This document shows, piece after piece, positions 1 through 64,000 of a stretch of 64,000 nucleotides of DNA. Position numbers and translations under genes: made by a program. How positions within the stretch are numbered: the stretch's first letter is position 1; the number at the start of each line of letters is the position of its first letter. The notes beneath the pieces are model-generated. The model did no database searches, was not told where the DNA came from, and worked only from the letters and a program-made list of their open reading frames with translations. Source of the DNA: Polyangiaceae bacterium (lineage in GTDB: Bacteria > Myxococcota_A > Polyangia > Polyangiales > Polyangiaceae); NCBI GenBank assembly GCA_023150915.1, contig JAKLKA010000001.1:1-64000 (forward strand). Direction: 5' to 3'.

Positions 1-217
1 TGCCACCGCCGCCCGCGCTGCCACCGACGCCGGCGTCGCCGCACTGGCATGTGCCGAACGTGCCGCTCTCACATTGCCGTGTACCAGTGCCGCCGTTCGG
101 ACACGTGCACTGCTTCAGCTCGCCGACGTCGCAGCTGGCGGCCGGGTTGGTGGATGACGAGCTGCACGCGCCGAGCGCGAGGCTGAGCAGTCCCACGTAC
201 CAGGCACGAAGTCGCAT
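1..217 (-). CDS. 5' part of an exported Cys/Gly-rich lipoprotein (continues past window start)
   Basis: Reading leftward from the ATG at 215-217, the first 18 residues form a short signal peptide that ends in the lipobox LALGAC, so Cys18 is the predicted lipid-modified residue. A Ser/Asn linker follows, then a small Cys-rich region (CTCPNGGTG, CQCGDAG) and a Gly-rich stretch that is still open at base 1. The gene is therefore partial. It is probably an envelope lipoprotein of the type very common in Myxococcota. No enzymatic domain is visible in the 72 codons present. The next gene to the right lies on the same strand and ends 52 bases upstream. Confidence 0.7.
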   Translation of the reverse strand, partial: MRLRAWYVGLLSLALGACSSSSTNPAASCDVGELKQCTCPNGGTGTRQCESGTFGTCQCGDAGVGGSAGGGG

Positions 218-269
218 CGGGCCGCATTCTGGAGCTATTCCGGTCGCCGGGCAACCGCCCCGGCAGGCG

Positions 270-3200
270 TCATTCCCCCGGCTTGCAGCTCACCTCGAGG
301 TTCCAGGCGTGAAGCGTGGGCGCGCTCAGCTTGTCGGACGCGGGCACGAGCCGCGACCGGATCTGAACGAAGCGCCGGCTCGTGATCTCGCCCTTCTTCG
401 CGAGCGTGGTGTTCACTACCGCCGAACCGTTCTGCGTGTCCCAAGGCGACGTCTTCGCCGCCGCCTGCTGTCCGACCAGCGCGGCAGGCCCCGGCGGATT
501 GCTGAATTCGAGCGGGTGCTCGGTGGCGGTGGCAAGTGCCGCAGCGGTGGACGCGGTCTTGACGAAGTACTCGACCCTCGAGTCGTTCGGAGTCGTGGCC
601 GTCCACGACCAGTGGCCCCAGACCGGCGTCGCGCCGCCCGAGCAGGCCTCGTCCGCGTCGTACACCCGCGTGAAGCTGCCCTCACCGAAGGTGGGCGGCG
701 GCGGGGGCGGCAGGCTGGGTTGCGTCGTGATGGTCGACGTCTGCGGCGACCACTGGAAGTGGTCCATGAGGACCGTCGAGTCCCACACGTGGTCGCCGGT
801 GTCCCAGATCGAGTAGTGCAGCTTGATGGTCTCGCCGGGGTTCACCGGCGCGCTGGTGGTGAGCCACCCGGTCGCCCCGCCGCACACCCCGTTCGGCTTG
901 CCGTACATGCTGTTCGTGCACGCGCCGCCAAAGCCGGTGCCGTCCAGGTGGGGGTGTGAGGTCGTGGTGGGGTTGCCCGGGATCGAGAAGAACCCGACGT
1001 TCACGCTGACCGGATTCAGCTTCGAGTCGAACGAGATGTTCTTGTCGGCGTACGGGTTGAGCGCGCCAGAGTAGAGCGCGATGAACGAATCGTTGTACGC
1101 CGTGCAGACCCACTCGGAATACTCGCTGGAGAAGAAGTCGAAGTCGAACGAGAAGCTCTTGGCGTTGGTGGGCGCGCGGACCTGGAGGAGCAGGCCGCAC
1201 GAGTCGTACGCCGCCGTGCCGTTGGGGCAGCCCACCGCGTTCTTCGGGAACCCGGCCGGGGGGGTCGCGAAGGTGTTTGCGTTGTAGCTGCTGGCTTGTC
1301 CGTTCGGGTTCACGTATCCCGGGTCGTTGGTGTCGCGAGCGGTGCCGGAAGAGAACACGGCCATGGACGAACCGGCCTTGGGGAAGTTGTTGGTCCCGAA
1401 CTGGGGCGTGACAGCCCGCTGCAGCGAGTTGGTGCAGTCCGAGCCGTTGGCCTGCGCCAGAGACGCGCCGAGCACACCCCAGGTCTTCGACTTGCCTGTC
1501 GCGCCGCTGCTCGAGAAGCGGCAGAGCTCCATCGCCTTCGCGTAGGCGGTGGGGTCGTTGCTGGCAAACGCCAGCCCCGTGTCGCACGCGGTCAGCTCGT
1601 CGTCGGCGGTGCCGCTGCAGTCTTCGTCCAGGCCGTTGCCGGGGAAGTCGAACGCGCCGGGGTTCACCAGCGGGTCGCAGTCTTTGCAGTCGCCCGCGGT
1701 GAACGAATAGCCGTCACCGTCGTGGTCCATGCCGTCGGCGAAGCAGAGCACGCACGCGTTGCCCGTGGTGAGCGCGCACGACGCCCCGCCGCAATGGGTC
1801 GCGACGGCGTTGACGCAGGCCGTGCTCCAGTTGCCCGCGCAGCAGCCGGGGATGGCTGCGCAGATGGCGCTCACGCAGCTCGCGGGCGGCGGCGAGCCGC
1901 ACTTCCCCGCGTCGCACACCGGCGAGTTGCAGCACGCCTCGCCCTTGGCGCACGAGCCCCCGGCGGCCTGGCAGCTGGTCGCGTCGGCGAGGATCTGCAC
2001 GTCGTCCAGGTTCCAGCTGGACGCCTTCTTGGCACCGGACGACCCGATCCGCACGCCGAAGCGAACGCGCATCTGACTTGCCTTCATGGCGGTGATGTCG
2101 TGTTCGACCAGTTGCCACGCCGCGTCCGACACGGCGGCGGTGTTCTGCCACACCAGGCTCCAGCTCGAGCCGCCGTTGGTCGAGATCTCGACGCGACTGG
2201 TCATCCACGGGGGGGCATCCGAGTTGAGCCAGCGCCGGTACGACAGCTTCATCGCGCCCGCCGCCGCCGAGGTGTCGATGTTCGGGCTCGTGAGCCAGTA
2301 GTAGTTGTGCACCGTGGTCGTGGCGTTGCCGCCGATCACCACCCCGGCGACCTTGTCGTCGCTCGTGCCCGGCGTGAAGTCCTGGGCGGGGTCGGGGTTA
2401 CCCGTCGTGTGGCCGGCAGATGCGGCTGCGTGATCGACCTGCCACTCGGTCCCGAGCGTCCAGCCCTTGCTGGCGCCGCTGGTGAAGTCGTCGTCCCACA
2501 GCGGAACTTGCCCGGTGACCTGGCAGGTGCCAGCCACGCACGCCAGCCCGTGGCAGCACGGGGCGGAGCCGTTGCACGCCGTGCCGACCGCACTGCAGGC
2601 GTAGCCTCCGGCCGGTACGTCGCAACCGGGCGTCAACGCCGCGCCCGGCTGGCAGACGTGATGCGAGCACGTCCCGCTGGAGCCGCCGGTGCAACTCGCT
2701 GCCGGTGGGGAGCCGCCATCGGCGCCCGGCAGCGTGACGCCGCCGTCGGTGGCGATGGTGCCGCCGTCGTCGGCCGGGAGCCCGGGCGGAGTGTCCGGCC
2801 ACTGCTGGCAGTACGGGTCGCAGGGGTTTGCCTGACATGGCCCGGGCGGCGCCAGCGACTGCGCCTTCTGCTTCGGATCACCCCCCGGAATGAGGGTGAC
2901 CGAATTGTTGACGATGCACTCGCTCCATTTGCCGCCCTGGCAGACGGTCTCTCCATACCCGCACGCCGTCTGGTCTCCTACCTGACTCTCGACCTGTCCG
3001 CACGGGGCGCGCTCGCCCTGGGTGTCACAGGGGCAACCCGGACGCGGCTTCGAGCAGAAGTTGCACGCGGTCACCTTTGGATCGGAGTCATTGCAGTCCG
3101 GGCCCGCCGCGCAGCCCAGACCGTGGCCGTCGCCGTCCTTGTCCGTGCACTCGCTGGCGCCGCCCGAGCCGCCCGTCGAGGTCAGCGGGGGCAGCGGACG

Positions 3201-3290
3201 ATCGTCGTCGCCGCAGGCGGCCGCGATCGACGCGACCACAATCGCAAGGAGGCCGGAGAGCCGAGCGTGGCGTGCGGAGAAGTCAGTCAT
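270..3290 (-). CDS. Large exported lipoprotein with choice-of-anchor L domain and MopE-type metal motifs
   Basis: A 1006-residue protein that starts with a lipoprotein signal (lipobox ASIAAAC). Visible modules in order: a calcium-type motif DKDGDGHG near residue 50; Cys-rich linkers; a concanavalin/MAM-like sandwich at about residues 275-430 (DDFTSG...W.LDDVQIL); Cys-knot spacers; a second MopE-type motif (DHDGDGYS...NGLDEDCSG) at about 520-560; a choice-of-anchor L domain at about 560-845 with the typical DFDFFSSEYSEWVC and DSTVLMDHFQW blocks; and a C-terminal sandwich domain. The family is associated with cell-surface or secreted proteins, and the role here is unknown. The ATG at 3290 has a GGAGAA ribosome site about 7 bases upstream and the codon use is typical. 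No enzyme motif is seen. Confidence 0.85.
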   Translation of the reverse strand: MTDFSARHARLSGLLAIVVASIAAACGDDDRPLPPLTSTGGSGGASECTDKDGDGHGLGCAAGPDCNDSDPKVTACNFCSKPRPGCPCDTQGERAPCGQVESQVGDQTACGYGETVCQGGKWSECIVNNSVTLIPGGDPKQKAQSLAPPGPCQANPCDPYCQQWPDTPPGLPADDGGTIATDGGVTLPGADGGSPPAASCTGGSSGTCSHHVCQPGAALTPGCDVPAGGYACSAVGTACNGSAPCCHGLACVAGTCQVTGQVPLWDDDFTSGASKGWTLGTEWQVDHAAASAGHTTGNPDPAQDFTPGTSDDKVAGVVIGGNATTTVHNYYWLTSPNIDTSAAAGAMKLSYRRWLNSDAPPWMTSRVEISTNGGSSWSLVWQNTAAVSDAAWQLVEHDITAMKASQMRVRFGVRIGSSGAKKASSWNLDDVQILADATSCQAAGGSCAKGEACCNSPVCDAGKCGSPPPASCVSAICAAIPGCCAGNWSTACVNAVATHCGGASCALTTGNACVLCFADGMDHDGDGYSFTAGDCKDCDPLVNPGAFDFPGNGLDEDCSGTADDELTACDTGLAFASNDPTAYAKAMELCRFSSSGATGKSKTWGVLGASLAQANGSDCTNSLQRAVTPQFGTNNFPKAGSSMAVFSSGTARDTNDPGYVNPNGQASSYNANTFATPPAGFPKNAVGCPNGTAAYDSCGLLLQVRAPTNAKSFSFDFDFFSSEYSEWVCTAYNDSFIALYSGALNPYADKNISFDSKLNPVSVNVGFFSIPGNPTTTSHPHLDGTGFGGACTNSMYGKPNGVCGGATGWLTTSAPVNPGETIKLHYSIWDTGDHVWDSTVLMDHFQWSPQTSTITTQPSLPPPPPPTFGEGSFTRVYDADEACSGGATPVWGHWSWTATTPNDSRVEYFVKTASTAAALATATEHPLEFSNPPGPAALVGQQAAAKTSPWDTQNGSAVVNTTLAKKGEITSRRFVQIRSRLVPASDKLSAPTLHAWNLEVSCKPGE

Positions 3291-3303
3291 CGGTCCGTTC
3301 TCC

Positions 3304-4137
3304 TCAAGTCGAGCCGAAGTCGAAGTCCGTCGACGCCGCGGTGAACAGGACCTTCAGGTCCCAGGCCCCACCGTTCGAGGGCCCGGCGAGCTGGCCGAGC
3401 GTCGTCGACTCGGCGGGCAGCTCGATCGACAGGCCGCCTTCGGAAGCTGGGATGACCGCGGTCAAGGCGACCAGCGCGGTGGAGCACCCCGAGCTGGTCG
3501 ATGCGCTGAACGCGACGTTCTCGAGCTTCACGTACTTGTCGCCGCCCTTGTCCGTGAGCACCAGCCAGGCGCCTTTCTGCTGGCTGCTGGTGGTGAAGCC
3601 GCCGGCCTTCACCGTTGCCGGTGCCAGGTCGGGCTTCATCGAGTCGGGGTAGGAATGCGCGAGCCCTCCCTCGACCACGTGGCTCGCGCTCGCGGCGGTG
3701 ACCGCGGTGCCATCCCCCTTGACCGCCAACACCACCGTGAGCGGATGGGCCGTGGCGTCATACGCGAGGGCACCGAGCGCGCCGGCGAGGGCGGGTGGCG
3801 TCGGAAACACATAGGCCGCGCCGTTCGCCACGAATGCCTTGTTGCCCGTGCATGGCGTGTCGATCGCGCCGGTCGCATCACCGGATGCGTCGGGGCCGCC
3901 ATCCGACCCGCCATCGGGGGACACGCCCGCGCCCCCGCCCGATCCGCCCGCAGCGTCTGCGGAGCCCGCGGCCCCCGCGACGCCGGCGCTACCGCCCGAG
4001 GCCGCGCCGCCCACGCTGCCGCCGCTGCCGGCCGCGCCGCCCTTTCCCGACAGCGGCGTCAGACGCTCTTCGCTCGAGCACGCGAACAGGCCGAAGGCGA
4101 GGACGGCCGCGGCACACGACGGCGATCGATGCTTCAC
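3304..4137 (-). CDS. Exported Gly-rich lipoprotein of unknown function
   Basis: 277 residues. I place the start at the GTG of 4135-4137 because its GTGA overlaps the stop codon of the gene before it and because the following residues form a lipoprotein signal (AFGLFACSS). A low-complexity Gly/Ala/Ser linker (about residues 30-80) is followed by one globular domain with two Cys and many beta-type segments (VLTDKGGDKYVKLENV, STALVALTAV). The domain is not one I recognise. A longer open frame extends to the right but lacks coding character and would cover the upstream gene. It is translationally coupled to the 106-residue lipoprotein at 4134-4454. Confidence 0.75.
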   Translation of the reverse strand: MKHRSPSCAAAVLAFGLFACSSEERLTPLSGKGGAAGSGGSVGGAASGGSAGVAGAAGSADAAGGSGGGAGVSPDGGSDGGPDASGDATGAIDTPCTGNKAFVANGAAYVFPTPPALAGALGALAYDATAHPLTVVLAVKGDGTAVTAASASHVVEGGLAHSYPDSMKPDLAPATVKAGGFTTSSQQKGAWLVLTDKGGDKYVKLENVAFSASTSSGCSTALVALTAVIPASEGGLSIELPAESTTLGQLAGPSNGGAWDLKVLFTAASTDFDFGST

Positions 4138-4454
4138 GAGCCCCCGAGGTACTTCTCGACCAGAGCGTCTTCGTCGCCGCACTCCGACCACACACCGTCG
4201 ACGCAGAGGTTCACGCCCAGGTAACAGGTCTCGATCGACCCATGGGTCGGCAGCTGCACCTTGCACGAGCGGGTCGCGCCGGTCTCGCACGCGCCAGAGC
4301 TGGGAGTGTCGACCGTGCCATCGCCGGTGTCGGGCGCCTCGGGCGTGGCAGCGGCGGTTTCGTTCTCGGCCGGCGGCGGCGGGCGCTCCGCCGCCCCCGA
4401 GCATGCACAGGCGAGAAGCGCACCCATCACCGCGATGCCGAACCGAGCATTCAT
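4134..4454 (-). CDS. Small exported lipoprotein, first gene of a two-gene unit
   Basis: 106 residues from the ATG at 4452-4454, which has GGAGG five bases upstream. A short signal peptide ends in the lipobox LLACAC. A Pro/Thr linker follows, then a compact Cys-containing domain (CETGATRSCKV, CYLGVNLCVDGVWSECG) that resembles the Cys-rich repeats of other myxobacterial lipoproteins. The stop codon overlaps the GTG of the next lipoprotein by four bases, so the two are translationally coupled. A very good sigma-54 promoter lies just upstream (4468-4483). Function unknown. Confidence 0.75.
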   Translation of the reverse strand: MNARFGIAVMGALLACACSGAAERPPPPAENETAAATPEAPDTGDGTVDTPSSGACETGATRSCKVQLPTHGSIETCYLGVNLCVDGVWSECGDEDALVEKYLGGS

Positions 4455-4467
4455 GACGACCTCCCAG

Positions 4468-4483
4468 AGCAGCGTTCGTGCCA
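4468..4483 (-). promoter_or_regulatory. Sigma-54 (-24/-12) promoter for the 4454/4137 lipoprotein pair
   Basis: On the minus strand the sequence reads TGGCACGAACGCTGCT. It matches the TGGCACG-N4-TTGC(A/T) consensus at all but one position, with GG and GC exactly ten bases apart. The -12 base is only 15 bases from the ATG, so the predicted transcript has a leader of about 3 bases and the GGAGG sequence would lie upstream of +1. Confidence 0.65.
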
Positions 4484-4606
4484 AGCGAATTGCGCGCTGT
4501 TGTGACCGAACGGGTCCCGTCAAGGACGCTTGAACGACTCAAATTGCGACGGACCCGCGTCCGGGCGTCTCACGCCGGGACGGCAGGCCCACGGAAACCC
4601 TGGCTT

Positions 4607-4622
4607 CGGCACGTATCCTGCT
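4607..4622 (+). promoter_or_regulatory. Sigma-54 promoter for the response regulator gene
   Basis: CGGCACGTATCCTGCT has correct GG/GC spacing and a full GGCACG block. Predicted +1 is near 4633, giving a leader of about 90 bases to the ATG at 4725. An imperfect palindrome GTGAC-N7-GTCCC sits at 4502-4518, between this promoter and the divergent one at 4468-4483. The gene it serves encodes a sigma-54 activator, so autoregulation is plausible. Confidence 0.6.
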
Positions 4623-4724
4623 GGATCCCCGCCGATGACTCGATCTGAGACAAAACTGGCCGATGTAGAGGACGATCCACCGAGCAGTGCGCCTCAACCG
4701 TCTCAAAATGGTACGCTTCCCGCC

Positions 4725-6113
4725 ATGCGCCCGGACCTCAAGCGGGTGGTCGCGGTGGTCGACGACGACCCCACCACCCGACGGATCCTCCGGCATTGGC
4801 TCGGCGGGGAAGGGTACGAGGTGCGCGAGTACGCCGACGCGGCCGGCGCGCTCTCGCTCGACGCCAGCGATCTCGCGCTGGCCTGCGTGGACCTCACCTT
4901 GGGCGACGCCTCCGGGCTCGACGTGATGAAGCAGCTGCTCGAGCGCGATGCCGAGCTGCCGGTGGTGATGGTGACCGCCTCGCAAGAGGTCGAGCCCGCC
5001 GTGGGTGCGCTCCGCGCGGGCGCCTACGACTACGTCACCAAGCCGCTCGATCGCGAACGCCTGCTGGGCTCGGTGCGGCGCGCCGCCGAACGGCGCAACC
5101 TGGCGCTCTCGGTGCGTCGGCTCGAGACCGAGCTGCGCGGCTCGCGGGGGCTCGGGTCGCTGGTTGGATCGAGCTCGGCCATGCGCCTGCTGACCGACCA
5201 GGTCCGGCGCGTGCTCGAGAGCGACGTCCCCGTCTGCGTGTTCGGAGAGAGCGGAACCGGCAAAGAGCTGGTGGCCCGCGCCATCCACGACTCGGGGCAT
5301 CGTCACGTCGGGCCGTTCGTGGCGGTCAACTGCGGCGCCATTCCCCAAAGTTTGCAGGCCTCGGAGCTCTTCGGTCACGAGCGCGGCGCGTTCACGGGCG
5401 CGCAATCGCAGCACCGGGGCCGCTTCGAGCAGGCCATCGGCGGAACGCTCTTCCTCGACGAGATCGGCGAGATGAGCCCCGGCACCCAGACCGCGCTGCT
5501 CCGTGCCCTGCAAGAGCGCACCATTCAGCGCGTGGGCGGGCGCACCGACATCCCGGTGGATACCCGGGTGATCTGCGCCACCCACCGCAAGCTGGACGAG
5601 CTGGTGACTGCCGGTCAGTTCCGAGAAGATCTGTACTATCGGTTGGTGGTCTTCCCGATTCAGGTGCCCCCGCTGCGCGAGCGCAAGACCGACATCCCCG
5701 AGCTGGTGGTGCACTTTCTCCACAAGCTTGCGCCGGACACCCGGCGCAGCGTGACCCGGGTCAGCCCCGAGGCCCTCGAGGCCCTGATCGCCTACGACTG
5801 GCCCGGAAACGTGCGCGAGCTGGGGAACGTGCTTCACCGGGCCCTTCTGTGTTGCGACGGCGAGCAGATCGAGCTCGGGCACCTGCCCCAAGAGCTGTGG
5901 CGGGGCAAGCAGAGCGACATCGTTCCGGCACTGCACATGGCCCAAGGAACGGCGCTGCCCGAGCCCGAGACGTTCGAGCTGGCGCAGATCGAGCGGCGAG
6001 CCATCGAGCGCGCCGTGAAGAAGACCGGCGGCAACATCACCGAGGCCGCGCGGCTGCTCGGCATCGGCCGCGCCACGCTGTACCGCAAGCTCACCACGTA
6101 CTCGGACGGGTGA
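4725..6113 (+). CDS. Sigma-54-dependent response regulator (NtrC family)
   Basis: 462 residues. Receiver domain at 1-125 with VVDDD, the phosphoacceptor Asp56 (CVDLTLG) and Lys in VTKPLD. AAA+ domain at about 150-390 with Walker A GESGTGKE, the GAFTGA sigma-54 contact loop, Walker B LFLDEIGE and the R-finger region. C-terminal Fis-type helix-turn-helix (GGNITEAARLLGIGRATLY). All parts needed for an active enhancer-binding protein are present. I chose ATG 4725, not the ATG at 4635, because the intervening 30 codons have only about 43 percent G/C at third positions, against nearly all in the gene proper. It is followed 12 bases later by a hybrid kinase, its likely partner. Confidence 0.92.
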   Translation: MRPDLKRVVAVVDDDPTTRRILRHWLGGEGYEVREYADAAGALSLDASDLALACVDLTLGDASGLDVMKQLLERDAELPVVMVTASQEVEPAVGALRAGAYDYVTKPLDRERLLGSVRRAAERRNLALSVRRLETELRGSRGLGSLVGSSSAMRLLTDQVRRVLESDVPVCVFGESGTGKELVARAIHDSGHRHVGPFVAVNCGAIPQSLQASELFGHERGAFTGAQSQHRGRFEQAIGGTLFLDEIGEMSPGTQTALLRALQERTIQRVGGRTDIPVDTRVICATHRKLDELVTAGQFREDLYYRLVVFPIQVPPLRERKTDIPELVVHFLHKLAPDTRRSVTRVSPEALEALIAYDWPGNVRELGNVLHRALLCCDGEQIELGHLPQELWRGKQSDIVPALHMAQGTALPEPETFELAQIERRAIERAVKKTGGNITEAARLLGIGRATLYRKLTTYSDG

Positions 6114-6125
6114 CCGGGTATAGTC

Positions 6126-8030
6126 GTGCCGGTGGAGAAGCGGCTGCTCGATCACCTGCCGACGCCCGTCGTGTGCGAAGACGGCGAGCGACGCGTGGTC
6201 TACACCAACCGCGCCTTCCGGCGGCTGTGGAAGCCCGAGCTGCCGGCCGGTCGGGTCGCGCAGCGCTTCTTCGACCTGGTGAGCGAGCCGGGCGCGTTGT
6301 TCGTCGACGCGCTCGCCCTTCGACAGCAAGCGTCCGAGCTGCTGGCCGAGCACGAGGCCGGGTCGGTGTTCGGCGTGCTGCTTTCGGACGGGCGCGAGCT
6401 GGTGTGCGACTATGTTCCGCTGTTCGACGGCGGGCGCGTGACGGCCCACGTGTGGAGCTTCCGCGACGTCAGCGAGGCGCGGCGCGAGGCAGCAGACGAT
6501 CGTGCCGCCCGCGAAGTCAGCGAAGCGGCCATTGTCGCGCGCGACTCGTTCCTGGCCCGGATGAGCCACGATCTGCGCTCGCCGCTCGGTGTGGTGCTGG
6601 GCGCGGCGCAGCTGCTTGCCTCGGGCGACGCCAGCGAAGAGCAACGCGAGTCGCTGGAGGCGATCTTCAACGCCAGCCACATGCTGCTGCAGTTGATCGA
6701 CGACGTGCTCGACTATTCGAAGCTGCGGGCGGGGCGCTTCGTGCTCACCCCGCGGGTGGTGGACCTGTGGGCCCTGCTCGACGAGGCCGCCGGCGCGCTG
6801 AAGAGCCTGGCGGCCGGAAAGGGACTGGAATTCGAGCACAGCATCGACCCCGACCTTCCGCGCTGGGCGCGGGTGGATCCGGCGCGGCTCAGGCAGCTGG
6901 TGATGAACGTGGGTGCGAACGCGGTCAAGTACACCGACGCCGGCGCGGTGAGGTTGCACGCGGGAAGGTCGCCGCCGCCCGCCCCGCCCATGCTGACCAT
7001 TCGCGTCGAGGACACGGGGCAGGGGATGAGCAAGGACACCCTCCCCGGTTTGTTCGACGCGTATTCCCAGGGCGCCGGGCACGAATCTCGCGGCACGGGG
7101 CTGGGCCTCGCCATCACTCGCGAGCTGGTCGAGCTGATGGGCGGAACGGTGCAGGTCGAGAGCACCCCAGGGGTGGGCACCACCTTCGCGCTCTCGGTGC
7201 GCGTGGACCCGGCTCGGCCCAGTCACGTGATGAAGCCCAGCCGGCCGCCGCCACCGCTCACCCCCAGCAGCGGTGCTCGGAGGCGGATCTTGATCGCCGA
7301 AGACAACTTCTTCACTCAGGTGATTCTGAAGAAGACCATCGAGCGTCTGGGCCACGTCGTGGAAATCGCCCACAACGGTCTGGAGGTGATCGACGCATTG
7401 GGGGTCGGGACGTTCGACGCGGTGATCATGGACTGCCAGATGCCGCTGCTCGACGGCTATTCGACCACCGCACGGCTGCGCGAGCTGGGCTACGACAGGA
7501 CTGCGCTGCCGGTGATCGCGCTGACCGCCAGCGCTGTGCCGGGGGACCGGGAAAAATGCCTGCGCTCGGGCATGAACGACTATCTGACCAAGCCCTTCAC
7601 CCTGGCCGAAGTGGGTGCCACGCTCGAGCGGTGGCTCGCGGCGGGGCCGGCCCTGAAGGTCTCGAAGCCCGCTCTGCCCGAAGACCCCGGCAGCGACGCT
7701 CTGGACGCTCGGCGGCTCGAGGATCTGAGCGGCGGAGACGCGGCGGTGCTGGCCGACGTTTGCGCCGTGTTCGTCGAGGACATGGGCGCGCGGCTCAGCG
7801 ACCTGGAGCGGGCGGCCGAGAGTGCCGACGCGGTGGCCCTGCGCCGCATCGCCCACGTGGTCGCTGGCTCGGCCTCGAACGTCGGCGCGCGCACGCTGGA
7901 GTCACTGGCGCGCGACGTGGAGCTCGAGCGGGTACGGCAGAATGGGCTCGTCGCCCACGTGGCCGAGCTACGGAACCAGCTCGACCGCGTGCGCGGGGCA
8001 ATGACACGCCTGTGCGGCGGTGCACTCTAG
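6126..8030 (+). CDS. Soluble hybrid histidine kinase: PAS, HisKA, HATPase, receiver, HPt
   Basis: 634 residues with no membrane segment, so a cytoplasmic sensor. Order: PAS-like domain at 5-115; HisKA with His148 in ARMSHDLRSP; HATPase with N box NAVKYTD, G1 DTGQGMS and G2 GTGLGLAI; receiver at about 385-505 with Asp436 in IMDCQMP and TKPF; and a C-terminal HPt domain with His577 in IAHVVAGSASNVGA. This gives a full internal His-Asp-His phosphorelay that could pass phosphate on to the receiver of the regulator encoded 12 bases upstream. Start is the GTG at 6126; an alternative GTG lies six bases later. Its stop overlaps the stop of the convergent gene. Confidence 0.9.
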   Translation: MPVEKRLLDHLPTPVVCEDGERRVVYTNRAFRRLWKPELPAGRVAQRFFDLVSEPGALFVDALALRQQASELLAEHEAGSVFGVLLSDGRELVCDYVPLFDGGRVTAHVWSFRDVSEARREAADDRAAREVSEAAIVARDSFLARMSHDLRSPLGVVLGAAQLLASGDASEEQRESLEAIFNASHMLLQLIDDVLDYSKLRAGRFVLTPRVVDLWALLDEAAGALKSLAAGKGLEFEHSIDPDLPRWARVDPARLRQLVMNVGANAVKYTDAGAVRLHAGRSPPPAPPMLTIRVEDTGQGMSKDTLPGLFDAYSQGAGHESRGTGLGLAITRELVELMGGTVQVESTPGVGTTFALSVRVDPARPSHVMKPSRPPPPLTPSSGARRRILIAEDNFFTQVILKKTIERLGHVVEIAHNGLEVIDALGVGTFDAVIMDCQMPLLDGYSTTARLRELGYDRTALPVIALTASAVPGDREKCLRSGMNDYLTKPFTLAEVGATLERWLAAGPALKVSKPALPEDPGSDALDARRLEDLSGGDAAVLADVCAVFVEDMGARLSDLERAAESADAVALRRIAHVVAGSASNVGARTLESLARDVELERVRQNGLVAHVAELRNQLDRVRGAMTRLCGGAL

Positions 8031-8686
8031 TCCAGCTTCGGATCGGTGAGCAGCTTGCGGGTCTCGAGCGTGACCGAGATCGCCTTGCCTGCTCGGAGCA
8101 CCGTCACCGGCACGGCGGTGTACTCGCGCTGGTCGATCATCGCCCACGGGCGCTGATAGGGCGTCAGGCTGGCGAAGTCCGCGCCGCCGACCTTCACCAG
8201 CTCGTCGCCGACGGCGATGCCTTCGTCCGCGGCGCTGCTGCCCGGCAGCACCTGCGTCACGTGGATGGGTGGCGAGGTCACCTGCTCGAACCCGATGCCC
8301 AGCGCGAAGAAGCTGTCGGGCTCCCGCGGCGGCAGGTCCGCATACCCGTCGAGCCGCAGCTTGCCGGCGGGGTAGTCGACGGTCATGAGGAAATGCCGCA
8401 AATACCCGGTGGGAAGCACGCCCAGAAAGGGCGCGTCCAGCTGGGGGGTCGGAATCATCGCGTCGTCGATGGTGCGCGTCACGATGTGCTCGACCTTCTG
8501 CCCCGCGACCAGCTCGCGATCACCGACCGTGTACGTGGCGCGCCCTTCGAGCACCCAGGCCACCTCGACGAGGGCGTGGGTGCCGGCGGGGAACTCGATC
8601 GGGCCCGAGCGGTGGTGCCAGCTTCGCACGCGGACTCGGGGGGTGACGGGCGCATCGAGGACCGCAAAGCCGGAAAGCGAGCTCAT
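8027..8686 (-). CDS. Odd fusion: AraC-type cupin segment, aspartyl-protease-like half, PDZ domain
   Basis: 219 residues from the ATG at 8684-8686 (AGAGG just before it). Residues 1-60 look like the sugar-binding cupin arm of AraC regulators (SWHHRSGPIEFPAGTH, AWVLEGRATYTVGDRE). Residues about 75-115 look like the C-terminal half of a retropepsin-type aspartyl protease (FLGVLPTGYLRHFLMTVDYP). Residues about 125-210 form a PDZ domain (VLPGSSAADEGIAVGDELV). The catalytic D(T/S)G of the protease is missing and there is no signal peptide and no HTH. The reading frame is clean with typical codon use, so it is not an obvious pseudogene. The domain assignments are from residue patterns only. It ends against the hybrid kinase and has its own sigma-54 promoter. 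Confidence 0.6.
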   Translation of the reverse strand: MSSLSGFAVLDAPVTPRVRVRSWHHRSGPIEFPAGTHALVEVAWVLEGRATYTVGDRELVAGQKVEHIVTRTIDDAMIPTPQLDAPFLGVLPTGYLRHFLMTVDYPAGKLRLDGYADLPPREPDSFFALGIGFEQVTSPPIHVTQVLPGSSAADEGIAVGDELVKVGGADFASLTPYQRPWAMIDQREYTAVPVTVLRAGKAISVTLETRKLLTDPKLD

Positions 8687-8698
8687 GCCTCTGGCAAA

Positions 8699-8714
8699 AG
8701 CAGGCGCCGTGCCA
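8699..8714 (-). promoter_or_regulatory. Sigma-54 promoter for the cupin/PDZ gene
   Basis: On the minus strand: TGGCACGGCGCCTGCT, a near-perfect -24/-12 element. The -12 base is 14 bases before the ATG at 8686, predicting a leader of about 2 bases. An inverted repeat with arms GGCCCGG/CCGGGCC (8720-8726 and 8743-8749) lies directly upstream and could be an activator site. Confidence 0.6.
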
Positions 8715-8770
8715 ACCACGGCCCGGCGGATCTGGCCTGAAACCGGGCCGGTGTGCGAAAGCTGACGGCC

Positions 8771-9466
8771 TCAGCCGTCCCCTCGCGATAGCGCGAACGC
8801 GTGGCGAACGTCCTTGCCGCGGACCATGAAGACCACCATCTCGGCGATGTTGGTGGCGTGGTCGGCGATGCGCTCCAGATACTTCGCGATCGACTGCAGG
8901 CGGGTCGCGCGAAAGACGCTGCCCGAGTCCTTCATCATCAGCTGAAGAAGCTCGGGGAAGAGCTGCGCGTAGTACGAGTCGACCTGCCCGTCGCGCTCGA
9001 TCACCTCTTCCGCCAGCTCGGTGTTGCCGGCCACGAATGCATCCAGCGAGTCGTGCAACATGGCGAGGGCAGCCTCGGCGATGCGGGTCACGCTTTGCGT
9101 GGCCGGCAGCGGGGGCTCTGCCGAGAGCTCGATCACGCGCTCGCACACGTTCACGCCCAGGTCGCCGATGCGCTCCAGATCGGTCACCAGCTTCATGGTG
9201 GTGGTGATCAGCCTGAGGTCGCTGGCCACGGGCTGGCGGCGTGCCAAGATCTTCAGGCACAGCTGATCGATGTCCAGCTCGAGCTGATCGACTTGCCGAT
9301 CGATGCGCATCGTGAGCCTGGCGCTGTCGGCGTCGCGCTCGGCGAACGCCCGCATGGCCTGAGAGATCAGCTCTTCGGTCCGCGCCCCCATCAGCAAGAG
9401 CTTCTCTTTCAGCGTCTCGAGCTCGGCCTCGTACTCCCGGTCGGTGTGTTTCTGAAGGGTGCTCAT
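8771..9466 (-). CDS. phoU: Phosphate transport system regulator PhoU
   Basis: 231 residues, the usual PhoU length, all helical with the two repeated three-helix bundles that carry the acidic metal-cluster motifs ([14 protein letters not shown] in the first half, [15 protein letters not shown] in the second). PhoU damps PhoR signalling and Pst activity when phosphate is plentiful. The ATG at 9466 overlaps the stop codon of pstB by four bases. It is the last gene of the pstS-C-A-B-phoU operon, transcribed leftward. Confidence 0.97.
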
Positions 9467-10302
9467 CCGAACCGCCCCGTGATGTAGTCCTCGGTCTTCT
9501 TCTCGCTCGGCCGCGTGAAGATCACGTCCGTGCGGTCGTATTCCACCAGCTCACCCAGGTAGAAGAACGCGGTGAAATCGGCCACTCGAGCGGCCTGCTG
9601 CATGTTGTGGGTGACGATCACGATGGTATAGCGCTCGCGCAGCTCGTGAATCAGCTCTTCGACCCGAGCCGTGGCGATGGGGTCGAGTGCCGAGCACGGC
9701 TCGTCCATCAATAGCACTTCGGGCTCGAGCGCCAGGGAACGGGCGATGCACAGCCTCTGCTGCTGGCCGCCGCTCAGGCTGGTTCCGGAGCGACTGAGCA
9801 CGTCTTTGACCTCGTCCCAGAGCGCCACCTGGCGCAGCGCGCGCTCGACCAGCTCTTCCGTGTCCTTGGGGCGAAGGCCGTTCAGCTTGAGCCCCGCCAG
9901 CACGTTCTCGCGGATGGTCATCGTCGGGAACGGATTGGGCTTCTGGAACACCATGCCCACTCGCCGGCGCACCCGGACCGGGTCGACGTCGGGGGCGTAG
10001 ATGTCCTGAAGGTCGAGCAACACCTTGCCTGCCACGCGGGCACCGCTGACCACCTCGTGCATGCGGTTCAGGCAGCGGATGAACGTGGACTTCCCGCAAC
10101 CTGAAGGCCCGATGATCGCGGTGACGGTGGTGGACTCGACGGGCAGGGTGATGCCCTTCAAGACCTCGGTCTTGCCGAAGTGCGCTCTGAGCGCCTCGGC
10201 GCGCATCTTCGGTCGGTCCGGTGCGGCGCTTGGCCGGGCGGGTGTCCGAGCGGATTCGCGCGTGGCTTCGCTGGTGCGGGCGAGAGCAAGGGACTGGATC
10301 AT
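9463..10302 (-). CDS. pstB: Phosphate ABC transporter ATP-binding protein PstB
   Basis: 279 residues from ATG 10302. It carries Walker [11 protein letters not shown]-loop FQKPNPFP typical of PstB, signature LSGGQQQR, Walker B VLLMDEP and the H-loop VTHNM. The N-terminal 35 residues before the ABC fold are longer than in E. coli and low in complexity. It energises phosphate import with PstA and PstC. Start overlaps the end of pstA by four bases and its end overlaps the start of phoU by four bases, so expression is tightly coupled. Confidence 0.97.
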
Positions 10303-11144
10303 CGGGACCTCACACGGTGGCGGACCAGGACTCGGGCGGCGACGTTCAAGATGAGCACCATCCCGATCAGCACCAGCGCCGCAGCCCAGGCTTTCTGGTG
10401 CCAGTCGTCGTAGGGCGACACGGCATAGGTGTAGATCTGCACCGGCAGCGAGGCGGTGGGCTGCGCCAGGCCCGTGGGCCAGAAAGCGTTGTTGAACGCG
10501 GTGAACAGCAGCGGGGCGGTCTCGCCCGCGACCCGGGCAATGGCCAGCATGATGCCGGTGGCGATGCCCGGTGCGGCGGTGCGCAGCACCACGCTGAGCG
10601 TGGCCCGCCACTTGGGCACGCCCAGGCCCAGCGCTGCTTCCCGCAGCGATTCGGGGACCAGTCGCAAGAGCTCTTCGGTGGTGCGCGTCACCGTCGGGAG
10701 CATCAACACCGCCAGCGCCACGCCGCCGGCATAGGCCGAGAAGCTCTTGGTGCGGAGCACGATCAGCGTGTAGACGAAGATGCCAATCGTGATGCTGGGC
10801 ACACCCGACATCACGTCGGCCGAGAAGCGCACCAGCTTGGCGAAGCGGTGCTGGCCGAACTCGGCCAGGTACACGCCGGCCAGCACCCCGGGAGGAATGC
10901 CGAACAGGCAGGCAAGCCCTACCAGCTCGAGCGTGCCCAAGAGCGCGTTGGCCATGCCGCCGCCCGCTTCGCCCACCGGCTTGGGAAGCTCGGTGAAGAA
11001 CGCCCAGTCGAGGCCGCCGATCCCCCGTGAGGTGACGTAGTACAGCACCAGGCCGAGCGGGATCAGCGCGGCCCCAGTGGCCAAGAGGCAGAGCCCTCGC
11101 ACCGCGGCGTCGACCAGCTTCCGCTGTGAATACCGCTCTTTCAT
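10299..11144 (-). CDS. pstA: Phosphate ABC transporter permease PstA
   Basis: 281 residues with six predicted membrane segments and the EAA-loop region ([20 protein letters not shown]) that contacts PstB. I take the ATG at 11142-11144, which forms an ATGA overlap with the stop of pstC; a longer frame upstream is not needed. Forms the inner-membrane channel with PstC. Confidence 0.95.
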
Positions 11145-12127
11145 CCGCGTGCCCCTTCCGGCGCGCGCCCCACGCGCCACACCAGCAGGCGGGCCACGAC
11201 GTTGAGGATCAAGGTCACCGCGAACAAGAGCAACCCGATCTCGGCGAGCGCTCCCAGATAGACGTCACCCGTGGCTTCGGTGAACTCGTTGGCGATGACG
11301 CTGGCCATGGTGTAGCCGGGGGCGAACAGCGACACGCTGATGTCGGTGCGGTTGCCGATCACCATGGTGATCGCCATGGTTTCGCCCAGCGCGCGACCCA
11401 ACCCCAAAATGATGGCGCCGACGATGCCCGAGCGCGCGTACGGCAAGATGGTGTGCCTCAGCGCTTCCCATCGGGTGCTGCCGAGGGCCAGGGCCCCTTC
11501 GCGCAGGCTATCGGGGACGGCCCGCAGCACCTCGCGCGACACGCTGGAGATGGTCGGCGTGATCATGATCGCCAGGATGATGCCGCCGGCCAGCATGCCG
11601 AACCCCTGGTGCGGACCCTGGAACAGCGGCAAGAAGCCGAGCGTCTTGCCCAAGAACGGCTCCAGGTGGTTCCGCAAGAATGGCGCCAACGCGAAGATGC
11701 CCCACAGGCCGTAGATCACGCTCGGCACCGCCGCGAGCAGCTCGACCAAGAAGCTCACCGGGGAGCGCAGCCAGGGTGGCGCAAGCTCGGTCAGGAACAC
11801 CGCGACCCCGAGCGAGATCGGGACCGCGATGCCGAGCGCCAGCAGCGAAGAGACGAGCGTGCCGTAGATGAAGGGCAGGGCGCCGAACGAGTCGCGAACC
11901 GGATCCCAGTCGCGCCCGACGATGAAGCGCCAGCCCGAGTGGGCGATGGACGGACGGGCGGCGACCCACATCTGGATCGCCATGGCACCCAGCACCAGCA
12001 CGATGGTGATGGCGAACAGGGCGGCGACCCCGCGGAACAGCACGTCCCCCGCGTTCACCTCGGCGCCGAGCAGCGCCATCAGGCGCGAGCGGCGTCGTGT
12101 CAGGGGGGCCGCGGTCCGCGAAGTCAT
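11141..12127 (-). CDS. pstC: Phosphate ABC transporter permease PstC
   Basis: 328 residues, six membrane segments. The EAA loop reads [20 protein letters not shown] and the family motifs [10 protein letters not shown] and [10 protein letters not shown] are clear. It has a large periplasmic loop after the first helix, as usual for PstC. Its start lies one base after the stop of pstS, and its stop overlaps the start of pstA. Confidence 0.96.
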
Positions 12128-12128
12128 C

Positions 12129-13238
12129 TCACCCGCCGGGAAGCAGCTTGTCGTTGCCGGAGCGCAGCGACCTGATGCGCGCCTCGGTCTTCGTGATCAG
12201 CGCGTCGGGCAGCGGCGCGTAGTCGAGCTCGGCGGCGTGCTTCTGCCCGTCGTGGAGCGCCCACCACAAGAACTTCGCCAGGGCTTGCCCCTTGGTCTTG
12301 TCCTTGGCGTCTTCGTAGACCAACAGGTACGTGAACGACGAAATCGGGTAGGCCTTCTCGCCCGCTGGGTCGGTCAGCGACGCGGTGAGGTCGTCGCCGA
12401 CCTCGACGCCGGCCGCAGCCGCAGTGATGGTCTGGGCCGTTGGCTCGACGAATTGCCCCGCTTTGTTCCTGAGCTGCGCGATCGGGAGCTTGTTCTGCTT
12501 CGCGTACGCCAGCTCGACGTAGCCGATGGTGAACGGGGTGGTCTTGACCTGACCGGTCACGCCCTCGTTGCCCTTGGCGCCCAGGCCCACCGGCCACTTC
12601 ACGCTCTTGCCGGCGCCCACCTTGTCCTTGTACTCGGTCGACACCTTCGCCAGATAGTCGGTGAAGACGGCGGTCGTGCCGCTGCCATCCGAGCGGTACA
12701 CCACGGCGATGTCCTTGTCGGGCAGCTTCGCGCCGGGGTTACCCTCGGCGATCTTGGGGTCGTTCCACTTCTTGATGGTGCCCAGGTACACGCCCGAGAC
12801 TGCGTCGGCGCTGAGCTTGAGCGGCGCGCCGAGCTCGGGCACGTTGTAGGTGATGACGACGGCGCCGAGCGTGGTGGGGACGTGGTGGAGCTTGGTCGGG
12901 GCCTTCTGCACCTCGTCGGCGGTCATCGGCGCGTCGCTGGCGCCGAAGTCCACGGTGCCCGCGCTGATCTGCCGAATGCCTCCGCCGGATCCGATCGACT
13001 GGTAGTTGATCTGAACGCCTGGGTTCGCCTTGTTGTATTCACTGATCCACTTGCTGTAGAGCGGATAGGGGAAGGTCGCGCCGGCGCCCACCAGGCTCAC
13101 CGTGCCCGCCTGGGCCGGAGCGGTGCCGCCCGACGAGCCGCTTGGACCGGGGCCAGCGCCGTCGGGCTTGGAACAGCCCACCGAGGCGGTGAGCGGAAGA
13201 CACACCAGTGCACTGACGAGGTTTCTGCGGGAAATCAT
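12129..13238 (-). CDS. pstS: Phosphate-binding lipoprotein PstS
   Basis: 369 residues. A lipoprotein signal ends at Cys22 (LTASVGC) and is followed by a Gly/Ser/Pro linker. The binding-protein fold has the phosphate-contacting motifs GAGATFPYPLY, GSGGGIRQI, DFGASDAPM and RSDGSGTT. The lipid anchor is expected to hold it in the periplasm for delivery to PstCA. It is the first gene of the pst operon. AGGAGA lies about 10 bases before the ATG, and a Pho box (13298-13313) is 60 bases upstream. Confidence 0.97.
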   Translation of the reverse strand: MISRRNLVSALVCLPLTASVGCSKPDGAGPGPSGSSGGTAPAQAGTVSLVGAGATFPYPLYSKWISEYNKANPGVQINYQSIGSGGGIRQISAGTVDFGASDAPMTADEVQKAPTKLHHVPTTLGAVVITYNVPELGAPLKLSADAVSGVYLGTIKKWNDPKIAEGNPGAKLPDKDIAVVYRSDGSGTTAVFTDYLAKVSTEYKDKVGAGKSVKWPVGLGAKGNEGVTGQVKTTPFTIGYVELAYAKQNKLPIAQLRNKAGQFVEPTAQTITAAAAGVEVGDDLTASLTDPAGEKAYPISSFTYLLVYEDAKDKTKGQALAKFLWWALHDGQKHAAELDYAPLPDALITKTEARIRSLRSGNDKLLPGG

Positions 13239-13297
13239 GGCTTGGGTTCTCCTACCAGCGCCGCGGTGCTCGCGTGCGGCGCCCCTGCAACAACACT

Positions 13298-13313
13298 GTG
13301 ACGATTGGGTGAC
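13298..13313 (-). promoter_or_regulatory. Pho box upstream of pstS
   Basis: Two GTCAC units (sense strand of pstS) exactly 11 bases apart: GTCACCCAATCGTCAC. The 11-bp direct-repeat layout is that of PhoB binding sites. It lies in the 81-base gap between the porin stop and pstS, so the pst operon is predicted to have its own phosphate-starvation promoter. Confidence 0.7.
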
Positions 13314-13319
13314 GCGCGG

Positions 13320-14573
13320 TCAGAACGAGACCTGTGCGGCGACGATCAGCTCGTGGCGAGTCTTGGCCAGGTCGTAGTCGTACACGCTGTAGCTGGCCTG
13401 GAGCTTCGCCTCGTGCTTCGAGATGAAGTAGTTGAGGCCACCCTCGTACACCCAGGTCTCGTCTTCTTTTGCCGTCGAGCTCTGATCGGTGTTCGGGTCC
13501 ACGTAGCCCACGCGCGCGACGGGCTGCAGGCGACCGAAGAACGTGTAGCCGGCGGCGGCGTAGAAGCCGTGCCCCGGAATTCGATCGGCGTCGGTCGCAG
13601 GCATGTCCCAGGCCCGGATGTACTCGGCCTGCAGCAGGGCGTTCGCGGCCTCGATGCGCAGATCCCCTTCCACCCGGTCTTTGGTGCCCGCGCGGTCGCG
13701 GTCGGTGACGCCCATGTAGCCCACGGCGCCGACCATGACTTGCTTCACCGGGAAGGCCTCGACACGCAACCCCACGTCTTTCTGGTTGTTGGTGTCGGCC
13801 TTGTTCTGGCCCTCGCCATTGAGCACACTCAGCGAATAATAGAGCTTGTCTTTGAACAGCTTCTTGTCGACCCGCACGCCGATGTCGCGCTTGTCGCCCC
13901 ACTTGCGGGCCACCGCGGCGCGCTCGGGGAAGAGCAGCTTGGACGAGCCGTTGTAGCCCTCCCAGCTCACCGGCATCTTGAACTGGCCCATCGAAACGTC
14001 GGCCCAGTCGCTGATGAAGGTGATGAAGAAGTCCTGCATGATGGACACGGCGCTCGGGCTCTGCTGGACCGTGACGCTGGTCGAGCCGTCGGCGGTCGGA
14101 ACCGTGCTCTTCTCGGGGTCCAGCACCTTGGCGGGATCGATCATCAGCTGGTAGCCGACCCGCATCGGGACGATCTCGCCCTTGACCCGGATCTCGGCGC
14201 GGCGCAGGCGGAAGGTGCTCGGCGCCTTCACCCCCTCTTGGCGGGGAACGAACAGCCAGCCTTGGAGCAACGCGCCCGGCTGGAAGAAGCCTTCCTTGCC
14301 GACCGCGAGCTTGGCGGGCTCGTCTTTGCGCTCGCGGGGCGGTGTCGGCTCGGGTGCGGACTCGGGCGGTCGGACCTTGGCTGCCGGTGCTGGCTCAGCC
14401 GCCGGAGCAGCGGGCTCGGCCGGCTCGGCTGCTGGCGGAGGTGCCGCGGCCGGCGCCGGCACGGCGGCTGGTGGGGTCGGGGCGGGCTCGGGTGCAGGCG
14501 CGCCTTGGGCGAAAGCGGGTACGGTGTGGAGCAGCGCGAGCGTGGTGCCCGCGAAGAACGTGGAAGTGCGCAT
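13320..14573 (-). CDS. Outer-membrane porin, phosphate-selective (OprP/OprO-like)
   Basis: 417 residues: signal peptide (ending near AFAQG), a Pro/Ala-rich periplasmic linker to about residue 85, then a beta-barrel with porin OprP/O features (RLRRAEIRVKGEIVPMRVGY near the start, GQFKMPVSWEG, repeated alternating strands, terminal VAAQVSF with the C-terminal Phe needed for barrel insertion). The neighbouring pst operon and the Pho box in front support a phosphate or polyphosphate channel, but the ligand is inferred. Such a linker is unusual for OprP itself and may span toward peptidoglycan. Confidence 0.85.
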   Translation of the reverse strand: MRTSTFFAGTTLALLHTVPAFAQGAPAPEPAPTPPAAVPAPAAAPPPAAEPAEPAAPAAEPAPAAKVRPPESAPEPTPPRERKDEPAKLAVGKEGFFQPGALLQGWLFVPRQEGVKAPSTFRLRRAEIRVKGEIVPMRVGYQLMIDPAKVLDPEKSTVPTADGSTSVTVQQSPSAVSIMQDFFITFISDWADVSMGQFKMPVSWEGYNGSSKLLFPERAAVARKWGDKRDIGVRVDKKLFKDKLYYSLSVLNGEGQNKADTNNQKDVGLRVEAFPVKQVMVGAVGYMGVTDRDRAGTKDRVEGDLRIEAANALLQAEYIRAWDMPATDADRIPGHGFYAAAGYTFFGRLQPVARVGYVDPNTDQSSTAKEDETWVYEGGLNYFISKHEAKLQASYSVYDYDLAKTRHELIVAAQVSF

Positions 14574-14608
14574 CAGTGACCTCGGTGTGGGGTATTTCGT
14601 CTATTCGT

Positions 14609-14635
14609 GTGACGCTGGTGTGACAAGAGGGTGAG
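14609..14635. promoter_or_regulatory. Pho box between the porin and the divergent lipoprotein
   Basis: Three plus-strand GTGA(C/G) units at 14609, 14620 and 14631, each 11 bases apart (GTGAC, GTGAC, GTGAG). On the porin strand these read as GTCAC repeats about 35 bases before the ATG. It is the longest of the four Pho boxes in the window. Because the lipoprotein at 14674 is divergent, it may serve both genes. Confidence 0.7.
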
Positions 14636-14673
14636 TTTCGAGAAAAATGATCGCGTTTTACGAAGTCACTGCG

Positions 14674-15189
14674 ATGAAGTGGCACATCTTCGGAGCGATT
14701 GTGGCGGCCGTGTGCTGGTGCGCAGGCTGCGGCTGCGCCGCTTCGAACGACCGCCGCTCGGAGCAGAGCTCGAGCGCGGCGTCCCCCACCCACGACGCCT
14801 GGGGTGCCACGTTCTCGCTGCCCTCGGGCTTCAGTGGTGGAGAGAACGACGCCGGCGGCATCGAGCTGACCGACGGCGACGTCGCGGTGATGATCGGGCG
14901 CCACGTGATCGGCGATGGGTCGTTCGCCGGCTTCGCGGAAGAGCGGCGTCGCTCGCTGACCGAGCTCGGCGCTGCCGAGTCGCTCACCCAGAATGCCCAG
15001 CGCGTTTCCGGAAGCGACGCCGTCGTGTTCAGCGGGCCGGGGTCCGACGGCGTCGAGCTCAGATTGCTGCTCGTGCAGCTCGACGCGAAGACGGGCGCGA
15101 GCTTCTTGCTCGTCGCCGAGGGCGGCAAGCGTCAGCGTCTGGAAGCCGCTTGGGCCATGCTGCTGGGCTCGCTGGTGCTGCCGAAATGA
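14674..15189 (+). CDS. Small lipoprotein divergent from the phosphate porin
   Basis: 171 residues from the ATG at 14674, chosen because it begins a clean lipoprotein signal (VCWCAGCGC region). The mature part is one compact alpha/beta domain (GATFSLPSGFSGG, DGVELRLLLVQLDAKTG, AWAMLLGSLVLP). This resembles short envelope proteins that test for membrane-stress style fitness, but I do not recognise a family. It shares the porin's Pho box region, so it may be phosphate-regulated. Confidence 0.7.
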   Translation: MKWHIFGAIVAAVCWCAGCGCAASNDRRSEQSSSAASPTHDAWGATFSLPSGFSGGENDAGGIELTDGDVAVMIGRHVIGDGSFAGFAEERRRSLTELGAAESLTQNAQRVSGSDAVVFSGPGSDGVELRLLLVQLDAKTGASFLLVAEGGKRQRLEAAWAMLLGSLVLPK

Positions 15190-15234
15190 GGGCGGTTCGC
15201 CCTGGCGGCGGTTGCTTGCTATGGTGACCTCCCG

Positions 15235-15567
15235 GTGACGGATCCCAAGGACCTGGACGCCATCGACGAAGGCTGGGGCGAGGACCCCGAGCCGGCGAAG
15301 CCCGAATCGGTGAAGCCCGAGCCGGCGAAGCCTGCGCCGAAGCCCGTCCCGAAGGTCCAGCTGAAGCACCTCGGCAAGCCCGCGCCAGCGCCGCTGGCCG
15401 CGCCCGCCGAGCCGCCGCCCGACGACGACATCGAGTTCGAAGCGGACGCCGTGGCCCGCGACTCGATGCCGACGTTCCAGCACCCGAACCCACTGCAGTT
15501 CGACTTGCCGGACTCGCCGCGGGTGCCGAAACCGCCGCCGCTGCCCAAGTTCCGCCGCAAGCGGTAG
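15235..15567 (+). CDS. Small Pro/Lys-rich hypothetical protein
   Basis: 110 residues from the GTG at 15235. It has no signal and no membrane segment; composition is dominated by Pro, Ala, Lys, Asp and Glu with a PEPAKP-like repeat at about residues 18-40 and a basic end (KFRRKR). Likely disordered. Third codon positions are G/C rich, which supports coding. It ends one base from the convergent phoR stop. No function can be assigned. Confidence 0.55.
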   Translation: MTDPKDLDAIDEGWGEDPEPAKPESVKPEPAKPAPKPVPKVQLKHLGKPAPAPLAAPAEPPPDDDIEFEADAVARDSMPTFQHPNPLQFDLPDSPRVPKPPPLPKFRRKR

Positions 15568-17373
15568 TCAGGGCGCTGCGGCGCCGGGGGCAGATCGCTC
15601 GGCTGGGGGCGGCATGCGGGTGCCCAGCGTGAACGAGAACCGCGTGCCTCGGCCCAGCTCGCTCTCGACGCGCGCGGTTCCGCCCATGGCCTCGACCAGG
15701 TGCTTCACGATCGAGAGGCCCAGGCCCGTGCCGCCGAGCTCACGCGAACGCCCGGCATCCACGCGATAGAACCGCTCGAACAGCCGGGGCAAGTGGCGCG
15801 GCTCGATGCCAGGCCCGTCGTCCGCCACCTCGACGCGGATCAGCTCACCCTCTTCGCTGGCGCCCAGCGTCACGGTGGTGCCGCTGGGGCAATACTTCAC
15901 GGCATTGTCGATCAGGTTGGTCAGCACGTGGTCGAGCGCCTTCTCGTCGGTCACCACCCTGGGCAGCGTCGCCGGCACCAGACTGCAGAGCTGGATGCCC
16001 TTCTTCTCCGCGCGCTCCCGGAAGAGGCCCAAGAGGCTCTTCGCGTGCTTCTCGAAATCGAGCTCAGCGAAGTGGAGCTCGTACTTTCGCGACTCGATGC
16101 GGGACAGGTCGAGCAGATCCTCGACCAGCTCGCGCAGGCGTTCGGCGTTGCGATCGATGATTTTGACGAACCGCCGTGCGGCGTCCGGGTCGCGCTCGAG
16201 CGCCGTCTCCAGCGTTTCGGCTGCCGAGCGGATCGCCGTCACCGGCGTGCGCAGCTCGTGGGACACGTTCGCCACGAAATCGCGGCGCATGGTCTCGAGC
16301 CGTCGCATGTCGGTCACGTCTACGAACACTGCCAAAGTTCCGCCCTGGTCTCCGGCCAGAGGTGCGGCGCGCACCAGCAGACGCCGGGGTTTCAGCCCGC
16401 CCACGTCAATTTCGCGCGACATCGGCTCGTCGCCCTCCAGGCACTCGTCCAGCAGCGTCTTCAACTCTGCGTGGCGGATCACCTCGAGCGGGGTCTTGCC
16501 CTGAGCGTCCGAAGGCAACAGCAGCATCTCGCACAGTGCCGGGTTGACCAGTGCCACGCGGCGGTCGCGATCGAGCAAGAGCACGCCTTCGTGCATGCCG
16601 CTCAGGATCCCGCTGACGCGATCGCGCTCGGTGCGCAGCTCCGAGAGCGTCGAGCTCAGACTCGATGCCAGGTGATCGAGCGCACGGCCGAGCTCGCCGA
16701 TCTCGTCATGCTCCGTCCGTCGCGTGCGCGTCGCCAGATCGCCCGAGGCCATTCGGCGCGCGGCCTGGGTCAAGGCGTGGGCGTCGCGCCACACCACCTG
16801 CGCCGCCACGGTCGAGAGCACGATCGCCAAGCCGAAGGCCAAGAGAACCGCGATGCCGGCGAGCCGCTGCAGATTCGATACCACCTGGTCGACCCGAGCC
16901 AGCGACAGCGCCAGGCGTGCCACGCCCACGGTCTTCCCCTCTCTGACCACGGGCTCGGCCATGTAGAGCATGCGCTGGCCGACGGTGGCGCTCAAGCGCA
17001 CGTCGTCACCGGAGCCACCGGCGAGCGCAGCTTTCACCTCGGGGCGCTCGCCGTGGTTCTCGACCAGCGGCAGATCGGACAGCGGCAGATCGGACTCGCC
17101 ATACACCGCGCCGCTGGGCGTGATCAGGGTCACCCGGGCTTCTGCGCGCCGGCCCAGCAGCTGCGCGAGGGCCTGCCACTCGGCGGGCGACCGCGGCGGC
17201 GCGTCCCCCACCTCTTGCGCCACCAGCCGCACGCGCACCCTGAGATCGGAGCGCACGCTGCCGAGCATGGCCTCTTCCAGCGCGCCGCGCAGGTAGGCGT
17301 AGCTGGCGAAGACCGGAACGATGATCAGCCCGAGCGACAGCAAGAAGAGCTTGGCGCGGACGCCCAGCTTCAA
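15568..17373 (-). CDS. phoR: Phosphate sensor histidine kinase PhoR
   Basis: 601 residues. Two membrane helices (about 9-30 and 155-180) flank a periplasmic domain; then HAMP, a PAS domain (LLDRDRRVALVNPALCEML), HisKA with His372 in NVSHELRTP, and HATPase (NLIDNAVKYCP, DDGPGIE, GTGLGLSI). The layout matches the longer PhoR type with an extracytoplasmic loop. I place the start at TTG 17371-17373, whose TTGA overlaps the phoB stop; the open frame upstream of it overlies phoB and is not coding. Partner of the phoB encoded just before it. Confidence 0.92.
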   Translation of the reverse strand: MKLGVRAKLFLLSLGLIIVPVFASYAYLRGALEEAMLGSVRSDLRVRVRLVAQEVGDAPPRSPAEWQALAQLLGRRAEARVTLITPSGAVYGESDLPLSDLPLVENHGERPEVKAALAGGSGDDVRLSATVGQRMLYMAEPVVREGKTVGVARLALSLARVDQVVSNLQRLAGIAVLLAFGLAIVLSTVAAQVVWRDAHALTQAARRMASGDLATRTRRTEHDEIGELGRALDHLASSLSSTLSELRTERDRVSGILSGMHEGVLLLDRDRRVALVNPALCEMLLLPSDAQGKTPLEVIRHAELKTLLDECLEGDEPMSREIDVGGLKPRRLLVRAAPLAGDQGGTLAVFVDVTDMRRLETMRRDFVANVSHELRTPVTAIRSAAETLETALERDPDAARRFVKIIDRNAERLRELVEDLLDLSRIESRKYELHFAELDFEKHAKSLLGLFRERAEKKGIQLCSLVPATLPRVVTDEKALDHVLTNLIDNAVKYCPSGTTVTLGASEEGELIRVEVADDGPGIEPRHLPRLFERFYRVDAGRSRELGGTGLGLSIVKHLVEAMGGTARVESELGRGTRFSFTLGTRMPPPAERSAPGAAAP

Positions 17374-18077
17374 GCGCTTGCCTCGTCGGGGGACCCTTTG
17401 AAGCGATAGCCCACGCCGCGCACCGTCTCGACGTAGTCGCGGGCGCCCTCCAGCTTCTCGCGCAGGCGCTTGACGTGGGTGTCGACCGTGCGCGTGGTGA
17501 TGTCCGCCTGGATACCCCAGACGTCGTCGAGCAAGGCGGAGCGTGTCTGCACGCGGTTCCGGCGCTCGTAGAGCGTGACCAGCAAACGGAACTCGAGGGC
17601 GGTGAGCTCGATCTCGTGCTCGTCGACCCACACCCGATGCGCATCACGATCGATGCGCAGGCACCCGAACTCGATGCTCGCCTCGGCGGGTGGCCGATCG
17701 CTCGGGGCCGACGCGCGGCGCAAGATGGCCTGAATGCGCAACAGCAGCTCGCGCACGCTGAACGGCTTCACGATGTAGTCGTCGGCGCCCAGCTCGAACC
17801 CCACCACGCGGTCGATCTCTTCACCGCGGGCGGTGAGCATGACGACCGGGATGGCGCGGGTGGTCACGTCTTCCTTCAGCGAGCGGCAGACTTCCGTCCC
17901 CGCCAGGTCGGGCAGCATCAGGTCGAGCAAGACCAGATCGGGCGCCTCGGAGCGCGCCAGCCTCAGCCCTTCGACCCCGCGCTCTGCCGAGATGGCATCG
18001 TGACCGGCCTGACGTAGGTTGTACGTCAGCACCTGTTGCAGATCCCGTTCGTCTTCGATGACGAGAACTTTGGCCAT
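17370..18077 (-). CDS. phoB: Phosphate response regulator PhoB
   Basis: 235 residues: receiver with VIEDE, Asp in LLDLMLPD and Lys in IVKPFS, then a winged-helix OmpR/PhoB DNA-binding domain (TRTVDTHVKRLREKL, VRGVGYRF). It activates Pho box promoters when phosphorylated by PhoR, whose gene overlaps it by four bases. Its own upstream region carries a Pho box (18103-18118), predicting positive autoregulation. Confidence 0.95.
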   Translation of the reverse strand: MAKVLVIEDERDLQQVLTYNLRQAGHDAISAERGVEGLRLARSEAPDLVLLDLMLPDLAGTEVCRSLKEDVTTRAIPVVMLTARGEEIDRVVGFELGADDYIVKPFSVRELLLRIQAILRRASAPSDRPPAEASIEFGCLRIDRDAHRVWVDEHEIELTALEFRLLVTLYERRNRVQTRSALLDDVWGIQADITTRTVDTHVKRLREKLEGARDYVETVRGVGYRFKGSPDEASA

Positions 18078-18102
18078 CGCGCCCTCCGACTAGCGTGTCT
18101 GT

Positions 18103-18118
18103 GTGACGAAACGGTGAC
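18103..18118 (-). promoter_or_regulatory. Pho box upstream of phoB
   Basis: GTCACCGTTTCGTCAC on the phoB strand: two GTCAC units 11 bases apart, 26 bases before the ATG. Confidence 0.7.
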
Positions 18119-18259
18119 GACGTCGGCCGAGGCTTACCATGCAGCCCCATCGGGCTGCATCACACGGCCTGTTTCGCCGGCGAAAGGTCGGGTGCTGGGG
18201 TGAGCTCGGAAACCGCCGGGCGACATCGTCGAAAACTCGCCGCGACGCTCGGCGGACGA

Positions 18260-18601
18260 TCAGGCTACCGGTTCGAGCTCGTCGTCGAGTCGCCGCGGCC
18301 GGCTCGACGTCAAGTAGGCGCGGGGGCCCGGGGGGGCGCTTTCGACGGCCCGCAGCACCTCGTCTTGCACCGCCAGGCGGCGGTTCGGTCGGATCGGCGC
18401 GCCGTCGAACTCGACTAGCCAGAGCCGCTCGACGCGGCGCCCGCGCTCGAGCTTCGACTCGGCGCGCACCAGCTGAATGCGCATCAGGAAGAGCGCCGCC
18501 GAGACACGCCCGAAAAGCCCCCGACCGCGATCGGTCTCGACCTCCAAGAGCGACAGGATGCCGCTGCCCGACTCCACGAAACGAACCACCGTGTTTCTCA
18601 T
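18260..18601 (-). CDS. Stand-alone ACT-domain protein
   Basis: 113 residues from the second ATG (18601). Residues about 12-85 read as an ACT domain of the GlnD/GlyR kind: LLEVETDRGRGLFGRVSAAL, then IQLVRAESKLERGRRVERLWLVEF and a closing helix (LAVQDEVLRAVES). ACT domains bind small ligands, often amino acids, and act as regulators. The gene sits between the two phoB genes on the same strand with gaps of 63 and 182 bases. Function unknown; the domain call rests on pattern only. Confidence 0.6.
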   Translation of the reverse strand: MRNTVVRFVESGSGILSLLEVETDRGRGLFGRVSAALFLMRIQLVRAESKLERGRRVERLWLVEFDGAPIRPNRRLAVQDEVLRAVESAPPGPRAYLTSSRPRRLDDELEPVA

Positions 18602-18664
18602 GGGGCGCAGCATGCGGGCGTCAGGTGAGCGCGACGTGACCCAGCGGTAGAATCCACGTGACGC

Positions 18665-19357
18665 CTACAGCGTCAGCGGTTCGTCGACGAAGCGGTATCC
18701 GACGCCCCGGACCGTCTCGATGTAGTCACGCACGTGACCCAGCTTCTCGCGCAACCGCTTGACGTGCGCGTCGACGGTGCGCGTGCTGATGCGGGCGTCC
18801 ATGCCCCAGACCGTGTCCAGCAGGCTCTCGCGGGACTGCACCCGGTTCTTGCGATCGAACAGCGTCACCAAGAGCTTCAGCTCCAGAGCGGTCAGCTCGA
18901 CCTCCTCCCCCTGAACCCACACCCGGTGTGCCTCGCGATCGATCCTCAGCTCACCGAACTCGATGGCCCGGCTCGGGGCGCCCGGCCCGTCGTTGCGCCG
19001 CAGCACCGCGCGCACGCGCAGTACCAGCTCGCGCACGCTGAAGGGCTTGACGATGTAGTCGTCGGCGCCCAGCTCGAAGCCCACCACGCGATCGATTTCG
19101 TCGTTCTTGGCCGTGAGCATCACGACCGGGACGCATCGCGTCGACGTTTCGCTCTTGAGCGTGCGGCACACGTCCATGCCCGACGTGTCGGGCAGCATCA
19201 GGTCGAGCAAGACCAGATCGGGGTGGGACTCGCGCGCCAGTTGAAGCCCTTGGCCGCCCTGCGTGGCGCGCAGCACGTCGAAGCCGGCCGCCCGCAGGTT
19301 GTACTCGAGCACGTCTTGGATGTCGTGTTCGTCCTCGATCACGAGCACGGTCGTCAT
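18665..19357 (-). CDS. Second PhoB-like response regulator
   Basis: 230 residues, closely similar along its whole length to the phoB product encoded 600 bases away (identical LVLLDLMLP, VGFELGADDYIVKPFSVREL, TRTVD.HVKRLREKL and ETVRGVGYRF blocks). All receiver and winged-helix residues are intact, so it should be functional. There is no kinase gene beside it; PhoR is the obvious candidate donor. It has its own Pho box (19386-19401). Likely an old tandem duplication. Confidence 0.93.
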   Translation of the reverse strand: MTTVLVIEDEHDIQDVLEYNLRAAGFDVLRATQGGQGLQLARESHPDLVLLDLMLPDTSGMDVCRTLKSETSTRCVPVVMLTAKNDEIDRVVGFELGADDYIVKPFSVRELVLRVRAVLRRNDGPGAPSRAIEFGELRIDREAHRVWVQGEEVELTALELKLLVTLFDRKNRVQSRESLLDTVWGMDARISTRTVDAHVKRLREKLGHVRDYIETVRGVGYRFVDEPLTL

Positions 19358-19385
19358 GTTCAGAGACGAGAGCTAGCGAAGGCAT

Positions 19386-19401
19386 GTGACCAACGGGTGA
19401 C
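19386..19401 (-). promoter_or_regulatory. Pho box upstream of the second phoB-like gene
   Basis: GTCACCCGTTGGTCAC on the gene strand: two GTCAC units 11 bases apart, 29 bases before the ATG. Confidence 0.7.
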
Positions 19402-19563
19402 GAGTCCGTGCCATATCGGACACGGAACCCCCACCATTCCGCGGGCGTCGAGGATTTCCCCGGCCCTTGCCGGGGTTCGGGGCTATGCTGCAATCATCTC
19501 GTGTCGGGGGACCGGCGCGTCACTTTCCCTTTTCCTTCGCAAAGCGTGGCGACTCGGGAGGCG

Positions 19564-19947
19564 ATGGCGATGGCATATCTGGGATTCGAGCGACGTTCGA
19601 ACCGGCGCGTCGACGTGCCGGCTACTGCGAGTTGGTACAGGGGCGGGGCGGCGAGCGACCGGTTCATCGTGGCGAACCTGTCGGCGGCGGGCGCGCTCTT
19701 GATTGGTGACAGTGAGCTGGGGCGCGGCGACTCGGCGCTGCTCCGGCTGGAATCGCCGGGCTGCGAACCGGTGTACGTCCACGCCCGCGTCGTGCGTGGC
19801 GGCAACGGCGACGGCGTCAACGCCCTGGCGGTCGAGTTTCGTCACCGGAGCCCCGACACCGAAGACGCCATTCACGACGTGGTGCTGAGCGCGCTCGAGG
19901 CGGAACTGCGGTCCCGACGCTTCACGACGCAGGGCGCCAGCGTGTGA
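19564..19947 (+). CDS. PilZ-domain cyclic-di-GMP receptor
   Basis: 127 residues, nearly all one PilZ domain. The c-di-GMP contacts are present: the arginine motif ERRSNRR near residue 10 and NLSAAG near residue 35. Start ATG 19564 has GGGAGG five bases upstream. The longer open frame before it lacks a ribosome site. It probably acts as a small adaptor that binds c-di-GMP and alters a partner, unknown here. It lies divergent from the second phoB gene and 105 bases before tonB. Confidence 0.85.
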   Translation: MAMAYLGFERRSNRRVDVPATASWYRGGAASDRFIVANLSAAGALLIGDSELGRGDSALLRLESPGCEPVYVHARVVRGGNGDGVNALAVEFRHRSPDTEDAIHDVVLSALEAELRSRRFTTQGASV

Positions 19948-20052
19948 CGATGGTGCGACGACGGTGCGGATCCGGCGACGATCTGGTTCACTGCCAATTT
20001 CCCGTTTCGCCATCGAGCCGTCACTCGATCGAGGCAGGCTCCCGCTGTCTCG

Positions 20053-20805
20053 ATGGACCTGACGACGTGGACCACCCAAGGCTCAGACCCGGTGCGGCGG
20101 AAGCGCCTGGCGTTCGGCTACACGGTCGGCTCGGTCGGTGCCGGGCTGGTGGCGGTGGCCGTGGCGCTCACCGCCGGCAAAGTGGTGATGGCCGACGAAG
20201 ACGTTCCCGTCGACGTCACGCTGGCTACCGCGCCGGAAGAGCACAAGGCAGAGCCCGAGCCCGAGCCCGAGCCGGAACCCACCCCCGAGCCGGCGGCCCA
20301 GGCGCCGGGTCCACGGCTGCCCAAGCTGACCCCACCCAAAGAGATCCCCAAGGACAAGCCCGCGGAGAGCGCCAGCACCGCTGACGACGCTTACGGTGAC
20401 GGCGACCCGTACGAACGGGGAAACGCCGGAGGCGGAGGCGGCCCGAAGCCCGCATTGACCCAGACTGCCGCGCCGCCGCCGCCGCCACCGCCGCCGCCGA
20501 AGCCCAAGCCGTCAGGGCCGGTGCGCCTGGCCGAGAACGACGTCGCGCCGGTCTCGATCTCGATGGGCGCCCCCCAATACCCCGCCGCCGCCAAGGCTGC
20601 CGGTGTCGAGGGCACCGTGGTGGTGAAGTACGTCGTGACGGAGACCGGCGCGGTGACCGGCGTGCAAGTCGTTCGCGGCCCGCCCGAGTTGCACGCCGCC
20701 TGCATCGCCGCCGTTCAGAGTTGGCGCTTCAAGCCGGCGCTACGCGACGGCATTCCGATCGCCGTCTCGCGCGTTGCCCGCTTCCCCTTTCGCATCAAGA
20801 CCTGA
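20053..20805 (+). CDS. tonB: TonB-family energy transducer
   Basis: 250 residues: one N-terminal membrane helix (about 23-45), a Glu/Pro repeat and a poly-Pro spacer through the periplasm, and a C-terminal TonB domain (PQYPAAAKAAGVEGTVVVKYVV, SWRFKPALRDG). It transmits proton-motive energy from ExbB/ExbD to outer-membrane receptors. It is the first gene of the operon tonB-exbB-exbD-exbD-receptor, with a 24-base gap to exbB. Confidence 0.92.
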   Translation: MDLTTWTTQGSDPVRRKRLAFGYTVGSVGAGLVAVAVALTAGKVVMADEDVPVDVTLATAPEEHKAEPEPEPEPEPTPEPAAQAPGPRLPKLTPPKEIPKDKPAESASTADDAYGDGDPYERGNAGGGGGPKPALTQTAAPPPPPPPPPKPKPSGPVRLAENDVAPVSISMGAPQYPAAAKAAGVEGTVVVKYVVTETGAVTGVQVVRGPPELHAACIAAVQSWRFKPALRDGIPIAVSRVARFPFRIKT

Positions 20806-20829
20806 CGCAATACGACCACGGAGAGAGAG

Positions 20830-21546
20830 ATGACATTCAACCTCGTTCACATCTGGCAGTCGATGGGCCTGGTGGCGAAGCTCATCGCCGCCGCGCTGCT
20901 CGTCATGGGCGTCGCCAGCATTGGCGTGGTCATCGAGCGCTTGATCGCGTTTTCGCGCTCGGCCAAAGAGTCGCTGGCTTTTGCCCAGAAGGCGACGCCG
21001 CTTCTCCGCAGCTGGGAAGTGGAGACTCTGCTCCAGGCCGCCAAAGAGCACAAAAGCTCGGCGCTGGCTCGACTCTTCGCCGCCATCATCGAGCGCTACA
21101 TCGGCGGGTTCGAGACGCTGGACGGGAACATCACGCCCGTCGAGCTGGCGCGCAACGAGGCAGAGCGTCAGAAAGAGCAGATCGGCGCCGACCTCAGGCG
21201 CGGCATGAGCGTGCTGGCGTCAGTCGGCTCGGTGGCTCCGTTCGTGGGCCTGCTCGGCACCGTGGTCGGCATCATTGCCGCGTTTCAGGGCATCGCTTCC
21301 ACCGGGTCCGGGGGCCTGGGCGCGGTGTCGGCCGGCATCGCCGAAGCGCTGATCGAGACCGCCTTCGGCCTGATGGTCGCCATCCCGGCGGTTCTCTTCT
21401 TCAACTATCTGACGGCAAAGGTGGGCACCATCGAGCTGGCCTTGGCGCGGTCGGCCGGCGAGCTGCTGGACGAGATGGAAGCACGCTACGTGCCGCCGTC
21501 GAGCACGGGTCGGACCTCTGACGTGGGTGAGCGCCAGGCCGCCTGA
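20830..21546 (+). CDS. exbB: ExbB/TolQ/MotA-type proton channel
   Basis: 238 residues with three membrane helices; the last two carry the family motif GSVAPFVGLLGTVVGII and AEALIETAFGLMVAIPAV. It forms the pentameric stator around ExbD. GGAGAGAGAG lies before the ATG. The tail contains extra charged residues after residue 215. Confidence 0.94.
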   Translation: MTFNLVHIWQSMGLVAKLIAAALLVMGVASIGVVIERLIAFSRSAKESLAFAQKATPLLRSWEVETLLQAAKEHKSSALARLFAAIIERYIGGFETLDGNITPVELARNEAERQKEQIGADLRRGMSVLASVGSVAPFVGLLGTVVGIIAAFQGIASTGSGGLGAVSAGIAEALIETAFGLMVAIPAVLFFNYLTAKVGTIELALARSAGELLDEMEARYVPPSSTGRTSDVGERQAA

Positions 21547-21557
21547 GGGATGATGTC

Positions 21558-21989
21558 ATGGGTATGAGCGCCAGCGCAGCCGCACGACGACCGGAGCCGG
21601 AGATCAACGTCACCCCCCTGGTGGACGTGGTGCTGGTGCTCCTGATCATCTTCATGGTGATCGCTCCGGCCATCAACGAGGGTGAGCATGTGGAGCTGCC
21701 CGCCATCTTCCAACCCGACGCCAAGCCCAAGGACATGAACCCGATCGACGTGACCATCGCGCTCAGCGGCGCCGTGATCGTCGACAAGGAGAAGATCGAG
21801 CCCGCCACGCTGAAGGCGCGGCTCACCGCGCTGCACGAAAAGGATCCAGAGCGAGCGCTCTTGCTGAAGACCGACGCGGCGGCACCCTACGGCAAGGTCC
21901 GCGAGACCTTTGCCATGCTGCAGGGCATCGGCCTCAAAGGGATCTCGCTCAAGGTCACGGAGCGCAAGAAGCCCGGTCAGGGACAGTGA
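21558..21989 (+). CDS. exbD: ExbD biopolymer transport protein (first copy)
   Basis: 143 residues: short cytoplasmic N-terminus with INVTPLVDVVLVLLIIFMV, where the Asp is the proton carrier in the single membrane helix, and a periplasmic domain. It pairs with the next exbD; two ExbD copies per operon are common in Myxococcota, so each may serve in a mixed dimer. Starts 11 bases after exbB. Confidence 0.93.
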   Translation: MGMSASAAARRPEPEINVTPLVDVVLVLLIIFMVIAPAINEGEHVELPAIFQPDAKPKDMNPIDVTIALSGAVIVDKEKIEPATLKARLTALHEKDPERALLLKTDAAAPYGKVRETFAMLQGIGLKGISLKVTERKKPGQGQ

Positions 21990-21996
21990 GGGCACC

Positions 21997-22440
21997 ATGG
22001 GAATGCACCTGAGCCCGGGCAAACGCGGCGCCAAGCAGCAGCCAACGCCCAACGTCAACGTCACCCCGCTGGTCGACGTTGCTCTGGTGGTGCTGATCAT
22101 CTTCATGGTCGTCACGCCGCTGATGACCAAGACCTTCTGGCTCAACCTGCCCAAGCAAGAGAGGGCCGACGAGCCGCCGCCGCCGCCCAGCGACGACGCC
22201 AACAAGCCGCTGGTGGTGACTGTGGACCGGTCCGGCAAGATCCACGTCAATCAGACCGAGCTCAGCAAGGAAGAGCTGAAAGATCGACTCCCGCGCATGC
22301 TTGCCGCGAAGAAGCAGAAGGTCGTGTACTTCGACGCGCACAACGAGCTCGGCTATGGGCGCGCCGTCGACGTGCTCGATGCGACGCGCGCCGGCGGCGC
22401 GCGCTCGATCGCGATCCTGACCGAGACCGTAGTCCGCTGA
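21997..22440 (+). CDS. exbD: ExbD biopolymer transport protein (second copy)
   Basis: 147 residues from ATG 21997 (GAGGGCACC before it), eight bases after the first copy. VNVTPLVDVALVVLIIFMV again holds the key Asp. Its periplasmic part differs from the first copy (Pro-rich loop ERADEPPPPPSDD), so the two copies are not recent duplicates. Confidence 0.93.
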   Translation: MGMHLSPGKRGAKQQPTPNVNVTPLVDVALVVLIIFMVVTPLMTKTFWLNLPKQERADEPPPPPSDDANKPLVVTVDRSGKIHVNQTELSKEELKDRLPRMLAAKKQKVVYFDAHNELGYGRAVDVLDATRAGGARSIAILTETVVR

Positions 22441-22500
22441 GCCCCACTTCGAAAGACGCACCGGGCTCCCCGCGTTGGGGGCCAGGGCGGACGTGTACCC

Positions 22501-25440
22501 ATGAGAGCCCGACATCTGACCTACAGCACATTCGTTCTTTCGCTGCTGCTCTCGAGCGGCGGTCTTGCGCTTGCCCAGGCGCCGGAAGACGAAGAAGGCG
22601 ACGAGATCGCGCCGGCGCCGGCAGAGCCTCAGAAGCCCGGCGACGCGTCACCTGCTCCCGACGACGCCGCTGGTGACGCCGAAGAGAGCCCCTCGCGCCC
22701 ACCGCCCAAGGGCAAGGGCGTGATCTGGGGTGTGCTCACCGACACCAAGCTGAAGGAACCATTGCCCGAGGCCACGGTCACGGTCGTGGGTACCAAGCTC
22801 AGGGCCATTACCGATCTCGACGGACGCTTTCGGCTCGAGCTGCCGCCGGGGACCCATGCCATTCGGTTCTTCTACGAGTTGCACAAGGCCGAGCGGGTGC
22901 AGGGCATCGTGGTGGCCGCGGGCCAGGTCGTGAAGGTCGACGCGCGGCTGGTGCCCGACGAGAAGGCCGTGGACGTGGTCGAAGTCGAGACCGAGGCCGA
23001 TCGCGCCAGCATGGAGGGGCTGATTCTGACCCGAAGGCGATCGGCGGCTTCGGGCGACGCGGTGGGGCGCGTGGAAATCGCCAAGACGCCCGATCGGAAC
23101 GCCGCCGAGGCCGCGCGCCGCGTGGTGGGCGCCAACATCGTCGATGGCCGCTTCGTCTACGTGCGCGGCCTGGGAGAGCGCTACACCAATGCACTGCTCA
23201 ACGGTGTGCCACTGCCCAGCCCGGAGCCCGATCGGCAAGCGGTCCCCCTCGATCTCTTCCCGTCGCTCATTTTGGAGGACCTGACCATCGTCAAGACCTT
23301 CACGCCCGACACGCCCGGCGACTTCACCGGCGGCTCGGTGCGAATCAACACCCGCGCCATGCCTTCGAAGCTCCTGCTCTCGGCCTCACTGGGAGCGGGG
23401 TTCAACACCTCGACCACGTTCCAAGAGCGACTCTCTTACAAGGGAAGCAGCACCGACTGGCTCGGGTTCGACGGCGGAGCACGCAAGCTGCCGGGCAGCA
23501 TTCCCGAGCACAAGATCGGGCCGAACGTCCCGCGTCCCGATGGCTCGGTGCCCACGCAGGCCGAGCTCACGGGTTGGGGTCGCGACATGAACGCCTTCAT
23601 GTCCACCGAAGGCGCGACCAGCCTTCCGAACTACAGCGTCAGCGTCGTGGGCGGCGACAGTTTCGACCTGGGCGAGAAGCGCCGCCTCGGTACACTGGCG
23701 GCGCTGACCTATTCACGGAAGTTCTTGCGGCGCGCCGGCGAGAAGATCAGCACCTTCGGTCTGGACGGCAACGGGGACTTGCAGAAGAAGAACGACATCG
23801 AGGGCGAGACCGGGTTCGACCAAGTCGGCTGGGGCGCCTTCGCAGGTGTCACCTACGAATTCTCTCCCAAGCATCGCATCGCCCTCATCGGGTTTCACAG
23901 CCAAGCCGGCGACAAAGAGGCGCGGGTGTTCGAGGGCTTCCACGAAGAGCGCTCGGCCGTCATCCGCGAGACGCGCCTGCGCTATGTGAGTCGGGGGCTC
24001 ACCTTTGGTCAGCTGCGCGGCGAGCACGAGCTGCCCGCGCTCGACGATGCCAAGATCGACTGGAGCCTGTTCGCGTCACGAGCCGGTCGCGACGAACCCG
24101 ACACCCGCGGGACGATCTACACCTACGACTCGGGCCTGGACGCCTACACCTTCGAGGACGACGCGCTCTCGGGATCGCACTTCTTCGCCGAGCAGAAGGA
24201 GAAGACCTACGGCGGCGCCCTCGACCTGACCCAGCCCCTGGCCAAGGGGGACAAGCCGGCGAGCCTGAAGCTCGGAACGCTGATGAGCTTTCGCGACCGC
24301 GAGTTCGACGCTCGGCGCTTCCGCTATCGGCAGGTCCCCGGCTCGGATCCCAACCTGCTGCTCTTGCCGCCCGACCAGCTCTTCACCGACGGCAACATCG
24401 GCACTGCGCTGAACCTGCAAGAGGACACGCGCGCCAACGACTCGTACACCGCCGACTTGAACGTGTACGCCGCGTACTTGATGAGTGACACCAGCCTGAG
24501 CAAGAGCCTGCGCTTCGTGGCTGGGCAGCGGATCGAGGTAGCGCGACAGGGCATCGAGTCGGTGGACCCATTCTCGCCTGCGGTGGGCAAAGTCTCGACG
24601 CGGCTCGACACCACCGATCTCTTGCCGTCGGCCGCGCTGATTTTCAAGGCCACCGAGAGCGCCAACGTCCGCGCTTCCGTCACCCGCACCATCGCCCGCC
24701 CGCAGCTGCGCGAGCTGGCGCCGTTTTCGTTCACCGACTATTTCGGCGGCAACAACGTCGAGGGCAACCCCGACCTGGACCGCACCCTCATCACCAACGG
24801 GGACTTGCGCTTCGAATACTTCCCCAGCCCCAGCGAAGTGCTGGCGTTCAGCACGTTCTACAAGCACTTCGACGGAGCCATCGAGCAGGTGCTGCAGGCG
24901 CAAGGCGCGGTGGCGGGCATCGCCACCTATGACAACGCCGACAGCGCGTCGTTGATTGGCGTCGAGCTCGAAGGGCGCAAGGGGCTTGGCTTCTTGACCC
25001 AATCGCTGAAAGACTTCTCGCTGATCGCCAATCTCACCCTGGCGCGGTCGCGCGTGTCGCTCGACCCCGAGAAGGCGAGCTTCGTCACCAACTCGGATCG
25101 CCCCCTGTCGAACCAGGCGCCGTGGGTGGTCAACGCGATGGTCGACTACGCCAGTGAAGACCTGGGGCTCAAGGCTCGCCTGCTCTACAACATCTCGGGG
25201 CGCAGCATCGTCACCGTGGGCACGAACGGGCTCCCTGACGTGTACGAGCAGCCGCGCCACGCCATGGACGCGGTGGTGGCCAAGGACATCGGCAAGCACC
25301 TGGAGCTGAAGCTGGCGGCCACCAACGTCTTGAACTCGGCCTTCGTCCGCACCCAGGGTGAGAGCAACGACGGCGACAACGTGGTCCGCGAGTACCAAGA
25401 CGGCAGCACGCTATCGGTGAGCGGAACGTACAACTACTAG
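22501..25440 (+). CDS. TonB-dependent outer-membrane receptor
   Basis: 979 residues. Signal peptide ends near LALAQ; an acidic/Pro-rich spacer leads to a carboxypeptidase-regulatory-like domain at about 75-165 (GVLTDTKLKEPLPEATVTV), then a plug (RRVVGANIVDGRFVYVRGLGERY, SLILEDLTIVKTFTPDTPGDF) and a 22-strand type barrel that ends in VSGTYNY. The Oar-like first domain and the plug motif VRGLGERYTN belong to a receptor class often found in Bacteroidota and Myxococcota. The substrate is not readable from sequence; the phosphate island upstream and the lipoprotein downstream make a phosphorus compound a fair guess only. Confidence 0.93.
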   Translation: MRARHLTYSTFVLSLLLSSGGLALAQAPEDEEGDEIAPAPAEPQKPGDASPAPDDAAGDAEESPSRPPPKGKGVIWGVLTDTKLKEPLPEATVTVVGTKLRAITDLDGRFRLELPPGTHAIRFFYELHKAERVQGIVVAAGQVVKVDARLVPDEKAVDVVEVETEADRASMEGLILTRRRSAASGDAVGRVEIAKTPDRNAAEAARRVVGANIVDGRFVYVRGLGERYTNALLNGVPLPSPEPDRQAVPLDLFPSLILEDLTIVKTFTPDTPGDFTGGSVRINTRAMPSKLLLSASLGAGFNTSTTFQERLSYKGSSTDWLGFDGGARKLPGSIPEHKIGPNVPRPDGSVPTQAELTGWGRDMNAFMSTEGATSLPNYSVSVVGGDSFDLGEKRRLGTLAALTYSRKFLRRAGEKISTFGLDGNGDLQKKNDIEGETGFDQVGWGAFAGVTYEFSPKHRIALIGFHSQAGDKEARVFEGFHEERSAVIRETRLRYVSRGLTFGQLRGEHELPALDDAKIDWSLFASRAGRDEPDTRGTIYTYDSGLDAYTFEDDALSGSHFFAEQKEKTYGGALDLTQPLAKGDKPASLKLGTLMSFRDREFDARRFRYRQVPGSDPNLLLLPPDQLFTDGNIGTALNLQEDTRANDSYTADLNVYAAYLMSDTSLSKSLRFVAGQRIEVARQGIESVDPFSPAVGKVSTRLDTTDLLPSAALIFKATESANVRASVTRTIARPQLRELAPFSFTDYFGGNNVEGNPDLDRTLITNGDLRFEYFPSPSEVLAFSTFYKHFDGAIEQVLQAQGAVAGIATYDNADSASLIGVELEGRKGLGFLTQSLKDFSLIANLTLARSRVSLDPEKASFVTNSDRPLSNQAPWVVNAMVDYASEDLGLKARLLYNISGRSIVTVGTNGLPDVYEQPRHAMDAVVAKDIGKHLELKLAATNVLNSAFVRTQGESNDGDNVVREYQDGSTLSVSGTYNY

Positions 25441-25564
25441 GGCAAATGGCGGTTGTCGCCTGCATTCGACCCGAATCCGTCTCCCGAGCGTGCGCGCCAG
25501 CTCGGGACTTGGGTCTCGGAAGAGGCAGGGCCGAGCGCGATCGTCGAGGCTCGCCGCTTGGCAA

Positions 25565-26707
25565 CTACTTGACCGTGCACTCGGCGAGCACCTCTCTGGC
25601 CACCGCCACCAGGTCGCGCTCTTGTCCCGCGTCGTCCTTCCGCGGGTCCCAGCCGGTGAGGCGCGCCAGCGTGGCCAGCGGCTGCTCGAGGCGTCGCTTT
25701 GCCACCTCGCGCCGGCGATCGTCGCTGGGCTGTGCTTCGCCTTCACGCAGGCCGCTTGCGAGCACGCCGAGCAGCGCTGCGACCAGCTCGCGCGAGCCCA
25801 AGTGCTCGGCCAGCGCGACGTAGCGATCGCGCACCCACCAGGCGAAGTCGTCGTCGAAGCGCGGCGCGGCGCGCAGGAACGAGGTCGCGAAGAAGTCGCG
25901 CTCGTCGGCGGTTGCCTCACCGGGCTCCAGGGGCAGCTTCTCGAACACCGGTCCGACCGCAGCCCACGCTGCTTGCAGCCCGAGGTACCGCGGCTGGTCG
26001 CTGCTACCGGGGTAGCCCGTGAAGTGGCGCGCGAGCTCGTGCGTCCCATCGGACAGGCGGAAGGCGAGGTGGAAGTTGCCGCTCGACGTCGAGAAGCTGC
26101 GCCCCCACATCCCGTTCGGCGGCGGCGGCGGCTCGATCTCGCGAAGCCGTGCAGTGAGCGCTGGCCGTGCCGTCCCGAGAGCCTTGTCGAGCACCGAGGC
26201 AGAGATCATGCCGCGGGCGATGCGGACCGCGGCCTGCCCCTTCGATGCGGCTGAGTAGTACCCGTGATTGCCGAGCCCGAGGACCTCGAAGCTGGCCTGG
26301 CCGCTCTTGCGTCGAGCGCGCCAGAGCTCGAGCCCGCCGCCGTGACCCGACCCCGTCTCAACGACCAGCTCCTCGACTTCGCTCGTGAGCGGGTCGCACG
26401 CGAACGTCACGTCGACCACGCTGCCGGTTACCGTGTGGTCGTATTGCTTGGCGAGCTCCTTGGCGAGTCGCACCTCGGCCTGGCGATGGTCCGCGCAGGT
26501 GTCAGCCGCGTACACCTTCGGGGCGGCCCGCGACTTGGGCGGCGTGTCAGGCCAGCAGCGATTCGCCCCCACCGGCCGGGCGGGGGGCGGGCTTGCGGAC
26601 GCCGCTTCCGGTGCCACCGCGGGGATCGCCGGCGCCGCGGGGGCAGCCGCCGGGGCGACCGGGCTCGCGCAGCCACCCAGGAAGAGCACAGCGATCAGCG
26701 CCCGCAT
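25565..26707 (-). CDS. Exported lipoprotein, unknown function
   Basis: 380 residues from ATG 26707, which starts the lipoprotein signal MRALIAVLFLGGC. An Ala/Pro-rich linker extends to about residue 48, followed by a domain with a Cys pair and Trp-rich segments (WWVRDRYVALAEHLGSRELV). No domain that I recognise. It faces the TonB operon end to end, 124 bases from the receptor stop; that gap holds no clear terminator. The upstream extension of the frame is not coding. Confidence 0.7.
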   Translation of the reverse strand: MRALIAVLFLGGCASPVAPAAAPAAPAIPAVAPEAASASPPPARPVGANRCWPDTPPKSRAAPKVYAADTCADHRQAEVRLAKELAKQYDHTVTGSVVDVTFACDPLTSEVEELVVETGSGHGGGLELWRARRKSGQASFEVLGLGNHGYYSAASKGQAAVRIARGMISASVLDKALGTARPALTARLREIEPPPPPNGMWGRSFSTSSGNFHLAFRLSDGTHELARHFTGYPGSSDQPRYLGLQAAWAAVGPVFEKLPLEPGEATADERDFFATSFLRAAPRFDDDFAWWVRDRYVALAEHLGSRELVAALLGVLASGLREGEAQPSDDRRREVAKRRLEQPLATLARLTGWDPRKDDAGQERDLVAVAREVLAECTVK

Positions 26708-26880
26708 GTCCAGAGGGAACACCGCTCTGGGTCGGAGGTTCCCGGCCTCATCCACATGCCGTCCCCAGGCTGTGCAAAGTGACGTTTTCCGACCCCATTC
26801 CGAAACACGAAAGTTACGCGCGCCGCACGGCTCGGTCACGGCCCGGGCGCACAGTCCCGCTCGCCCAAGGAGGATTGTTC

Positions 26881-28374
26881 ATGCGTAACTTCACTCGTTT
26901 CTTGCTGGTTTCTTCACTTTCTACGCTGCCCTTGCTGGTTGCGTGCGGGGACGACTCGGACTCGGACAAGCCCGCGTCGGGCGGCTCGGGAGGGACCGGC
27001 GCCACGGGTGGTGGCGGCAGCGGCGGCAGCGGCGGCGGAATGGCCGGCGGCGGCGGCAGCATGGCTGGCAGCGGCGGCAGCATGGCCGGCAGCGGCGGCG
27101 GCGGCACGGGCGGGGCGACCGGCGGCACCGGCGGCACCGGCGGCAGCACCTGCGACCTCGCGGCGACCAAGACCGTCGAGGACCTCACCGGCAAGATCAC
27201 CGCGAGCAAGAAGCTCACGAACGACAAGCACTACATGCTCAAGGGCATCGTGACGGTCGAGGCGGGAGCCACCCTGACCATCGACCCCTGCACCAAGATC
27301 ATGGGCGACAAGGCCACCACCGGCACGCTGGTCATCAAGCAGGGCGCCAAGATCATCGCGGACGGCAAGAAGGACGAGCCGATCCTGTTCACCAGCGCTG
27401 CGCCCGTCGGCTCTCGCGCAGCGGGTGACTGGGGCGGTCTGATCGTGCTCGGCAAGGCGCCCACCAACAAGACCAACCCGACCATCGAAGGCTTGACCAC
27501 CAACGAGACCTACGGCGGCACGGATCCGACCGATGACAGCGGCGTCTTGCGCTTCATGCGCATCGAGTTTGGCGGCGTCGAGATTGCGGCCAACAACGAG
27601 ATCAACGGGCTCACTTTGGGCGGCGTGGGGAACAAGACCGTGGTCGAGAACATTCAGGTCAAGCACACCCTGGACGATTGCTTCGAGTTCTTCGGGGGCA
27701 CGGTCAACGCCAAGCGCTTGGTCTGCTTCCGCAACGGCGACGACGGCCTGGACTTCGACTTCGGCTATTCCGGCAAGGTGCAGTTCTACTTCCACCAGTC
27801 GGATCCGAGCCTGGCCGACGAGGCCAACGGCTTCGAGTGGGACACGGACGGCACGAACTTCACCGCCACCCCGCCCACCAACCCCACCGTCTACAACGCC
27901 ACGCTCTGTGGCCAGAACGCGGTGGTCGCCAAGCAGCAGTACGGCATGCTGCTGCGCCGCGGCGTGAAGGGTAAGATCGTCAACGCCATCGTCACCGGCT
28001 TCGAGGCCGGCGTGGACCTCCGCGACGTACCCCCCACCAGCGTGGAGCTGATGAACAGCGTGTTCTTCGGCAACGCGCCCGAGAACATCGCCTACGTCGA
28101 AGACGGGTCGAACAGCGACACCAAGAAAGACGACGACAAGGGCTTCGACGAGATCGGCTGGTTCAACACCAGCGGTTGGAACAACACCACCAACGATCCG
28201 AAGCTGGCAGGCTGCTTCGCTGCCACCCCGAACCCGATCCCGGCCAGCGTGATCGCCGGCGCCACCCCGCCGAGCGATGGGTTCTTCGACGCCACCGCCA
28301 ACTATGCGGGCGCGTTCAAGGACGCGGCCGGCAACTGGATGACCGGCAAGTGGATCGACTGGGCCGACAAGTGA
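26881..28374 (+). CDS. Exported Gly-rich lipoprotein with beta-helix-like mature domain
   Basis: 497 residues. AAGGAGG lies 9 bases before the ATG. The lipobox is LPLLVAC, followed by a Gly/Ser/Met repeat linker (about 25-95). The mature part has repeated short strands (MLKGIVTVEAGATLTI, GTLVIKQGAKIIADG, GVEIAANNEINGLTLGGVGNKTVVENIQV) typical of right-handed parallel beta-helix proteins. Similar proteins are often encoded next to TonB-dependent receptors, so it may be the surface partner of the receptor upstream; that is inference. A strong terminator follows. Confidence 0.75.
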   Translation: MRNFTRFLLVSSLSTLPLLVACGDDSDSDKPASGGSGGTGATGGGGSGGSGGGMAGGGGSMAGSGGSMAGSGGGGTGGATGGTGGTGGSTCDLAATKTVEDLTGKITASKKLTNDKHYMLKGIVTVEAGATLTIDPCTKIMGDKATTGTLVIKQGAKIIADGKKDEPILFTSAAPVGSRAAGDWGGLIVLGKAPTNKTNPTIEGLTTNETYGGTDPTDDSGVLRFMRIEFGGVEIAANNEINGLTLGGVGNKTVVENIQVKHTLDDCFEFFGGTVNAKRLVCFRNGDDGLDFDFGYSGKVQFYFHQSDPSLADEANGFEWDTDGTNFTATPPTNPTVYNATLCGQNAVVAKQQYGMLLRRGVKGKIVNAIVTGFEAGVDLRDVPPTSVELMNSVFFGNAPENIAYVEDGSNSDTKKDDDKGFDEIGWFNTSGWNNTTNDPKLAGCFAATPNPIPASVIAGATPPSDGFFDATANYAGAFKDAAGNWMTGKWIDWADK

Positions 28375-28432
28375 GCTGAGCGACTTCGGGCTTCTCCGAC
28401 CCCTCGCGCCTCGACTAGCTGGAGGAGCCCCG

Positions 28433-28468
28433 CCCCCATCCGCACTTCGGTGCGGGTGGGGGTTTTTT
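28433..28468 (+). terminator. Rho-independent terminator
   Basis: A 13-bp stem (CCCCCATCCGCAC paired with GTGCGGGTGGGGG) around a TTCG loop, followed by six T residues. It ends the transcript of the lipoprotein at 26881-28374. Confidence 0.9.
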
Positions 28469-28490
28469 CAATCCTGACGTCGCGGCAGCC

Positions 28491-29135
28491 TCAGAATTCC
28501 CGCGCGACCGACACCCGAGCGCTGTCGCCTCGGTAGTAGAACAGCCAATACGAGCCCGCCAGCGCGCCCAGGGCAGCACCGCCGATCAGTCCTACCTTGG
28601 CGACGCTGCATCCCTCCTCGTTGCTCGACCAGCGGGCACCGCAGCCACCCTTGTCCTGCTGCGTGAAGAAGAGTGCAACTCCGCTCAGGAGTAACAGCTC
28701 CCCGACGCCGACACCCACCGCGCCAACCCAGACAGCCCCCCGTCCCACCGCTGGCTCGACGACGAGCGCTTCGCGAGGTCGGGCCGGCGGGAGCGCGTCT
28801 ACGGAAATCGCAAGCTCGCTCTCGCCCCCGCGCCCAGGTCGCACGAGGACGGGACGATCAGCGGCGGCGACCCAGCGTGTGCACGGAAGTGGGCAGGCGT
28901 ACTCACCCCACGTGCGGGCAAGCCACCACTCACCTCCCTCAGCCGGTGGCACGAACCGCACCTGTCGCGCGTCGGGGGCCGGCGCTGAGCACGCTGGGTC
29001 GCGCGTCCCCGCAGCGCAGCGGTCGACCTCGTCCGCGACCGCTGCCCGCGGCGGGGGGCCGAAACCTCGCGAGTAGCCGCAGGCGGCGGTGCAAACAGAG
29101 AGCGGCACAAAGAGCCAGATCGGGAGTTGCTTCAC
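28491..29135 (-). CDS. Membrane-anchored lipoprotein, unknown
   Basis: 214 residues from the GTG at 29135 (MKQLPIWLF...VCTAAC lipobox); an alternative GTG lies at 29159. The mature part has an N-terminal polar domain with Trp-rich segment GGEWWLARTWGEYACPLPC and two C-terminal membrane helices separated by a Cys-containing loop. The PEGA-like arrangement (binding region then helices) is seen in other myxobacterial proteins, but I cannot name a family. Confidence 0.6.
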   Translation of the reverse strand: MKQLPIWLFVPLSVCTAACGYSRGFGPPPRAAVADEVDRCAAGTRDPACSAPAPDARQVRFVPPAEGGEWWLARTWGEYACPLPCTRWVAAADRPVLVRPGRGGESELAISVDALPPARPREALVVEPAVGRGAVWVGAVGVGVGELLLLSGVALFFTQQDKGGCGARWSSNEEGCSVAKVGLIGGAALGALAGSYWLFYYRGDSARVSVAREF

Positions 29136-29234
29136 TGCGATGAACGCCCAGCTCAGCACGGACGCGGTGCGCGCTCAACTTCCCCACGCGTCATTCGCAG
29201 AGCCGCGGTCTCTCGTCCGACTCGGACCGCGTCT

Positions 29235-30410
29235 TCAGCGAACCTGCGACAGCCTGAGCTCGGCCGGCTCCATCAGCTCCGCCAGCGCCGTGCTCGAGGG
29301 CTCGACCACCCCGACACCTGCCAGCACTCGGAGGGTCGCGGTCACGTCGGCCAGGTACCGGGTGGACCGGGACTCGACCCGGTCTTGCCGCGCAATGCCC
29401 CAGCCCGCGGCGACCAGCCAGACCTCGGCCGACTCCGGCGCGTGACCCCCGTGTCCGTCGAAGTCCCGCTCGCGGCCGTGGTCGGTGGTGATCATCAACG
29501 TCGTCCTGCGTCCCTCGCGCTCGAACTCGCCGAGCGCCGCCTGCACTTGCCCGACGACGTAGTCGGCGTGGCCGAGCGCGCGCAGGTAGCCGCGATAGTC
29601 GTCGTGATGCGCGTGCTCGTCGGTGTCACCGAGGCCGAGGAACAGGAAGCGCGGCTTGACCTTCTTCAAGTAGCGCAGCGCGATGGCGGCCGTGTCCCGA
29701 TCCCGGCGATAGTCGCCGTAGCCCGGTGACGGGCCCGCCTGCTCGCCAGCGTCGAGCAGCGCGCTCGCCTCGGCGTCGTAGCGAAGAAGGTCACGGGTCT
29801 GGCCCTGATGTCGCCCGACCGACACCGTGGCTCTGGAAGGATCGCGGGCGGCCGCGCGCCCGATGCCGTCCCACGAAGAAATGACGCCGATCTCCAGAGG
29901 GCTCACGTCTGGCAACTTCGCGAAATCGTCGGCCAGGGTCGGGTGGGTCGTCGCGGCGCAGCCGTTGGTCGTGCAACCCGTCGTCCGCCGTCCGGTCATG
30001 AGCTCCATGTAGCCCGGGACCGAGACGAAATTCGGGCCGCTGGCGAAGATGCCAGCCCCGGAGCCGGGCGCGCCGAGGGCCGCGCCGCGCGCCATCAGGG
30101 CGTGAAGGTTCGGGGTGAGCGCCCGCGCCGTTAGCAGCTCGCGGGCAGCGAGCCCGTGCTTCTTGGCGAGGTTCGGGTCGACACCCTCGAACACGTCTTC
30201 GTGGCGGACGCCGTCGATGGCCACCAGCACGAAGGTGTGCTCACCGTTCAGCAAGCTCGGGGAGTGACTCGGGGCGCGGGTTCGTGGCACCAGCACACCC
30301 GGCCGGAGTGGAATGTTCGTACGCTCGGCGGCGCAGCTCGTCCAGAGTAGAGTCGAGGCAACCAAGAGGGCGCTCGCCCCGCGTTTCCCGATGGGCTTCT
30401 TCGTCTTCAT
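29235..30410 (-). CDS. Alkaline-phosphatase-superfamily phosphodiesterase/sulfatase-like lipoprotein
   Basis: 391 residues. Starts at ATG 30410 to give the lipoprotein signal ending LLWTSC; an ATG 12 bases upstream is also possible. Metal-site motifs of the superfamily are in place: AIDGVR, the nucleophile region SVPGYMELMTG, GDTDEHAHH, TTDHGRE and GHGGH. It likely hydrolyses a phosphoester or sulfoester in the periplasm or at the surface; substrate unknown. The C-terminal fragment of a second such enzyme lies directly upstream (30536-30724). Confidence 0.85.
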   Translation of the reverse strand: MKTKKPIGKRGASALLVASTLLWTSCAAERTNIPLRPGVLVPRTRAPSHSPSLLNGEHTFVLVAIDGVRHEDVFEGVDPNLAKKHGLAARELLTARALTPNLHALMARGAALGAPGSGAGIFASGPNFVSVPGYMELMTGRRTTGCTTNGCAATTHPTLADDFAKLPDVSPLEIGVISSWDGIGRAAARDPSRATVSVGRHQGQTRDLLRYDAEASALLDAGEQAGPSPGYGDYRRDRDTAAIALRYLKKVKPRFLFLGLGDTDEHAHHDDYRGYLRALGHADYVVGQVQAALGEFEREGRRTTLMITTDHGRERDFDGHGGHAPESAEVWLVAAGWGIARQDRVESRSTRYLADVTATLRVLAGVGVVEPSSTALAELMEPAELRLSQVR

Positions 30411-30535
30411 CGGGTCTGTCATTTCCCATGCGCCGGTGTCGGGAAGCGTCCATCGGCGTGAGGCTGTGGAAAACTCGTGGAAACGTCGCGGTGTCAGGCG
30501 CCACGGGCTCGTCACCGAAGGCGCTCGGCGAGCGC

Positions 30536-30724
30536 TCACCGGTAGATGTGCTGGGGCCCCGGCGCACCCGGCAGAGGTGCCAAAGTCGCTGCCTTCGGGG
30601 CTGGGACGCCGAGCAACGCAGCGATCGTCGGCGCGACGCGACGCGCGTCCATCGGCGTTCGAGTCGTGGCACGGGTCACCCCCGGCCCCGAGAACAGCAC
30701 GGGCACCTCGGTGTCGGGGAGCTC
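30536..30724 (-). pseudogene. C-terminal remnant of a second phosphatase/sulfatase-family gene
   Basis: On the minus strand a frame of about 62 codons reads ELPDTEVPVLFSGPGV...MDARRVAPTIAALLGVPAP and ends at a TGA (30536-30538). This is the familiar C-terminal end of alkaline-phosphatase-superfamily enzymes, but there is no N-terminal part and no start codon. The remnant abuts the stop codon of the LTD lipoprotein, as if a deletion or insertion had joined the two. Third positions are still G/C-rich, so the loss may be recent. Confidence 0.65.
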
Positions 30725-31436
30725 AGAGCTTGACGTTCTTCGCGCCCGGGGTGGCCGTGCACTTCACGAACGCTCCCGTTCCGTCCGGCGTGCGGCACCA
30801 GCTCTCGCCCTTGCCGTGGGCGGTGGCCGGGATCTCGCCTTGCGCTCGGATTTCGCTGCCCTTCAGCAAGAAGACCTGATCACCGCTCGAGCCGCTGATG
30901 CCGAACCCGACATGGAAACAGGTCGCCGCGCCCAGGCAGTCGGTCTGGGGCGTATTCGGTGCACCTGGCTTGTCTGCGATCACCAGCAGGTGCATGCCAG
31001 CACCGAGCTTGGTCCCTGCGGGGAAGGTCAACGCTTCGGTGGTCTTCGGGCAACCCGTGCCCGAGTCGTAGTCGGCCAGCACCATGCCTCCGAGGTCGGC
31101 TTCGGCGCTCCCCGTGTTGAAGAGCTCGACCCAGTCGTCCCCGGTGGAGGAGATCTCGTTGATCGCGAGCGGCGCGTTGGCGGGCTGGGTGAGGCCGCAG
31201 GCGTCGCCTCCGTCCGGGCCGACGCCGGCGGAGCCGCCGCTCCCTGCTCCGCCGCCCGTGGCAGCCGAGCCCCCGCCGCCCGTGGCAGCCGAGCCCCCAC
31301 CGCCCGTGGCAGCCGAGCCCCCACCGCCCGTGGCGGCCGAGCCCCCACCGCCCGGTGACGAGTCATTGCTCTCGGAGCAACCTACCCCGCCCGCTGCGAG
31401 CAGCAGCGCTGCGATCCGTTTCATCTCCGTCATCAT
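30723..31436 (-). CDS. Lamin-tail-domain (LTD) lipoprotein
   Basis: 237 residues. GGAGG precedes the ATG at 31436. Signal ends at GVGC, followed by four to five copies of a GGGGSAAT repeat, then an LTD immunoglobulin-like domain at about 85-205 (LAINEISSTGDDWVELFNTG, ADLGGMVLADYDSG). LTD domains in bacteria are found on surface proteins and nucleases; no catalytic domain is attached here. The stop lies next to a decayed phosphatase. Confidence 0.85.
   Translation of the reverse strand: MMTEMKRIAALLLAAGGVGCSESNDSSPGGGGSAATGGGGSAATGGGGSAATGGGGSAATGGGAGSGGSAGVGPDGGDACGLTQPANAPLAINEISSTGDDWVELFNTGSAEADLGGMVLADYDSGTGCPKTTEALTFPAGTKLGAGMHLLVIADKPGAPNTPQTDCLGAATCFHVGFGISGSSGDQVFLLKGSEIRAQGEIPATAHGKGESWCRTPDGTGAFVKCTATPGAKNVKL
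31250..31353. repeat. 24-bp tandem repeat inside the LTD lipoprotein
   Basis: About four near-identical 24-bp units (core GGCAGCCGAGCCCCCACC on the plus strand) encode the GGGGSAAT linker. One unit carries G for A and the last has GGC for GCA. In-frame units could expand or shrink without breaking the gene. Confidence 0.85.
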
Positions 31437-31458
31437 CGTTTGCCTCCAGATCGACGCT

Positions 31459-32532
31459 TCAGAACACGACGCGGCTCACCAGGCGCGCTTCCCAGTAGCG
31501 GCTGCCCGGAACACTGCCCTCGGCGCGGCTCGACGGCTGCGACCGCGTGCCGGCCAGGAACACCTCGAGCGGCCGAGCCAGCCGATAGCCCACCGCGAGA
31601 TCCACGGTGGTGAGCGTGTCACCGCTCGTCCGCGTATCTCGCACGAAGTGAGCGCCACGAGCGCCCAAGAGCAAGTCCGGCACGGGTTCGGCTCGGACGA
31701 ACGCGTCGAACAGAAGCGCGCGACGAGAGCCGTCGTCGGCCAACCCCCAGGCGTGGGTCGCTGCGACGCCTGCCCGCAGCAGCTTGCCTTGCCAGAGCAG
31801 TGCACCGGTAGCCCGATCGGCCCGCGCGAGCCCGGTTCCCGTCGAACCCAGCTCGTAGCTGGCGAACACCGCGAACGGCGCCAGCAGGCCCCGCGGTATC
31901 GGATGGATCGACGCGGCGACTTCGCCGTTCTTTCCCCGGTTGAGCTCGCGGTGTTGATAGCCCTCGCCGTTGTACCCGCCCAGGGCCACGAAGCCGTACC
32001 CCTGGGGCAGCGTCGCACGCACCGTGGCACCCACGTCGGCCGGCGAGTGAAAGCCGTGGGCTTCTTCCGGGGCCACGGCCACGGCGCGCAGCATCCAGGT
32101 GCCGTCGATCTCGGGCAGGGTCAGCTTGGGCACGATGCCTGCGCTGCCCTCGACGATGCTCAGCGTGTAGGCGGCGAACGCCTCGCGGGCACGCAGCACC
32201 ATGCTGTTGCCCGCCACGCCGATCAACGCGCCCTCGGACGCCGAACGCACTCCCTCGATGACCAGCCGCCCTCGAACCGACTCGGCGCTCGCGTCGAGGG
32301 CCGCGTGGATGCGCGGAACGTCGAGCTCGTGGTGCCAGCTGCGACCAGCGCTCGCGTGCTCGGTGCGTCGATAGGCGTACTGCGAAAACACCTCGAGGCC
32401 CGGCCGTACGTCGACTGCCAGGGGGGTGGTTCCGGCAGCAGTCGGCGGCGCAGCGCGATTCTCGACGTCATCAGCGGCGAGCGCAGCCGTGGGCCATGCA
32501 GCCGCGACCAGGAACCAGGCGTAGCGAGGCAT
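31459..32532 (-). CDS. Exported outer-membrane barrel (porin-like)
   Basis: 357 residues. Signal peptide ends AALA; the mature protein alternates short amphipathic strands (GLEVFSQYAYRRTEH, GRLVIEGVRSASEG, VFASYELGSTGTG) and ends in VSRVVF with C-terminal Phe, the outer-membrane insertion mark. Probably a 12- to 16-strand barrel. No selectivity motif. It is 3 bases downstream of the DUF2252 gene, suggesting one transcript. Confidence 0.75.
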   Translation of the reverse strand: MPRYAWFLVAAAWPTAALAADDVENRAAPPTAAGTTPLAVDVRPGLEVFSQYAYRRTEHASAGRSWHHELDVPRIHAALDASAESVRGRLVIEGVRSASEGALIGVAGNSMVLRAREAFAAYTLSIVEGSAGIVPKLTLPEIDGTWMLRAVAVAPEEAHGFHSPADVGATVRATLPQGYGFVALGGYNGEGYQHRELNRGKNGEVAASIHPIPRGLLAPFAVFASYELGSTGTGLARADRATGALLWQGKLLRAGVAATHAWGLADDGSRRALLFDAFVRAEPVPDLLLGARGAHFVRDTRTSGDTLTTVDLAVGYRLARPLEVFLAGTRSQPSSRAEGSVPGSRYWEARLVSRVVF

Positions 32533-32535
32533 GCG

Positions 32536-33978
32536 TCAGTTTTTCGAAGGAGGGGTGCCCAAGAGCGCGGCCAGCTCGGGCGGTGGTTGGTCTTCGGACC
32601 GCGGAGACAGCCCGAGCAGCGGGCCCAGCCGATCGAGCGCCGAGCGGAACGCCGAGAAGTCGTCGCGAACGCCAGCTGCGTACCGCACGGCCACTTCACT
32701 GTGCTCGTCGATGAACCCGTCGGGATCACGCCCGACGACCTGCCACAGCGCGCTGGCCTCGGCGCCGTGAACGCGGGCCAGGAGTGCGCCCAACCTGCGA
32801 CCGACGGCGATGATGGCCTCGGCGGTCCCGAGCTGACCCACCAGTCGGCGTACCCGCAGCGTCTTCTGCCCCTCGCTCTCCCACCGCACCTGGCACGGTA
32901 GACCCAGAAGTGAGGTGACCCCCCAGAGCGGGGCCGCGTCGGGGCGGGCCCACGCCGCGCGCGACGTGGCGATGATCCGCTGACCAACGCTGTCGTAGTG
33001 CTCGCCGGGCGGATACCAGCCCGCGACGGTCGAATCGCCGATCTCGCGTAACTCGAGGATCACGTCGTCGTCGGCTGAGTGACTCGCGCCCCGCACCAAG
33101 ATCAGGATCCGAACGCGAGGCCAGCTGGCGATGCCCCTTCCGAACACCCGGGCTGCGTCGAGCAACTGAAAGTGCTCGGCCGGCGGCGGCGCCAGCAGCG
33201 TCGCGCGATAGTGCTCGAGGGCCCCGGGCAGCGCTGCCAAGACGTTCGCTGGCAGGTCGGCCAAGGCCTCGCTGGCCTCCGCGGGGTCGGGTGGACCACG
33301 CACCAGGCGGCGGTGGTCACCTTCCAGGACAGTCAGCTCTTCCAGCTCTTCGCGGTCTTTCAGGTCCTTCTGGGAGCGCACGAAGGCGTCTTTCAAGATC
33401 CCGCTGTCGCCTGCGTCGGTTACCCGCTCGAAGGGAGCGCCCGCCGCCAGCGCACCGAGGGCGTCCGCGTAGCCCTGGACGACGGCGCGAGCGATGTCGA
33501 GCTCTGCGGCCACGGCGCTGTCGTGCGCTCCTGGCACGTCCGGGTTCGAGGCGTGCGCTGCCAGCACCATCCCGACGGCGAGTCGCCGGAGGTCCCACCA
33601 GTAGGGAAGGCAATCAGCGGCATCGAAGTCGTTGGGCTCCAGCGCGAGCGTTCCGTCCGTGGCGACCAGCACGCCGAAGTTCTCGAAGTGCGGGTCGCCG
33701 GTGCCGAGCACCAGCGGGTGGTCGAGGGCGAAGCGCGAGTGGGCGAGTCCCAGGTGGTCGCGGCCGAAGTCCGCGCGGAACACCGCCAGGCTGCCACGGT
33801 GATAGTCGTGAAGTGAGCCGGCCATGCGCGCGTACTTGCCCGCCGCCAGCGCGGGGCGGGCACGGATCTGTGCCTCGTCGGCGCGAGCGATCACGCTGGC
33901 GATCTCGGCCTGTCGCGACGCGTCGGTGGCCTCGCTGCACGCGACGAGCGCCAGAGACCATAGCCATGCACCACGCAT
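32536..33978 (-). CDS. DUF2252-family protein with lipoprotein signal
   Basis: 480 residues from ATG 33978, which begins the signal MRGAWLWSLALVAC. The rest matches the DUF2252 family: SLHDYHRGSLAVFRADF, the catalytic-like GDPHFENFG and NDFDAAD, and YWWDLRRLA. The family has a kinase-like (aminoglycoside-phosphotransferase/HipA) look with conserved His-Asn and Asp residues, but its activity is not established. Members are usually cytoplasmic; the lipobox here points to export, which is odd. Followed after 3 bases by an outer-membrane barrel gene. Confidence 0.8.
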   Translation of the reverse strand: MRGAWLWSLALVACSEATDASRQAEIASVIARADEAQIRARPALAAGKYARMAGSLHDYHRGSLAVFRADFGRDHLGLAHSRFALDHPLVLGTGDPHFENFGVLVATDGTLALEPNDFDAADCLPYWWDLRRLAVGMVLAAHASNPDVPGAHDSAVAAELDIARAVVQGYADALGALAAGAPFERVTDAGDSGILKDAFVRSQKDLKDREELEELTVLEGDHRRLVRGPPDPAEASEALADLPANVLAALPGALEHYRATLLAPPPAEHFQLLDAARVFGRGIASWPRVRILILVRGASHSADDDVILELREIGDSTVAGWYPPGEHYDSVGQRIIATSRAAWARPDAAPLWGVTSLLGLPCQVRWESEGQKTLRVRRLVGQLGTAEAIIAVGRRLGALLARVHGAEASALWQVVGRDPDGFIDEHSEVAVRYAAGVRDDFSAFRSALDRLGPLLGLSPRSEDQPPPELAALLGTPPSKN

Positions 33979-34041
33979 GGGGTCGCCGCTACCGCGTGGC
34001 GAAACCACCTTCAATCGGAGACCGACGAGTTCTTGCACTTG

Positions 34042-34824
34042 TCACACGGCGATCATGTGCGCGTCACGCGTCTCGCGCCCTGGCGGCAGGCGGCGCACGC
34101 TGACACCCAGCGGCTCGGGCTGCGGGCGCCCGAGCAGGAAGCCCTGGCCGTACTGAACTCCGAGCTCCATCAGCACGTTCAAGTCGTCCGCCTGCTCGAT
34201 CCCTTCGGCCACCAGACGCAGGTTCACCCGCGTCGCGAAGGTCACCAACGCATCCACCAGGGCGCGCCGCATCGGATCAGCCGCCACACCGTTGCACAGC
34301 TCGCGGTCGAGCTTCACCAGGTCCGGGCGGAGCTGCACCAGCACGTGCAGCGACGAGTGCCCGGCGCCCAGGTCGTCCAGGGCAATGCCGTAACCCTGCG
34401 CCGAGTAGTGCCCCAAGAGCTCCGAGAGCCGACGTGCGCGCAGCGCGGGGTCGCGCTCGGTGATCTCGAACACGAAGCGCGAGCGCGCTAGCCCGTGGCG
34501 CGTCACCAGGTCACTGGTGGTTCCCGGTCGGAAGCGCGGATCGTCCAAGATGCGGGTGTCCACGTTGAGGAAGAACAGCCCGGGCGCCCCCGAGCGCGCG
34601 ATGGCCGCTACCGCCTCTGCGCGCCAGCGATGCTCGACGTCCAGGAGCATGCCGTGCTCGTACGCCAGGTCGAGCAATTCGGTGGGGCTCGGTGCGGGGT
34701 CCCAGTGAGGCATCGGCCGCACGCGCCCGAGGACCTCGTGCGCGTAGACGTTGCCGGATTGCAGGTGAAAGATGGGTTGGAACGCGTTCGTCAGCGCGTC
34801 GCTGTCGAGTAGCTGGTCGATCAT
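34042..34824 (-). CDS. EAL-domain cyclic-di-GMP phosphodiesterase
   Basis: 260 residues, a lone EAL domain from ATG 34824. The signature reads EVLGR. Other catalytic residues are present: Asn in FLNVD, Glu in FEITER, the DDLGAG loop, Lys in VKLD, Glu in AEGIE and Gln in GQGFLLG. Probably active and soluble. With the PilZ protein at 19.6 kb it shows c-di-GMP signalling in this region. No sensor domain is attached. Confidence 0.88.
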   Translation of the reverse strand: MIDQLLDSDALTNAFQPIFHLQSGNVYAHEVLGRVRPMPHWDPAPSPTELLDLAYEHGMLLDVEHRWRAEAVAAIARSGAPGLFFLNVDTRILDDPRFRPGTTSDLVTRHGLARSRFVFEITERDPALRARRLSELLGHYSAQGYGIALDDLGAGHSSLHVLVQLRPDLVKLDRELCNGVAADPMRRALVDALVTFATRVNLRLVAEGIEQADDLNVLMELGVQYGQGFLLGRPQPEPLGVSVRRLPPGRETRDAHMIAV

Positions 34825-34891
34825 GGTGGGTAGAGGTTCGCGCGCCAGCGAGAAGTCCTCGCGACCCGCGTGCAACCTTCTGGCAACGTCC

Positions 34892-35041
34892 TCACCGCCC
34901 GGCGGTGAGCCGGCTGTTGCTCTGAGCGCTGTCGCTGACGGTGGCGGGCGTCGGGCTGCAGGTGCTCACCCAGATCGGGAGCAACATCAGGGGCACCAGT
35001 GCAACGGCCAGCAGAACCTGTCCGAACGAGGCGCGCTCCAT
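34892..35041 (-). CDS. Possible 49-residue membrane protein
   Basis: An ATG at 35041 opens a 49-codon frame with one hydrophobic helix (VLLAVALVPLMLLPIWV), then a polar Ser/Thr-rich tail, ending in TGA. The rest of this 366-base gap between the EAL gene and the YcxB-like gene shows nothing else. No ribosome site is seen, so I rate it only as a candidate. Confidence 0.35.
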   Translation of the reverse strand: MERASFGQVLLAVALVPLMLLPIWVSTCSPTPATVSDSAQSNSRLTAGR

Positions 35042-35190
35042 GCCGATCAGGTACGTGGCCGGTCGGACTCCAGCAAGGCCACACGCCGAGCGGATCCGAG
35101 AGTTTTCCAGGCTGTCACACGTTCGTGCGAATCGTCACGAGCACTTCGCGGGGAAGAGCGGCCCCAGCGCCAGCGTAAGAGCGACTCTCG

Positions 35191-35730
35191 ATGCAGCTCG
35201 AGTTCGATCTCACGCGAGACGACTACGCCGCGCTCACTTTTGCCCGTTCACCCGGCACCACTGTCACGCGCAGGCGCTGGCTCTTGCTGGCCGTGCTTCT
35301 GGCCCTGGTGGCGGTGCTGATGGGGCTCTTGACCTTTCTGACGGGCGGGACCGCATGGGTCGACGACGCTCCGCTCTTGCGGCCCCTGCTCTACCTGATC
35401 GGCGCTGCGCTCGGGGCATTCGCGGCGGTCTCTGCGCTGGTGGCTGGCTTGCGCGTGTGGGTGCGTCGGCTGCCGCGCGATGACGGTGCGACCCTCGGGC
35501 GCCACCAGATCGAGCTGGAAGAGGCCGGCTTCCATGTCGAGGGCCGGTCCGGGCGGGCGTTCGTGCGCTGGAGCGGCGTGGTCGAAGTGCTCGAGGTCGA
35601 GGCCCACGTCTTCTTGTACGTGGACCGGATGATGGCTTACGTGATCCCGAAGCGGGCCTTCGCCACCGCGGGTGACTGCGATCGCTTCGTGGAATTCGCT
35701 CGCAGTCACGTCACCGTTCGGGTGAAGTAG
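35191..35730 (+). CDS. YcxB-like membrane protein
   Basis: 179 residues: a short N-terminal soluble part, two membrane helices (about 30-52 and 65-90), and a C-terminal YcxB-like domain with the GFHVEGRSGRAFVRWSGVVEV and YVIPKRAF motifs. The family is of unknown function and is widespread in bacteria. Its stop is four bases before the start of the DUF523 gene. Confidence 0.8.
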   Translation: MQLEFDLTRDDYAALTFARSPGTTVTRRRWLLLAVLLALVAVLMGLLTFLTGGTAWVDDAPLLRPLLYLIGAALGAFAAVSALVAGLRVWVRRLPRDDGATLGRHQIELEEAGFHVEGRSGRAFVRWSGVVEVLEVEAHVFLYVDRMMAYVIPKRAFATAGDCDRFVEFARSHVTVRVK

Positions 35731-35734
35731 CAGC

Positions 35735-36379
35735 GTGCGACTCCCCCATCACCCGCAGGCTCTGGCCGCGCTGCGCGCCCCCAGCGCCCGCGAGCCGCTG
35801 CGCCTGCTGGTGAGCGGCTGCCTGGCCGGCCGCCCCTGCGGCGTGAACGGCTCCGACTATGGCCTGGGCGCGCCACTGGCAACGCTGCTCGCGCTCCCAG
35901 CGGTGTCGGTGGCCGCGTTTTGCCCCGAAGAGCAGGCCTTGGGCACGCCCCGGACGATGCCGGACATCCATGGTGGCGACGGCCATGACGTCCTCGACGG
36001 TCGCGCGCGGGTGCTCGACGAGCACGGCCGTGACCTCACCGAACGGATGATTGCGGGTGCGAAGGCAATGCTCGAAGTCGCGCTCGCCCACAGGGCAGAG
36101 CTCGCGCTGCTCACGGACATGAGCGCGGCGTGCGGGAGCCAGGTCGTCTCGGCGGGGTGTCGGCTCGTCGCCGAGCGCCGGTTCACTCCAAGCGTTGGGG
36201 TGGCCACCGCGCTCTTGCTGCGGAACGGCATCCCCGTGCTCAGCCAACGCGACCACAGGTCGCTCGACCGCCTGCGCGCGCTGCTCGACCCTGAGCACCA
36301 GCCCGACGCCGCCTTGCGCGACTACCACGAGACCGAGTGGTACCTGGCGACCTTCGCCCCACGCGCGCCGGGCGCGTGA
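35735..36379 (+). CDS. DUF523-family protein (2-thiouracil desulfurase-like)
   Basis: 214 residues. The DUF523 Cys motifs are present: VSGCLAGRPCG near residue 27, CPEEQALGTPR near 70 and SAACGSQ near 130, which in the family hold an Fe-S cluster. One characterised relative removes sulfur from thiouracil; substrate here not known. Starts at GTG 35735. Confidence 0.85.
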   Translation: MRLPHHPQALAALRAPSAREPLRLLVSGCLAGRPCGVNGSDYGLGAPLATLLALPAVSVAAFCPEEQALGTPRTMPDIHGGDGHDVLDGRARVLDEHGRDLTERMIAGAKAMLEVALAHRAELALLTDMSAACGSQVVSAGCRLVAERRFTPSVGVATALLLRNGIPVLSQRDHRSLDRLRALLDPEHQPDAALRDYHETEWYLATFAPRAPGA

Positions 36380-36399
36380 ACGCCTGACCGGTCGAGAGA

Positions 36400-37800
36400 C
36401 TATTCCGCCGCCCGCCGCGCCAAGAGCTCGTTCATCATGGCCTCGACGCTCGCGAACTTCTCGCGCAGCTTGCCGCTCGCACGGCCGGTGTTGATCTCGA
36501 CCAGATCGAGGTGAAGCCAGTCGGCATAGGTGGTCACCGACACGCCGCGGCGAGCCAGCAGCGCGTCGATGGCCGCGTGCGACACGGCGCCGGGCTCGCG
36601 CGCGGGCAGCGCGTTGGCGTCCTCGAGCATCCGCTCGACGACCCGCTGCGCATCCGCCTTGTTGGTGCCGATGACCCCGAGGGGGCCACGGCGGATCCAG
36701 CCCACGGCGTACGTTCCCGCGAGCACCGCACCCCCACTGGTCACGCGACCGTCCAGGTTGGGGATCACGCCGGCCTTCGAGTCGAAAGGAACGCCCACGA
36801 GTGGCTCGCCCTGGTAGCCGATGGAACGAAACACCAGCCCAGCGGGCAGATCGAAAGTCTCGCCCGAACCGCGTGCCACGACGCGGCCGTCGGGCTCCCG
36901 AACCGCAGTGTTCCGTTCGACCCGCACCCGCTCGACGTGCGCGTTGCCTTCGAGCGCGATGGGTGAAGCATTGAACTCGAGGCGCAGACGCCGTTCGCCG
37001 GGGGCGCTGGGCCGGCGCGCGAGATCCAGCATCAGCTCCAGGTTCTTGATCTGCCGCGGGTCGAGGCCCGACGGATCTGCCGCGTCGGCTTCGACCGCTG
37101 CGAGGTCCAGGCTCACGCTCACTCCGGGGAGCGCGGCGATGTCGGCCAGCTCGCGCGGGTCGAAGGCAGCCTGGGCGGGGCCCCGGCGTGCCAAGAGCAC
37201 TACCTCGCGCACCCGGCTCAGCGAGAGCGCCTCGACCGCGTGGCGGGCGATGTCGGTCTTGGCCAGCTGCTCGGGGGCCTTCACCAGGACCCGCGCGATG
37301 TCCATCGCGACGTTGCCCGCCCCGACCACCACGGCGCGCTCGGCGCCCAGATCGATGGGGAAATCTCGGAAGTCCGGGTGCGCGTTGTACCAGCCGACGA
37401 ACGCGGTCGCGGCGTGGCAGCCGCCCAGCTCCTCGCCCGGGATCCCCAGGCGCCGGTCGGTGCTGCTGCCGATGGCGTAGACCACTTGATCGTAGTGAGT
37501 CCCGAGCTCTTCAGCGGAAAGGTCGCGCCCGACCTCGACGTTCCCCAGGAAGCGGAAGCGGTGATGGGCGGCGGTGCGCTCGAAGGTCTTGGTCACCGCC
37601 TTGATCTTCTGATGGTCTGGCGCGACCCCCGAGCGCACCAGTCCGAACGGTGTCGGCAATCGCTCGAAGACGTCGACGTCGAACAGCGGCGCTTCGGACC
37701 GGAGCAACGCTTCAGCGGTGAAGAAGCCCGCAGGGCCCGCTCCGACGACCGCCACGCGGATCGGGTGTTGCCGTGTGCCTGGCGTTCTCGCTGCTGTCAT
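36400..37800 (-). CDS. fprA: Ferredoxin/adrenodoxin-type NADP+ reductase (FprA-like)
   Basis: 466 residues from ATG 37800; the frame upstream is not needed. FAD site VAVVGAGPAGFFTAEALL, the family block PFGLVRSGVAPDHQKIK, NADP site VVVGAGNVAMDIARVLV and GWIRRGPLGVIGTNK. Length and motifs match mycobacterial FprA and mitochondrial adrenodoxin reductase. Passes electrons from NADPH to ferredoxins. Stands alone, convergent with the DUF523 gene. Confidence 0.93.
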   Translation of the reverse strand: MTAARTPGTRQHPIRVAVVGAGPAGFFTAEALLRSEAPLFDVDVFERLPTPFGLVRSGVAPDHQKIKAVTKTFERTAAHHRFRFLGNVEVGRDLSAEELGTHYDQVVYAIGSSTDRRLGIPGEELGGCHAATAFVGWYNAHPDFRDFPIDLGAERAVVVGAGNVAMDIARVLVKAPEQLAKTDIARHAVEALSLSRVREVVLLARRGPAQAAFDPRELADIAALPGVSVSLDLAAVEADAADPSGLDPRQIKNLELMLDLARRPSAPGERRLRLEFNASPIALEGNAHVERVRVERNTAVREPDGRVVARGSGETFDLPAGLVFRSIGYQGEPLVGVPFDSKAGVIPNLDGRVTSGGAVLAGTYAVGWIRRGPLGVIGTNKADAQRVVERMLEDANALPAREPGAVSHAAIDALLARRGVSVTTYADWLHLDLVEINTGRASGKLREKFASVEAMMNELLARRAAE

Positions 37801-37988
37801 GGCGCTCTGTAGCACGGGGGTGCTGGGGGTCTGGTCCCAGCGAAGCCGCCCCGCTACATGGTGGTCCTTCGGTCGGACCGCAACCCGCGCCGCTGCCCGT
37901 GTCCGAGCAGGCCCCGGCGCCACCCGTTCGGCGCTTCGAGGCCCCTCCACGGTGGACAATGGCGGGCCACATCCAACAGAATCGAGGC

Positions 37989-38705
37989 ATGAAAGCTCGA
38001 GCCCTGGTTCTCGGCCTGTTCGTCACCTGTCTGGCGCCCGCGGCGATCGCGCAGGACCGTTTCGCGACCGCCGGCCGGTTTGCCGTGGGGGTCGAGCGCG
38101 CTTTTGGCTACGCATCCACGACCACCAAGATCGAGACCGACCTCCAGCCCGGCAACGTGAACTACGAGAGCGACACCACTCGCACCCAGTTCGACTTCTT
38201 GGCGCGGGGAACCGTCAAGAGCCCGTTCGTCGCGCCCCGGGTCGGCTTCGACTACTTCGTGATCGACGGCCTGAGCATCGGCGGCGCCCTCGGGTACTAC
38301 TCGACCGAGTACGACGGGGACGAGACCCGGGGAAACAACAAGACCGACATCGTCAAAGAAGAGGACAGCGGGTGGCTCGTCGCACCGCGCGTCGGGTACT
38401 GCTTCATGTTCACCGACATGGTCGGGATCTGGCCGCGCGGCGGCTTCACCTACGCGTCTGGCAAAGAGGAGCGCAGCCCGCCCGTCGGCGTCGACCAGAA
38501 GCTCGAGGCCAATGTCCTCGACCTCACCATCGAGGGCATGCTCGTCATCTCGCCGCTGCCGCACGCGGGCTTCATGGTCGGCCCCACGCTCGAGTTCCCG
38601 CTGTCGGGCTCGGGCGAGCTCGACCAGGGCAACGCCTCGCAAGACCTCGACGACATCAAGGTCACCACGCTCGCGCTTCAGGCCGGCGTCTTTGCCTGGT
38701 TCTGA
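37989..38705 (+). CDS. Exported small outer-membrane barrel protein
   Basis: 238 residues from ATG 37989. Signal peptide ends AIAQD; the remainder is amphipathic strands (GRFAVGVERAFGYAS, GLSIGGALGYYS, GWLVAPRVGYCFMF, HAGFMVGPTLEFPL) ending LQAGVFAWF, so an OmpA-type or OprW-like eight-strand barrel is likely. The frame upstream of the start lacks signal features. Role unknown. Confidence 0.8.
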   Translation: MKARALVLGLFVTCLAPAAIAQDRFATAGRFAVGVERAFGYASTTTKIETDLQPGNVNYESDTTRTQFDFLARGTVKSPFVAPRVGFDYFVIDGLSIGGALGYYSTEYDGDETRGNNKTDIVKEEDSGWLVAPRVGYCFMFTDMVGIWPRGGFTYASGKEERSPPVGVDQKLEANVLDLTIEGMLVISPLPHAGFMVGPTLEFPLSGSGELDQGNASQDLDDIKVTTLALQAGVFAWF

Positions 38706-38944
38706 AGCGTGGTCGGGGCTACCGAAGGCGCAGGCAGCTCCAGATAGAAGCGGTTGCCGGTGGGCGTGTTGGGAACCACACCGACCGTGCCGCCGTGGGC
38801 GAGCGCCGCCATCTGGCAGAACGCGAGCCCGAGCCCGAAGCCTCATTGGGCCGAGTCGCCCGAGCGCTCGAACGCGTGGAAGATCCTCTCCCGCGCCTCG
38901 GCGGCGATGGTCGCTCCGAGGTCGGGTCGCACCAGACCCGAGCG
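38678..38944 (-). pseudogene. Decayed C-terminal end of a histidine kinase
   Basis: On the minus strand the frame reads ARERIFHAFERSGDSAQ, then an in-frame TGA (38843-38845), then GFGLGLAFCQMAALAHGG and PTGNRFYLELP. This is the G2 box and tail of a HATPase domain, interrupted by a stop. The G1 region before it is already eroded and the HisKA part is absent. Its last codons overlap the end of the convergent barrel gene. Confidence 0.7.
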
Positions 38945-39571
38945 CTAGGCCGAAGCTCGACGGGCAGACGCTCTCTTCCGGGCTGCCCACAGCGCCCCCG
39001 CGAGGAGCCACCAGGCGAGGTTCACGCCCGACCCGGTCATGCGGCAGCCTTCTTCCGAACCCCCGTGACGGATCCGGATCTCGGTCGCAGGCCCCTGGTT
39101 GCCGGCTCGGTCCACGGCGCGGATCGCGAGCGTGAAGTCGATGGTCTCCTGCTCGTCGCTCTCACCGTCCGACCAGTGGAAGTAGAGCGTGTTCCCGTCG
39201 TAGGCACGCACTGCCGAGCTCGGCCAGGTCGGGTTCGTGGGCGCGACGCCGTCCACCACCTCTACCTGGTAGCCCATGGTCGCCGCATCCGTCCGGTCGT
39301 CGGTCGCCGGCTCGAAGTGCACCGAGATGGACCCCGTGTCGGCGCAGCTGTCGCTCGACTGGGATCCGCAGCTGCCCTCGGGTCCGTGCCCGCGCTTCAC
39401 GGTGAAGCTCGGCTTGGCGATGGCCGAAGGCGGCGTGGCGTCCACGGCGGCCTCCGCCGGGTCGGTCTGGTGCGGGGGCAAGGGCCCGTAGCTGCACGCC
39501 TGCGCGCGGCGCGGCACCACCCAGCTCAGCGCCGCCAGCGCCGTGACGATGGGCCAGCGAAACCAGTTCAC
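38945..39571 (-). CDS. Exported protein with MYXO-CTERM-like anchor
   Basis: 208 residues from GTG 39571. Signal peptide ends AQACS; a fibronectin/Ig-like domain follows (SISVHFEPATDD, YQVEVVDGVAPTNP, FTLAIRAVDRAGNQGPA). The C-terminus has a Cys (EEGCRMTG), a hydrophobic helix and a run of Arg/Lys, the layout of MYXO-CTERM surface-sorting signals. Surface location is likely. No catalytic domain seen. Confidence 0.75.
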   Translation of the reverse strand: MNWFRWPIVTALAALSWVVPRRAQACSYGPLPPHQTDPAEAAVDATPPSAIAKPSFTVKRGHGPEGSCGSQSSDSCADTGSISVHFEPATDDRTDAATMGYQVEVVDGVAPTNPTWPSSAVRAYDGNTLYFHWSDGESDEQETIDFTLAIRAVDRAGNQGPATEIRIRHGGSEEGCRMTGSGVNLAWWLLAGALWAARKRASARRASA

Positions 39572-39670
39572 CCGATTAGGCTAGCGCACGGAAGGATGAA
39601 GGCAACGGACCACATCCGCCTGCTGCTCGGACCTACCAAGTGCGGCGCCGGAGGCCGCGGCGCGGAGGTC

Positions 39671-40642
39671 TCACTTCGCCACGCAGAGGCCGTCCTCACA
39701 GCTGGCAAAGCCGCCGGCGACGCAGTCGAAGCCAACGGCGGTTTCGAGGACGCAGCCGCGGAGGATCGTGCCGTTGCAGCCCTGCGGAGTTCCGGGTGCG
39801 CAGTCAGCGCTGGGGTAGACGCACGCCGGGCCAGTCGCCGTGTCGGCGCAGACCCCGCCGAGGACGCGCGAACAGTCGTGAAAGCTCAAGCGTCCTGTCC
39901 CGTCACACCCGAGGCGGATGTCGCCGTCGCAGCGGTCCTTGGCCGGATGAACACACCCGGTCGGGGCACGATCGGTGCAGCCGGTTGGCGACGACGGGTC
40001 GCACCTGGTCAGCGCGCGGGAGCAGTCTCGGGTGAACGTCTCGTCACCGGTCGCGAGCGTCGCCACATCGCCCGCGCAGGTGACCTTGGGAATAGGAAGC
40101 TTGGGCGACGTCCACCAGCACCCCACCTCTTCGCAGAAGATCTCCGCGGGCCGCCGGGTGGATGCCGCCATGACGAGGGCGCAATTGCCGCCGGCTTCGA
40201 TCGCTTCCCGGGCTTGATAGGTCCAACGCTCGTTGAGCGGAGTCGGAAGCGTAATCGGCACTGCACGTTCTTCGTAGAACTCCTGAGGCTTCAAGCACAG
40301 ACTCTGCATCAGGCGACGCGCGGACTTGACGTCGCCGTCGGTCGGGTCGACGTCCGCGCAGGCTGCGTACGCGGCGCACGCCGCGAGCAGTTCCTCGGCG
40401 CTGAGCGGCGCCGGCTCGGTTGCGCGATTGGGCCACGCTTCTTTCGGCGTCACATCGACTGTGCCATCCGTTCGCAGCGGCCGCGGGGTGCCGGACGGGT
40501 TTCCCGAGTGGCAGACCTTGCCCGCTGGGCAGCCACTCGCGCCGGCCGCCCCCGACGGATCCACGGTGGTCGCGCTGGCGCAGCCGAGCGCGAGCAGAAC
40601 GATTGCCGCAGCCCCTCGGCTGGCGGGGTCCCCGAACCACAT
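39671..40642 (-). CDS. Cys-rich exported lipoprotein
   Basis: 323 residues from ATG 40642 (signal ends LLALGC). After a linker holding GCPAGKVCHSGNPSG, a helical middle domain is followed by a chain of Cys repeats (GCTDRAPTGCVH, GDIRLGCDGTG, CNGTILRGC, FASCEDGLC) like those on many myxobacterial surface proteins. Function unknown. A longer frame to the right overlies a decayed gene on the other strand and is not used. Confidence 0.7.
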   Translation of the reverse strand: MWFGDPASRGAAAIVLLALGCASATTVDPSGAAGASGCPAGKVCHSGNPSGTPRPLRTDGTVDVTPKEAWPNRATEPAPLSAEELLAACAAYAACADVDPTDGDVKSARRLMQSLCLKPQEFYEERAVPITLPTPLNERWTYQAREAIEAGGNCALVMAASTRRPAEIFCEEVGCWWTSPKLPIPKVTCAGDVATLATGDETFTRDCSRALTRCDPSSPTGCTDRAPTGCVHPAKDRCDGDIRLGCDGTGRLSFHDCSRVLGGVCADTATGPACVYPSADCAPGTPQGCNGTILRGCVLETAVGFDCVAGGFASCEDGLCVAK

Positions 40643-40823
40643 CGTCGTGAGGCTCCCACGTCCGCGCGCCGGCGACCACCGCTGGTGGAGCAGACCGCCG
40701 GCAGATCGGCCAGGCTTCTGCTCGCCCGGTCCCCCGAGCGCCCCTGCTTGCCGCGTGCTTGGCATCCCACAGCGACGCACCCCGTCTCCGCTCGCAGCGA
40801 TCGAGAATTGCTCGCGCGTCACC

Positions 40824-41406
40824 GTGTCGGAGCAGGTCGCGCAAGCCACCGGGTCGACGGTGCCCAGATCTCGTGTCGAGCCGCTCTCGGCGGCGAGCTT
40901 CCGCGTCGAGCTCACTGCCAGCGCCGAGCTTCGCCAGAAGCTCGAGCTCGCGCAGAACCTCCTGAGTCATGCCGTGTCGACCGGGGACCTGGCCTCCCTC
41001 TTCGAGCGCGCCGGAGTCTCGGGGAGGGGGCACGACATGTTCCGGTCGACGTCGTTCGAGTGATCTGGGAACGCGACGGATTCCAGTGCACCTTCGTCGA
41101 CGCGCACGGCCACCGGTGCAGTGAGAAGCGCTTCATCACCCTCGAGCACAAGCAGCCCCCCGCGCGTGGAGGCCCGCCCACGGTCGATAACCTTGCCTTG
41201 CCCATCGCGCGTGCGAGGTCTTCGGCGAAGCCCACATCGCGAAGATGCAGGCCGAAGACAAGACATGCTCCAAGGTGCTGCCCGCGCTGACGAACCTGGG
41301 CTTCCGCTCGAAACAAGCGAAGCAGGCCATCGCGCGGGTGCGAAACGAAGGCGTCGACCTCGACGTCGAGCCTTTGCTTCGGGCAGCCTTGGCGGTCTTG
41401 GCCTGA
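40824..41406 (+). pseudogene. Frameshifted HNH endonuclease-type gene
   Basis: Three blocks in three different frames, in the order of one protein: SAELRQKLELAQNLLSHA (frame 3), VPVDVVRVIWERDGFQCTF with RCSEKRFITLEHKQPPARGG (frame 2), and EVFGEAHIAKMQ with VLPALTNLGFRSKQAKQAI (frame 1), ending in TGA at 41404-41406. Together they match the common myxobacterial HNH proteins with a RuvA-like C-terminal helix pair. At least two frameshifts and loss of the N-terminal part make it non-functional. It fills most of the 854-base gap between flanking genes. Confidence 0.75.
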
Positions 41407-41496
41407 GCAAGACTCGGATCGCGCGACGCAGCTCCGGGTCGAGCGAAGCGCACGTGCGCGTATGGTGGTTTCAACGGGCGCTCCCCCGAGAGCCGC

Positions 41497-42321
41497 TCAC
41501 TTCCGGCCGTATTCCGGGTCGCCCGGCTCGGCGGGCCGCGGCTCGCTGGGCGGGGGCACCGGCGGGGCAGGCGCCTGGGTTTCCACGAAGTCCGGCGCGC
41601 GTGTGGCGCCGATGGGCGCCAGCTCGACGCGCAGAATCTCTGCGCAGCGCTCCGGGGGCCGGGTCGTGCTGGGCGGCTCTCCGCACGCTTCGCGGTCGCC
41701 CGACTTGGTCATCGTGCGTCCGCGGGCAGGCGATTCCGGCGGGTCGGGGTTCGGGCTGGCCGATTCGCCGGGCCCCGTGCTCATCTCGAACGCACCGACG
41801 GACATCGACGCGATGAAATGCGTGGCGCCGTCGCATGCGCCGATCAGGTCCGCGGGCGCGACCGATGGCAGGGTGGTGGCGCGCCGGCCGACGGTCGCCA
41901 TCCGGATGATCAGCCCACCCGCCGCGCGCATTTCGCTGCTCAAGCGTCGAGCTTGGTCTGGCATCCAATGCTCGAGCTCGGCGTCGCTGGTCAGCACCAG
42001 CTGGTCGTCCTTCATCGGCGCGGGCTGGAACTCGTAGGCCCCTTTGACGTGACAGTCGCGCATCACCTCGAGCTCGCAGTTCGCGTAACGCACCACGACC
42101 ACGCCGCGTCTCGAAGCGGCTTCCAGATCCGCTCGCTCTTCGACCGTCCACCCGACGGCGAGTTGCTCCGTGCCGGTGCTGGCGTCGCGGCAACGTGGCG
42201 TGTGCGACTCGCGCACCGCGCCGCCGGAGCCGGGGTTGCCCATCGAGGGCGCGGCCCCTCCACAGGCGAAGAGCAGCACGGCAAACGCAGGGATCCCTCG
42301 GACAGCGGCCTCACGGAGCAT
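41497..42321 (-). CDS. Exported lipoprotein, unknown
   Basis: 274 residues from ATG 42321; the signal ends LLFACGG. A domain of about 150 residues contains a Cys pair (NCELEVMRDC), and the last 60 residues are Pro-rich. The segment EERADLEAASRRGVVVV and GACDGATHFIASMSVGAFEM resembles lipoproteins that bind or insert at membranes in other myxobacteria, but I assign no function. It ends the region left of the copper island. Confidence 0.7.
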   Translation of the reverse strand: MLREAAVRGIPAFAVLLFACGGAAPSMGNPGSGGAVRESHTPRCRDASTGTEQLAVGWTVEERADLEAASRRGVVVVRYANCELEVMRDCHVKGAYEFQPAPMKDDQLVLTSDAELEHWMPDQARRLSSEMRAAGGLIIRMATVGRRATTLPSVAPADLIGACDGATHFIASMSVGAFEMSTGPGESASPNPDPPESPARGRTMTKSGDREACGEPPSTTRPPERCAEILRVELAPIGATRAPDFVETQAPAPPVPPPSEPRPAEPGDPEYGRK

Positions 42322-42495
42322 GGCGACCGGCGAGCTTAGAGGCGGCTCTGGCAAAGGGCAAACGGAGTCAGCTCGAATTGGCAGAACGGCTGACTGTGCG
42401 CTGGGGCGCGACGCTTCTTTGAAGCTTACGATCGCGTCGGAGTTGGGTCCCAAGCGCGCGAGGGAGCGAGCGCGCTTCGCCGGGACGCGACTCGA

Positions 42496-43887
42496 TCACT
42501 GGACGTCGAGCTCGCCGAGCATGCCGCCTTCGGCGTGCTCGAGGATGTGGCAGTGGTACATCCACTTCCCGGGTTCGTCGAAGCGCGCCGTGAGGTCCAT
42601 GGACTCGTGCGCCTTCACGATGATGGTGTCCTTGTTCTTCAGCGTGCCCGTATCGCCCTGACGCTGGAAGAAGAAGCCATGGAGATGGAACGGGTGATCC
42701 ATGTCGCTCTCGTTCTTCACGCCCATGGTGCGGATGCTGCCGTTCGCGGCCAGGACCGGGGGCACGTCAGGGTACGCCTGCCCGTTGATGGTGAAGACGA
42801 CCTCTCCCTTTGCGTCGAGCTTCTCGCCGAGCAGCACCGGGATGTCGGCTGCGACCGCCGGTAGCTTCTCCACCTCCGGGAAGGCCGACGGGAGCGTTCG
42901 ACCTGGCAGCGCGGCATCGGCTCCCAAGCGCACGGTGGCCAGCGCTTCGGGCGCTGCGGCCACGGCGCCGTGTCCGCGCGAGTAGGGATCGTTCCAGAGC
43001 GTGAGGGTCGCCCCGGGCTCGCCGTTCGGGATGAGCACCACGTCGTAGCGCTCTCCGGGGGCCATGAGCAGGGTCTCCGTGTCCCAGGGCTGGCCGATCA
43101 GCCCACCGTCGGTCCCGATGACGTGGAAGGTGTGCCCTTCGAGCCGCAGGTTGAAGAATCGCCCGTTCGCGACGTTGACCAGGCGCAGGCGCTCGAGCGC
43201 GCCGCTCTGCATGGGGATCTCCGGGCCCGAAACGCCGTTCACCAGCAGCACGTTGCCTTCGCGCCCCATCATCTTCGACTCGTCGTCCAGGAGCTCGGGG
43301 AACGTGCCGTCGGCGTTCACGCGCACGTCGTCGAGCGCCAACACGGTTTCGTGATCGACGCTGGGCTCGCCGGCACCACGCACCAAGATCGCACCGTACA
43401 GGCCCTTCTCGACTTGAACGTCCGAGCGCATGTGCGGATGGAACCAGAAGAGCCCCGCGTCCTTCAGCGCGAACGAATACTCGAAGCCCTGACCCGGCTC
43501 GACGGGCGCCTGCATCAAGTGCGTGCCATCCATCGTGGCCGGCACCCGCACGCCGTGCCAGTGAATCGTCGTCGCCTCGGGGAGGTCGTTCTGGAAGTGC
43601 ACGACGAGTTGATCGCCCGCCTTGGCTTCGAGCAGCGGTCCGGGCACGCTGCCCTCGTAGGTCCAAACCTCGGAGGGCTTCGCGCCCGGGTACTTCTTGG
43701 TCGAGGTCTTTGCTCGCATCGACACCTCGAGCACGCCCGGGTCGGCGCTCTCGTCGGGCAGACCCGGCAGGGCAGGCAGGGCCGGAGGCGCCGGCGTTTC
43801 AGTGGCGTCCGCACCGTTGCCGGAGCACCCGGCCACCAGCGGAAAGGCGAATCCGAGAGCGGTGAGGGCGAGGTGACGAGGCTTCAC
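42496..43887 (-). CDS. Multicopper oxidase (lipoprotein)
   Basis: 463 residues from the GTG at 43887 (AGAGG before it). Signal ends LVAGC. Three cupredoxin domains. Copper ligands are complete: HWHG and FWFHPH in the first domain, HPFHLHG and HCHILEH in the last, with a Met after the last His (HAEGGM) as the type 1 axial ligand. Resembles CueO/CopA periplasmic oxidases that turn Cu(I) into less toxic Cu(II). It lies in the copper island, 67 bases after the cyclase gene, with an operator copy in that gap. Confidence 0.93.
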   Translation of the reverse strand: MKPRHLALTALGFAFPLVAGCSGNGADATETPAPPALPALPGLPDESADPGVLEVSMRAKTSTKKYPGAKPSEVWTYEGSVPGPLLEAKAGDQLVVHFQNDLPEATTIHWHGVRVPATMDGTHLMQAPVEPGQGFEYSFALKDAGLFWFHPHMRSDVQVEKGLYGAILVRGAGEPSVDHETVLALDDVRVNADGTFPELLDDESKMMGREGNVLLVNGVSGPEIPMQSGALERLRLVNVANGRFFNLRLEGHTFHVIGTDGGLIGQPWDTETLLMAPGERYDVVLIPNGEPGATLTLWNDPYSRGHGAVAAAPEALATVRLGADAALPGRTLPSAFPEVEKLPAVAADIPVLLGEKLDAKGEVVFTINGQAYPDVPPVLAANGSIRTMGVKNESDMDHPFHLHGFFFQRQGDTGTLKNKDTIIVKAHESMDLTARFDEPGKWMYHCHILEHAEGGMLGELDVQ

Positions 43888-43899
43888 GTTCCGACCTCT

Positions 43900-43915
43900 A
43901 GCACGCGGATCGCCA
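43900..43915 (-). promoter_or_regulatory. Possible sigma-54 promoter of the multicopper oxidase
   Basis: TGGCGATCCGCGTGCT on the minus strand has correct GG/GC spacing but lacks the CACG core, and it lies immediately next to the operator (43923-43939), which is very close for an enhancer. It would give a leader of about 2 bases. Confidence 0.35.
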
Positions 43916-43922
43916 CCAGTCT

Positions 43923-43939
43923 GTGACGGCGCGGGTCAC
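43923..43939. promoter_or_regulatory. GTGAC-N7-GTCAC operator before the multicopper oxidase
   Basis: A perfect 5-bp arm palindrome, GTGAC GGCGCGG GTCAC, in the 67-base gap between the cyclase and the oxidase. It is one of eight copies in the 43.9-56.4 kb region. Confidence 0.6.
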
Positions 43940-43954
43940 GCGAACCGAGCCCGC

Positions 43955-44590
43955 TCACACGAAGCTCTCCGGGGCTGCCGCGAAAGCGTCTCGGCATTTG
44001 GCGGAGCAAAACCGGATGGTCCTGCCGTCGTGCTCGAGCCACCACGCGGAGCCGGGCGGCAGGTGCATCCGGCAGACCGGATCGAGGTCGCGCTCGGCGG
44101 AGCGCGGGCCATCGTCGAGCTCGAACAGCTCGACGGGCAGGAGCACGTTTCTCAGCTTCGTCTCCCCGAGAGGCACGGCGCGCCAGCGCCCCCTCGCCAG
44201 GGCGTCGCGCAGCGCGGCCGTGCACAGCGTCTGCCCCGGGCGGGCGTGCGCTGCGACGCGCGCAGCGACGTTGACGGTCGCGCCGAAGACGTCTCCGTCT
44301 CGGGACGCCACATGACCAAAGTGGACGCCCGCGCGCACTCCGGGGAAATCCGGCCGTGCCTCGACCGCAGCGACGAGACCCAGCACGGTCGCGAGAGCAT
44401 CGTCCGGGCTGCTGCCAGCCAGCATGACGGCGTCGCCGATCCGCTTGACGAGCCGGGTGTCGCCAACGAGGCAGCTCTGCGCCATCGAATAGAACGCGCC
44501 GGCCACGTCCGCGGCGTCCTCGTCGCCATGCACCTCGGTCAGGGCGGTGAACCCCGCGAGATCTGCGAATGCGACGGCGAGCTCGGCCAT
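43955..44590 (-). CDS. Class III nucleotide cyclase fused to a YHS metal domain
   Basis: 211 residues from ATG 44590. Residues 1-155 are a class III adenylate/guanylate cyclase catalytic domain: metal Asp in FADLAGFT and GDAVM, and the transition-state Asn and Arg in TVNVAAR. Residues about 168-211 are a YHS domain (DPVCRMHLPPGS, RFCSAKCRDAF), a Cys-containing module found in copper ATPases and metal proteins. No membrane segment. The fusion suggests a cyclase whose activity reports cytoplasmic metal; whether it makes cAMP or cGMP is open. A longer start (GTG 44746) exists but would put the operator at 44640 inside the gene. Confidence 0.82.
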   Translation of the reverse strand: MAELAVAFADLAGFTALTEVHGDEDAADVAGAFYSMAQSCLVGDTRLVKRIGDAVMLAGSSPDDALATVLGLVAAVEARPDFPGVRAGVHFGHVASRDGDVFGATVNVAARVAAHARPGQTLCTAALRDALARGRWRAVPLGETKLRNVLLPVELFELDDGPRSAERDLDPVCRMHLPPGSAWWLEHDGRTIRFCSAKCRDAFAAAPESFV

Positions 44591-44639
44591 GGCCACATGC
44601 TCCGATTTTCGCTCGGCGGATGGAAGCGGTCGGGAACGT

Positions 44640-44656
44640 GTGACCGCGGTGATCAC
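44640..44656. promoter_or_regulatory. GTGAC-N7-ATCAC operator before the cyclase gene
   Basis: GTGAC CGCGGTG ATCAC, one mismatch to the shared palindrome. Longer flanks also pair (AACGTG on the left, CACGTT on the right). It lies 50 bases before the ATG of the cyclase. No good -24/-12 element was found between. Confidence 0.5.
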
Positions 44657-44877
44657 GTTCAGGTGGAAACCTGCGGGGGCGCGCGCCCGGCACGCCTCGT
44701 GCTTGGCTGCGGCTGCGCTCACGGCGCGGAAAGGAGAGCGTTTCACGATGCGAAGCTGGAAGCTACGCCCGGTCGCACACTGCGAAGAAGGGCATCCACC
44801 CCGGTCCCGAGCACGACGTTAAACGGCTCCGCGGGCCAGCAGGGGGGGCCGCGAAGGGGGCTCGGCGCTGGGGCGAG

Positions 44878-45615
44878 CTACCGGGCGGGCACGAGGCGTC
44901 GGGAGCGTGCCAGGATCTCCTCCGCGGCGGCCGCGTCTTCGCCTTCGATGGTGACAGCGAAGCCGCTGCCCGTTGAGGTGACGCGCGCGGAGACACCCTT
45001 GGGGACCAGCGGGCAGTCGGCCATTTCCGGTGCCACGTGCCCCAAGGCCGAGTTGCGGGCGATGTGGCAGTCGACCACCCGCTGTAGCCACTCGGCCGTC
45101 ATGCCCTCGACGGCTCGGAAGGTGACGATGGCGCCCCGGACGCTCGTCGACGGGTCGCGGACGCCGGCGCTCCTTTTCAACTCCTCGACGCTCGCGATGT
45201 CTTCGACGCGGCCGAAGGGGCTCGTGTCTCGGTCGTCGCCAGCAATGCCTCGGCACGACTCGGCCTCAGCTTGGCGCAGGGCGGCAGAAGCTGCGCGATG
45301 GTCCGCAGCGTGGCGGCGGTGCTCTGCCGCCCGTCGCGCGTGCGACGCGGTCGGGTTCCTCACCGACGTCCAGCACGCGCCGGTCTCGAGTATGGCGCTG
45401 GCGCGCTGCCGTGACCCGCCGCAACGCACGACAGCTTCGCTGGCTTTCGGGTCGTACTCGGCGGCGTGCGCGGCGCCCCTCTGGTCGTGCTCGTTGGCTC
45501 GAGCCTCGTGGCGCGGTGCGCTCATGTCATGTGGGCTCGCTCCGGGCGTCGCTGCCGCGCAGCCCAACGCGACCACGGATAGCGCGAAGGTGAGTTTTTC
45601 CGGGTGCTGGAGCAT
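44878..45615 (-). CDS. His-rich periplasmic lipoprotein of the copper island
   Basis: 245 residues from ATG 45615 (GGAGGAAG before it). Lipobox VVALGC, then a His/Ala/Asp-rich stretch (HDMSAPRHEARANEHDQ) likely to bind metal, a region with paired Cys (VVRCGGS, ETGACW), a charged helix with many His, and a C-terminal alpha/beta domain (CHIARNSALGHV, ARVTSTGSGFAVTIEG). No known family. Sigma-54 promoter and operator upstream place it in the metal regulon. Confidence 0.7.
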   Translation of the reverse strand: MLQHPEKLTFALSVVALGCAAATPGASPHDMSAPRHEARANEHDQRGAAHAAEYDPKASEAVVRCGGSRQRASAILETGACWTSVRNPTASHARRAAEHRRHAADHRAASAALRQAEAESCRGIAGDDRDTSPFGRVEDIASVEELKRSAGVRDPSTSVRGAIVTFRAVEGMTAEWLQRVVDCHIARNSALGHVAPEMADCPLVPKGVSARVTSTGSGFAVTIEGEDAAAAEEILARSRRLVPAR

Positions 45616-45648
45616 GGTTCTTCCTCCAGTGAATACTGCGCGGAACGC

Positions 45649-45664
45649 TGCATGAGGCGTGCCC
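45649..45664 (-). promoter_or_regulatory. Sigma-54 promoter of the His-rich lipoprotein
   Basis: GGGCACGCCTCATGCA on the minus strand: full GGCACG and TGCA blocks with correct spacing. Predicted +1 near 45638, leaving a 22-base leader with a good ribosome site. Operator 45716-45732 is about 55 bases further upstream. Confidence 0.7.
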
Positions 45665-45715
45665 GGTGCGGCCGCGCCGATTCTGGCGACTGGACTCGCC
45701 ATTCGAGGGCGCGGT

Positions 45716-45732
45716 GTGACGTCTCAAGTCAC
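45716..45732. promoter_or_regulatory. GTGAC-N7-GTCAC operator before the His-rich lipoprotein
   Basis: Perfect palindrome GTGAC GTCTCAA GTCAC. It overlaps the last codons of the upstream gene, so it sits at a protein-coding end. Confidence 0.65.
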
Positions 45733-46194
45733 AGAGCGGTCAACTCGGCCGTCCGAGATACCCAGAGCACGTAGGTTGCTCAACAGTCGGGTGAGGCACA
45801 CGTCCTCGCACTCGTCGAGCGCGTTGGCGTAGTCCGTTCGGTGCCGCACTTCGATGACTAGTTCTACCTCTCCGGGAGCGTCTGCTGTCGCGTAGTGCAA
45901 CGCATGGTCGAAGGGCCGGATCGAGATCCGTGTCCTCCACTCGGGTCGTGGCAGCGCAGCTTGCGCCAGAGCTCCGAGGTCGACCCAGATTGTCTGGCAC
46001 TTGGTGCATCCGGGGCTGAGCATGGGCCCGGCGTGACGGCCGACGAGGAATACGTCGTAGCCGATGGCGAGCAGTCCGTGAGCACTCGGAACCTGCGCCC
46101 GACGCACCTCGAACATGACGCCGTGTCGGGTGGCGAGGGCACGCAGGCGCGCTCGCCGCAGGTCGTTGCTCTCGCCGGGTGAATCCGAGTTCAT
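45724..46194 (-). CDS. Unknown protein controlled by a sigma-54 promoter
   Basis: 156 residues from ATG 46194 (GGAGG right before it). No signal peptide and no membrane segment. A CTKC motif in the middle (SPGCTKCQTIWVDL) and a Cys pair near the end (DECEDVC) could hold a metal. Nothing resembles a family that I know. Position, promoter and operators make it a member of the metal regulon. Confidence 0.6.
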   Translation of the reverse strand: MNSDSPGESNDLRRARLRALATRHGVMFEVRRAQVPSAHGLLAIGYDVFLVGRHAGPMLSPGCTKCQTIWVDLGALAQAALPRPEWRTRISIRPFDHALHYATADAPGEVELVIEVRHRTDYANALDECEDVCLTRLLSNLRALGISDGRVDRSVT

Positions 46195-46209
46195 GCCTCC
46201 AGTTCACGC

Positions 46210-46225
46210 GGCAATTCCCGTACCA
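46210..46225 (-). promoter_or_regulatory. Sigma-54 promoter of the unknown gene 45724-46194
   Basis: TGGTACGGGAATTGCC on the minus strand, consensus -24 and -12 blocks with correct spacing. The -12 base is 17 bases before the ATG, so the leader is about 5 bases. Tandem operators lie about 150 bases upstream (46375-46410). Confidence 0.65.
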
Positions 46226-46374
46226 CCGAGCCGAATGGCAGAGCTCACGACAGAGGGGCGGTGCGATGTCGGTGCCGCCCGCGCGCGTCGACTCGGTCGA
46301 CACCGCAATCGCACTGGGCGGTGGCGAACCGGATTCGCTTGGCCACGTGCTCGAGGCGCTCCATTGCGCCGGAC

Positions 46375-46410
46375 GTGACCGGCTCGGTCAGACGTGACGG
46401 GTCTCGTCAC
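46375..46410. promoter_or_regulatory. Tandem GTGAC-N7-GTCA(C/G) operators
   Basis: GTGAC CGGCTCG GTCAG (46375-46391) and GTGAC GGGTCTC GTCAC (46394-46410), 19 bases apart and thus on nearly the same helix face. They lie in the 361-base gap between cusA and the 45724 gene. Apart from these and the promoter, I see nothing in that gap. Confidence 0.65.
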
Positions 46411-46555
46411 GGTCAGCATTCGACTCGCGGGGGTCACTCGCGTGGTGCGGCGAGCGTCCGCCGTTCGGGAGGTCCCGTGTGGGCGGGACGAAAGCGGTGA
46501 AACCAGTCGGACGCTCGCCGCGACGCCAGTGAAGCAACGCCCGTGCCCGCGCCGT

Positions 46556-49500
46556 TCACCCTGCGGGCGCCGGTACCGGTAGCTGCTTCTTTCGCCAGAG
46601 GAAATACACTGCTGGGTAGACCAGGAGCTCCATCAAGAACGACGTGGCCAGGCCGCCGATCATCGGCGCTGCGATGCGCTTCATGAGATCGGAGCCGGTG
46701 CCCGTGGACCACATGATGGGCAAGAGGCCGATCATTGCGGCGCAGACCGTCATTGCCTTGGGGCGCACGCGTTTCACAGCACCATGGACGATGGCTTCGA
46801 CCAGCTCTTCGCGCGTCTGGAGCTGCCCTCTCTTCTTCGCTTCGTCGAAGGAGAGGTCCAGGAAGAGCAGCATGAACACCCCCGTCTCGGCGTCGAGCCC
46901 CATGAGCGCGATCATACCCACCCAGACCGCGATCGAGATGTTGTAGCCGAGCGCCCAGAGCAGCCACACGGCTCCGATGGCCGAGAACGGCACGGCCAGC
47001 ATGACGATCAGCGTCTTGACCGTGGACTTGGTGTTCAAGTAGAGGAGCGCGAAGATCAGGACCAGGGTGATCGGCACGATCAGCTTCAGCCGCTCGGTGA
47101 CGCGGAGCATGTTCTCGTACTGGCCGCTCCAGACCATGTTGTAGCCGGTGGGCAGGGTCACGCCCGAGGTCACGGCCTTCTTGGCCGCCGTGACGTAGCC
47201 GCCCACGTCGTACTTCGAGGTATCGAAGTCCACGTAGACGTAGCCCGCCAGCAGCCCGTTCTCGTCGCGGATCATCGCGGGGCCGTGCGCCAGCACGACG
47301 TCGGCGATCTCGCTCATGGGGATTTGGCCATCGCCGCTCGGCAGCGGCAGGAGCACTCGCTGCAGGCTGCTGAGATCCTCACGGAAGTCGCGGGCGTAGC
47401 GTACGTTGATCCCGTAGCGTTCGCGACCCTCGACCGTGATCGACTGGTTGTCGCCGCCCACCGCGGTCATGACCATCATGTTTGCGTCGTCCACGCTCAG
47501 GCCGTAGCGGGCGAGCTGCTGGCGCTTGAGCACGAAGTCGACGAAGTAGCCCCCGGCCACGCGCTCGGCGTACACACTGCGCGTTCCGGGCAGCTTCTTG
47601 ATCACCCCCTCGGTCTCCTGCGCGATGCGCTCGATGGTGGCGAGGTCGGCGCCGCTGACCTTGATGCCGATCGGCGTGCGAATGCCGGTCGAGAGCATGT
47701 CGAGGCGGCCCTTGATGGGCATGGTCCAGGCGTTCGAGATCCCAGGCAGCTGGAGCGCCTGGTTCAGCTCGTTCTCCAGGTCTTCCTGCGAGATGCGGTC
47801 ACGCCAGAAGGGACGCAGCGCGGGCTTCAGCCACTCGGGCGACCAGCTCGAGTACCAGCGCGGTCGCTCCCGCCACTCACGCTCCGGCTTGAGGATGATG
47901 GTGGTTTCCATCATGGTGAACGGAGCTGGATCCGTCGACGTGTTGGCGCGCCCAGCCTTGCCGAACACGCGCTCGATTTCCGGGAAGCGCATCAAGATCT
48001 TGTCTTGGACCTGGAGCGCCTTCTGCGCCTCGGCCACCGACATGCCGGGCTCGACCGCCGATGGCATGTAGAGGATCGTCCCCTCGCGCAGCGGCGGCAT
48101 GAACTCGGAGCCCAGCCGGAAATAGACGGGGAGGGTGGCGAGGATCGCCACGATGCTGAGCGCGATGGTCGCGCGCGGATGCGCGAGCACCAGCCGGCAG
48201 GGCCGCTCGTACAGCCGGTGAAGCGCTCTCGAGATGGGGTGCTTCTCTTCGGAATGGTACGTGCCGACGAGCACGCGGGTCGCGATCCACGCCAAGAATC
48301 GTGGGCGGAACTTGAACTCGTCGATGCGGGCGAAGAGCATGCGCATCGCGGGGTCGAGGGTGATGGCCAGGAACGCCGCGATGGCCATCGCCAGGTTCTT
48401 CGAATACGCGAGTGGCCGGAACAAGCGCCCTTCCTGGTCGACGAGCGTGAACACCGGCATGAAGGCGACAGCGATCACCAACAGCGAAAAGAACACACCC
48501 GGCCCGACCTCGAGCAGCGCTTCGAGGCGCACGTGGTGGAAGTCGCCCTTCTTCCCGTCCTGGATCCAGTGGTGGATCTTGTTGTATGCGTTCTCGACCT
48601 CGACGATGGCCCCGTCCACCAGCACGCCGATGGAGATGGCGATGCCGGCCAGCGACATCAGGTTGGCGTTGAGGCCCATGGCGTACATCGGGATGAAGGC
48701 CAGGGCCACCGACACCGGGATGGTGACGATCGGGATGATGGCCGACGGAATGTGCCAGAGGAAGATCAGGATGATGATCGAGACCACGATGATCTCCTCG
48801 ATCAACTTCTCCTTCACGGTGTCGATGGCGGCGTTGATCAGCTCCGAGCGGTCGTAGGTCGTCACGACCTCGACGCCCTTCGGCAGTGAAGGCTTCAGCT
48901 CCTCGAGCTTGGCCTTCACGCGCTCGATCACGTTCAGCGCGTTCTCCCCGGAGCGCATCACGACGATGCCACCCACCACGTCGCCTTGCCCGTCCAGGTC
49001 GGCGATGCCCCGGCGAAGCTCGGGGCCGAGCGCGACTCGCGCCACGTCCTTGACCAGCACCGGCGTCCCGCCCTCGGAACGCAGCACCAGGTTCTCGATG
49101 TCCTGGGTGCTCTTCACGTAACCCCGGCCGCGCACCATGTATTCGCGACCGCTGATCTCGACCAACCTCCCTCCGACGTCGTCGTTGCCGGTCTTGACTG
49201 CCCCGATCACTGTGGCGAGGGGCAGCTTGAAAGCGGCGAGGGCATTCGGGTCTACCGTGACCTGGTATTGACGAACCTGGCCGCCCACGGTGGCCACCTC
49301 GGAAACGCCTGCCACGCTCTGCAGGGCGTAACGCAGGTACCAATCCTGATACGACCTCAGCTCGTCCGAGGAGTGCTGGCCCGTCTTGTCGACCAGCGCA
49401 TATTGGAAGACCCATCCCACGCTGGTCGCGTCTGGCCCGAGCTCGGTCCGGACGTCGCGCGGGAGCTGTGGCGTGATCTTGGAGAGATACTCGAGCACGC

Positions 49501-49822
49501 GTGTGCGCGCCCAATACATGTCCGTGCCGTCTTCGAAGATCACGTATACGTAACTGAAACCGAAGTCCGAGAAGCCGCGGATGGCCTTGACCTTGGGCGC
49601 GCCGAGGAGCGATGTGATGATCGGATAGGTGACCTGATCCTCGATGATGTCGGGGCTCCGGTCCCAGCGCGAATAGACGATCACCTGTGTGTCCGAGAGA
49701 TCGGGCAGCGCGTCGAGCGGGATGTTGCGCATCGACCAGAGCGAGCCGATCAGCATCATGATGGTCGCCGCGATGACCAGGTATCGGCTCTCGGCCGAGA
49801 AGCGGATGATGGCTTTGATCAT
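46556..49822 (-). CDS. cusA: Copper/silver RND efflux pump, CusA type
   Basis: 1088 residues with 12 membrane helices and two large periplasmic loops. The three methionines that relay Cu(I)/Ag(I) in CusA are conserved: Met586 (ILYMPS), Met637 (APFTMMETT) and Met709 (RLDMLSTGI). Helix 4 reads GVLVDGAIVEVENAYNKI, so one Asp of the proton path is present. It drives metal out across the periplasm with CusB and CusC. It is the last gene of the five-gene operon, 19 bases after cusB. Confidence 0.95.
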   Translation of the reverse strand: MIKAIIRFSAESRYLVIAATIMMLIGSLWSMRNIPLDALPDLSDTQVIVYSRWDRSPDIIEDQVTYPIITSLLGAPKVKAIRGFSDFGFSYVYVIFEDGTDMYWARTRVLEYLSKITPQLPRDVRTELGPDATSVGWVFQYALVDKTGQHSSDELRSYQDWYLRYALQSVAGVSEVATVGGQVRQYQVTVDPNALAAFKLPLATVIGAVKTGNDDVGGRLVEISGREYMVRGRGYVKSTQDIENLVLRSEGGTPVLVKDVARVALGPELRRGIADLDGQGDVVGGIVVMRSGENALNVIERVKAKLEELKPSLPKGVEVVTTYDRSELINAAIDTVKEKLIEEIIVVSIIILIFLWHIPSAIIPIVTIPVSVALAFIPMYAMGLNANLMSLAGIAISIGVLVDGAIVEVENAYNKIHHWIQDGKKGDFHHVRLEALLEVGPGVFFSLLVIAVAFMPVFTLVDQEGRLFRPLAYSKNLAMAIAAFLAITLDPAMRMLFARIDEFKFRPRFLAWIATRVLVGTYHSEEKHPISRALHRLYERPCRLVLAHPRATIALSIVAILATLPVYFRLGSEFMPPLREGTILYMPSAVEPGMSVAEAQKALQVQDKILMRFPEIERVFGKAGRANTSTDPAPFTMMETTIILKPEREWRERPRWYSSWSPEWLKPALRPFWRDRISQEDLENELNQALQLPGISNAWTMPIKGRLDMLSTGIRTPIGIKVSGADLATIERIAQETEGVIKKLPGTRSVYAERVAGGYFVDFVLKRQQLARYGLSVDDANMMVMTAVGGDNQSITVEGRERYGINVRYARDFREDLSSLQRVLLPLPSGDGQIPMSEIADVVLAHGPAMIRDENGLLAGYVYVDFDTSKYDVGGYVTAAKKAVTSGVTLPTGYNMVWSGQYENMLRVTERLKLIVPITLVLIFALLYLNTKSTVKTLIVMLAVPFSAIGAVWLLWALGYNISIAVWVGMIALMGLDAETGVFMLLFLDLSFDEAKKRGQLQTREELVEAIVHGAVKRVRPKAMTVCAAMIGLLPIMWSTGTGSDLMKRIAAPMIGGLATSFLMELLVYPAVYFLWRKKQLPVPAPAG

Positions 49823-49841
49823 GGGGTTCGCCTCCGCCCCG

Positions 49842-51608
49842 TCACGGCTTCTTCGCCTCGGTGGGCGTCAGGAACATGCCGCACTTGGGGCAGCGCGACG
49901 GGTGGTCGTCCGTGACCTCGGGGTGCATCGGGCAGGCGTACTGGGGAGCGGGCACTGCGCTCGGAGCGGGTGCCGGTGACGGAGCGGCGCTGGTCGGAGC
50001 GACTTTTCCGGGAACGTGCGGCAGCGCGCTTCCCGACGGTGCGGCGGAGGCGGGCGGTGCTCCGGAGCTGCCCGGCGCAGGCGCAGGCTTGGCCGAGCCG
50101 GCGGTGAGCGCCGCGAGCGACGCGCGCAGGCGCGACTCCGAATCGACCAGGAAGTTGGCGCGCACGACCACCTTCTCACCCTCGGAGAGCCCGGAGATGA
50201 CCTCTACCTGGGCGCCGTCCGAGTCGCCGAGCGCGATTTCTCGAGGCTGGAGCATGCCCGCTCCGAGCGCGACGAACGCGATTTTCTTCGTCCCCGAGTC
50301 GATCACCGCATCCTCTGGAATGCGCAGCCCTTCGCGCTCGGCGCCCTCGAGCGTCACCTGGCCGAACATCTCCGGCTTGAGCTCACCGCTGGGGTTGGCG
50401 AATTCCAGGCGAAGCTTGACCGTGCGGGTCTTGGGATCGAGCACCGGATCGACGAATGCCGCGGTACCTTCGAACGTGCGGTTCGGGTATGCCTTGAGCG
50501 TCAGCTTGGCCGGCATGCCCACGCGGACGCGGTGAAGGTCGGTCTCGTAGATGTCCGCCAGCACCCAGACGCGTGACAGGTCGACGATCTCGTAGGGCAT
50601 GGCGCCCTCATCGAGCTTCATGCCGCCGACCACCTCTTTCTTGGTGACCACGCCGGCAATCGGCGAGTGGAAGGTGAGCGACCTGAGGCCCTTCCCGCCT
50701 TCTTCGATCTTCTTGATGGCCGACTCAGGCACGTCCCAAAGCTCGAGCTTGCGGCGTGACGCAGCCACCAGCCCGCTGGTGTCGACCGGATACTCGGACG
50801 ACGCTGCCAGGGACTTCTGGGTCCTGAGGGCGATGCGGTACTCTTCCTGTGCTGCGAGCAACTCCGGGCTGTAGCCGGAGAACAACGGTGCGCCTCGCCG
50901 CACCGGTTTGCCGACGAAGTCGACGTACACGCGCTCGACGTACACCGCCACTTTCACGTTGACGTGCCGCACGCGGCGCTCGTCCATGGCGACACGGCCG
51001 ACCGTCTCCCAGGTGCCTTTCACCTTGCCGCGGGTGACGTCAGCGGTCTTGAGACCAATCAGCTGCTGGCGAGCGGGATCGATCTCGACGGTCGCGAGAC
51101 CGTCGACCTGAGATCCTCCGCTCACTTCGTCTTCGTAGACCGGGATGAAGTCCATCCCCATGTCGTCCTTGCGTGGCGTGGGCGAGGTCTGTCGCGGATC
51201 CATCGGCGAGCGATAGAACTTGACCTTGCGTTCGCCCGGGCCCGCGGTGGACGCCCCGGGCTTCCCGCCGACCTTCACCAGCTTCATGCCGCAGATCGGG
51301 CATTCGCCCGGGTGATCTTGCACGATGGTCGGATGCATCGGGCACTGGTAGAGAGCCTTCTCCGCGTCGCCGGCTGCGCCTGGGACTCTGGTTCGCGACG
51401 CGATCAGATATCCGCCGCCGCCGGCCGCTGCAGCCGCGACGACAGCCGTGAGGAGCAGCGCGAGCCAGCCGAATCTTCCCGGCTCGCGCCGCACGGCGGG
51501 CGACGGCGGCTCGGGCGGAGGCGACGGCTCGGGGCTCGCGGGGGGGGCCTCGAGCGTGGCGAGATCCGGCGAGCCGGGGTCCGGCGGCGGCGCGGGCTCG
51601 CTGCTCAT
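49842..51608 (-). CDS. cusB: Membrane-fusion protein CusB type with two heavy-metal-binding modules
   Basis: 588 residues. A Pro-rich cytoplasmic tail and one membrane helix (about 46-70) come first. A first metal module YQCPMHPTIVQDHPGECP follows, then a Met-rich linker (MDPRQTSPTP, DDMGMDF), the adaptor core (VYVERVYVDFVGKPV, barrel, LRLEFANPSGELKPEMFG), a Pro/Ala linker and a second module YACPMHPEVTDDHPSRCP at the very C-terminus. Two such modules in one adaptor is unusual; they may load Cu or Ag onto the pump. Overlaps the outer-membrane gene by four bases. Confidence 0.93.
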   Translation of the reverse strand: MSSEPAPPPDPGSPDLATLEAPPASPEPSPPPEPPSPAVRREPGRFGWLALLLTAVVAAAAAGGGGYLIASRTRVPGAAGDAEKALYQCPMHPTIVQDHPGECPICGMKLVKVGGKPGASTAGPGERKVKFYRSPMDPRQTSPTPRKDDMGMDFIPVYEDEVSGGSQVDGLATVEIDPARQQLIGLKTADVTRGKVKGTWETVGRVAMDERRVRHVNVKVAVYVERVYVDFVGKPVRRGAPLFSGYSPELLAAQEEYRIALRTQKSLAASSEYPVDTSGLVAASRRKLELWDVPESAIKKIEEGGKGLRSLTFHSPIAGVVTKKEVVGGMKLDEGAMPYEIVDLSRVWVLADIYETDLHRVRVGMPAKLTLKAYPNRTFEGTAAFVDPVLDPKTRTVKLRLEFANPSGELKPEMFGQVTLEGAEREGLRIPEDAVIDSGTKKIAFVALGAGMLQPREIALGDSDGAQVEVISGLSEGEKVVVRANFLVDSESRLRASLAALTAGSAKPAPAPGSSGAPPASAAPSGSALPHVPGKVAPTSAAPSPAPAPSAVPAPQYACPMHPEVTDDHPSRCPKCGMFLTPTEAKKP

Positions 51609-53098
51609 CGTACCTCCGCGGAATTGGCGACGAACGGCAGGCGTCCCAGCGCCCGGTCCAGTCTGGCGCGGCGCCTCCCGAGCTCGGCGACGGCAGAGTG
51701 AAGCGAAAGCTCGACGTCGCGCAGGTTCTTCTCACCCTCCACCACCGCGAGGAAGCTGGTGCGGCCTGGGGCGAAATCGACTCGCGCGGCCGCCACCTGC
51801 GCCTTGGCGGCCGGGACCACCCGCTGTTCGATGATCTTGACGACGCGGATGGTCTCCAGCACTTGCTGGCGCGCGACGCTCACCCGAACGCGGATACGGT
51901 CCACTTCCCTCGCGGCCTGAGCGCGCGCTTCGGCGCTGCGGGCGCCCGCCTCCTCGAGCATTCCTCCGCGCCGCCCGCGCTGAAGGGGAATCGGCGCGGC
52001 GATGCCCAGCATCAGCCGCGCATCCGGCATGACCATCGTGTTGTACGACGCCATCAGGGTGAAATCCGGGTAGTACTCGCGCTCGGCATACTGGGCGAGC
52101 GACTCTGCCGCGCGCTCTCGCGCCCGCAAACCGCGCAGCTCCGGGCTCGAAGAGAGCGCGATGCGCCAGAGCTCCGGTTCGGAGGCAGGCGGTTCCAGAT
52201 CCGGGCTCGACGAGACATCCGGCGGCGGCAGGGCCTCGGTCGGAGCACGGTGCAGAAGGCCGTTCAGCACGGCTGCGATGGATGTGCGTTCGGCGTGCAG
52301 TGTCGCGCTTTGCTGCACCAGGCGTGACAGCTCGACCTCTGCCTGCAACGGGTCCTGGAGCGATGCCCGGCCCGTCGAGAGCTGGACTTCGGCGGCGGAC
52401 TTCAGCTCGCGTAACAGGTGCTGGTGGTAGTCGTTCACCTCGAGCGAGCGGTGGACCAGGTAGTAGTCGTCGAACGACAGCGAGGCCTCGAGCGCCAAAT
52501 CGAGCTCGGTCACGCGAACGTCGTCGCGGGCGGCCTCGCTCTCCGCCTCGGCGCTGGCGCCCAGGCTTGCGCGCTTGCCGGGCCAAGGGAGCCGCTGGCT
52601 GACCTGCACGGTCTGACCAAACGAGCCGCTGCCGATGGTCATGGGCGCGAAGCCATAGGCCACTTCCGGATCATCGAGCGCGGAGACCTGCGACCGCCGG
52701 GCCCGCGCCGCGCGCAATGCCTGCCGGCGCGCATCCACCTCGGGGTTTCGCCGAACCACGGCGCGGATCAGCGCCGTGCGCGACAGCACGCTCCGACTTG
52801 CCGAAAGCGCTGCCGGGGCGGGACCTTCCGCCCGAGCCGCAGCTTCGGTGCCCGACTCGACAAGAGGCTCCGGCGGTCGCCTGGGTCGAGCGGGCTCCGC
52901 CAGATCGGCGGCGCCGACCGCCGGTGGCTCCGGCTCAGCAGCCGACCGGCTCGGCACGCACGCCGCAACGCCGAGCGTCGCCGCCACCAAAGCGGACAGG
53001 CGAGCCACTCGTGGACTTACGAAGCGGCAGATTGAAGGTCGCGCGTGGTCCAAGACGAGTCCCCAGCTCGGCTCGTGCAGAAAGCGCGCCACCAGCAT
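51605..53098 (-). CDS. cusC: TolC-family outer-membrane channel, CusC type
   Basis: 497 residues from ATG 53098, chosen for the GGGGGAG site five bases before it (a GTG at 53131 is also open). Lipoprotein signal with a long first segment ending LGVAAC. The two coiled-coil hairpin repeats of the TolC family are visible (LALEASLSFDDYYLVH, AARVDFAPGRTSFLAVVEGEKN). It forms the outer-membrane exit duct for CusBA. Ends overlapping cusB. Confidence 0.9.
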   Translation of the reverse strand: MLVARFLHEPSWGLVLDHARPSICRFVSPRVARLSALVAATLGVAACVPSRSAAEPEPPAVGAADLAEPARPRRPPEPLVESGTEAAARAEGPAPAALSASRSVLSRTALIRAVVRRNPEVDARRQALRAARARRSQVSALDDPEVAYGFAPMTIGSGSFGQTVQVSQRLPWPGKRASLGASAEAESEAARDDVRVTELDLALEASLSFDDYYLVHRSLEVNDYHQHLLRELKSAAEVQLSTGRASLQDPLQAEVELSRLVQQSATLHAERTSIAAVLNGLLHRAPTEALPPPDVSSSPDLEPPASEPELWRIALSSSPELRGLRARERAAESLAQYAEREYYPDFTLMASYNTMVMPDARLMLGIAAPIPLQRGRRGGMLEEAGARSAEARAQAAREVDRIRVRVSVARQQVLETIRVVKIIEQRVVPAAKAQVAAARVDFAPGRTSFLAVVEGEKNLRDVELSLHSAVAELGRRRARLDRALGRLPFVANSAEVR

Positions 53099-53134
53099 GA
53101 CGCTCCCCCGCACCGGCGCCGAGCCTGTCACGCA

Positions 53135-53416
53135 TCACTTCCCGGGTCCACCGTCTGCGCTGACCGGCACCAGCTTCATCCCGCACTTCGGACAGTCCGA
53201 CGCCTTGGTGTCGGTCACCTCCGGGTGCATCGGGCAGACGTACCGGGTCGCGCTTGCAGGGCTTGCGGGGCTCGCGGCGCTCGCGGGGCTCCCGGGGCTC
53301 GCGGCGCTGGCGTGCCCCTGGTGTGAGGGCGAATTGCCGCTCGGGTTGTTGCAGGCGGCGAGCAGCAACCCGCCCAGCGCCAGCAGCGTGAACCTTTGGA
53401 ATCCCAGAATCCGCAT
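53135..53416 (-). CDS. Small lipoprotein with a heavy-metal-binding module
   Basis: 93 residues: signal ending LLLAAC, a Pro/Ala/Ser linker built of near-identical ASPASPASA units, and one C-terminal module RYVCPMHPEVTDTKASDCP followed by KCGMKL. Matches the metal modules of cusB. Likely a periplasmic metal shuttle like a minimal CusF substitute; that role is inferred. Confidence 0.85.
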   Translation of the reverse strand: MRILGFQRFTLLALGGLLLAACNNPSGNSPSHQGHASAASPGSPASAASPASPASATRYVCPMHPEVTDTKASDCPKCGMKLVPVSADGGPGK

Positions 53417-53440
53417 ACCTGCCTCGTTCTCGATGTTCGT

Positions 53441-54037
53441 TCAGTGCGGGTGAGTGGAGTGATCGTGCGCGGGTGCCTTTGCCGGCGCTGCCGCTGGGGG
53501 CGTTTCGCTCGCCGCCGGCTGTGGCCTTGCCGCTGCTGCAGAGGGCTCCGCGCTCGGTTCCGGCGTGCGAGTGGGCGCCGTCGCCGCCGCGTGATCGTGT
53601 TTCGGCGCCGAGAAGGGCCCGTGGTGGTGGGGATCGGCGGACCACGGGGACAGGCCCGGGTGGAGCATGTCGGCACCGAAGTGAGCGGCGACGGTGGTCG
53701 CGGCGGCCGCGACCCCGACCGCGAGCACGCCGAGCACGCGCCGCCGCGCGCCGAACCAGACCGCCCCGCAGGCGAGCAGCATCAGCGCGGTCGAGCCCAG
53801 AGCGAGGTTCCGATGCCTCGCGATCTGTGCCGGGTCGCCCCCCATGTCGATCACGTGCCCGGCCGAGAGCATCCCCGTAGCTGCCGTCAAGATCGCGACC
53901 ACTGCGGCGGAGGCGGTGGTCAGCCGTGCAAGCCAGGACCAGCGCTCGCCGCCGCGCAGCGCTACCACAGAGACTACCGCCGCGGCGAGCGTGAGCGCGA
54001 TCGGAAGATGCACGAGAAGATGGTGTGAATACGGCAC
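53441..54037 (-). CDS. Membrane protein (DUF2231-like) with His-rich tail
   Basis: 198 residues from GTG 54037. Four membrane helices; the first begins HHLLVHLPIALTL, the DUF2231 hallmark, and helix 3 follows HVIDMGGDPAQIARHRNLALG, with His suited to metal or haem. The C-terminal 55 residues are Pro/Ala/His-rich (HHHGPFSAPKHDH, AHDHSTHPH), a probable metal sink. First gene of the operon that ends with cusA. The start gives a leader of only about 6 bases. Confidence 0.72.
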   Translation of the reverse strand: MPYSHHLLVHLPIALTLAAAVVSVVALRGGERWSWLARLTTASAAVVAILTAATGMLSAGHVIDMGGDPAQIARHRNLALGSTALMLLACGAVWFGARRRVLGVLAVGVAAAATTVAAHFGADMLHPGLSPWSADPHHHGPFSAPKHDHAAATAPTRTPEPSAEPSAAAARPQPAASETPPAAAPAKAPAHDHSTHPH

Positions 54038-54053
54038 GCGACCTAGAATCCCT

Positions 54054-54069
54054 AGCAAGCCGTGTGCCC
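54054..54069 (-). promoter_or_regulatory. Sigma-54 promoter of the cus operon
   Basis: GGGCACACGGCTTGCT on the minus strand: GGCACA and TTGCT with correct spacing. The -12 base is 18 bases before the GTG start. The operator 54176-54192 is about 110 bases upstream, a normal enhancer distance. Confidence 0.7.
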
Positions 54070-54141
54070 GGCCCACGGTTTGCACTGGCGCTGGCCCGGC
54101 GGCTACGGAAGTCGCAGATAACATCAGAAAGTGGGTGGAGC

Positions 54142-54561
54142 GTGAGTGACCCAATTGGCTTTAGTCTTCTGAGTCGTGACCCGACTGGTCACAGCGCGCG
54201 TTGGTGCTTTGAATTCACCGCGTGCGCATTCGCACTTCTTGTTTCGGCGGCTTGCAGCTCCGACGACTCCCACGACGCGTCCAGCTCGGCGCCCGCGGCG
54301 CCCGAGCTCACGGCGATCACCCCGATGACCGGCGCGCTCCACTTGAAGTGGACGACCCACCAGCACGACTGCGATTCGTTCGAAGGCGAGCGCAAGACCA
54401 GCGCGCTCGCGTTTGCGGCGGCGTTCTCGGTTCCGGGCAGCGTGGACAACGAGATGGACGCCACCGCAACCGATCCTGCCGAGACCTACACCTACCGGCT
54501 CCGCTGCAAGAAGGGATCGGCGTTTTCACCGTACTCCAACGAGATGTCGGGATCGCCGTGA
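54142..54561 (+). CDS. Exported fibronectin-like lipoprotein
   Basis: 139 residues if the GTG at 54142 (GTGGAG just before it) is the start. A long first segment leads to a lipobox LLVSAAC; the mature domain reads as a single fibronectin type III-like fold (LTAITPMTGALHLKWTTHQHDC, ETYTYRLRC). The start is uncertain and the operator at 54176-54192 would fall inside the coding sequence. Divergent from the cus operon. Role unknown. Confidence 0.5.
   Translation: MSDPIGFSLLSRDPTGHSARWCFEFTACAFALLVSAACSSDDSHDASSSAPAAPELTAITPMTGALHLKWTTHQHDCDSFEGERKTSALAFAAAFSVPGSVDNEMDATATDPAETYTYRLRCKKGSAFSPYSNEMSGSP
54176..54192. promoter_or_regulatory. GTGAC-N7-GTCAC operator before the cus operon
   Basis: Perfect palindrome GTGAC CCGACTG GTCAC between the cus operon and the divergent lipoprotein. 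A second half-like site (GTGAC CCAATTG) begins at 54146. Confidence 0.65.
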
Positions 54562-54613
54562 CCGCGCGCCGCCGCGCGCGCGCATGCCGTCACCGACAGC
54601 TCCGAGGCGGAGC

Positions 54614-55153
54614 CTACATGCCGCCGTCCATCATCCCTCCGCCACCGCTGCCCATGCCCCCGCTGCCGGAGCTCGCCGCTTTCGGGAAGCACACGTTCGC
54701 TGTGGCGTGCCCGGCCGCGTCGGGCTTCGGAACACACTCGTAGCCGTCGCGGCAGTCGACGTCGCTCGCGCAGAGCGCCAGGCACGTGGCCGTCGGCGCG
54801 AGCACGCACTTCCCACCCGTGGTCGCGGTGCCGCCGAGCCCCGGGTCGTTTGGGCAGTCGTGGCCGTGCTGCGTGCAGTCGGAGACCGCACAGTAGCCTG
54901 CGGGCCACGCGGACACGCACACCGTCGTCCCCGAGCCTCCGCCGGGGCACTGTGCGGGGCTCGTGCAGGGATCTCCGACCTTTCCCGCACCAGCCTCCGC
55001 GCCGCCCATCCCGGTCCCGGCGCTTCCCCCCGAGCCCGAAGTGGCTCCAGCTCCGGGGGCTCCCCCCGTTCCCGAAGTTTCCGAGCTCTCGCCACCGCAG
55101 GCGGTGGAGAGCACCAGCACGGCAAGGAATGCGCATTCGATTCGGTTCGACAC
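54614..55153 (-). CDS. Cys-rich exported lipoprotein
   Basis: 179 residues from GTG 55153 (AGGAG eight bases upstream). Signal ends LVLSTAC, then a Gly/Ala/Ser linker and a Cys-rich domain with spacing of the type GDPCTSPAQCPGG, VSDCTQHGHDCPND and CLALCASDVDCRDGYEC, seen in many myxobacterial surface lipoproteins. Tail is Gly/Met-rich. Possibly metal-binding, but there is no direct sign. Confidence 0.72.
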   Translation of the reverse strand: MSNRIECAFLAVLVLSTACGGESSETSGTGGAPGAGATSGSGGSAGTGMGGAEAGAGKVGDPCTSPAQCPGGGSGTTVCVSAWPAGYCAVSDCTQHGHDCPNDPGLGGTATTGGKCVLAPTATCLALCASDVDCRDGYECVPKPDAAGHATANVCFPKAASSGSGGMGSGGGGMMDGGM

Positions 55154-55233
55154 GATCTGATCTCCTGTCCGCGCGATGCACCCGCGACTCGCCGGCTTGC
55201 AAGCAACCATCGTACCGAAGCCGTGCCGGGGGA

Positions 55234-56289
55234 TCAGGGCATGCCGCCGCTCACGTGCCAGTGTGAGATCCCGTTGGGCTTCGTGCCGACGTCGATGGTC
55301 GCGACGCTCTCCAGCTTCGCCGTGTCGACCACCGAGACCGTATTGGCCGCGAGGTTGGTCACATAAGCCAACGCCCCGTCGTCGCTGAGCACGACGCCGT
55401 GAGCGCCCTGACCGACTTCGACCTTGCCGGTGACTTGCAGCGCCTCGACGTCCACCGCGTAGAGCAGGTTCGACGCCGGTCGCCCGAGCAGAATGCCCTG
55501 GTCACAAACCCACAGCGTCTTGGAGTCCGCCGACGGATAGAGCTGGACCGGACCCTGCGCCTCTGCCGGCAGCGCCACGCGCGTCAACTTCTTGGTTTCG
55601 ATCTCGTAGCGGACGACCTCTTTGGTGTCGTAGAGCGAGACGAAGACGTACTTGCCGTTCGGTGCGCAGGCCGTTTGAACGGCGACGCCGCCGACGTCAA
55701 TCTCGGTCACGCTGCCCGACGCGGGATCGAGCTGCGCCAGGGTCTTGCCGGTCATGTTCGCGATCCAGAGGTTGCCGCGACAGAAACGCATTCCGTGGGG
55801 CCCGCGATCGGCGCCCAGATCGATGGTCCGAACCACGGTCTTGGTCTTGGCGTCGATCTCGACTACGGCGTTACCCTCGTTCGCGCTGACGTACGCTTTG
55901 GACGACGTGGGATCGAGCACGACGTGGGCGACATGGAGCTCATTGCCGAGCTCGATGTCGGCGGTGATCTCTCCGGTGGCAGGATCGATCACGAAGGCTT
56001 TCTCTACCCCGCCTTTGGTCATCGCCCCGGCGGCCACCCAGACGCTCTTGCCGTCGGGTGCGACCTGGACGTTGTGGGGCATGAACATGTCCGGGGTCGT
56101 CGGGAGCGCGATGGTCTTCAGGACCGCGTTCGTGCCTTCTTCGACGACCGAGATGCTTCCGCTGTCCTCGTCCGCCACGAACACACGGTCCTTCTTGGAC
56201 TGGGTGGTCGGGGTTTCGTCGCTCCCTCCGCCACAAGCCGCCGACGACAACGCGACCACGAAAATGCACGACACGGGGATCTTTCGCAT
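55234..56289 (-). CDS. YVTN beta-propeller lipoprotein
   Basis: 351 residues from ATG 56289 (GGAGG before it). Lipobox ALSSAAC, then seven propeller repeats of YncE/YVTN type (DEDSGSISVVEEGTNAVLKTI, VTNLAANTVSVVDTAKLESVATI). Proteins of this family act in the periplasm or on the surface as binding platforms. Starts divergently from the kinase gene, with the tandem operator in between, so it may share that control; I found no correctly spaced -24/-12 element for it. Confidence 0.85.
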   Translation of the reverse strand: MRKIPVSCIFVVALSSAACGGGSDETPTTQSKKDRVFVADEDSGSISVVEEGTNAVLKTIALPTTPDMFMPHNVQVAPDGKSVWVAAGAMTKGGVEKAFVIDPATGEITADIELGNELHVAHVVLDPTSSKAYVSANEGNAVVEIDAKTKTVVRTIDLGADRGPHGMRFCRGNLWIANMTGKTLAQLDPASGSVTEIDVGGVAVQTACAPNGKYVFVSLYDTKEVVRYEIETKKLTRVALPAEAQGPVQLYPSADSKTLWVCDQGILLGRPASNLLYAVDVEALQVTGKVEVGQGAHGVVLSDDGALAYVTNLAANTVSVVDTAKLESVATIDVGTKPNGISHWHVSGGMP

Positions 56290-56380
56290 GACTGCCTCCG
56301 CGGATGGGATAGCCAATCGCTAACCGTTTCGCCACGGTTCGCACGCACGCACCTGACGCCGATCACTTGGGTTGTCGGAT

Positions 56381-56417
56381 GTGACAAACTCGGTCACATG
56401 GTGATCAACGAGGTCAC
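56381..56417. promoter_or_regulatory. Tandem GTGAC-N7-GTCAC operators before the kinase/regulator operon
   Basis: GTGAC AAACTCG GTCAC (56381-56397) and GTGAT CAACGAG GTCAC (56401-56417), 20 bases apart. The right one ends 41 bases before the sigma-54 promoter of the kinase/regulator operon; the left one is 92 bases from the divergent propeller gene. Confidence 0.7.
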
Positions 56418-56457
56418 GCGCCCGCGTCGGGCAATCGCGACTCGCCACTGCGATGCC

Positions 56458-56473
56458 CGGCACGCGCGTTGCA
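56458..56473 (+). promoter_or_regulatory. Sigma-54 promoter of the kinase/regulator operon
   Basis: CGGCACGCGCGTTGCA matches the consensus TGGCACG-N4-TTGCA except at the first base. The -12 base is 21 bases before the ATG; predicted +1 near 56484, leader about 9 bases with GAGG. Confidence 0.75.
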
Positions 56474-56492
56474 CCCGGGAGCTGATGAGGCG

Positions 56493-57962
56493 ATGAGTCG
56501 AGCTCGAGGCACGCTGAGCGGAACTTCTGCGCGGCTGTCCGCCGCGTTCTTCGCCGTGCTCGCGCTGTTCGGTGCCGCACTTTGGATCGCGCTCTCGACG
56601 TTCGACCGCCTGGGCGCCGCCGAAGCGGAAGTGGCCGGGCTCGAGGACGCGAAGCACGCGGGTCATGCTGTAGCCGCGGCGATTCGCGAGCAGTACATCC
56701 ACCAGGCCCACACCATCATCAACTGGGATCGATCGCATCTCGGGCACTACGAGGACGCCGCCAAGAGCACGCGCAGCGCCACGCGGCAGCTTCACGAAAT
56801 GGCTCGCGGTGAGGCGCATCGCCAGCGAACGCTGGAGATTGCCCGCTTGGTCGCCGAGGTGGACGAAGCCTTCAAGGCCCGCGTGATCCCCGGCGTCGAC
56901 GCCAACGACAGGGAAGCCGTGCGCCGCGGACACGAAGCGACCGAGCGCCTGGTCGGTACCGTGGTGGCGAAGAGCGAAGGGTTGAATCGCGAGCTCGAAC
57001 GCTTCAGCATGGAGGCGCGCGAGCGTGAGCGGAGCATGCGTGAGCGGGCGCGCTGGGCGTTCATCGGCTGCTTCGTGCTGGCGATTGGCGTGGCCGGAGT
57101 CCTCGGCTTCGTGATGGTTCGCTCGATTCGCGGCCGCCTGGAACGGCTCGGGGCTGGAGCCACCAGCATTGCGAAGGGCGATCTGTCGACCCGTATCCGT
57201 CTGGAGGGGGACGACGAATTCAGCGATCTGGCCGACGCGTTCAACCAGATGGCCGCGGACCTCCGCAGTCATCAGGACGCGGCAGTGCGTTCGCAGAAGC
57301 TCGCGACGGTGGGCCAGATCGCCGCCGGGGTGGCCCACGAGATCAACAATCCGCTCGGCGTGATCCTCGGCTACCTGAAGCTCATGCGCAGGAACGCCGA
57401 CCTGACCCGCCTCGCCGGGGACGAGCTCCGCATCGTGGAGGACGAGGCCCACCAGTGCCAGCGCATCGTGCGCGAGTTGCTCGATCTGGCGCGCCCGCCC
57501 CAATTCGAGCGCACGCCGCTGAACCTGTTCGAGCTCGTCAAGGAGTCAGTCGACCGCTTGGGCGAGTCCGGAGCCGTCACCCAGGGCATCCAGGTCGAGT
57601 GCAGCGGTGCGCCTCTGGTGCGGGGCGACCCCGTACAGTTGCGCGAAGTCGTGGCCAACTTGCTCAATAACGCGCTCGAGGCCGGCAGCGAGCGCGTCGA
57701 GGTCCACGTCGCGGGTAACCAGAGCACGGTGTGCCTGGAGGTCAAGGACACCGGCACGGGCATGGATGGCGCGGCGCGCGAGCACGCTTTCGACCCGTTC
57801 TTCACCACCAAGCCTCGCGGCACGGGCCTCGGTCTGGCGATCTCGCAAGCCATCGTGCACGCTCACGGGGGCGCCATCGCCATCGATTCGGCGCTGGAAG
57901 ACGGCACCCGCGTTCGCGTCGAATTGCCGGTCGCTTCACGTTCGTTGGAGGCCGGCGCATGA
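56493..57962 (+). CDS. Membrane sensor histidine kinase, likely metal sensor
   Basis: 489 residues from ATG 56493 (GAGG five bases before). Two membrane helices (about 15-37 and 190-212) flank a helical periplasmic sensor with several His (KHAGHAVAAAIREQYIHQ, DRSHLGHYED). HAMP follows, then a HisKA with His282 in GVAHEINNPLG (NtrB/ZraS class) and HATPase (NLLNNALEAG, DTGTGMD, GTGLGLAI). The His cluster in the sensor suits Cu/Ag/Zn, which is inference. It overlaps the response regulator by four bases. Confidence 0.9.
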   Translation: MSRARGTLSGTSARLSAAFFAVLALFGAALWIALSTFDRLGAAEAEVAGLEDAKHAGHAVAAAIREQYIHQAHTIINWDRSHLGHYEDAAKSTRSATRQLHEMARGEAHRQRTLEIARLVAEVDEAFKARVIPGVDANDREAVRRGHEATERLVGTVVAKSEGLNRELERFSMEARERERSMRERARWAFIGCFVLAIGVAGVLGFVMVRSIRGRLERLGAGATSIAKGDLSTRIRLEGDDEFSDLADAFNQMAADLRSHQDAAVRSQKLATVGQIAAGVAHEINNPLGVILGYLKLMRRNADLTRLAGDELRIVEDEAHQCQRIVRELLDLARPPQFERTPLNLFELVKESVDRLGESGAVTQGIQVECSGAPLVRGDPVQLREVVANLLNNALEAGSERVEVHVAGNQSTVCLEVKDTGTGMDGAAREHAFDPFFTTKPRGTGLGLAISQAIVHAHGGAIAIDSALEDGTRVRVELPVASRSLEAGA

Positions 57963-59353
57963 GAAAGCCCCGGGTGCTCGTGGTCGACGACAAGGACAGC
58001 ATCTTGGGGCTGTTCGGCCGCATTCTGTCAGACAGATTCGAAGTGGCGACCGCCACCGATGGGCAGCGCGGGTTGGCGTTGGCGCTGAACGACGACTTCG
58101 ATGTGATCGTGTCCGACATCCGCATGCCGGGCGCCGACGGTTTCACCGTGCTGCGCGAGGTCAAGCGGGTGAAGCCAGAGGTCGAGGTGGTGTTGATGAC
58201 CGCCTTTGGCTCGGTAGAGAAGGCGGTCGAGGCGATGAAGGAGGGCGCGTACGACTACCTGACCAAGCCGTTCGATCCCGACGAAGCCTTGATTACCATC
58301 GAGCGCGCGGCCGAGCGAAAGCGGCTGCGCGAGCAGGCCCGTGACCTGAGCGCCGTCGTCGGCAACATCAGCCAGTTCGATCGACTCGTGGGCAAGAGCG
58401 CGGCGATGCAGCAGCTCTTCGAGCTGCTCGGGCGCGCCGCGAGCAGCGACGCAACGGTGCTCATCACCGGCGAGAGCGGCACTGGGAAAGAGCTCGCTGC
58501 CCGCGCCATTCACGCCGCAAGCTCAGGCCGAAGCGGGCGGTTCGTCGCAGTGAATTGCGGCGCCATCCCGGAGAACCTGATCGAGAGCGAGCTGTTCGGC
58601 CACGTGCGCGGAGCGTTCACCGGCGCGGTGGCCGATCGGCGCGGTCTGTTCGAAGAGGGCGACGCGGGGACGCTGCTCTTGGACGAAGTGGGTGAGCTTC
58701 CTCTGCCGATGCAGGTCAAGCTCACGCGTGTGCTTCAAGAGCACACGATCCGCCGTGTAGGCGAGTCGCAGGAGCGTCGGGTCAGCGCGCGCGTCGTCGC
58801 CGCCACCAACGTGGACCTGAAGGCCGCCGTTTCGGGCGGTCGCTTTCGCGAGGATCTGTTCTACCGATTGAACGTGTTCCCGGTGCGGCTGCCGGCCCTG
58901 CGTGAGCGGCGCGAAGACATCCCCGTGCTCGCCGCCCACTTCCTGGACCGGCACCGCGGGCGGTACGGCGGCCACGTGGAAGGGTTCAGCCCAGAGTCGC
59001 TCTCGGCGTTGGTGCGGTACGACTGGCCGGGCAACGTCCGCGAGCTGGAGAACGCTGTCGAGCGCGCCTTGGCGGTGGTCGATGGACCGCGCATCCCGCT
59101 CGAAGCGCTTCCGGAAGAGGTCGCATCCCAAGCGCGACCGCGGCTGGCCTCCGACCTCGGTCGGCTGACCTACCGTGAGGTAATCGACATCGCCAGGGAC
59201 CGGGTCTCGCGCGAATACCTGATCGCCTTGATGCGCGAGTTCAAGGGCAGCGTGACCCATGCGGCCGAGCGCGCGGGCATGGAGCGCGAGACCTTGCATC
59301 GCCTGCTCAAGCGCTACGGGCTTCGCTCGGACGAGTTCAAGCCGGGGCGCTGA
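57959..59353 (+). CDS. Sigma-54-dependent response regulator of the metal regulon
   Basis: 464 residues: receiver with Asp53 (IVSDIRMPG) and TKPFD, AAA+ domain with [15 protein letters not shown] and LLLDEVGE, and a Fis-type HTH ([20 protein letters not shown]). It is the NtrC-type partner of the kinase (ATGA overlap). The palindromes in this region have the two-fold form expected for dimeric enhancer-binding proteins, so this protein is the best candidate to bind GTGAC-N7-GTCAC; that link is inferred. Confidence 0.92.
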
Positions 59354-60015
59354 TGGGGGCGTGCGGGTTCTTGCCGATGGCGCGGTCGCAGTCTGGGTGG
59401 GCTCGCGTGCGGGCGGTCGCACGTCGCCTGGGCGCGCTCGTCCCTGGGTTCGCCGTGGCTTGCTCCGATCCCAGCGTGAGCTTGTCGCCGGTGAGCGCTG
59501 ACAGCGGCCCGCCCATGCCCGTGGCGGTGGAGCTTCGCCCCGGCTACTTCACGTTCGAGGGTGAGCCCATGCAGTTGCTCTCCGCCGGCGCCGTGCTTCC
59601 GGTGCGCCTCGCGTCCCAGGGCGGCTACGCAGCCTTCGTCGGCGCGCGAGTGATCGGCCCGCTGCCGGGGCCGGTGGGAATGGTCGCCGAGCTGATCGAT
59701 CCCACCACGGGCGAGGTGCTGGTGAGCAATGCTCGGAAGGTGCGCCTCCAGGCAGCACCGGGCGGGGCCGAAGGGGTCCAGCCGGGCCCCGACGACTCTG
59801 CAGACTTCCTTCATCTGGTCGCGTGTCCGAATTATGGCACGCGCATGGTGCACGGCCTGCCGTGGAAGCTGGCGCTTCGCATGGACGACCCGCGCTTCAC
59901 CGGCGAGGCGACGATCGCGGTGGTGCCCACCTGCATGCAAGGCTCGCGCTATTTGCGCTGCGTTTGCGAGTGCGAGCCAGGCTACGTCTTCGCGAAGTGC
60001 GGCGCCCCGCATTGA
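59353..60015 (+). CDS. Exported lipoprotein, first of a tandem pair
   Basis: 220 residues; its ATG shares a base with the regulator stop (TGATG), so it is probably part of that transcript. The signal segment is long, with a lipobox FAVACSD. The domain contains RLASQGGYAAFVGARV, and the C-terminal Cys group reads CVCECEPGYVFAKCG. The next gene encodes a similar protein. No known family; a metal-related role is suggested by position and the Cys group only. Confidence 0.68.
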   Translation: MGACGFLPMARSQSGWARVRAVARRLGALVPGFAVACSDPSVSLSPVSADSGPPMPVAVELRPGYFTFEGEPMQLLSAGAVLPVRLASQGGYAAFVGARVIGPLPGPVGMVAELIDPTTGEVLVSNARKVRLQAAPGGAEGVQPGPDDSADFLHLVACPNYGTRMVHGLPWKLALRMDDPRFTGEATIAVVPTCMQGSRYLRCVCECEPGYVFAKCGAPH

Positions 60016-60031
60016 GGGGTACGTTCGGGCC

Positions 60032-60613
60032 GTGTCCCGCGCGGCGTGCATCGCAGTCTGCCTTGCGGTCTGCGCGTGCGGGCCGCAAGCGCCCGACGCC
60101 GCGAGCGGGGGAGAGCCCGTCGACGCGGGCGTCGAGGTGCGCGCCGGGTGGTACCATTCGTTCGAGGAGCCGATCCGCCTGCTGGAGGGTGGCGGGTCGC
60201 TGCCCCTGCGCATGGCCCCGCAGGGCGGGCACCGCGCCTTCGTCAGTGCCCGGGTGCGCGGTCTCGAACCCACCGAGATGAGCGTGGGCCTGCAGATCTT
60301 CGACCCCGGCACCGGAGCGCTTTTGTTCGCGGAGCGGGCCGGCGGCGCGCTGATGGTCTCACCCAGCGACCCCAGCGCCCTCGAGCCCGAGCTCGACTCT
60401 CGCGGCGCGGTGGTCCACGTGCCGGTGTGCCCGCTCGAGGCGCCGCCTCACTTGTTCGGGCGTTCGCTCCGGCTGCTGCTCGAGATCGCGGGGTCCCGAT
60501 CGGGCTCGGTCGAGCTCGAGGTCACCCCGGACTGCAGTGACGGCACTCCGGGCGAGCGGGCGCTGTGCGAGTGCGAATGCCAGCCCGACTACGACCCGGG
60601 CAAGTGCTACTAG
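60032..60613 (+). CDS. Exported lipoprotein, second of a tandem pair
   Basis: 193 residues from GTG 60032. Signal with lipobox LAVCAC. It shares the fold of the preceding product (RMAPQGGHRAFVSARV, CECECQPDYDPGKCY), so the two arose by tandem duplication, though they differ widely. Only 16 bases separate the two genes. Function unknown. Confidence 0.68.
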   Translation: MSRAACIAVCLAVCACGPQAPDAASGGEPVDAGVEVRAGWYHSFEEPIRLLEGGGSLPLRMAPQGGHRAFVSARVRGLEPTEMSVGLQIFDPGTGALLFAERAGGALMVSPSDPSALEPELDSRGAVVHVPVCPLEAPPHLFGRSLRLLLEIAGSRSGSVELEVTPDCSDGTPGERALCECECQPDYDPGKCY

Positions 60614-60698
60614 CAGGGGTTTTCTCGCGCTCTCGGCGGCCCAGTTGACGCCCGAGGTGCGCGGCTGGAATTTCGGCGCCGACCACCCGGAGGTTCTC

Positions 60699-61550
60699 GT
60701 GATCGCGAAGCAATTGGTTGCATCTTCTCTGCTCTTGGTTGCCGCATGGGGCTGCGGCTATTCCGAAGACGAATGGCAGGCCCAGCTCGCCAAGTACGGC
60801 CAGCTCGACAAGCAGTACCAAGGCGAGAAGGGCGCTCACCAGAAGACGCGCGACGAGCTCGAGAAGACCAAGAAGCGCGTTTCGGATCTGACTGATCAGC
60901 TCAAGCGCATGGGCGTGGACATGGACCAGCTGAACCAGGCCCTGCAGAAGACCGGCAGCGAGAAGGACCAGCTGGCCGCGAACCTGGCCGAGCTGAACAA
61001 GGCGCTGGCCGAGTACAAGGCTCGTGCCGATCAGCTCGAGCGCATCAAGCAGCGTTTCGAGCTCTTGCGCGACCGGCTGAAGAAGCTGACCAACCTGGGC
61101 CTCAAGGTCGAGGTGCGGCGCAACCGGATGGTGATTCGCCTGCCCGGCGACGTGCTGTTCGAGTCGGGTAAAGACGACCTGAAGGACGAGGGCAAGAAGG
61201 TGCTCGACGCCGTGGCGGACGTGATCCGCGGTGACGACCAGCTCAAGAAGCGGTTCTTCCAGGTGGCTGGCCACACCGACAACAAGCCGCTCAAGGGCGG
61301 GCAGTTCGGTGACAACTGGGGCCTGTCGGTGATGCGTGCACGGCGCGTGCTGCTCTATCTGGTCGGTTCCACCGACGCGAAGGGCGGCGGCGGCGGCCTG
61401 GACACCAGTCGCCTCCACGCCGCCGGCTACGGCGAGACGGACGCCGTCTCGGACAACGGCACCGATCAGGGCCGCCAGGCCAACCGCCGCGTCGAGCTGG
61501 TGATCATGCCCGACATCGAAGAGATGCTGGACCTCAAGACCCTGATTTGA
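60699..61550 (+). CDS. OmpA-family peptidoglycan-binding lipoprotein
   Basis: 283 residues from GTG 60699 (GGAGG six bases before). Lipobox LLVAAWGC; a long coiled coil (about 30-150, rich in Glu/Lys/Gln: LEKTKKRVSDLTDQLKRM); then a C-terminal OmpA domain (FESGKDDLKDEGKKVLDAV, VAGHTDNKPL, RARRVLLYL, GRQANRRVEL). The protein would bridge the outer membrane and peptidoglycan. The OmpA insertion GSTDAKGGGGGLD is unusual. Confidence 0.88.
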   Translation: MIAKQLVASSLLLVAAWGCGYSEDEWQAQLAKYGQLDKQYQGEKGAHQKTRDELEKTKKRVSDLTDQLKRMGVDMDQLNQALQKTGSEKDQLAANLAELNKALAEYKARADQLERIKQRFELLRDRLKKLTNLGLKVEVRRNRMVIRLPGDVLFESGKDDLKDEGKKVLDAVADVIRGDDQLKKRFFQVAGHTDNKPLKGGQFGDNWGLSVMRARRVLLYLVGSTDAKGGGGGLDTSRLHAAGYGETDAVSDNGTDQGRQANRRVELVIMPDIEEMLDLKTLI

Positions 61551-61602
61551 GCCGAGTTTCCCGCAACGTGCCGTGGTGCGGGCCGTTCGGGTCGGGCGCC
61601 TC

Positions 61603-61628
61603 GAAACCCCGGGCGCACCCCCGGCGTA
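61603..61628 (+). promoter_or_regulatory. Candidate ECF-type promoter of the sigma factor operon
   Basis: GAAACC and CGTA boxes separated by 16 bases, 28 bases before the ATG at 61657. The boxes resemble -35 GAAC and -10 CGT elements of ECF promoters, which often autoregulate. The spacer contains an inverted repeat CCGGG/CCCGG. Weak evidence. Confidence 0.3.
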
Positions 61629-61656
61629 TTCGTGCGTGTGGCCGTATACGGTCGAG

Positions 61657-62271
61657 ATGTCCGCTTCGGGTGACGCCAGCCTCTCGGGCGCCTGGCTCGG
61701 GGTGGGCCCACTCGTGACCGACACCTCGCTCGCGGCGGCCACGCTCGAAGAGCTGATGGAGCGCTACGTCGACGGCGACCGGGCGGCCTTCGAGGCGCTC
61801 TATCAACGCTCGTCCCCCAAGCTGTTCGGCTACCTCTTGCGGCTGACACGCAACCGCGAGCGCGCCGAAGATCTGCTTCAGGTGACCTATGCCAAGGTGC
61901 ACCGCGCTCGCGGCAGCTACCTGCGCGGTGCGCCCGTTCTGCCCTGGTTCATCGCCATCGCGCGCCGCTCGTTCCTCGACGAGCGGCGTTCGGCCAAAGT
62001 CCGCACGGAAGATCTGAGCGCCGACGGCACCCTGCCCGAGCCCAAGCGTGAGTCCGACGACCTGTCGACTGACGTGGCCGAAGCCCTCGAGAGCGCGCTC
62101 GACTCGCTGCCCGAAGCCTACCGCGAAGCCATCTTGCTGACGAAGATCACTGGCCTCTCGCTGGCAGAGGCCTCAGAAATACTCGGGGCCACCCCCACGG
62201 CCCTGAAGTTGCGCGTGCACCGCGGCTACCTGCAGCTCCGTGAGCGCCTGGAGCAATTCAAACGCCGATGA
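61657..62271 (+). CDS. ECF-family RNA polymerase sigma factor
   Basis: 204 residues from ATG 61657. Region 2 (FEALYQRSSPKLFGYLLRLT, AEDLLQVTYAKVHRA, PWFIAIARRSFLDERR) and region 4 (LPEAYREAILLTKITGLSLAEAS, TALKLRVHRGYLQL) are complete. Its stop overlaps the next gene (an NrsF/DUF1109-like membrane protein), the usual layout for a sigma and its anti-sigma. Confidence 0.92.
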   Translation: MSASGDASLSGAWLGVGPLVTDTSLAAATLEELMERYVDGDRAAFEALYQRSSPKLFGYLLRLTRNRERAEDLLQVTYAKVHRARGSYLRGAPVLPWFIAIARRSFLDERRSAKVRTEDLSADGTLPEPKRESDDLSTDVAEALESALDSLPEAYREAILLTKITGLSLAEASEILGATPTALKLRVHRGYLQLRERLEQFKRR

Positions 62272-62963
62272 CCTCCCACGAAGAACCCCTACCCGAGCTC
62301 GACTGGAGCGACCCCGCGCCGCCCAGCGCGAAGGTGTCGGCAAGCATCCAGCAGGCATGCAGTCGCGACCTCGAGAAGGGCCGCGGGCTCTTGGCCTGGC
62401 AACGTGCGCTGCTCTCGGTGGTGGTGTCGGGTGCCGTGGTGGCGGCGCTGATCGCGCTGGGGCTGATGCAGAAGCAAGAGGCCGCCACGCTGCGCGCCGC
62501 GCTCTTGGGTGCGGCCGGTTGGGGCGTCGTCCACCTGGCGGTGCTGCTGGCCGGCTTGGCCAGGCCCCCGGGCAGGCGCGGCTCGCGCGAGCTCAGGTGG
62601 GCGTTGGCGCTGGGCCTTCCCCTGGTGTTCTTCGTCTATCTGGCCCTTTCGGCCCACAGCACGCTGCCCTTGTCGCGCTTTCTGGTCGAAGACACCCATG
62701 CTCCGACCTGCGGGCTGTTCACGCTGATGTTCGGCGCGGCGGCCGCGGGCGGCACGCTGCTGGTGTGGCGTCGAACCGACCCGCTCACGCCCGGCCTGTC
62801 GGGCGCGCTGGCGGGTCTGTGCGGGGGGCTTGCGGCGGCGGCGGGCATTGGCGTCGCGTGTCCGTCGCACGAGGCGTGGCACTTGTGGCTGGCCCACGGG
62901 TCTACCGTGCTGGCGTTCGTGGTCGTGGGCTGGGCGGTGGGTCGCAAGTGGCTCGCTCCGTGA
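62268..62963 (+). CDS. NrsF/DUF1109-like membrane anti-sigma factor
   Basis: 231 residues: a short cytoplasmic N-terminal region, then six membrane helices. The end of helix 5/6 has CPSHEAWHLWLAHG, the Cys/His motif of the NrsF/DUF1109 family, which in Caulobacter and relatives holds an ECF sigma at the membrane. ATGA overlap with the sigma gene and a Cys pair fit a redox or metal sensor; direct evidence is lacking. Confidence 0.78.
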   Translation: MTSHEEPLPELDWSDPAPPSAKVSASIQQACSRDLEKGRGLLAWQRALLSVVVSGAVVAALIALGLMQKQEAATLRAALLGAAGWGVVHLAVLLAGLARPPGRRGSRELRWALALGLPLVFFVYLALSAHSTLPLSRFLVEDTHAPTCGLFTLMFGAAAAGGTLLVWRRTDPLTPGLSGALAGLCGGLAAAAGIGVACPSHEAWHLWLAHGSTVLAFVVVGWAVGRKWLAP

Positions 62964-63499
62964 GCGCAGAGCGCGATCCGAAGCAGCACACCGGTTCGCT
63001 GAGGCTCTTGATCGCGCTCGTCGCTCTCGGGCTGGCCTTCTACTGGTTCGGCCGGCGCTCATCGGGGCCCGAGTCCGGCGCGCCCGCCAAAGACTTCTCC
63101 CTGGTCGTGGTCGCCGGCTCGAGTGAGCGTGTTTCCTTGGCGGATCTGCGCGGCCGCCCCGCGCTGATCGAGGTCGTTGCCAGCTGGTGTGGGGTGTGCC
63201 GCCGAGCTGCGCCGGTCTTGGCCGCTGCCGCCCAGGCCCCTCGTCAGCGCGAGGTACGGTTCCTTGCCGTCAGCGTGGACGACGACCCGAACGTGGCCCG
63301 CGCGCTCGCGAAAGACTGGCACATCCCCTACGACGTCGCGCACGACGACGGGTCGTTCGCGCGAAACTATCGGGTCAGCCTGCTGCCGACCTTCGTGCTG
63401 ATCGACGCTGAGGGCATTGTCCGCCAGGTGGCGACGGGTGCGCCTTCGCCCGACTCAGTGGAGCGGTGGCTCAGCGAGGTCGGCGCCGGGCGCCGGTGA
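62960..63499 (+). CDS. TlpA/ResA-like membrane-anchored thioredoxin
   Basis: 179 residues from GTG 62960, which overlaps the stop of the anti-sigma gene (GTGA). An N-terminal anchor helix (LRLLIALVALGLAFYWFG) is followed by a thioredoxin fold with the active motif WCGVCR, the FLAVSVDDDPN block and cis-Pro in LLPTFVLID. Reduces disulfides on the outer face of the membrane. Being in the operon suggests that the sigma factor responds to periplasmic redox or metal stress. Confidence 0.85.
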   Translation: MSAERDPKQHTGSLRLLIALVALGLAFYWFGRRSSGPESGAPAKDFSLVVVAGSSERVSLADLRGRPALIEVVASWCGVCRRAAPVLAAAAQAPRQREVRFLAVSVDDDPNVARALAKDWHIPYDVAHDDGSFARNYRVSLLPTFVLIDAEGIVRQVATGAPSPDSVERWLSEVGAGRR

Positions 63500-64000
63500 T
63501 CAGGGGCCTGCGCTGGGCTTGGGGGCCGCGCTCGGCGGCGGGGCCGCCGACCCCGAAGGGGCGGGCAGGGGAGCCGGCTCGGCGGACTTCACCGGAGCCG
63601 GCTCCTCCGCGCCACGGCCGCTGACCTTCCACGCGGCGCCCTCTTGCTCCAGCGTGTAGACCACCGTCTGGTTGCCACCCGCGCCACCGCGCGACACCAC
63701 GCGAACCTTGGCACTGCCAGGGCCCCGCGACAGCAGCGCGGCCGTCGCCAGAACCTGACCGTCGACCGACTTCTTCTTCGACTCGCAGCCGGCGCTGTCC
63801 TTCTCGCAGTCGCCCTGGGCCTTCTGCAGCTCGTCGGCGATGCCACCCTTGGCAAGCTCGAGGGCGCCCTTGAAGTCGTACGAGTTCCAGCGCTGCTGAA
63901 GCTCGAGGGCTGCGCCCTTCGGATCGCGAGACAGCTCGGCGGTGGTCACTTCGCGCGGTTTGCGGGTCTGCGCGGGGTGTGCGTTGCACGCGAAGCGCGC
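63500..64000 (-). CDS. Lipoprotein or exported protein, 5' end outside the window
   Basis: 166 codons visible, open at base 64000. The visible 5' end (ARFACNAHPAQTR) has a Cys of possible lipobox type, so the true start lies to the right. A GTG at 63949 would give a 149-residue protein without a signal. The body is helical with one Cys pair (GDCEKDSAGCESKK) and a Pro/Ala-rich tail. It meets the thioredoxin gene end to end. No known family. Confidence 0.6.
   Translation of the reverse strand, partial: ARFACNAHPAQTRKPREVTTAELSRDPKGAALELQQRWNSYDFKGALELAKGGIADELQKAQGDCEKDSAGCESKKKSVDGQVLATAALLSRGPGSAKVRVVSRGGAGGNQTVVYTLEQEGAAWKVSGRGAEEPAPVKSAEPAPLPAPSGSAAPPPSAAPKPSAGP

Follow-up and report, generated by a model that had tools for sequence, protein, structure and literature searches.

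The gene studied here lies in a 64-kb stretch of DNA from a member of the Polyangiaceae (the window) and encodes a class III adenylyl cyclase whose C-terminus carries a YHS domain (AC-YHS; Table 1). The open reading frame is complete from ATG to stop, and a GGAG is present at 44603-44600, 9 nt 5' of the ATG. A GTG at 44746 is open in the same frame as an alternative start; the homologue alignments begin near the ATG instead. Pfam places both domains in one frame, Guanylate_cyc with 40.3 bits (E 3.3e-10; curated cut-off 21.9 bits) and YHS with 32.7 bits (E 7.3e-8; curated cut-off 30.3 bits), and the motifs DPVCRMHLPPGS and CSAKCRD are both found in the protein. This confirms the cyclase-YHS architecture given in a preliminary description of the locus and rules out that the YHS segment belongs to another frame. 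The top match in NCBIfam was the cyclase part of LipJ (Rv1900c), with a score below the threshold.

Table 1. The AC-YHS gene, its domains and its neighbours in the window
Feature	Coordinates	Strand	Remarks
Multicopper oxidase, CueO/CopA-like	42496..43887	minus	67 nt downstream of the AC-YHS gene
AC-YHS gene, class III adenylyl cyclase + C-terminal YHS/TRASH domain	43955..44590	minus	211 aa; ORF and Pfam
YHS domain, residues 170-210	43961..44083	minus	Pfam YHS; presumed metal ligands D170, C173, C195, C199
Cyclase homology domain, residues 3-147	44150..44584	minus	Pfam Guanylate_cyc; six catalytic residues; AlphaFold likeness to Rv1264
Unannotated neighbour, 274 aa, no Pfam family	44878..45702	minus	also found beside AC-YHS in relatives and beside the second copy
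Unannotated neighbour, 156 aa, no Pfam family	45724..46194	minus	accompanies AC-YHS in several relatives
CusA/CzcA-family heavy-metal RND pump	46556..49822	minus	TIGR00914, 1049.9 bits, cut-off 701
CusB-like membrane fusion protein, two heavy-metal-binding (HMBD) motifs	49842..51608	minus	
Outer-membrane efflux protein, OEP/CusC-like	51605..53131	minus	

Read along the minus strand, the order is outer-membrane factor, CusB-like protein, CusA-like pump, the 156-aa gene, the 274-aa gene, AC-YHS and multicopper oxidase. The copper cluster assumed in the preliminary description is real: the oxidase adjoins the cyclase on one side, and a CusCBA-like export operon spans 46556-53131. A scan of 42400-46700 for promoters and terminators gave nothing above chance, so the operon structure is deduced from strand and spacing only. 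In a relative from the same genus (L043) the oxidase, the pump operon and AC-YHS are also found together, with the oxidase convergent to AC-YHS; hence the linkage has outlived rearrangement. The 274-aa gene recurs next to AC-YHS in L028, L031, L034 and L043, the 156-aa gene in L028, L033, L045 and L056. Beyond the efflux operon, a HAMP histidine kinase and a sigma-54 response regulator are encoded as a pair on the plus strand (56469-59353), which possibly regulates the metal-efflux operon.

All six canonical adenylyl cyclase residues are present in AC-YHS: D10 and D53 for metal, K49 and D100 for adenine, N107 and R111 for the transition state (roles from class III cyclase knowledge and PMC4626032). 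The YHS domain contains the Asp-Cys-Cys-Cys set of presumed metal ligands. These ten positions were invariant in 15 of 15 homologues from the same GTDB family, which come from 12 of its 108 genomes. In the comparison with the second genomic copy dN was 0.056 and dS 0.46, and with the same-genus relative 0.17 and 0.91 (NG86). As dN is well under dS in both cases, the gene is, judged from these substitution rates, under purifying selection. It could be argued that the cyclase domain is inactive and the protein only a metal-binding protein or scaffold, since the window protein is known from sequence alone; with the six catalytic residues intact and invariant in the family and a low dN/dS, we regard this as extremely unlikely.

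By sequence, Rv1264 is the solved structure closest to AC-YHS (E 5.3e-24). An AlphaFold model of AC-YHS, built with 15 aligned homologues, had a mean pLDDT of 87.5 and a pTM of 0.73, with low confidence in the linker (162-166). It superimposed on Rv1264 (1y11) over 164 columns with an rmsd of 1.6 and also matched Ma1120 and Rv1900c. Around D100-R111 AC-YHS aligns with Rv1264 without gaps, which serves as an informal gauge of its dimerisation arm. The cyclase domains of Rv1264 (PDB 1y10/1y11) and Rv1900c/LipJ (1ybt/1ybu), which we take to be class IIIc cyclases with a short dimerisation arm, are thus among the nearest to AC-YHS in both sequence and fold. Unlike AC-YHS, neither has a YHS domain; Rv1264 has a regulatory domain at its N-terminus, and in Rv1900c the cyclase is joined to a hydrolase domain. 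The YHS module itself belongs to the same small metal-binding domain family as the TRASH/YHS domains of copper ATPases and ribosomal protein L24e, but there it is located on a transporter or a ribosomal protein, whereas in AC-YHS it is located on a second-messenger enzyme.

The preliminary description held that no example of this arrangement had been described. This was wrong, because Linder (PLoS One 2015, PMC4626032) purified and characterised an enzyme with this architecture from Mycobacterium phlei (MpAC, EID14989.1) and named it a probable copper sensor, leaving its physiological role to speculation. That work described 26 AC-YHS sequences, most of them mycobacterial, with rhizobia among the other sources (PMC4626032). 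With Mn2+, 1-10 uM Cu2+ raised the activity of the full-length enzyme about sixfold; with Mg2+, activity was undetectable and appeared upon addition of 1-10 uM Cu2+ (PMC4626032). The catalytic domain alone was not stimulated by copper, and none of Zn, Fe(II), Fe(III), Cr, Co or Ni gave rise to activity (PMC4626032). Activity was abolished by EDTA quenching after exposure to copper, which makes oxidation of cysteines unlikely; direct binding of copper by the YHS domain and its ligand residues was presumed, without mutational proof (PMC4626032). In the papers covered by our literature search there was no second one on the cyclase-YHS pair, and no assay of a myxobacterial member was found.

Like the M. 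phlei enzyme, the window protein combines one class III cyclase domain with a YHS domain at the C-terminus; both are soluble and have the six catalytic residues and the D/C/C/C ligand set. Their lengths are similar (211 aa here, 233 aa in M. phlei). The spacing between the second and third ligand is 21 residues instead of 22, as compared by the residue numbers given in PMC4626032. The two proteins also differ in host phylum and in that the window gene adjoins a multicopper oxidase gene and a CusCBA-like operon. Thus the window gene is an ordinary member of the described AC-YHS family in a suggestive setting. Most probably its product is an adenylyl cyclase of class III that responds to copper, as in the family characterised by Linder (2015), and by analogy with the M. 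phlei homologue it would be activated by copper. The mechanism guessed in the preliminary description was close to the published one (PMC4626032). The soluble metal-coupled cyclase proposed there is well supported by homology (PMC4626032), by the conserved residues and by the linkage to metal export. The cGMP output that it had offered as an alternative is disfavoured: K49 and D100 are adenine-specifying residues, so that the product should be cAMP rather than cGMP.

A search for the same domain pair in other genomes (scan of 84,980 species genomes) matched at least 80 loci. By frame reading, most of these have an intact YHS domain, and the rest are cyclases without YHS or apparently decayed copies. 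AC-YHS has at least 66 members in six phyla (Actinomycetota, Chloroflexota, Acidobacteriota, Bacteroidota, Myxococcota and Pseudomonadota). Among the genomes drawn from the phylum of the window, 7 of 377 contained AC-YHS, 6 of the 7 belonging to its family. Matches were also found in 40 plasmid records, mainly of Rhizobium and Mycolicibacterium. In a tree of the cyclase domains, 65 of the 66 AC-YHS rows among the matches listed fell into one group with modest support (93/92), which also includes Rv1264, on a long branch, and L101, whose YHS is decayed; L114, likewise on a long branch, was placed outside. The tree included mycobacterial AC-YHS proteins other than that of M. phlei. The window protein appears to share ancestry with these, and the sequences are consistent with essentially one fusion of cyclase and YHS that then spread. 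Related cyclase domains from the same scan, those of a mycobacterial pepB/dlaT/ilvE locus and of Rhizobiales, differ from AC-YHS in having neither a YHS domain nor metal genes nearby. The mycobacterial ones are presumably of the Rv2212 type.

Among the matches listed, D53, N107, R111, D170, C173 and C195 were present in 66 of 66 AC-YHS rows, C199 in 65 and K49 and D100 in 63. D10 was found in all 62 rows that include that part of the protein. Its apparent loss in L077, L081, L092 and L097 is probably an artefact, as the protein start had been set at the tblastn match. In two Bacteroidota members, L060 (Mesonia, 10001-10651) and L086 (Segetibacter, 10001-10618), K49 is replaced by E and D100 by R or G, whereas the metal, transition-state and YHS residues are retained. 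Because of these substitutions they may not be specific for ATP and are possibly guanylyl cyclases.

To what extent AC-YHS genes lie near metal genes was assessed for 65 intact, non-redundant loci among the matches listed. A P1B metal ATPase, a heavy-metal RND pump or a multicopper oxidase was found within 8 kb at 26 of them, and at 24 of the 46 loci with flanks of at least 10 kb; the motif scan for P-type ATPases took in enzymes with DKTGTIT as well as DKTGTLT. At the other 39 of the 65 the available flank, often on a short contig, contained no such gene, so that the linkage is not universal. The genome of the window has about nine such metal genes in 8.0 Mb (five RND pumps over the cut-off, two P1B ATPases and two oxidases). 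As a rough background estimate, a stretch of 17 kb would contain one about 2% of the time. With the 8-kb criterion, 0 of 17 YHS-less cyclase relatives among the matches listed had a metal gene nearby, an imperfect control because 11 of the 17 represent one orthologous mycobacterial locus. These 17 are the rows treated as YHS-less in the cyclase-domain tree. The YHS-less group of 20 in the neighbourhood table includes three further matches, and these are the ones in it that do have such a metal gene nearby: L081, which keeps a remnant of YHS, and L102 and L106, which look frame-broken. None of the three is an ordinary YHS-less cyclase. Repressors of the BlaI/CopY type (Penicillinase_R) and ArsR-type regulators were also recurrent neighbours of AC-YHS.

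This linkage points to a role of AC-YHS in metal resistance. That the YHS domain is instead a structural or thiol-redox module, and the neighbourhood merely reflects a resistance island, would agree with the metal-free YHS domain in the crystal structure of toluene-4-hydroxylase (cited in PMC4626032), with the 39 loci lacking a metal gene nearby and with a gene order that is not kept, as in the convergent oxidase of L043. Yet cysteine oxidation is at odds with the EDTA result for the M. phlei enzyme (PMC4626032), the ligand set is kept across six phyla, and the linkage to metal genes persists despite rearrangement and with differing partners. We therefore consider a purely structural or redox function very unlikely.

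The ATPases near AC-YHS are of varying types (CPC, CPH, SPC and CPD), and therefore the sensed metal may differ between AC-YHS lineages. Often the ATPase close to a mycobacterial locus is of the SPC type (P1B-4) or the CPH type (P1B-3); hence copper is perhaps not the metal in all members. For the window protein, too, sensing of another metal (Ag(I), Zn(II), Co(II) or Cd(II)) or of metals generally might be considered: TIGR00914 spans both CusA (Cu/Ag) and CzcA (Co/Zn/Cd) pumps, the scores for the CusB and multicopper oxidase subfamilies are below the curated cut-offs, and the mycobacterial genes are found near ATPases of the SPC type, which is distinct from the copper CPC type. However, a multicopper oxidase adjoins the gene, CusB (NF007303) is the top adaptor family for the CusB-like protein, and Cu2+ elicited a response from the M. 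phlei homologue, whereas Zn, Fe, Cr, Co and Ni did not (PMC4626032), which makes a metal other than copper improbable here. In the Chloroflexota loci L044 (5213-8299) and L048, a copper ATPase near AC-YHS also bears a YHS domain; sensor and pump thus share a metal module there.

For the copper-responsive cyclase, the mechanism with the best support is as follows. Paired head to tail, two cyclase domains would make up the dimer in which MgATP is converted to cAMP. The YHS (TRASH-type) domain would bind a copper ion via D170, C173, C195 and C199, and the dimer would thereby be reoriented, leaving its inactive state for the active one and starting Mg-dependent cAMP production. Copper in the cytosol is expected to be Cu(I), whereas the M. 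phlei assay used Cu2+. One of the cNMP-binding proteins of the genome would in turn be the target of the cAMP, with metal resistance or general physiology adjusted as a result. An output through cAMP is plausible, since the genome has 21 matches to cNMP-binding domains, none of them inside the window. For the window protein, the response to copper, its selectivity among metals in vivo, the receptor on which cAMP acts and the eventual output are all inferred.

Copper-activated cyclases of the AC-YHS type have been known since 2015; what is added here is a genomic linkage that bears on their role. Found in the genome of the window and at loci of Actinomycetota, Chloroflexota, Acidobacteriota, Bacteroidota and Myxococcota, it makes the proposal of a role in metal defence concrete and testable, and we infer that AC-YHS is an arm of this defence. 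A more far-reaching interpretation is that AC-YHS proteins are dedicated second-messenger sensors of islands for resistance to copper or heavy metals in several phyla, in which cAMP (cGMP in the Bacteroidota lacking K and D) directly controls the adjoining efflux and oxidase genes via a CRP-type receptor. This we regard as possible but doubtful.

A paralogue with 89% identity to AC-YHS is present on another contig of the same genome (L028, G000:C212:60806-64511). Copies of both the 274-aa and the 156-aa gene lie beside it, with a relic of about 34 codons from the 3' end of cusA ahead of this block, and there is no multicopper oxidase near it in the stretch examined. This second locus is a duplicated block from which the pump was lost. 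The dN/dS between the two AC-YHS copies is about 0.12, and hence both appear to have been kept as functional proteins. The gammaproteobacterial AC-YHS copy L081 (10001-10609) sits among RND and oxidase genes, its last Cys ligand and its K/D substrate residues are altered, and it may be decaying.
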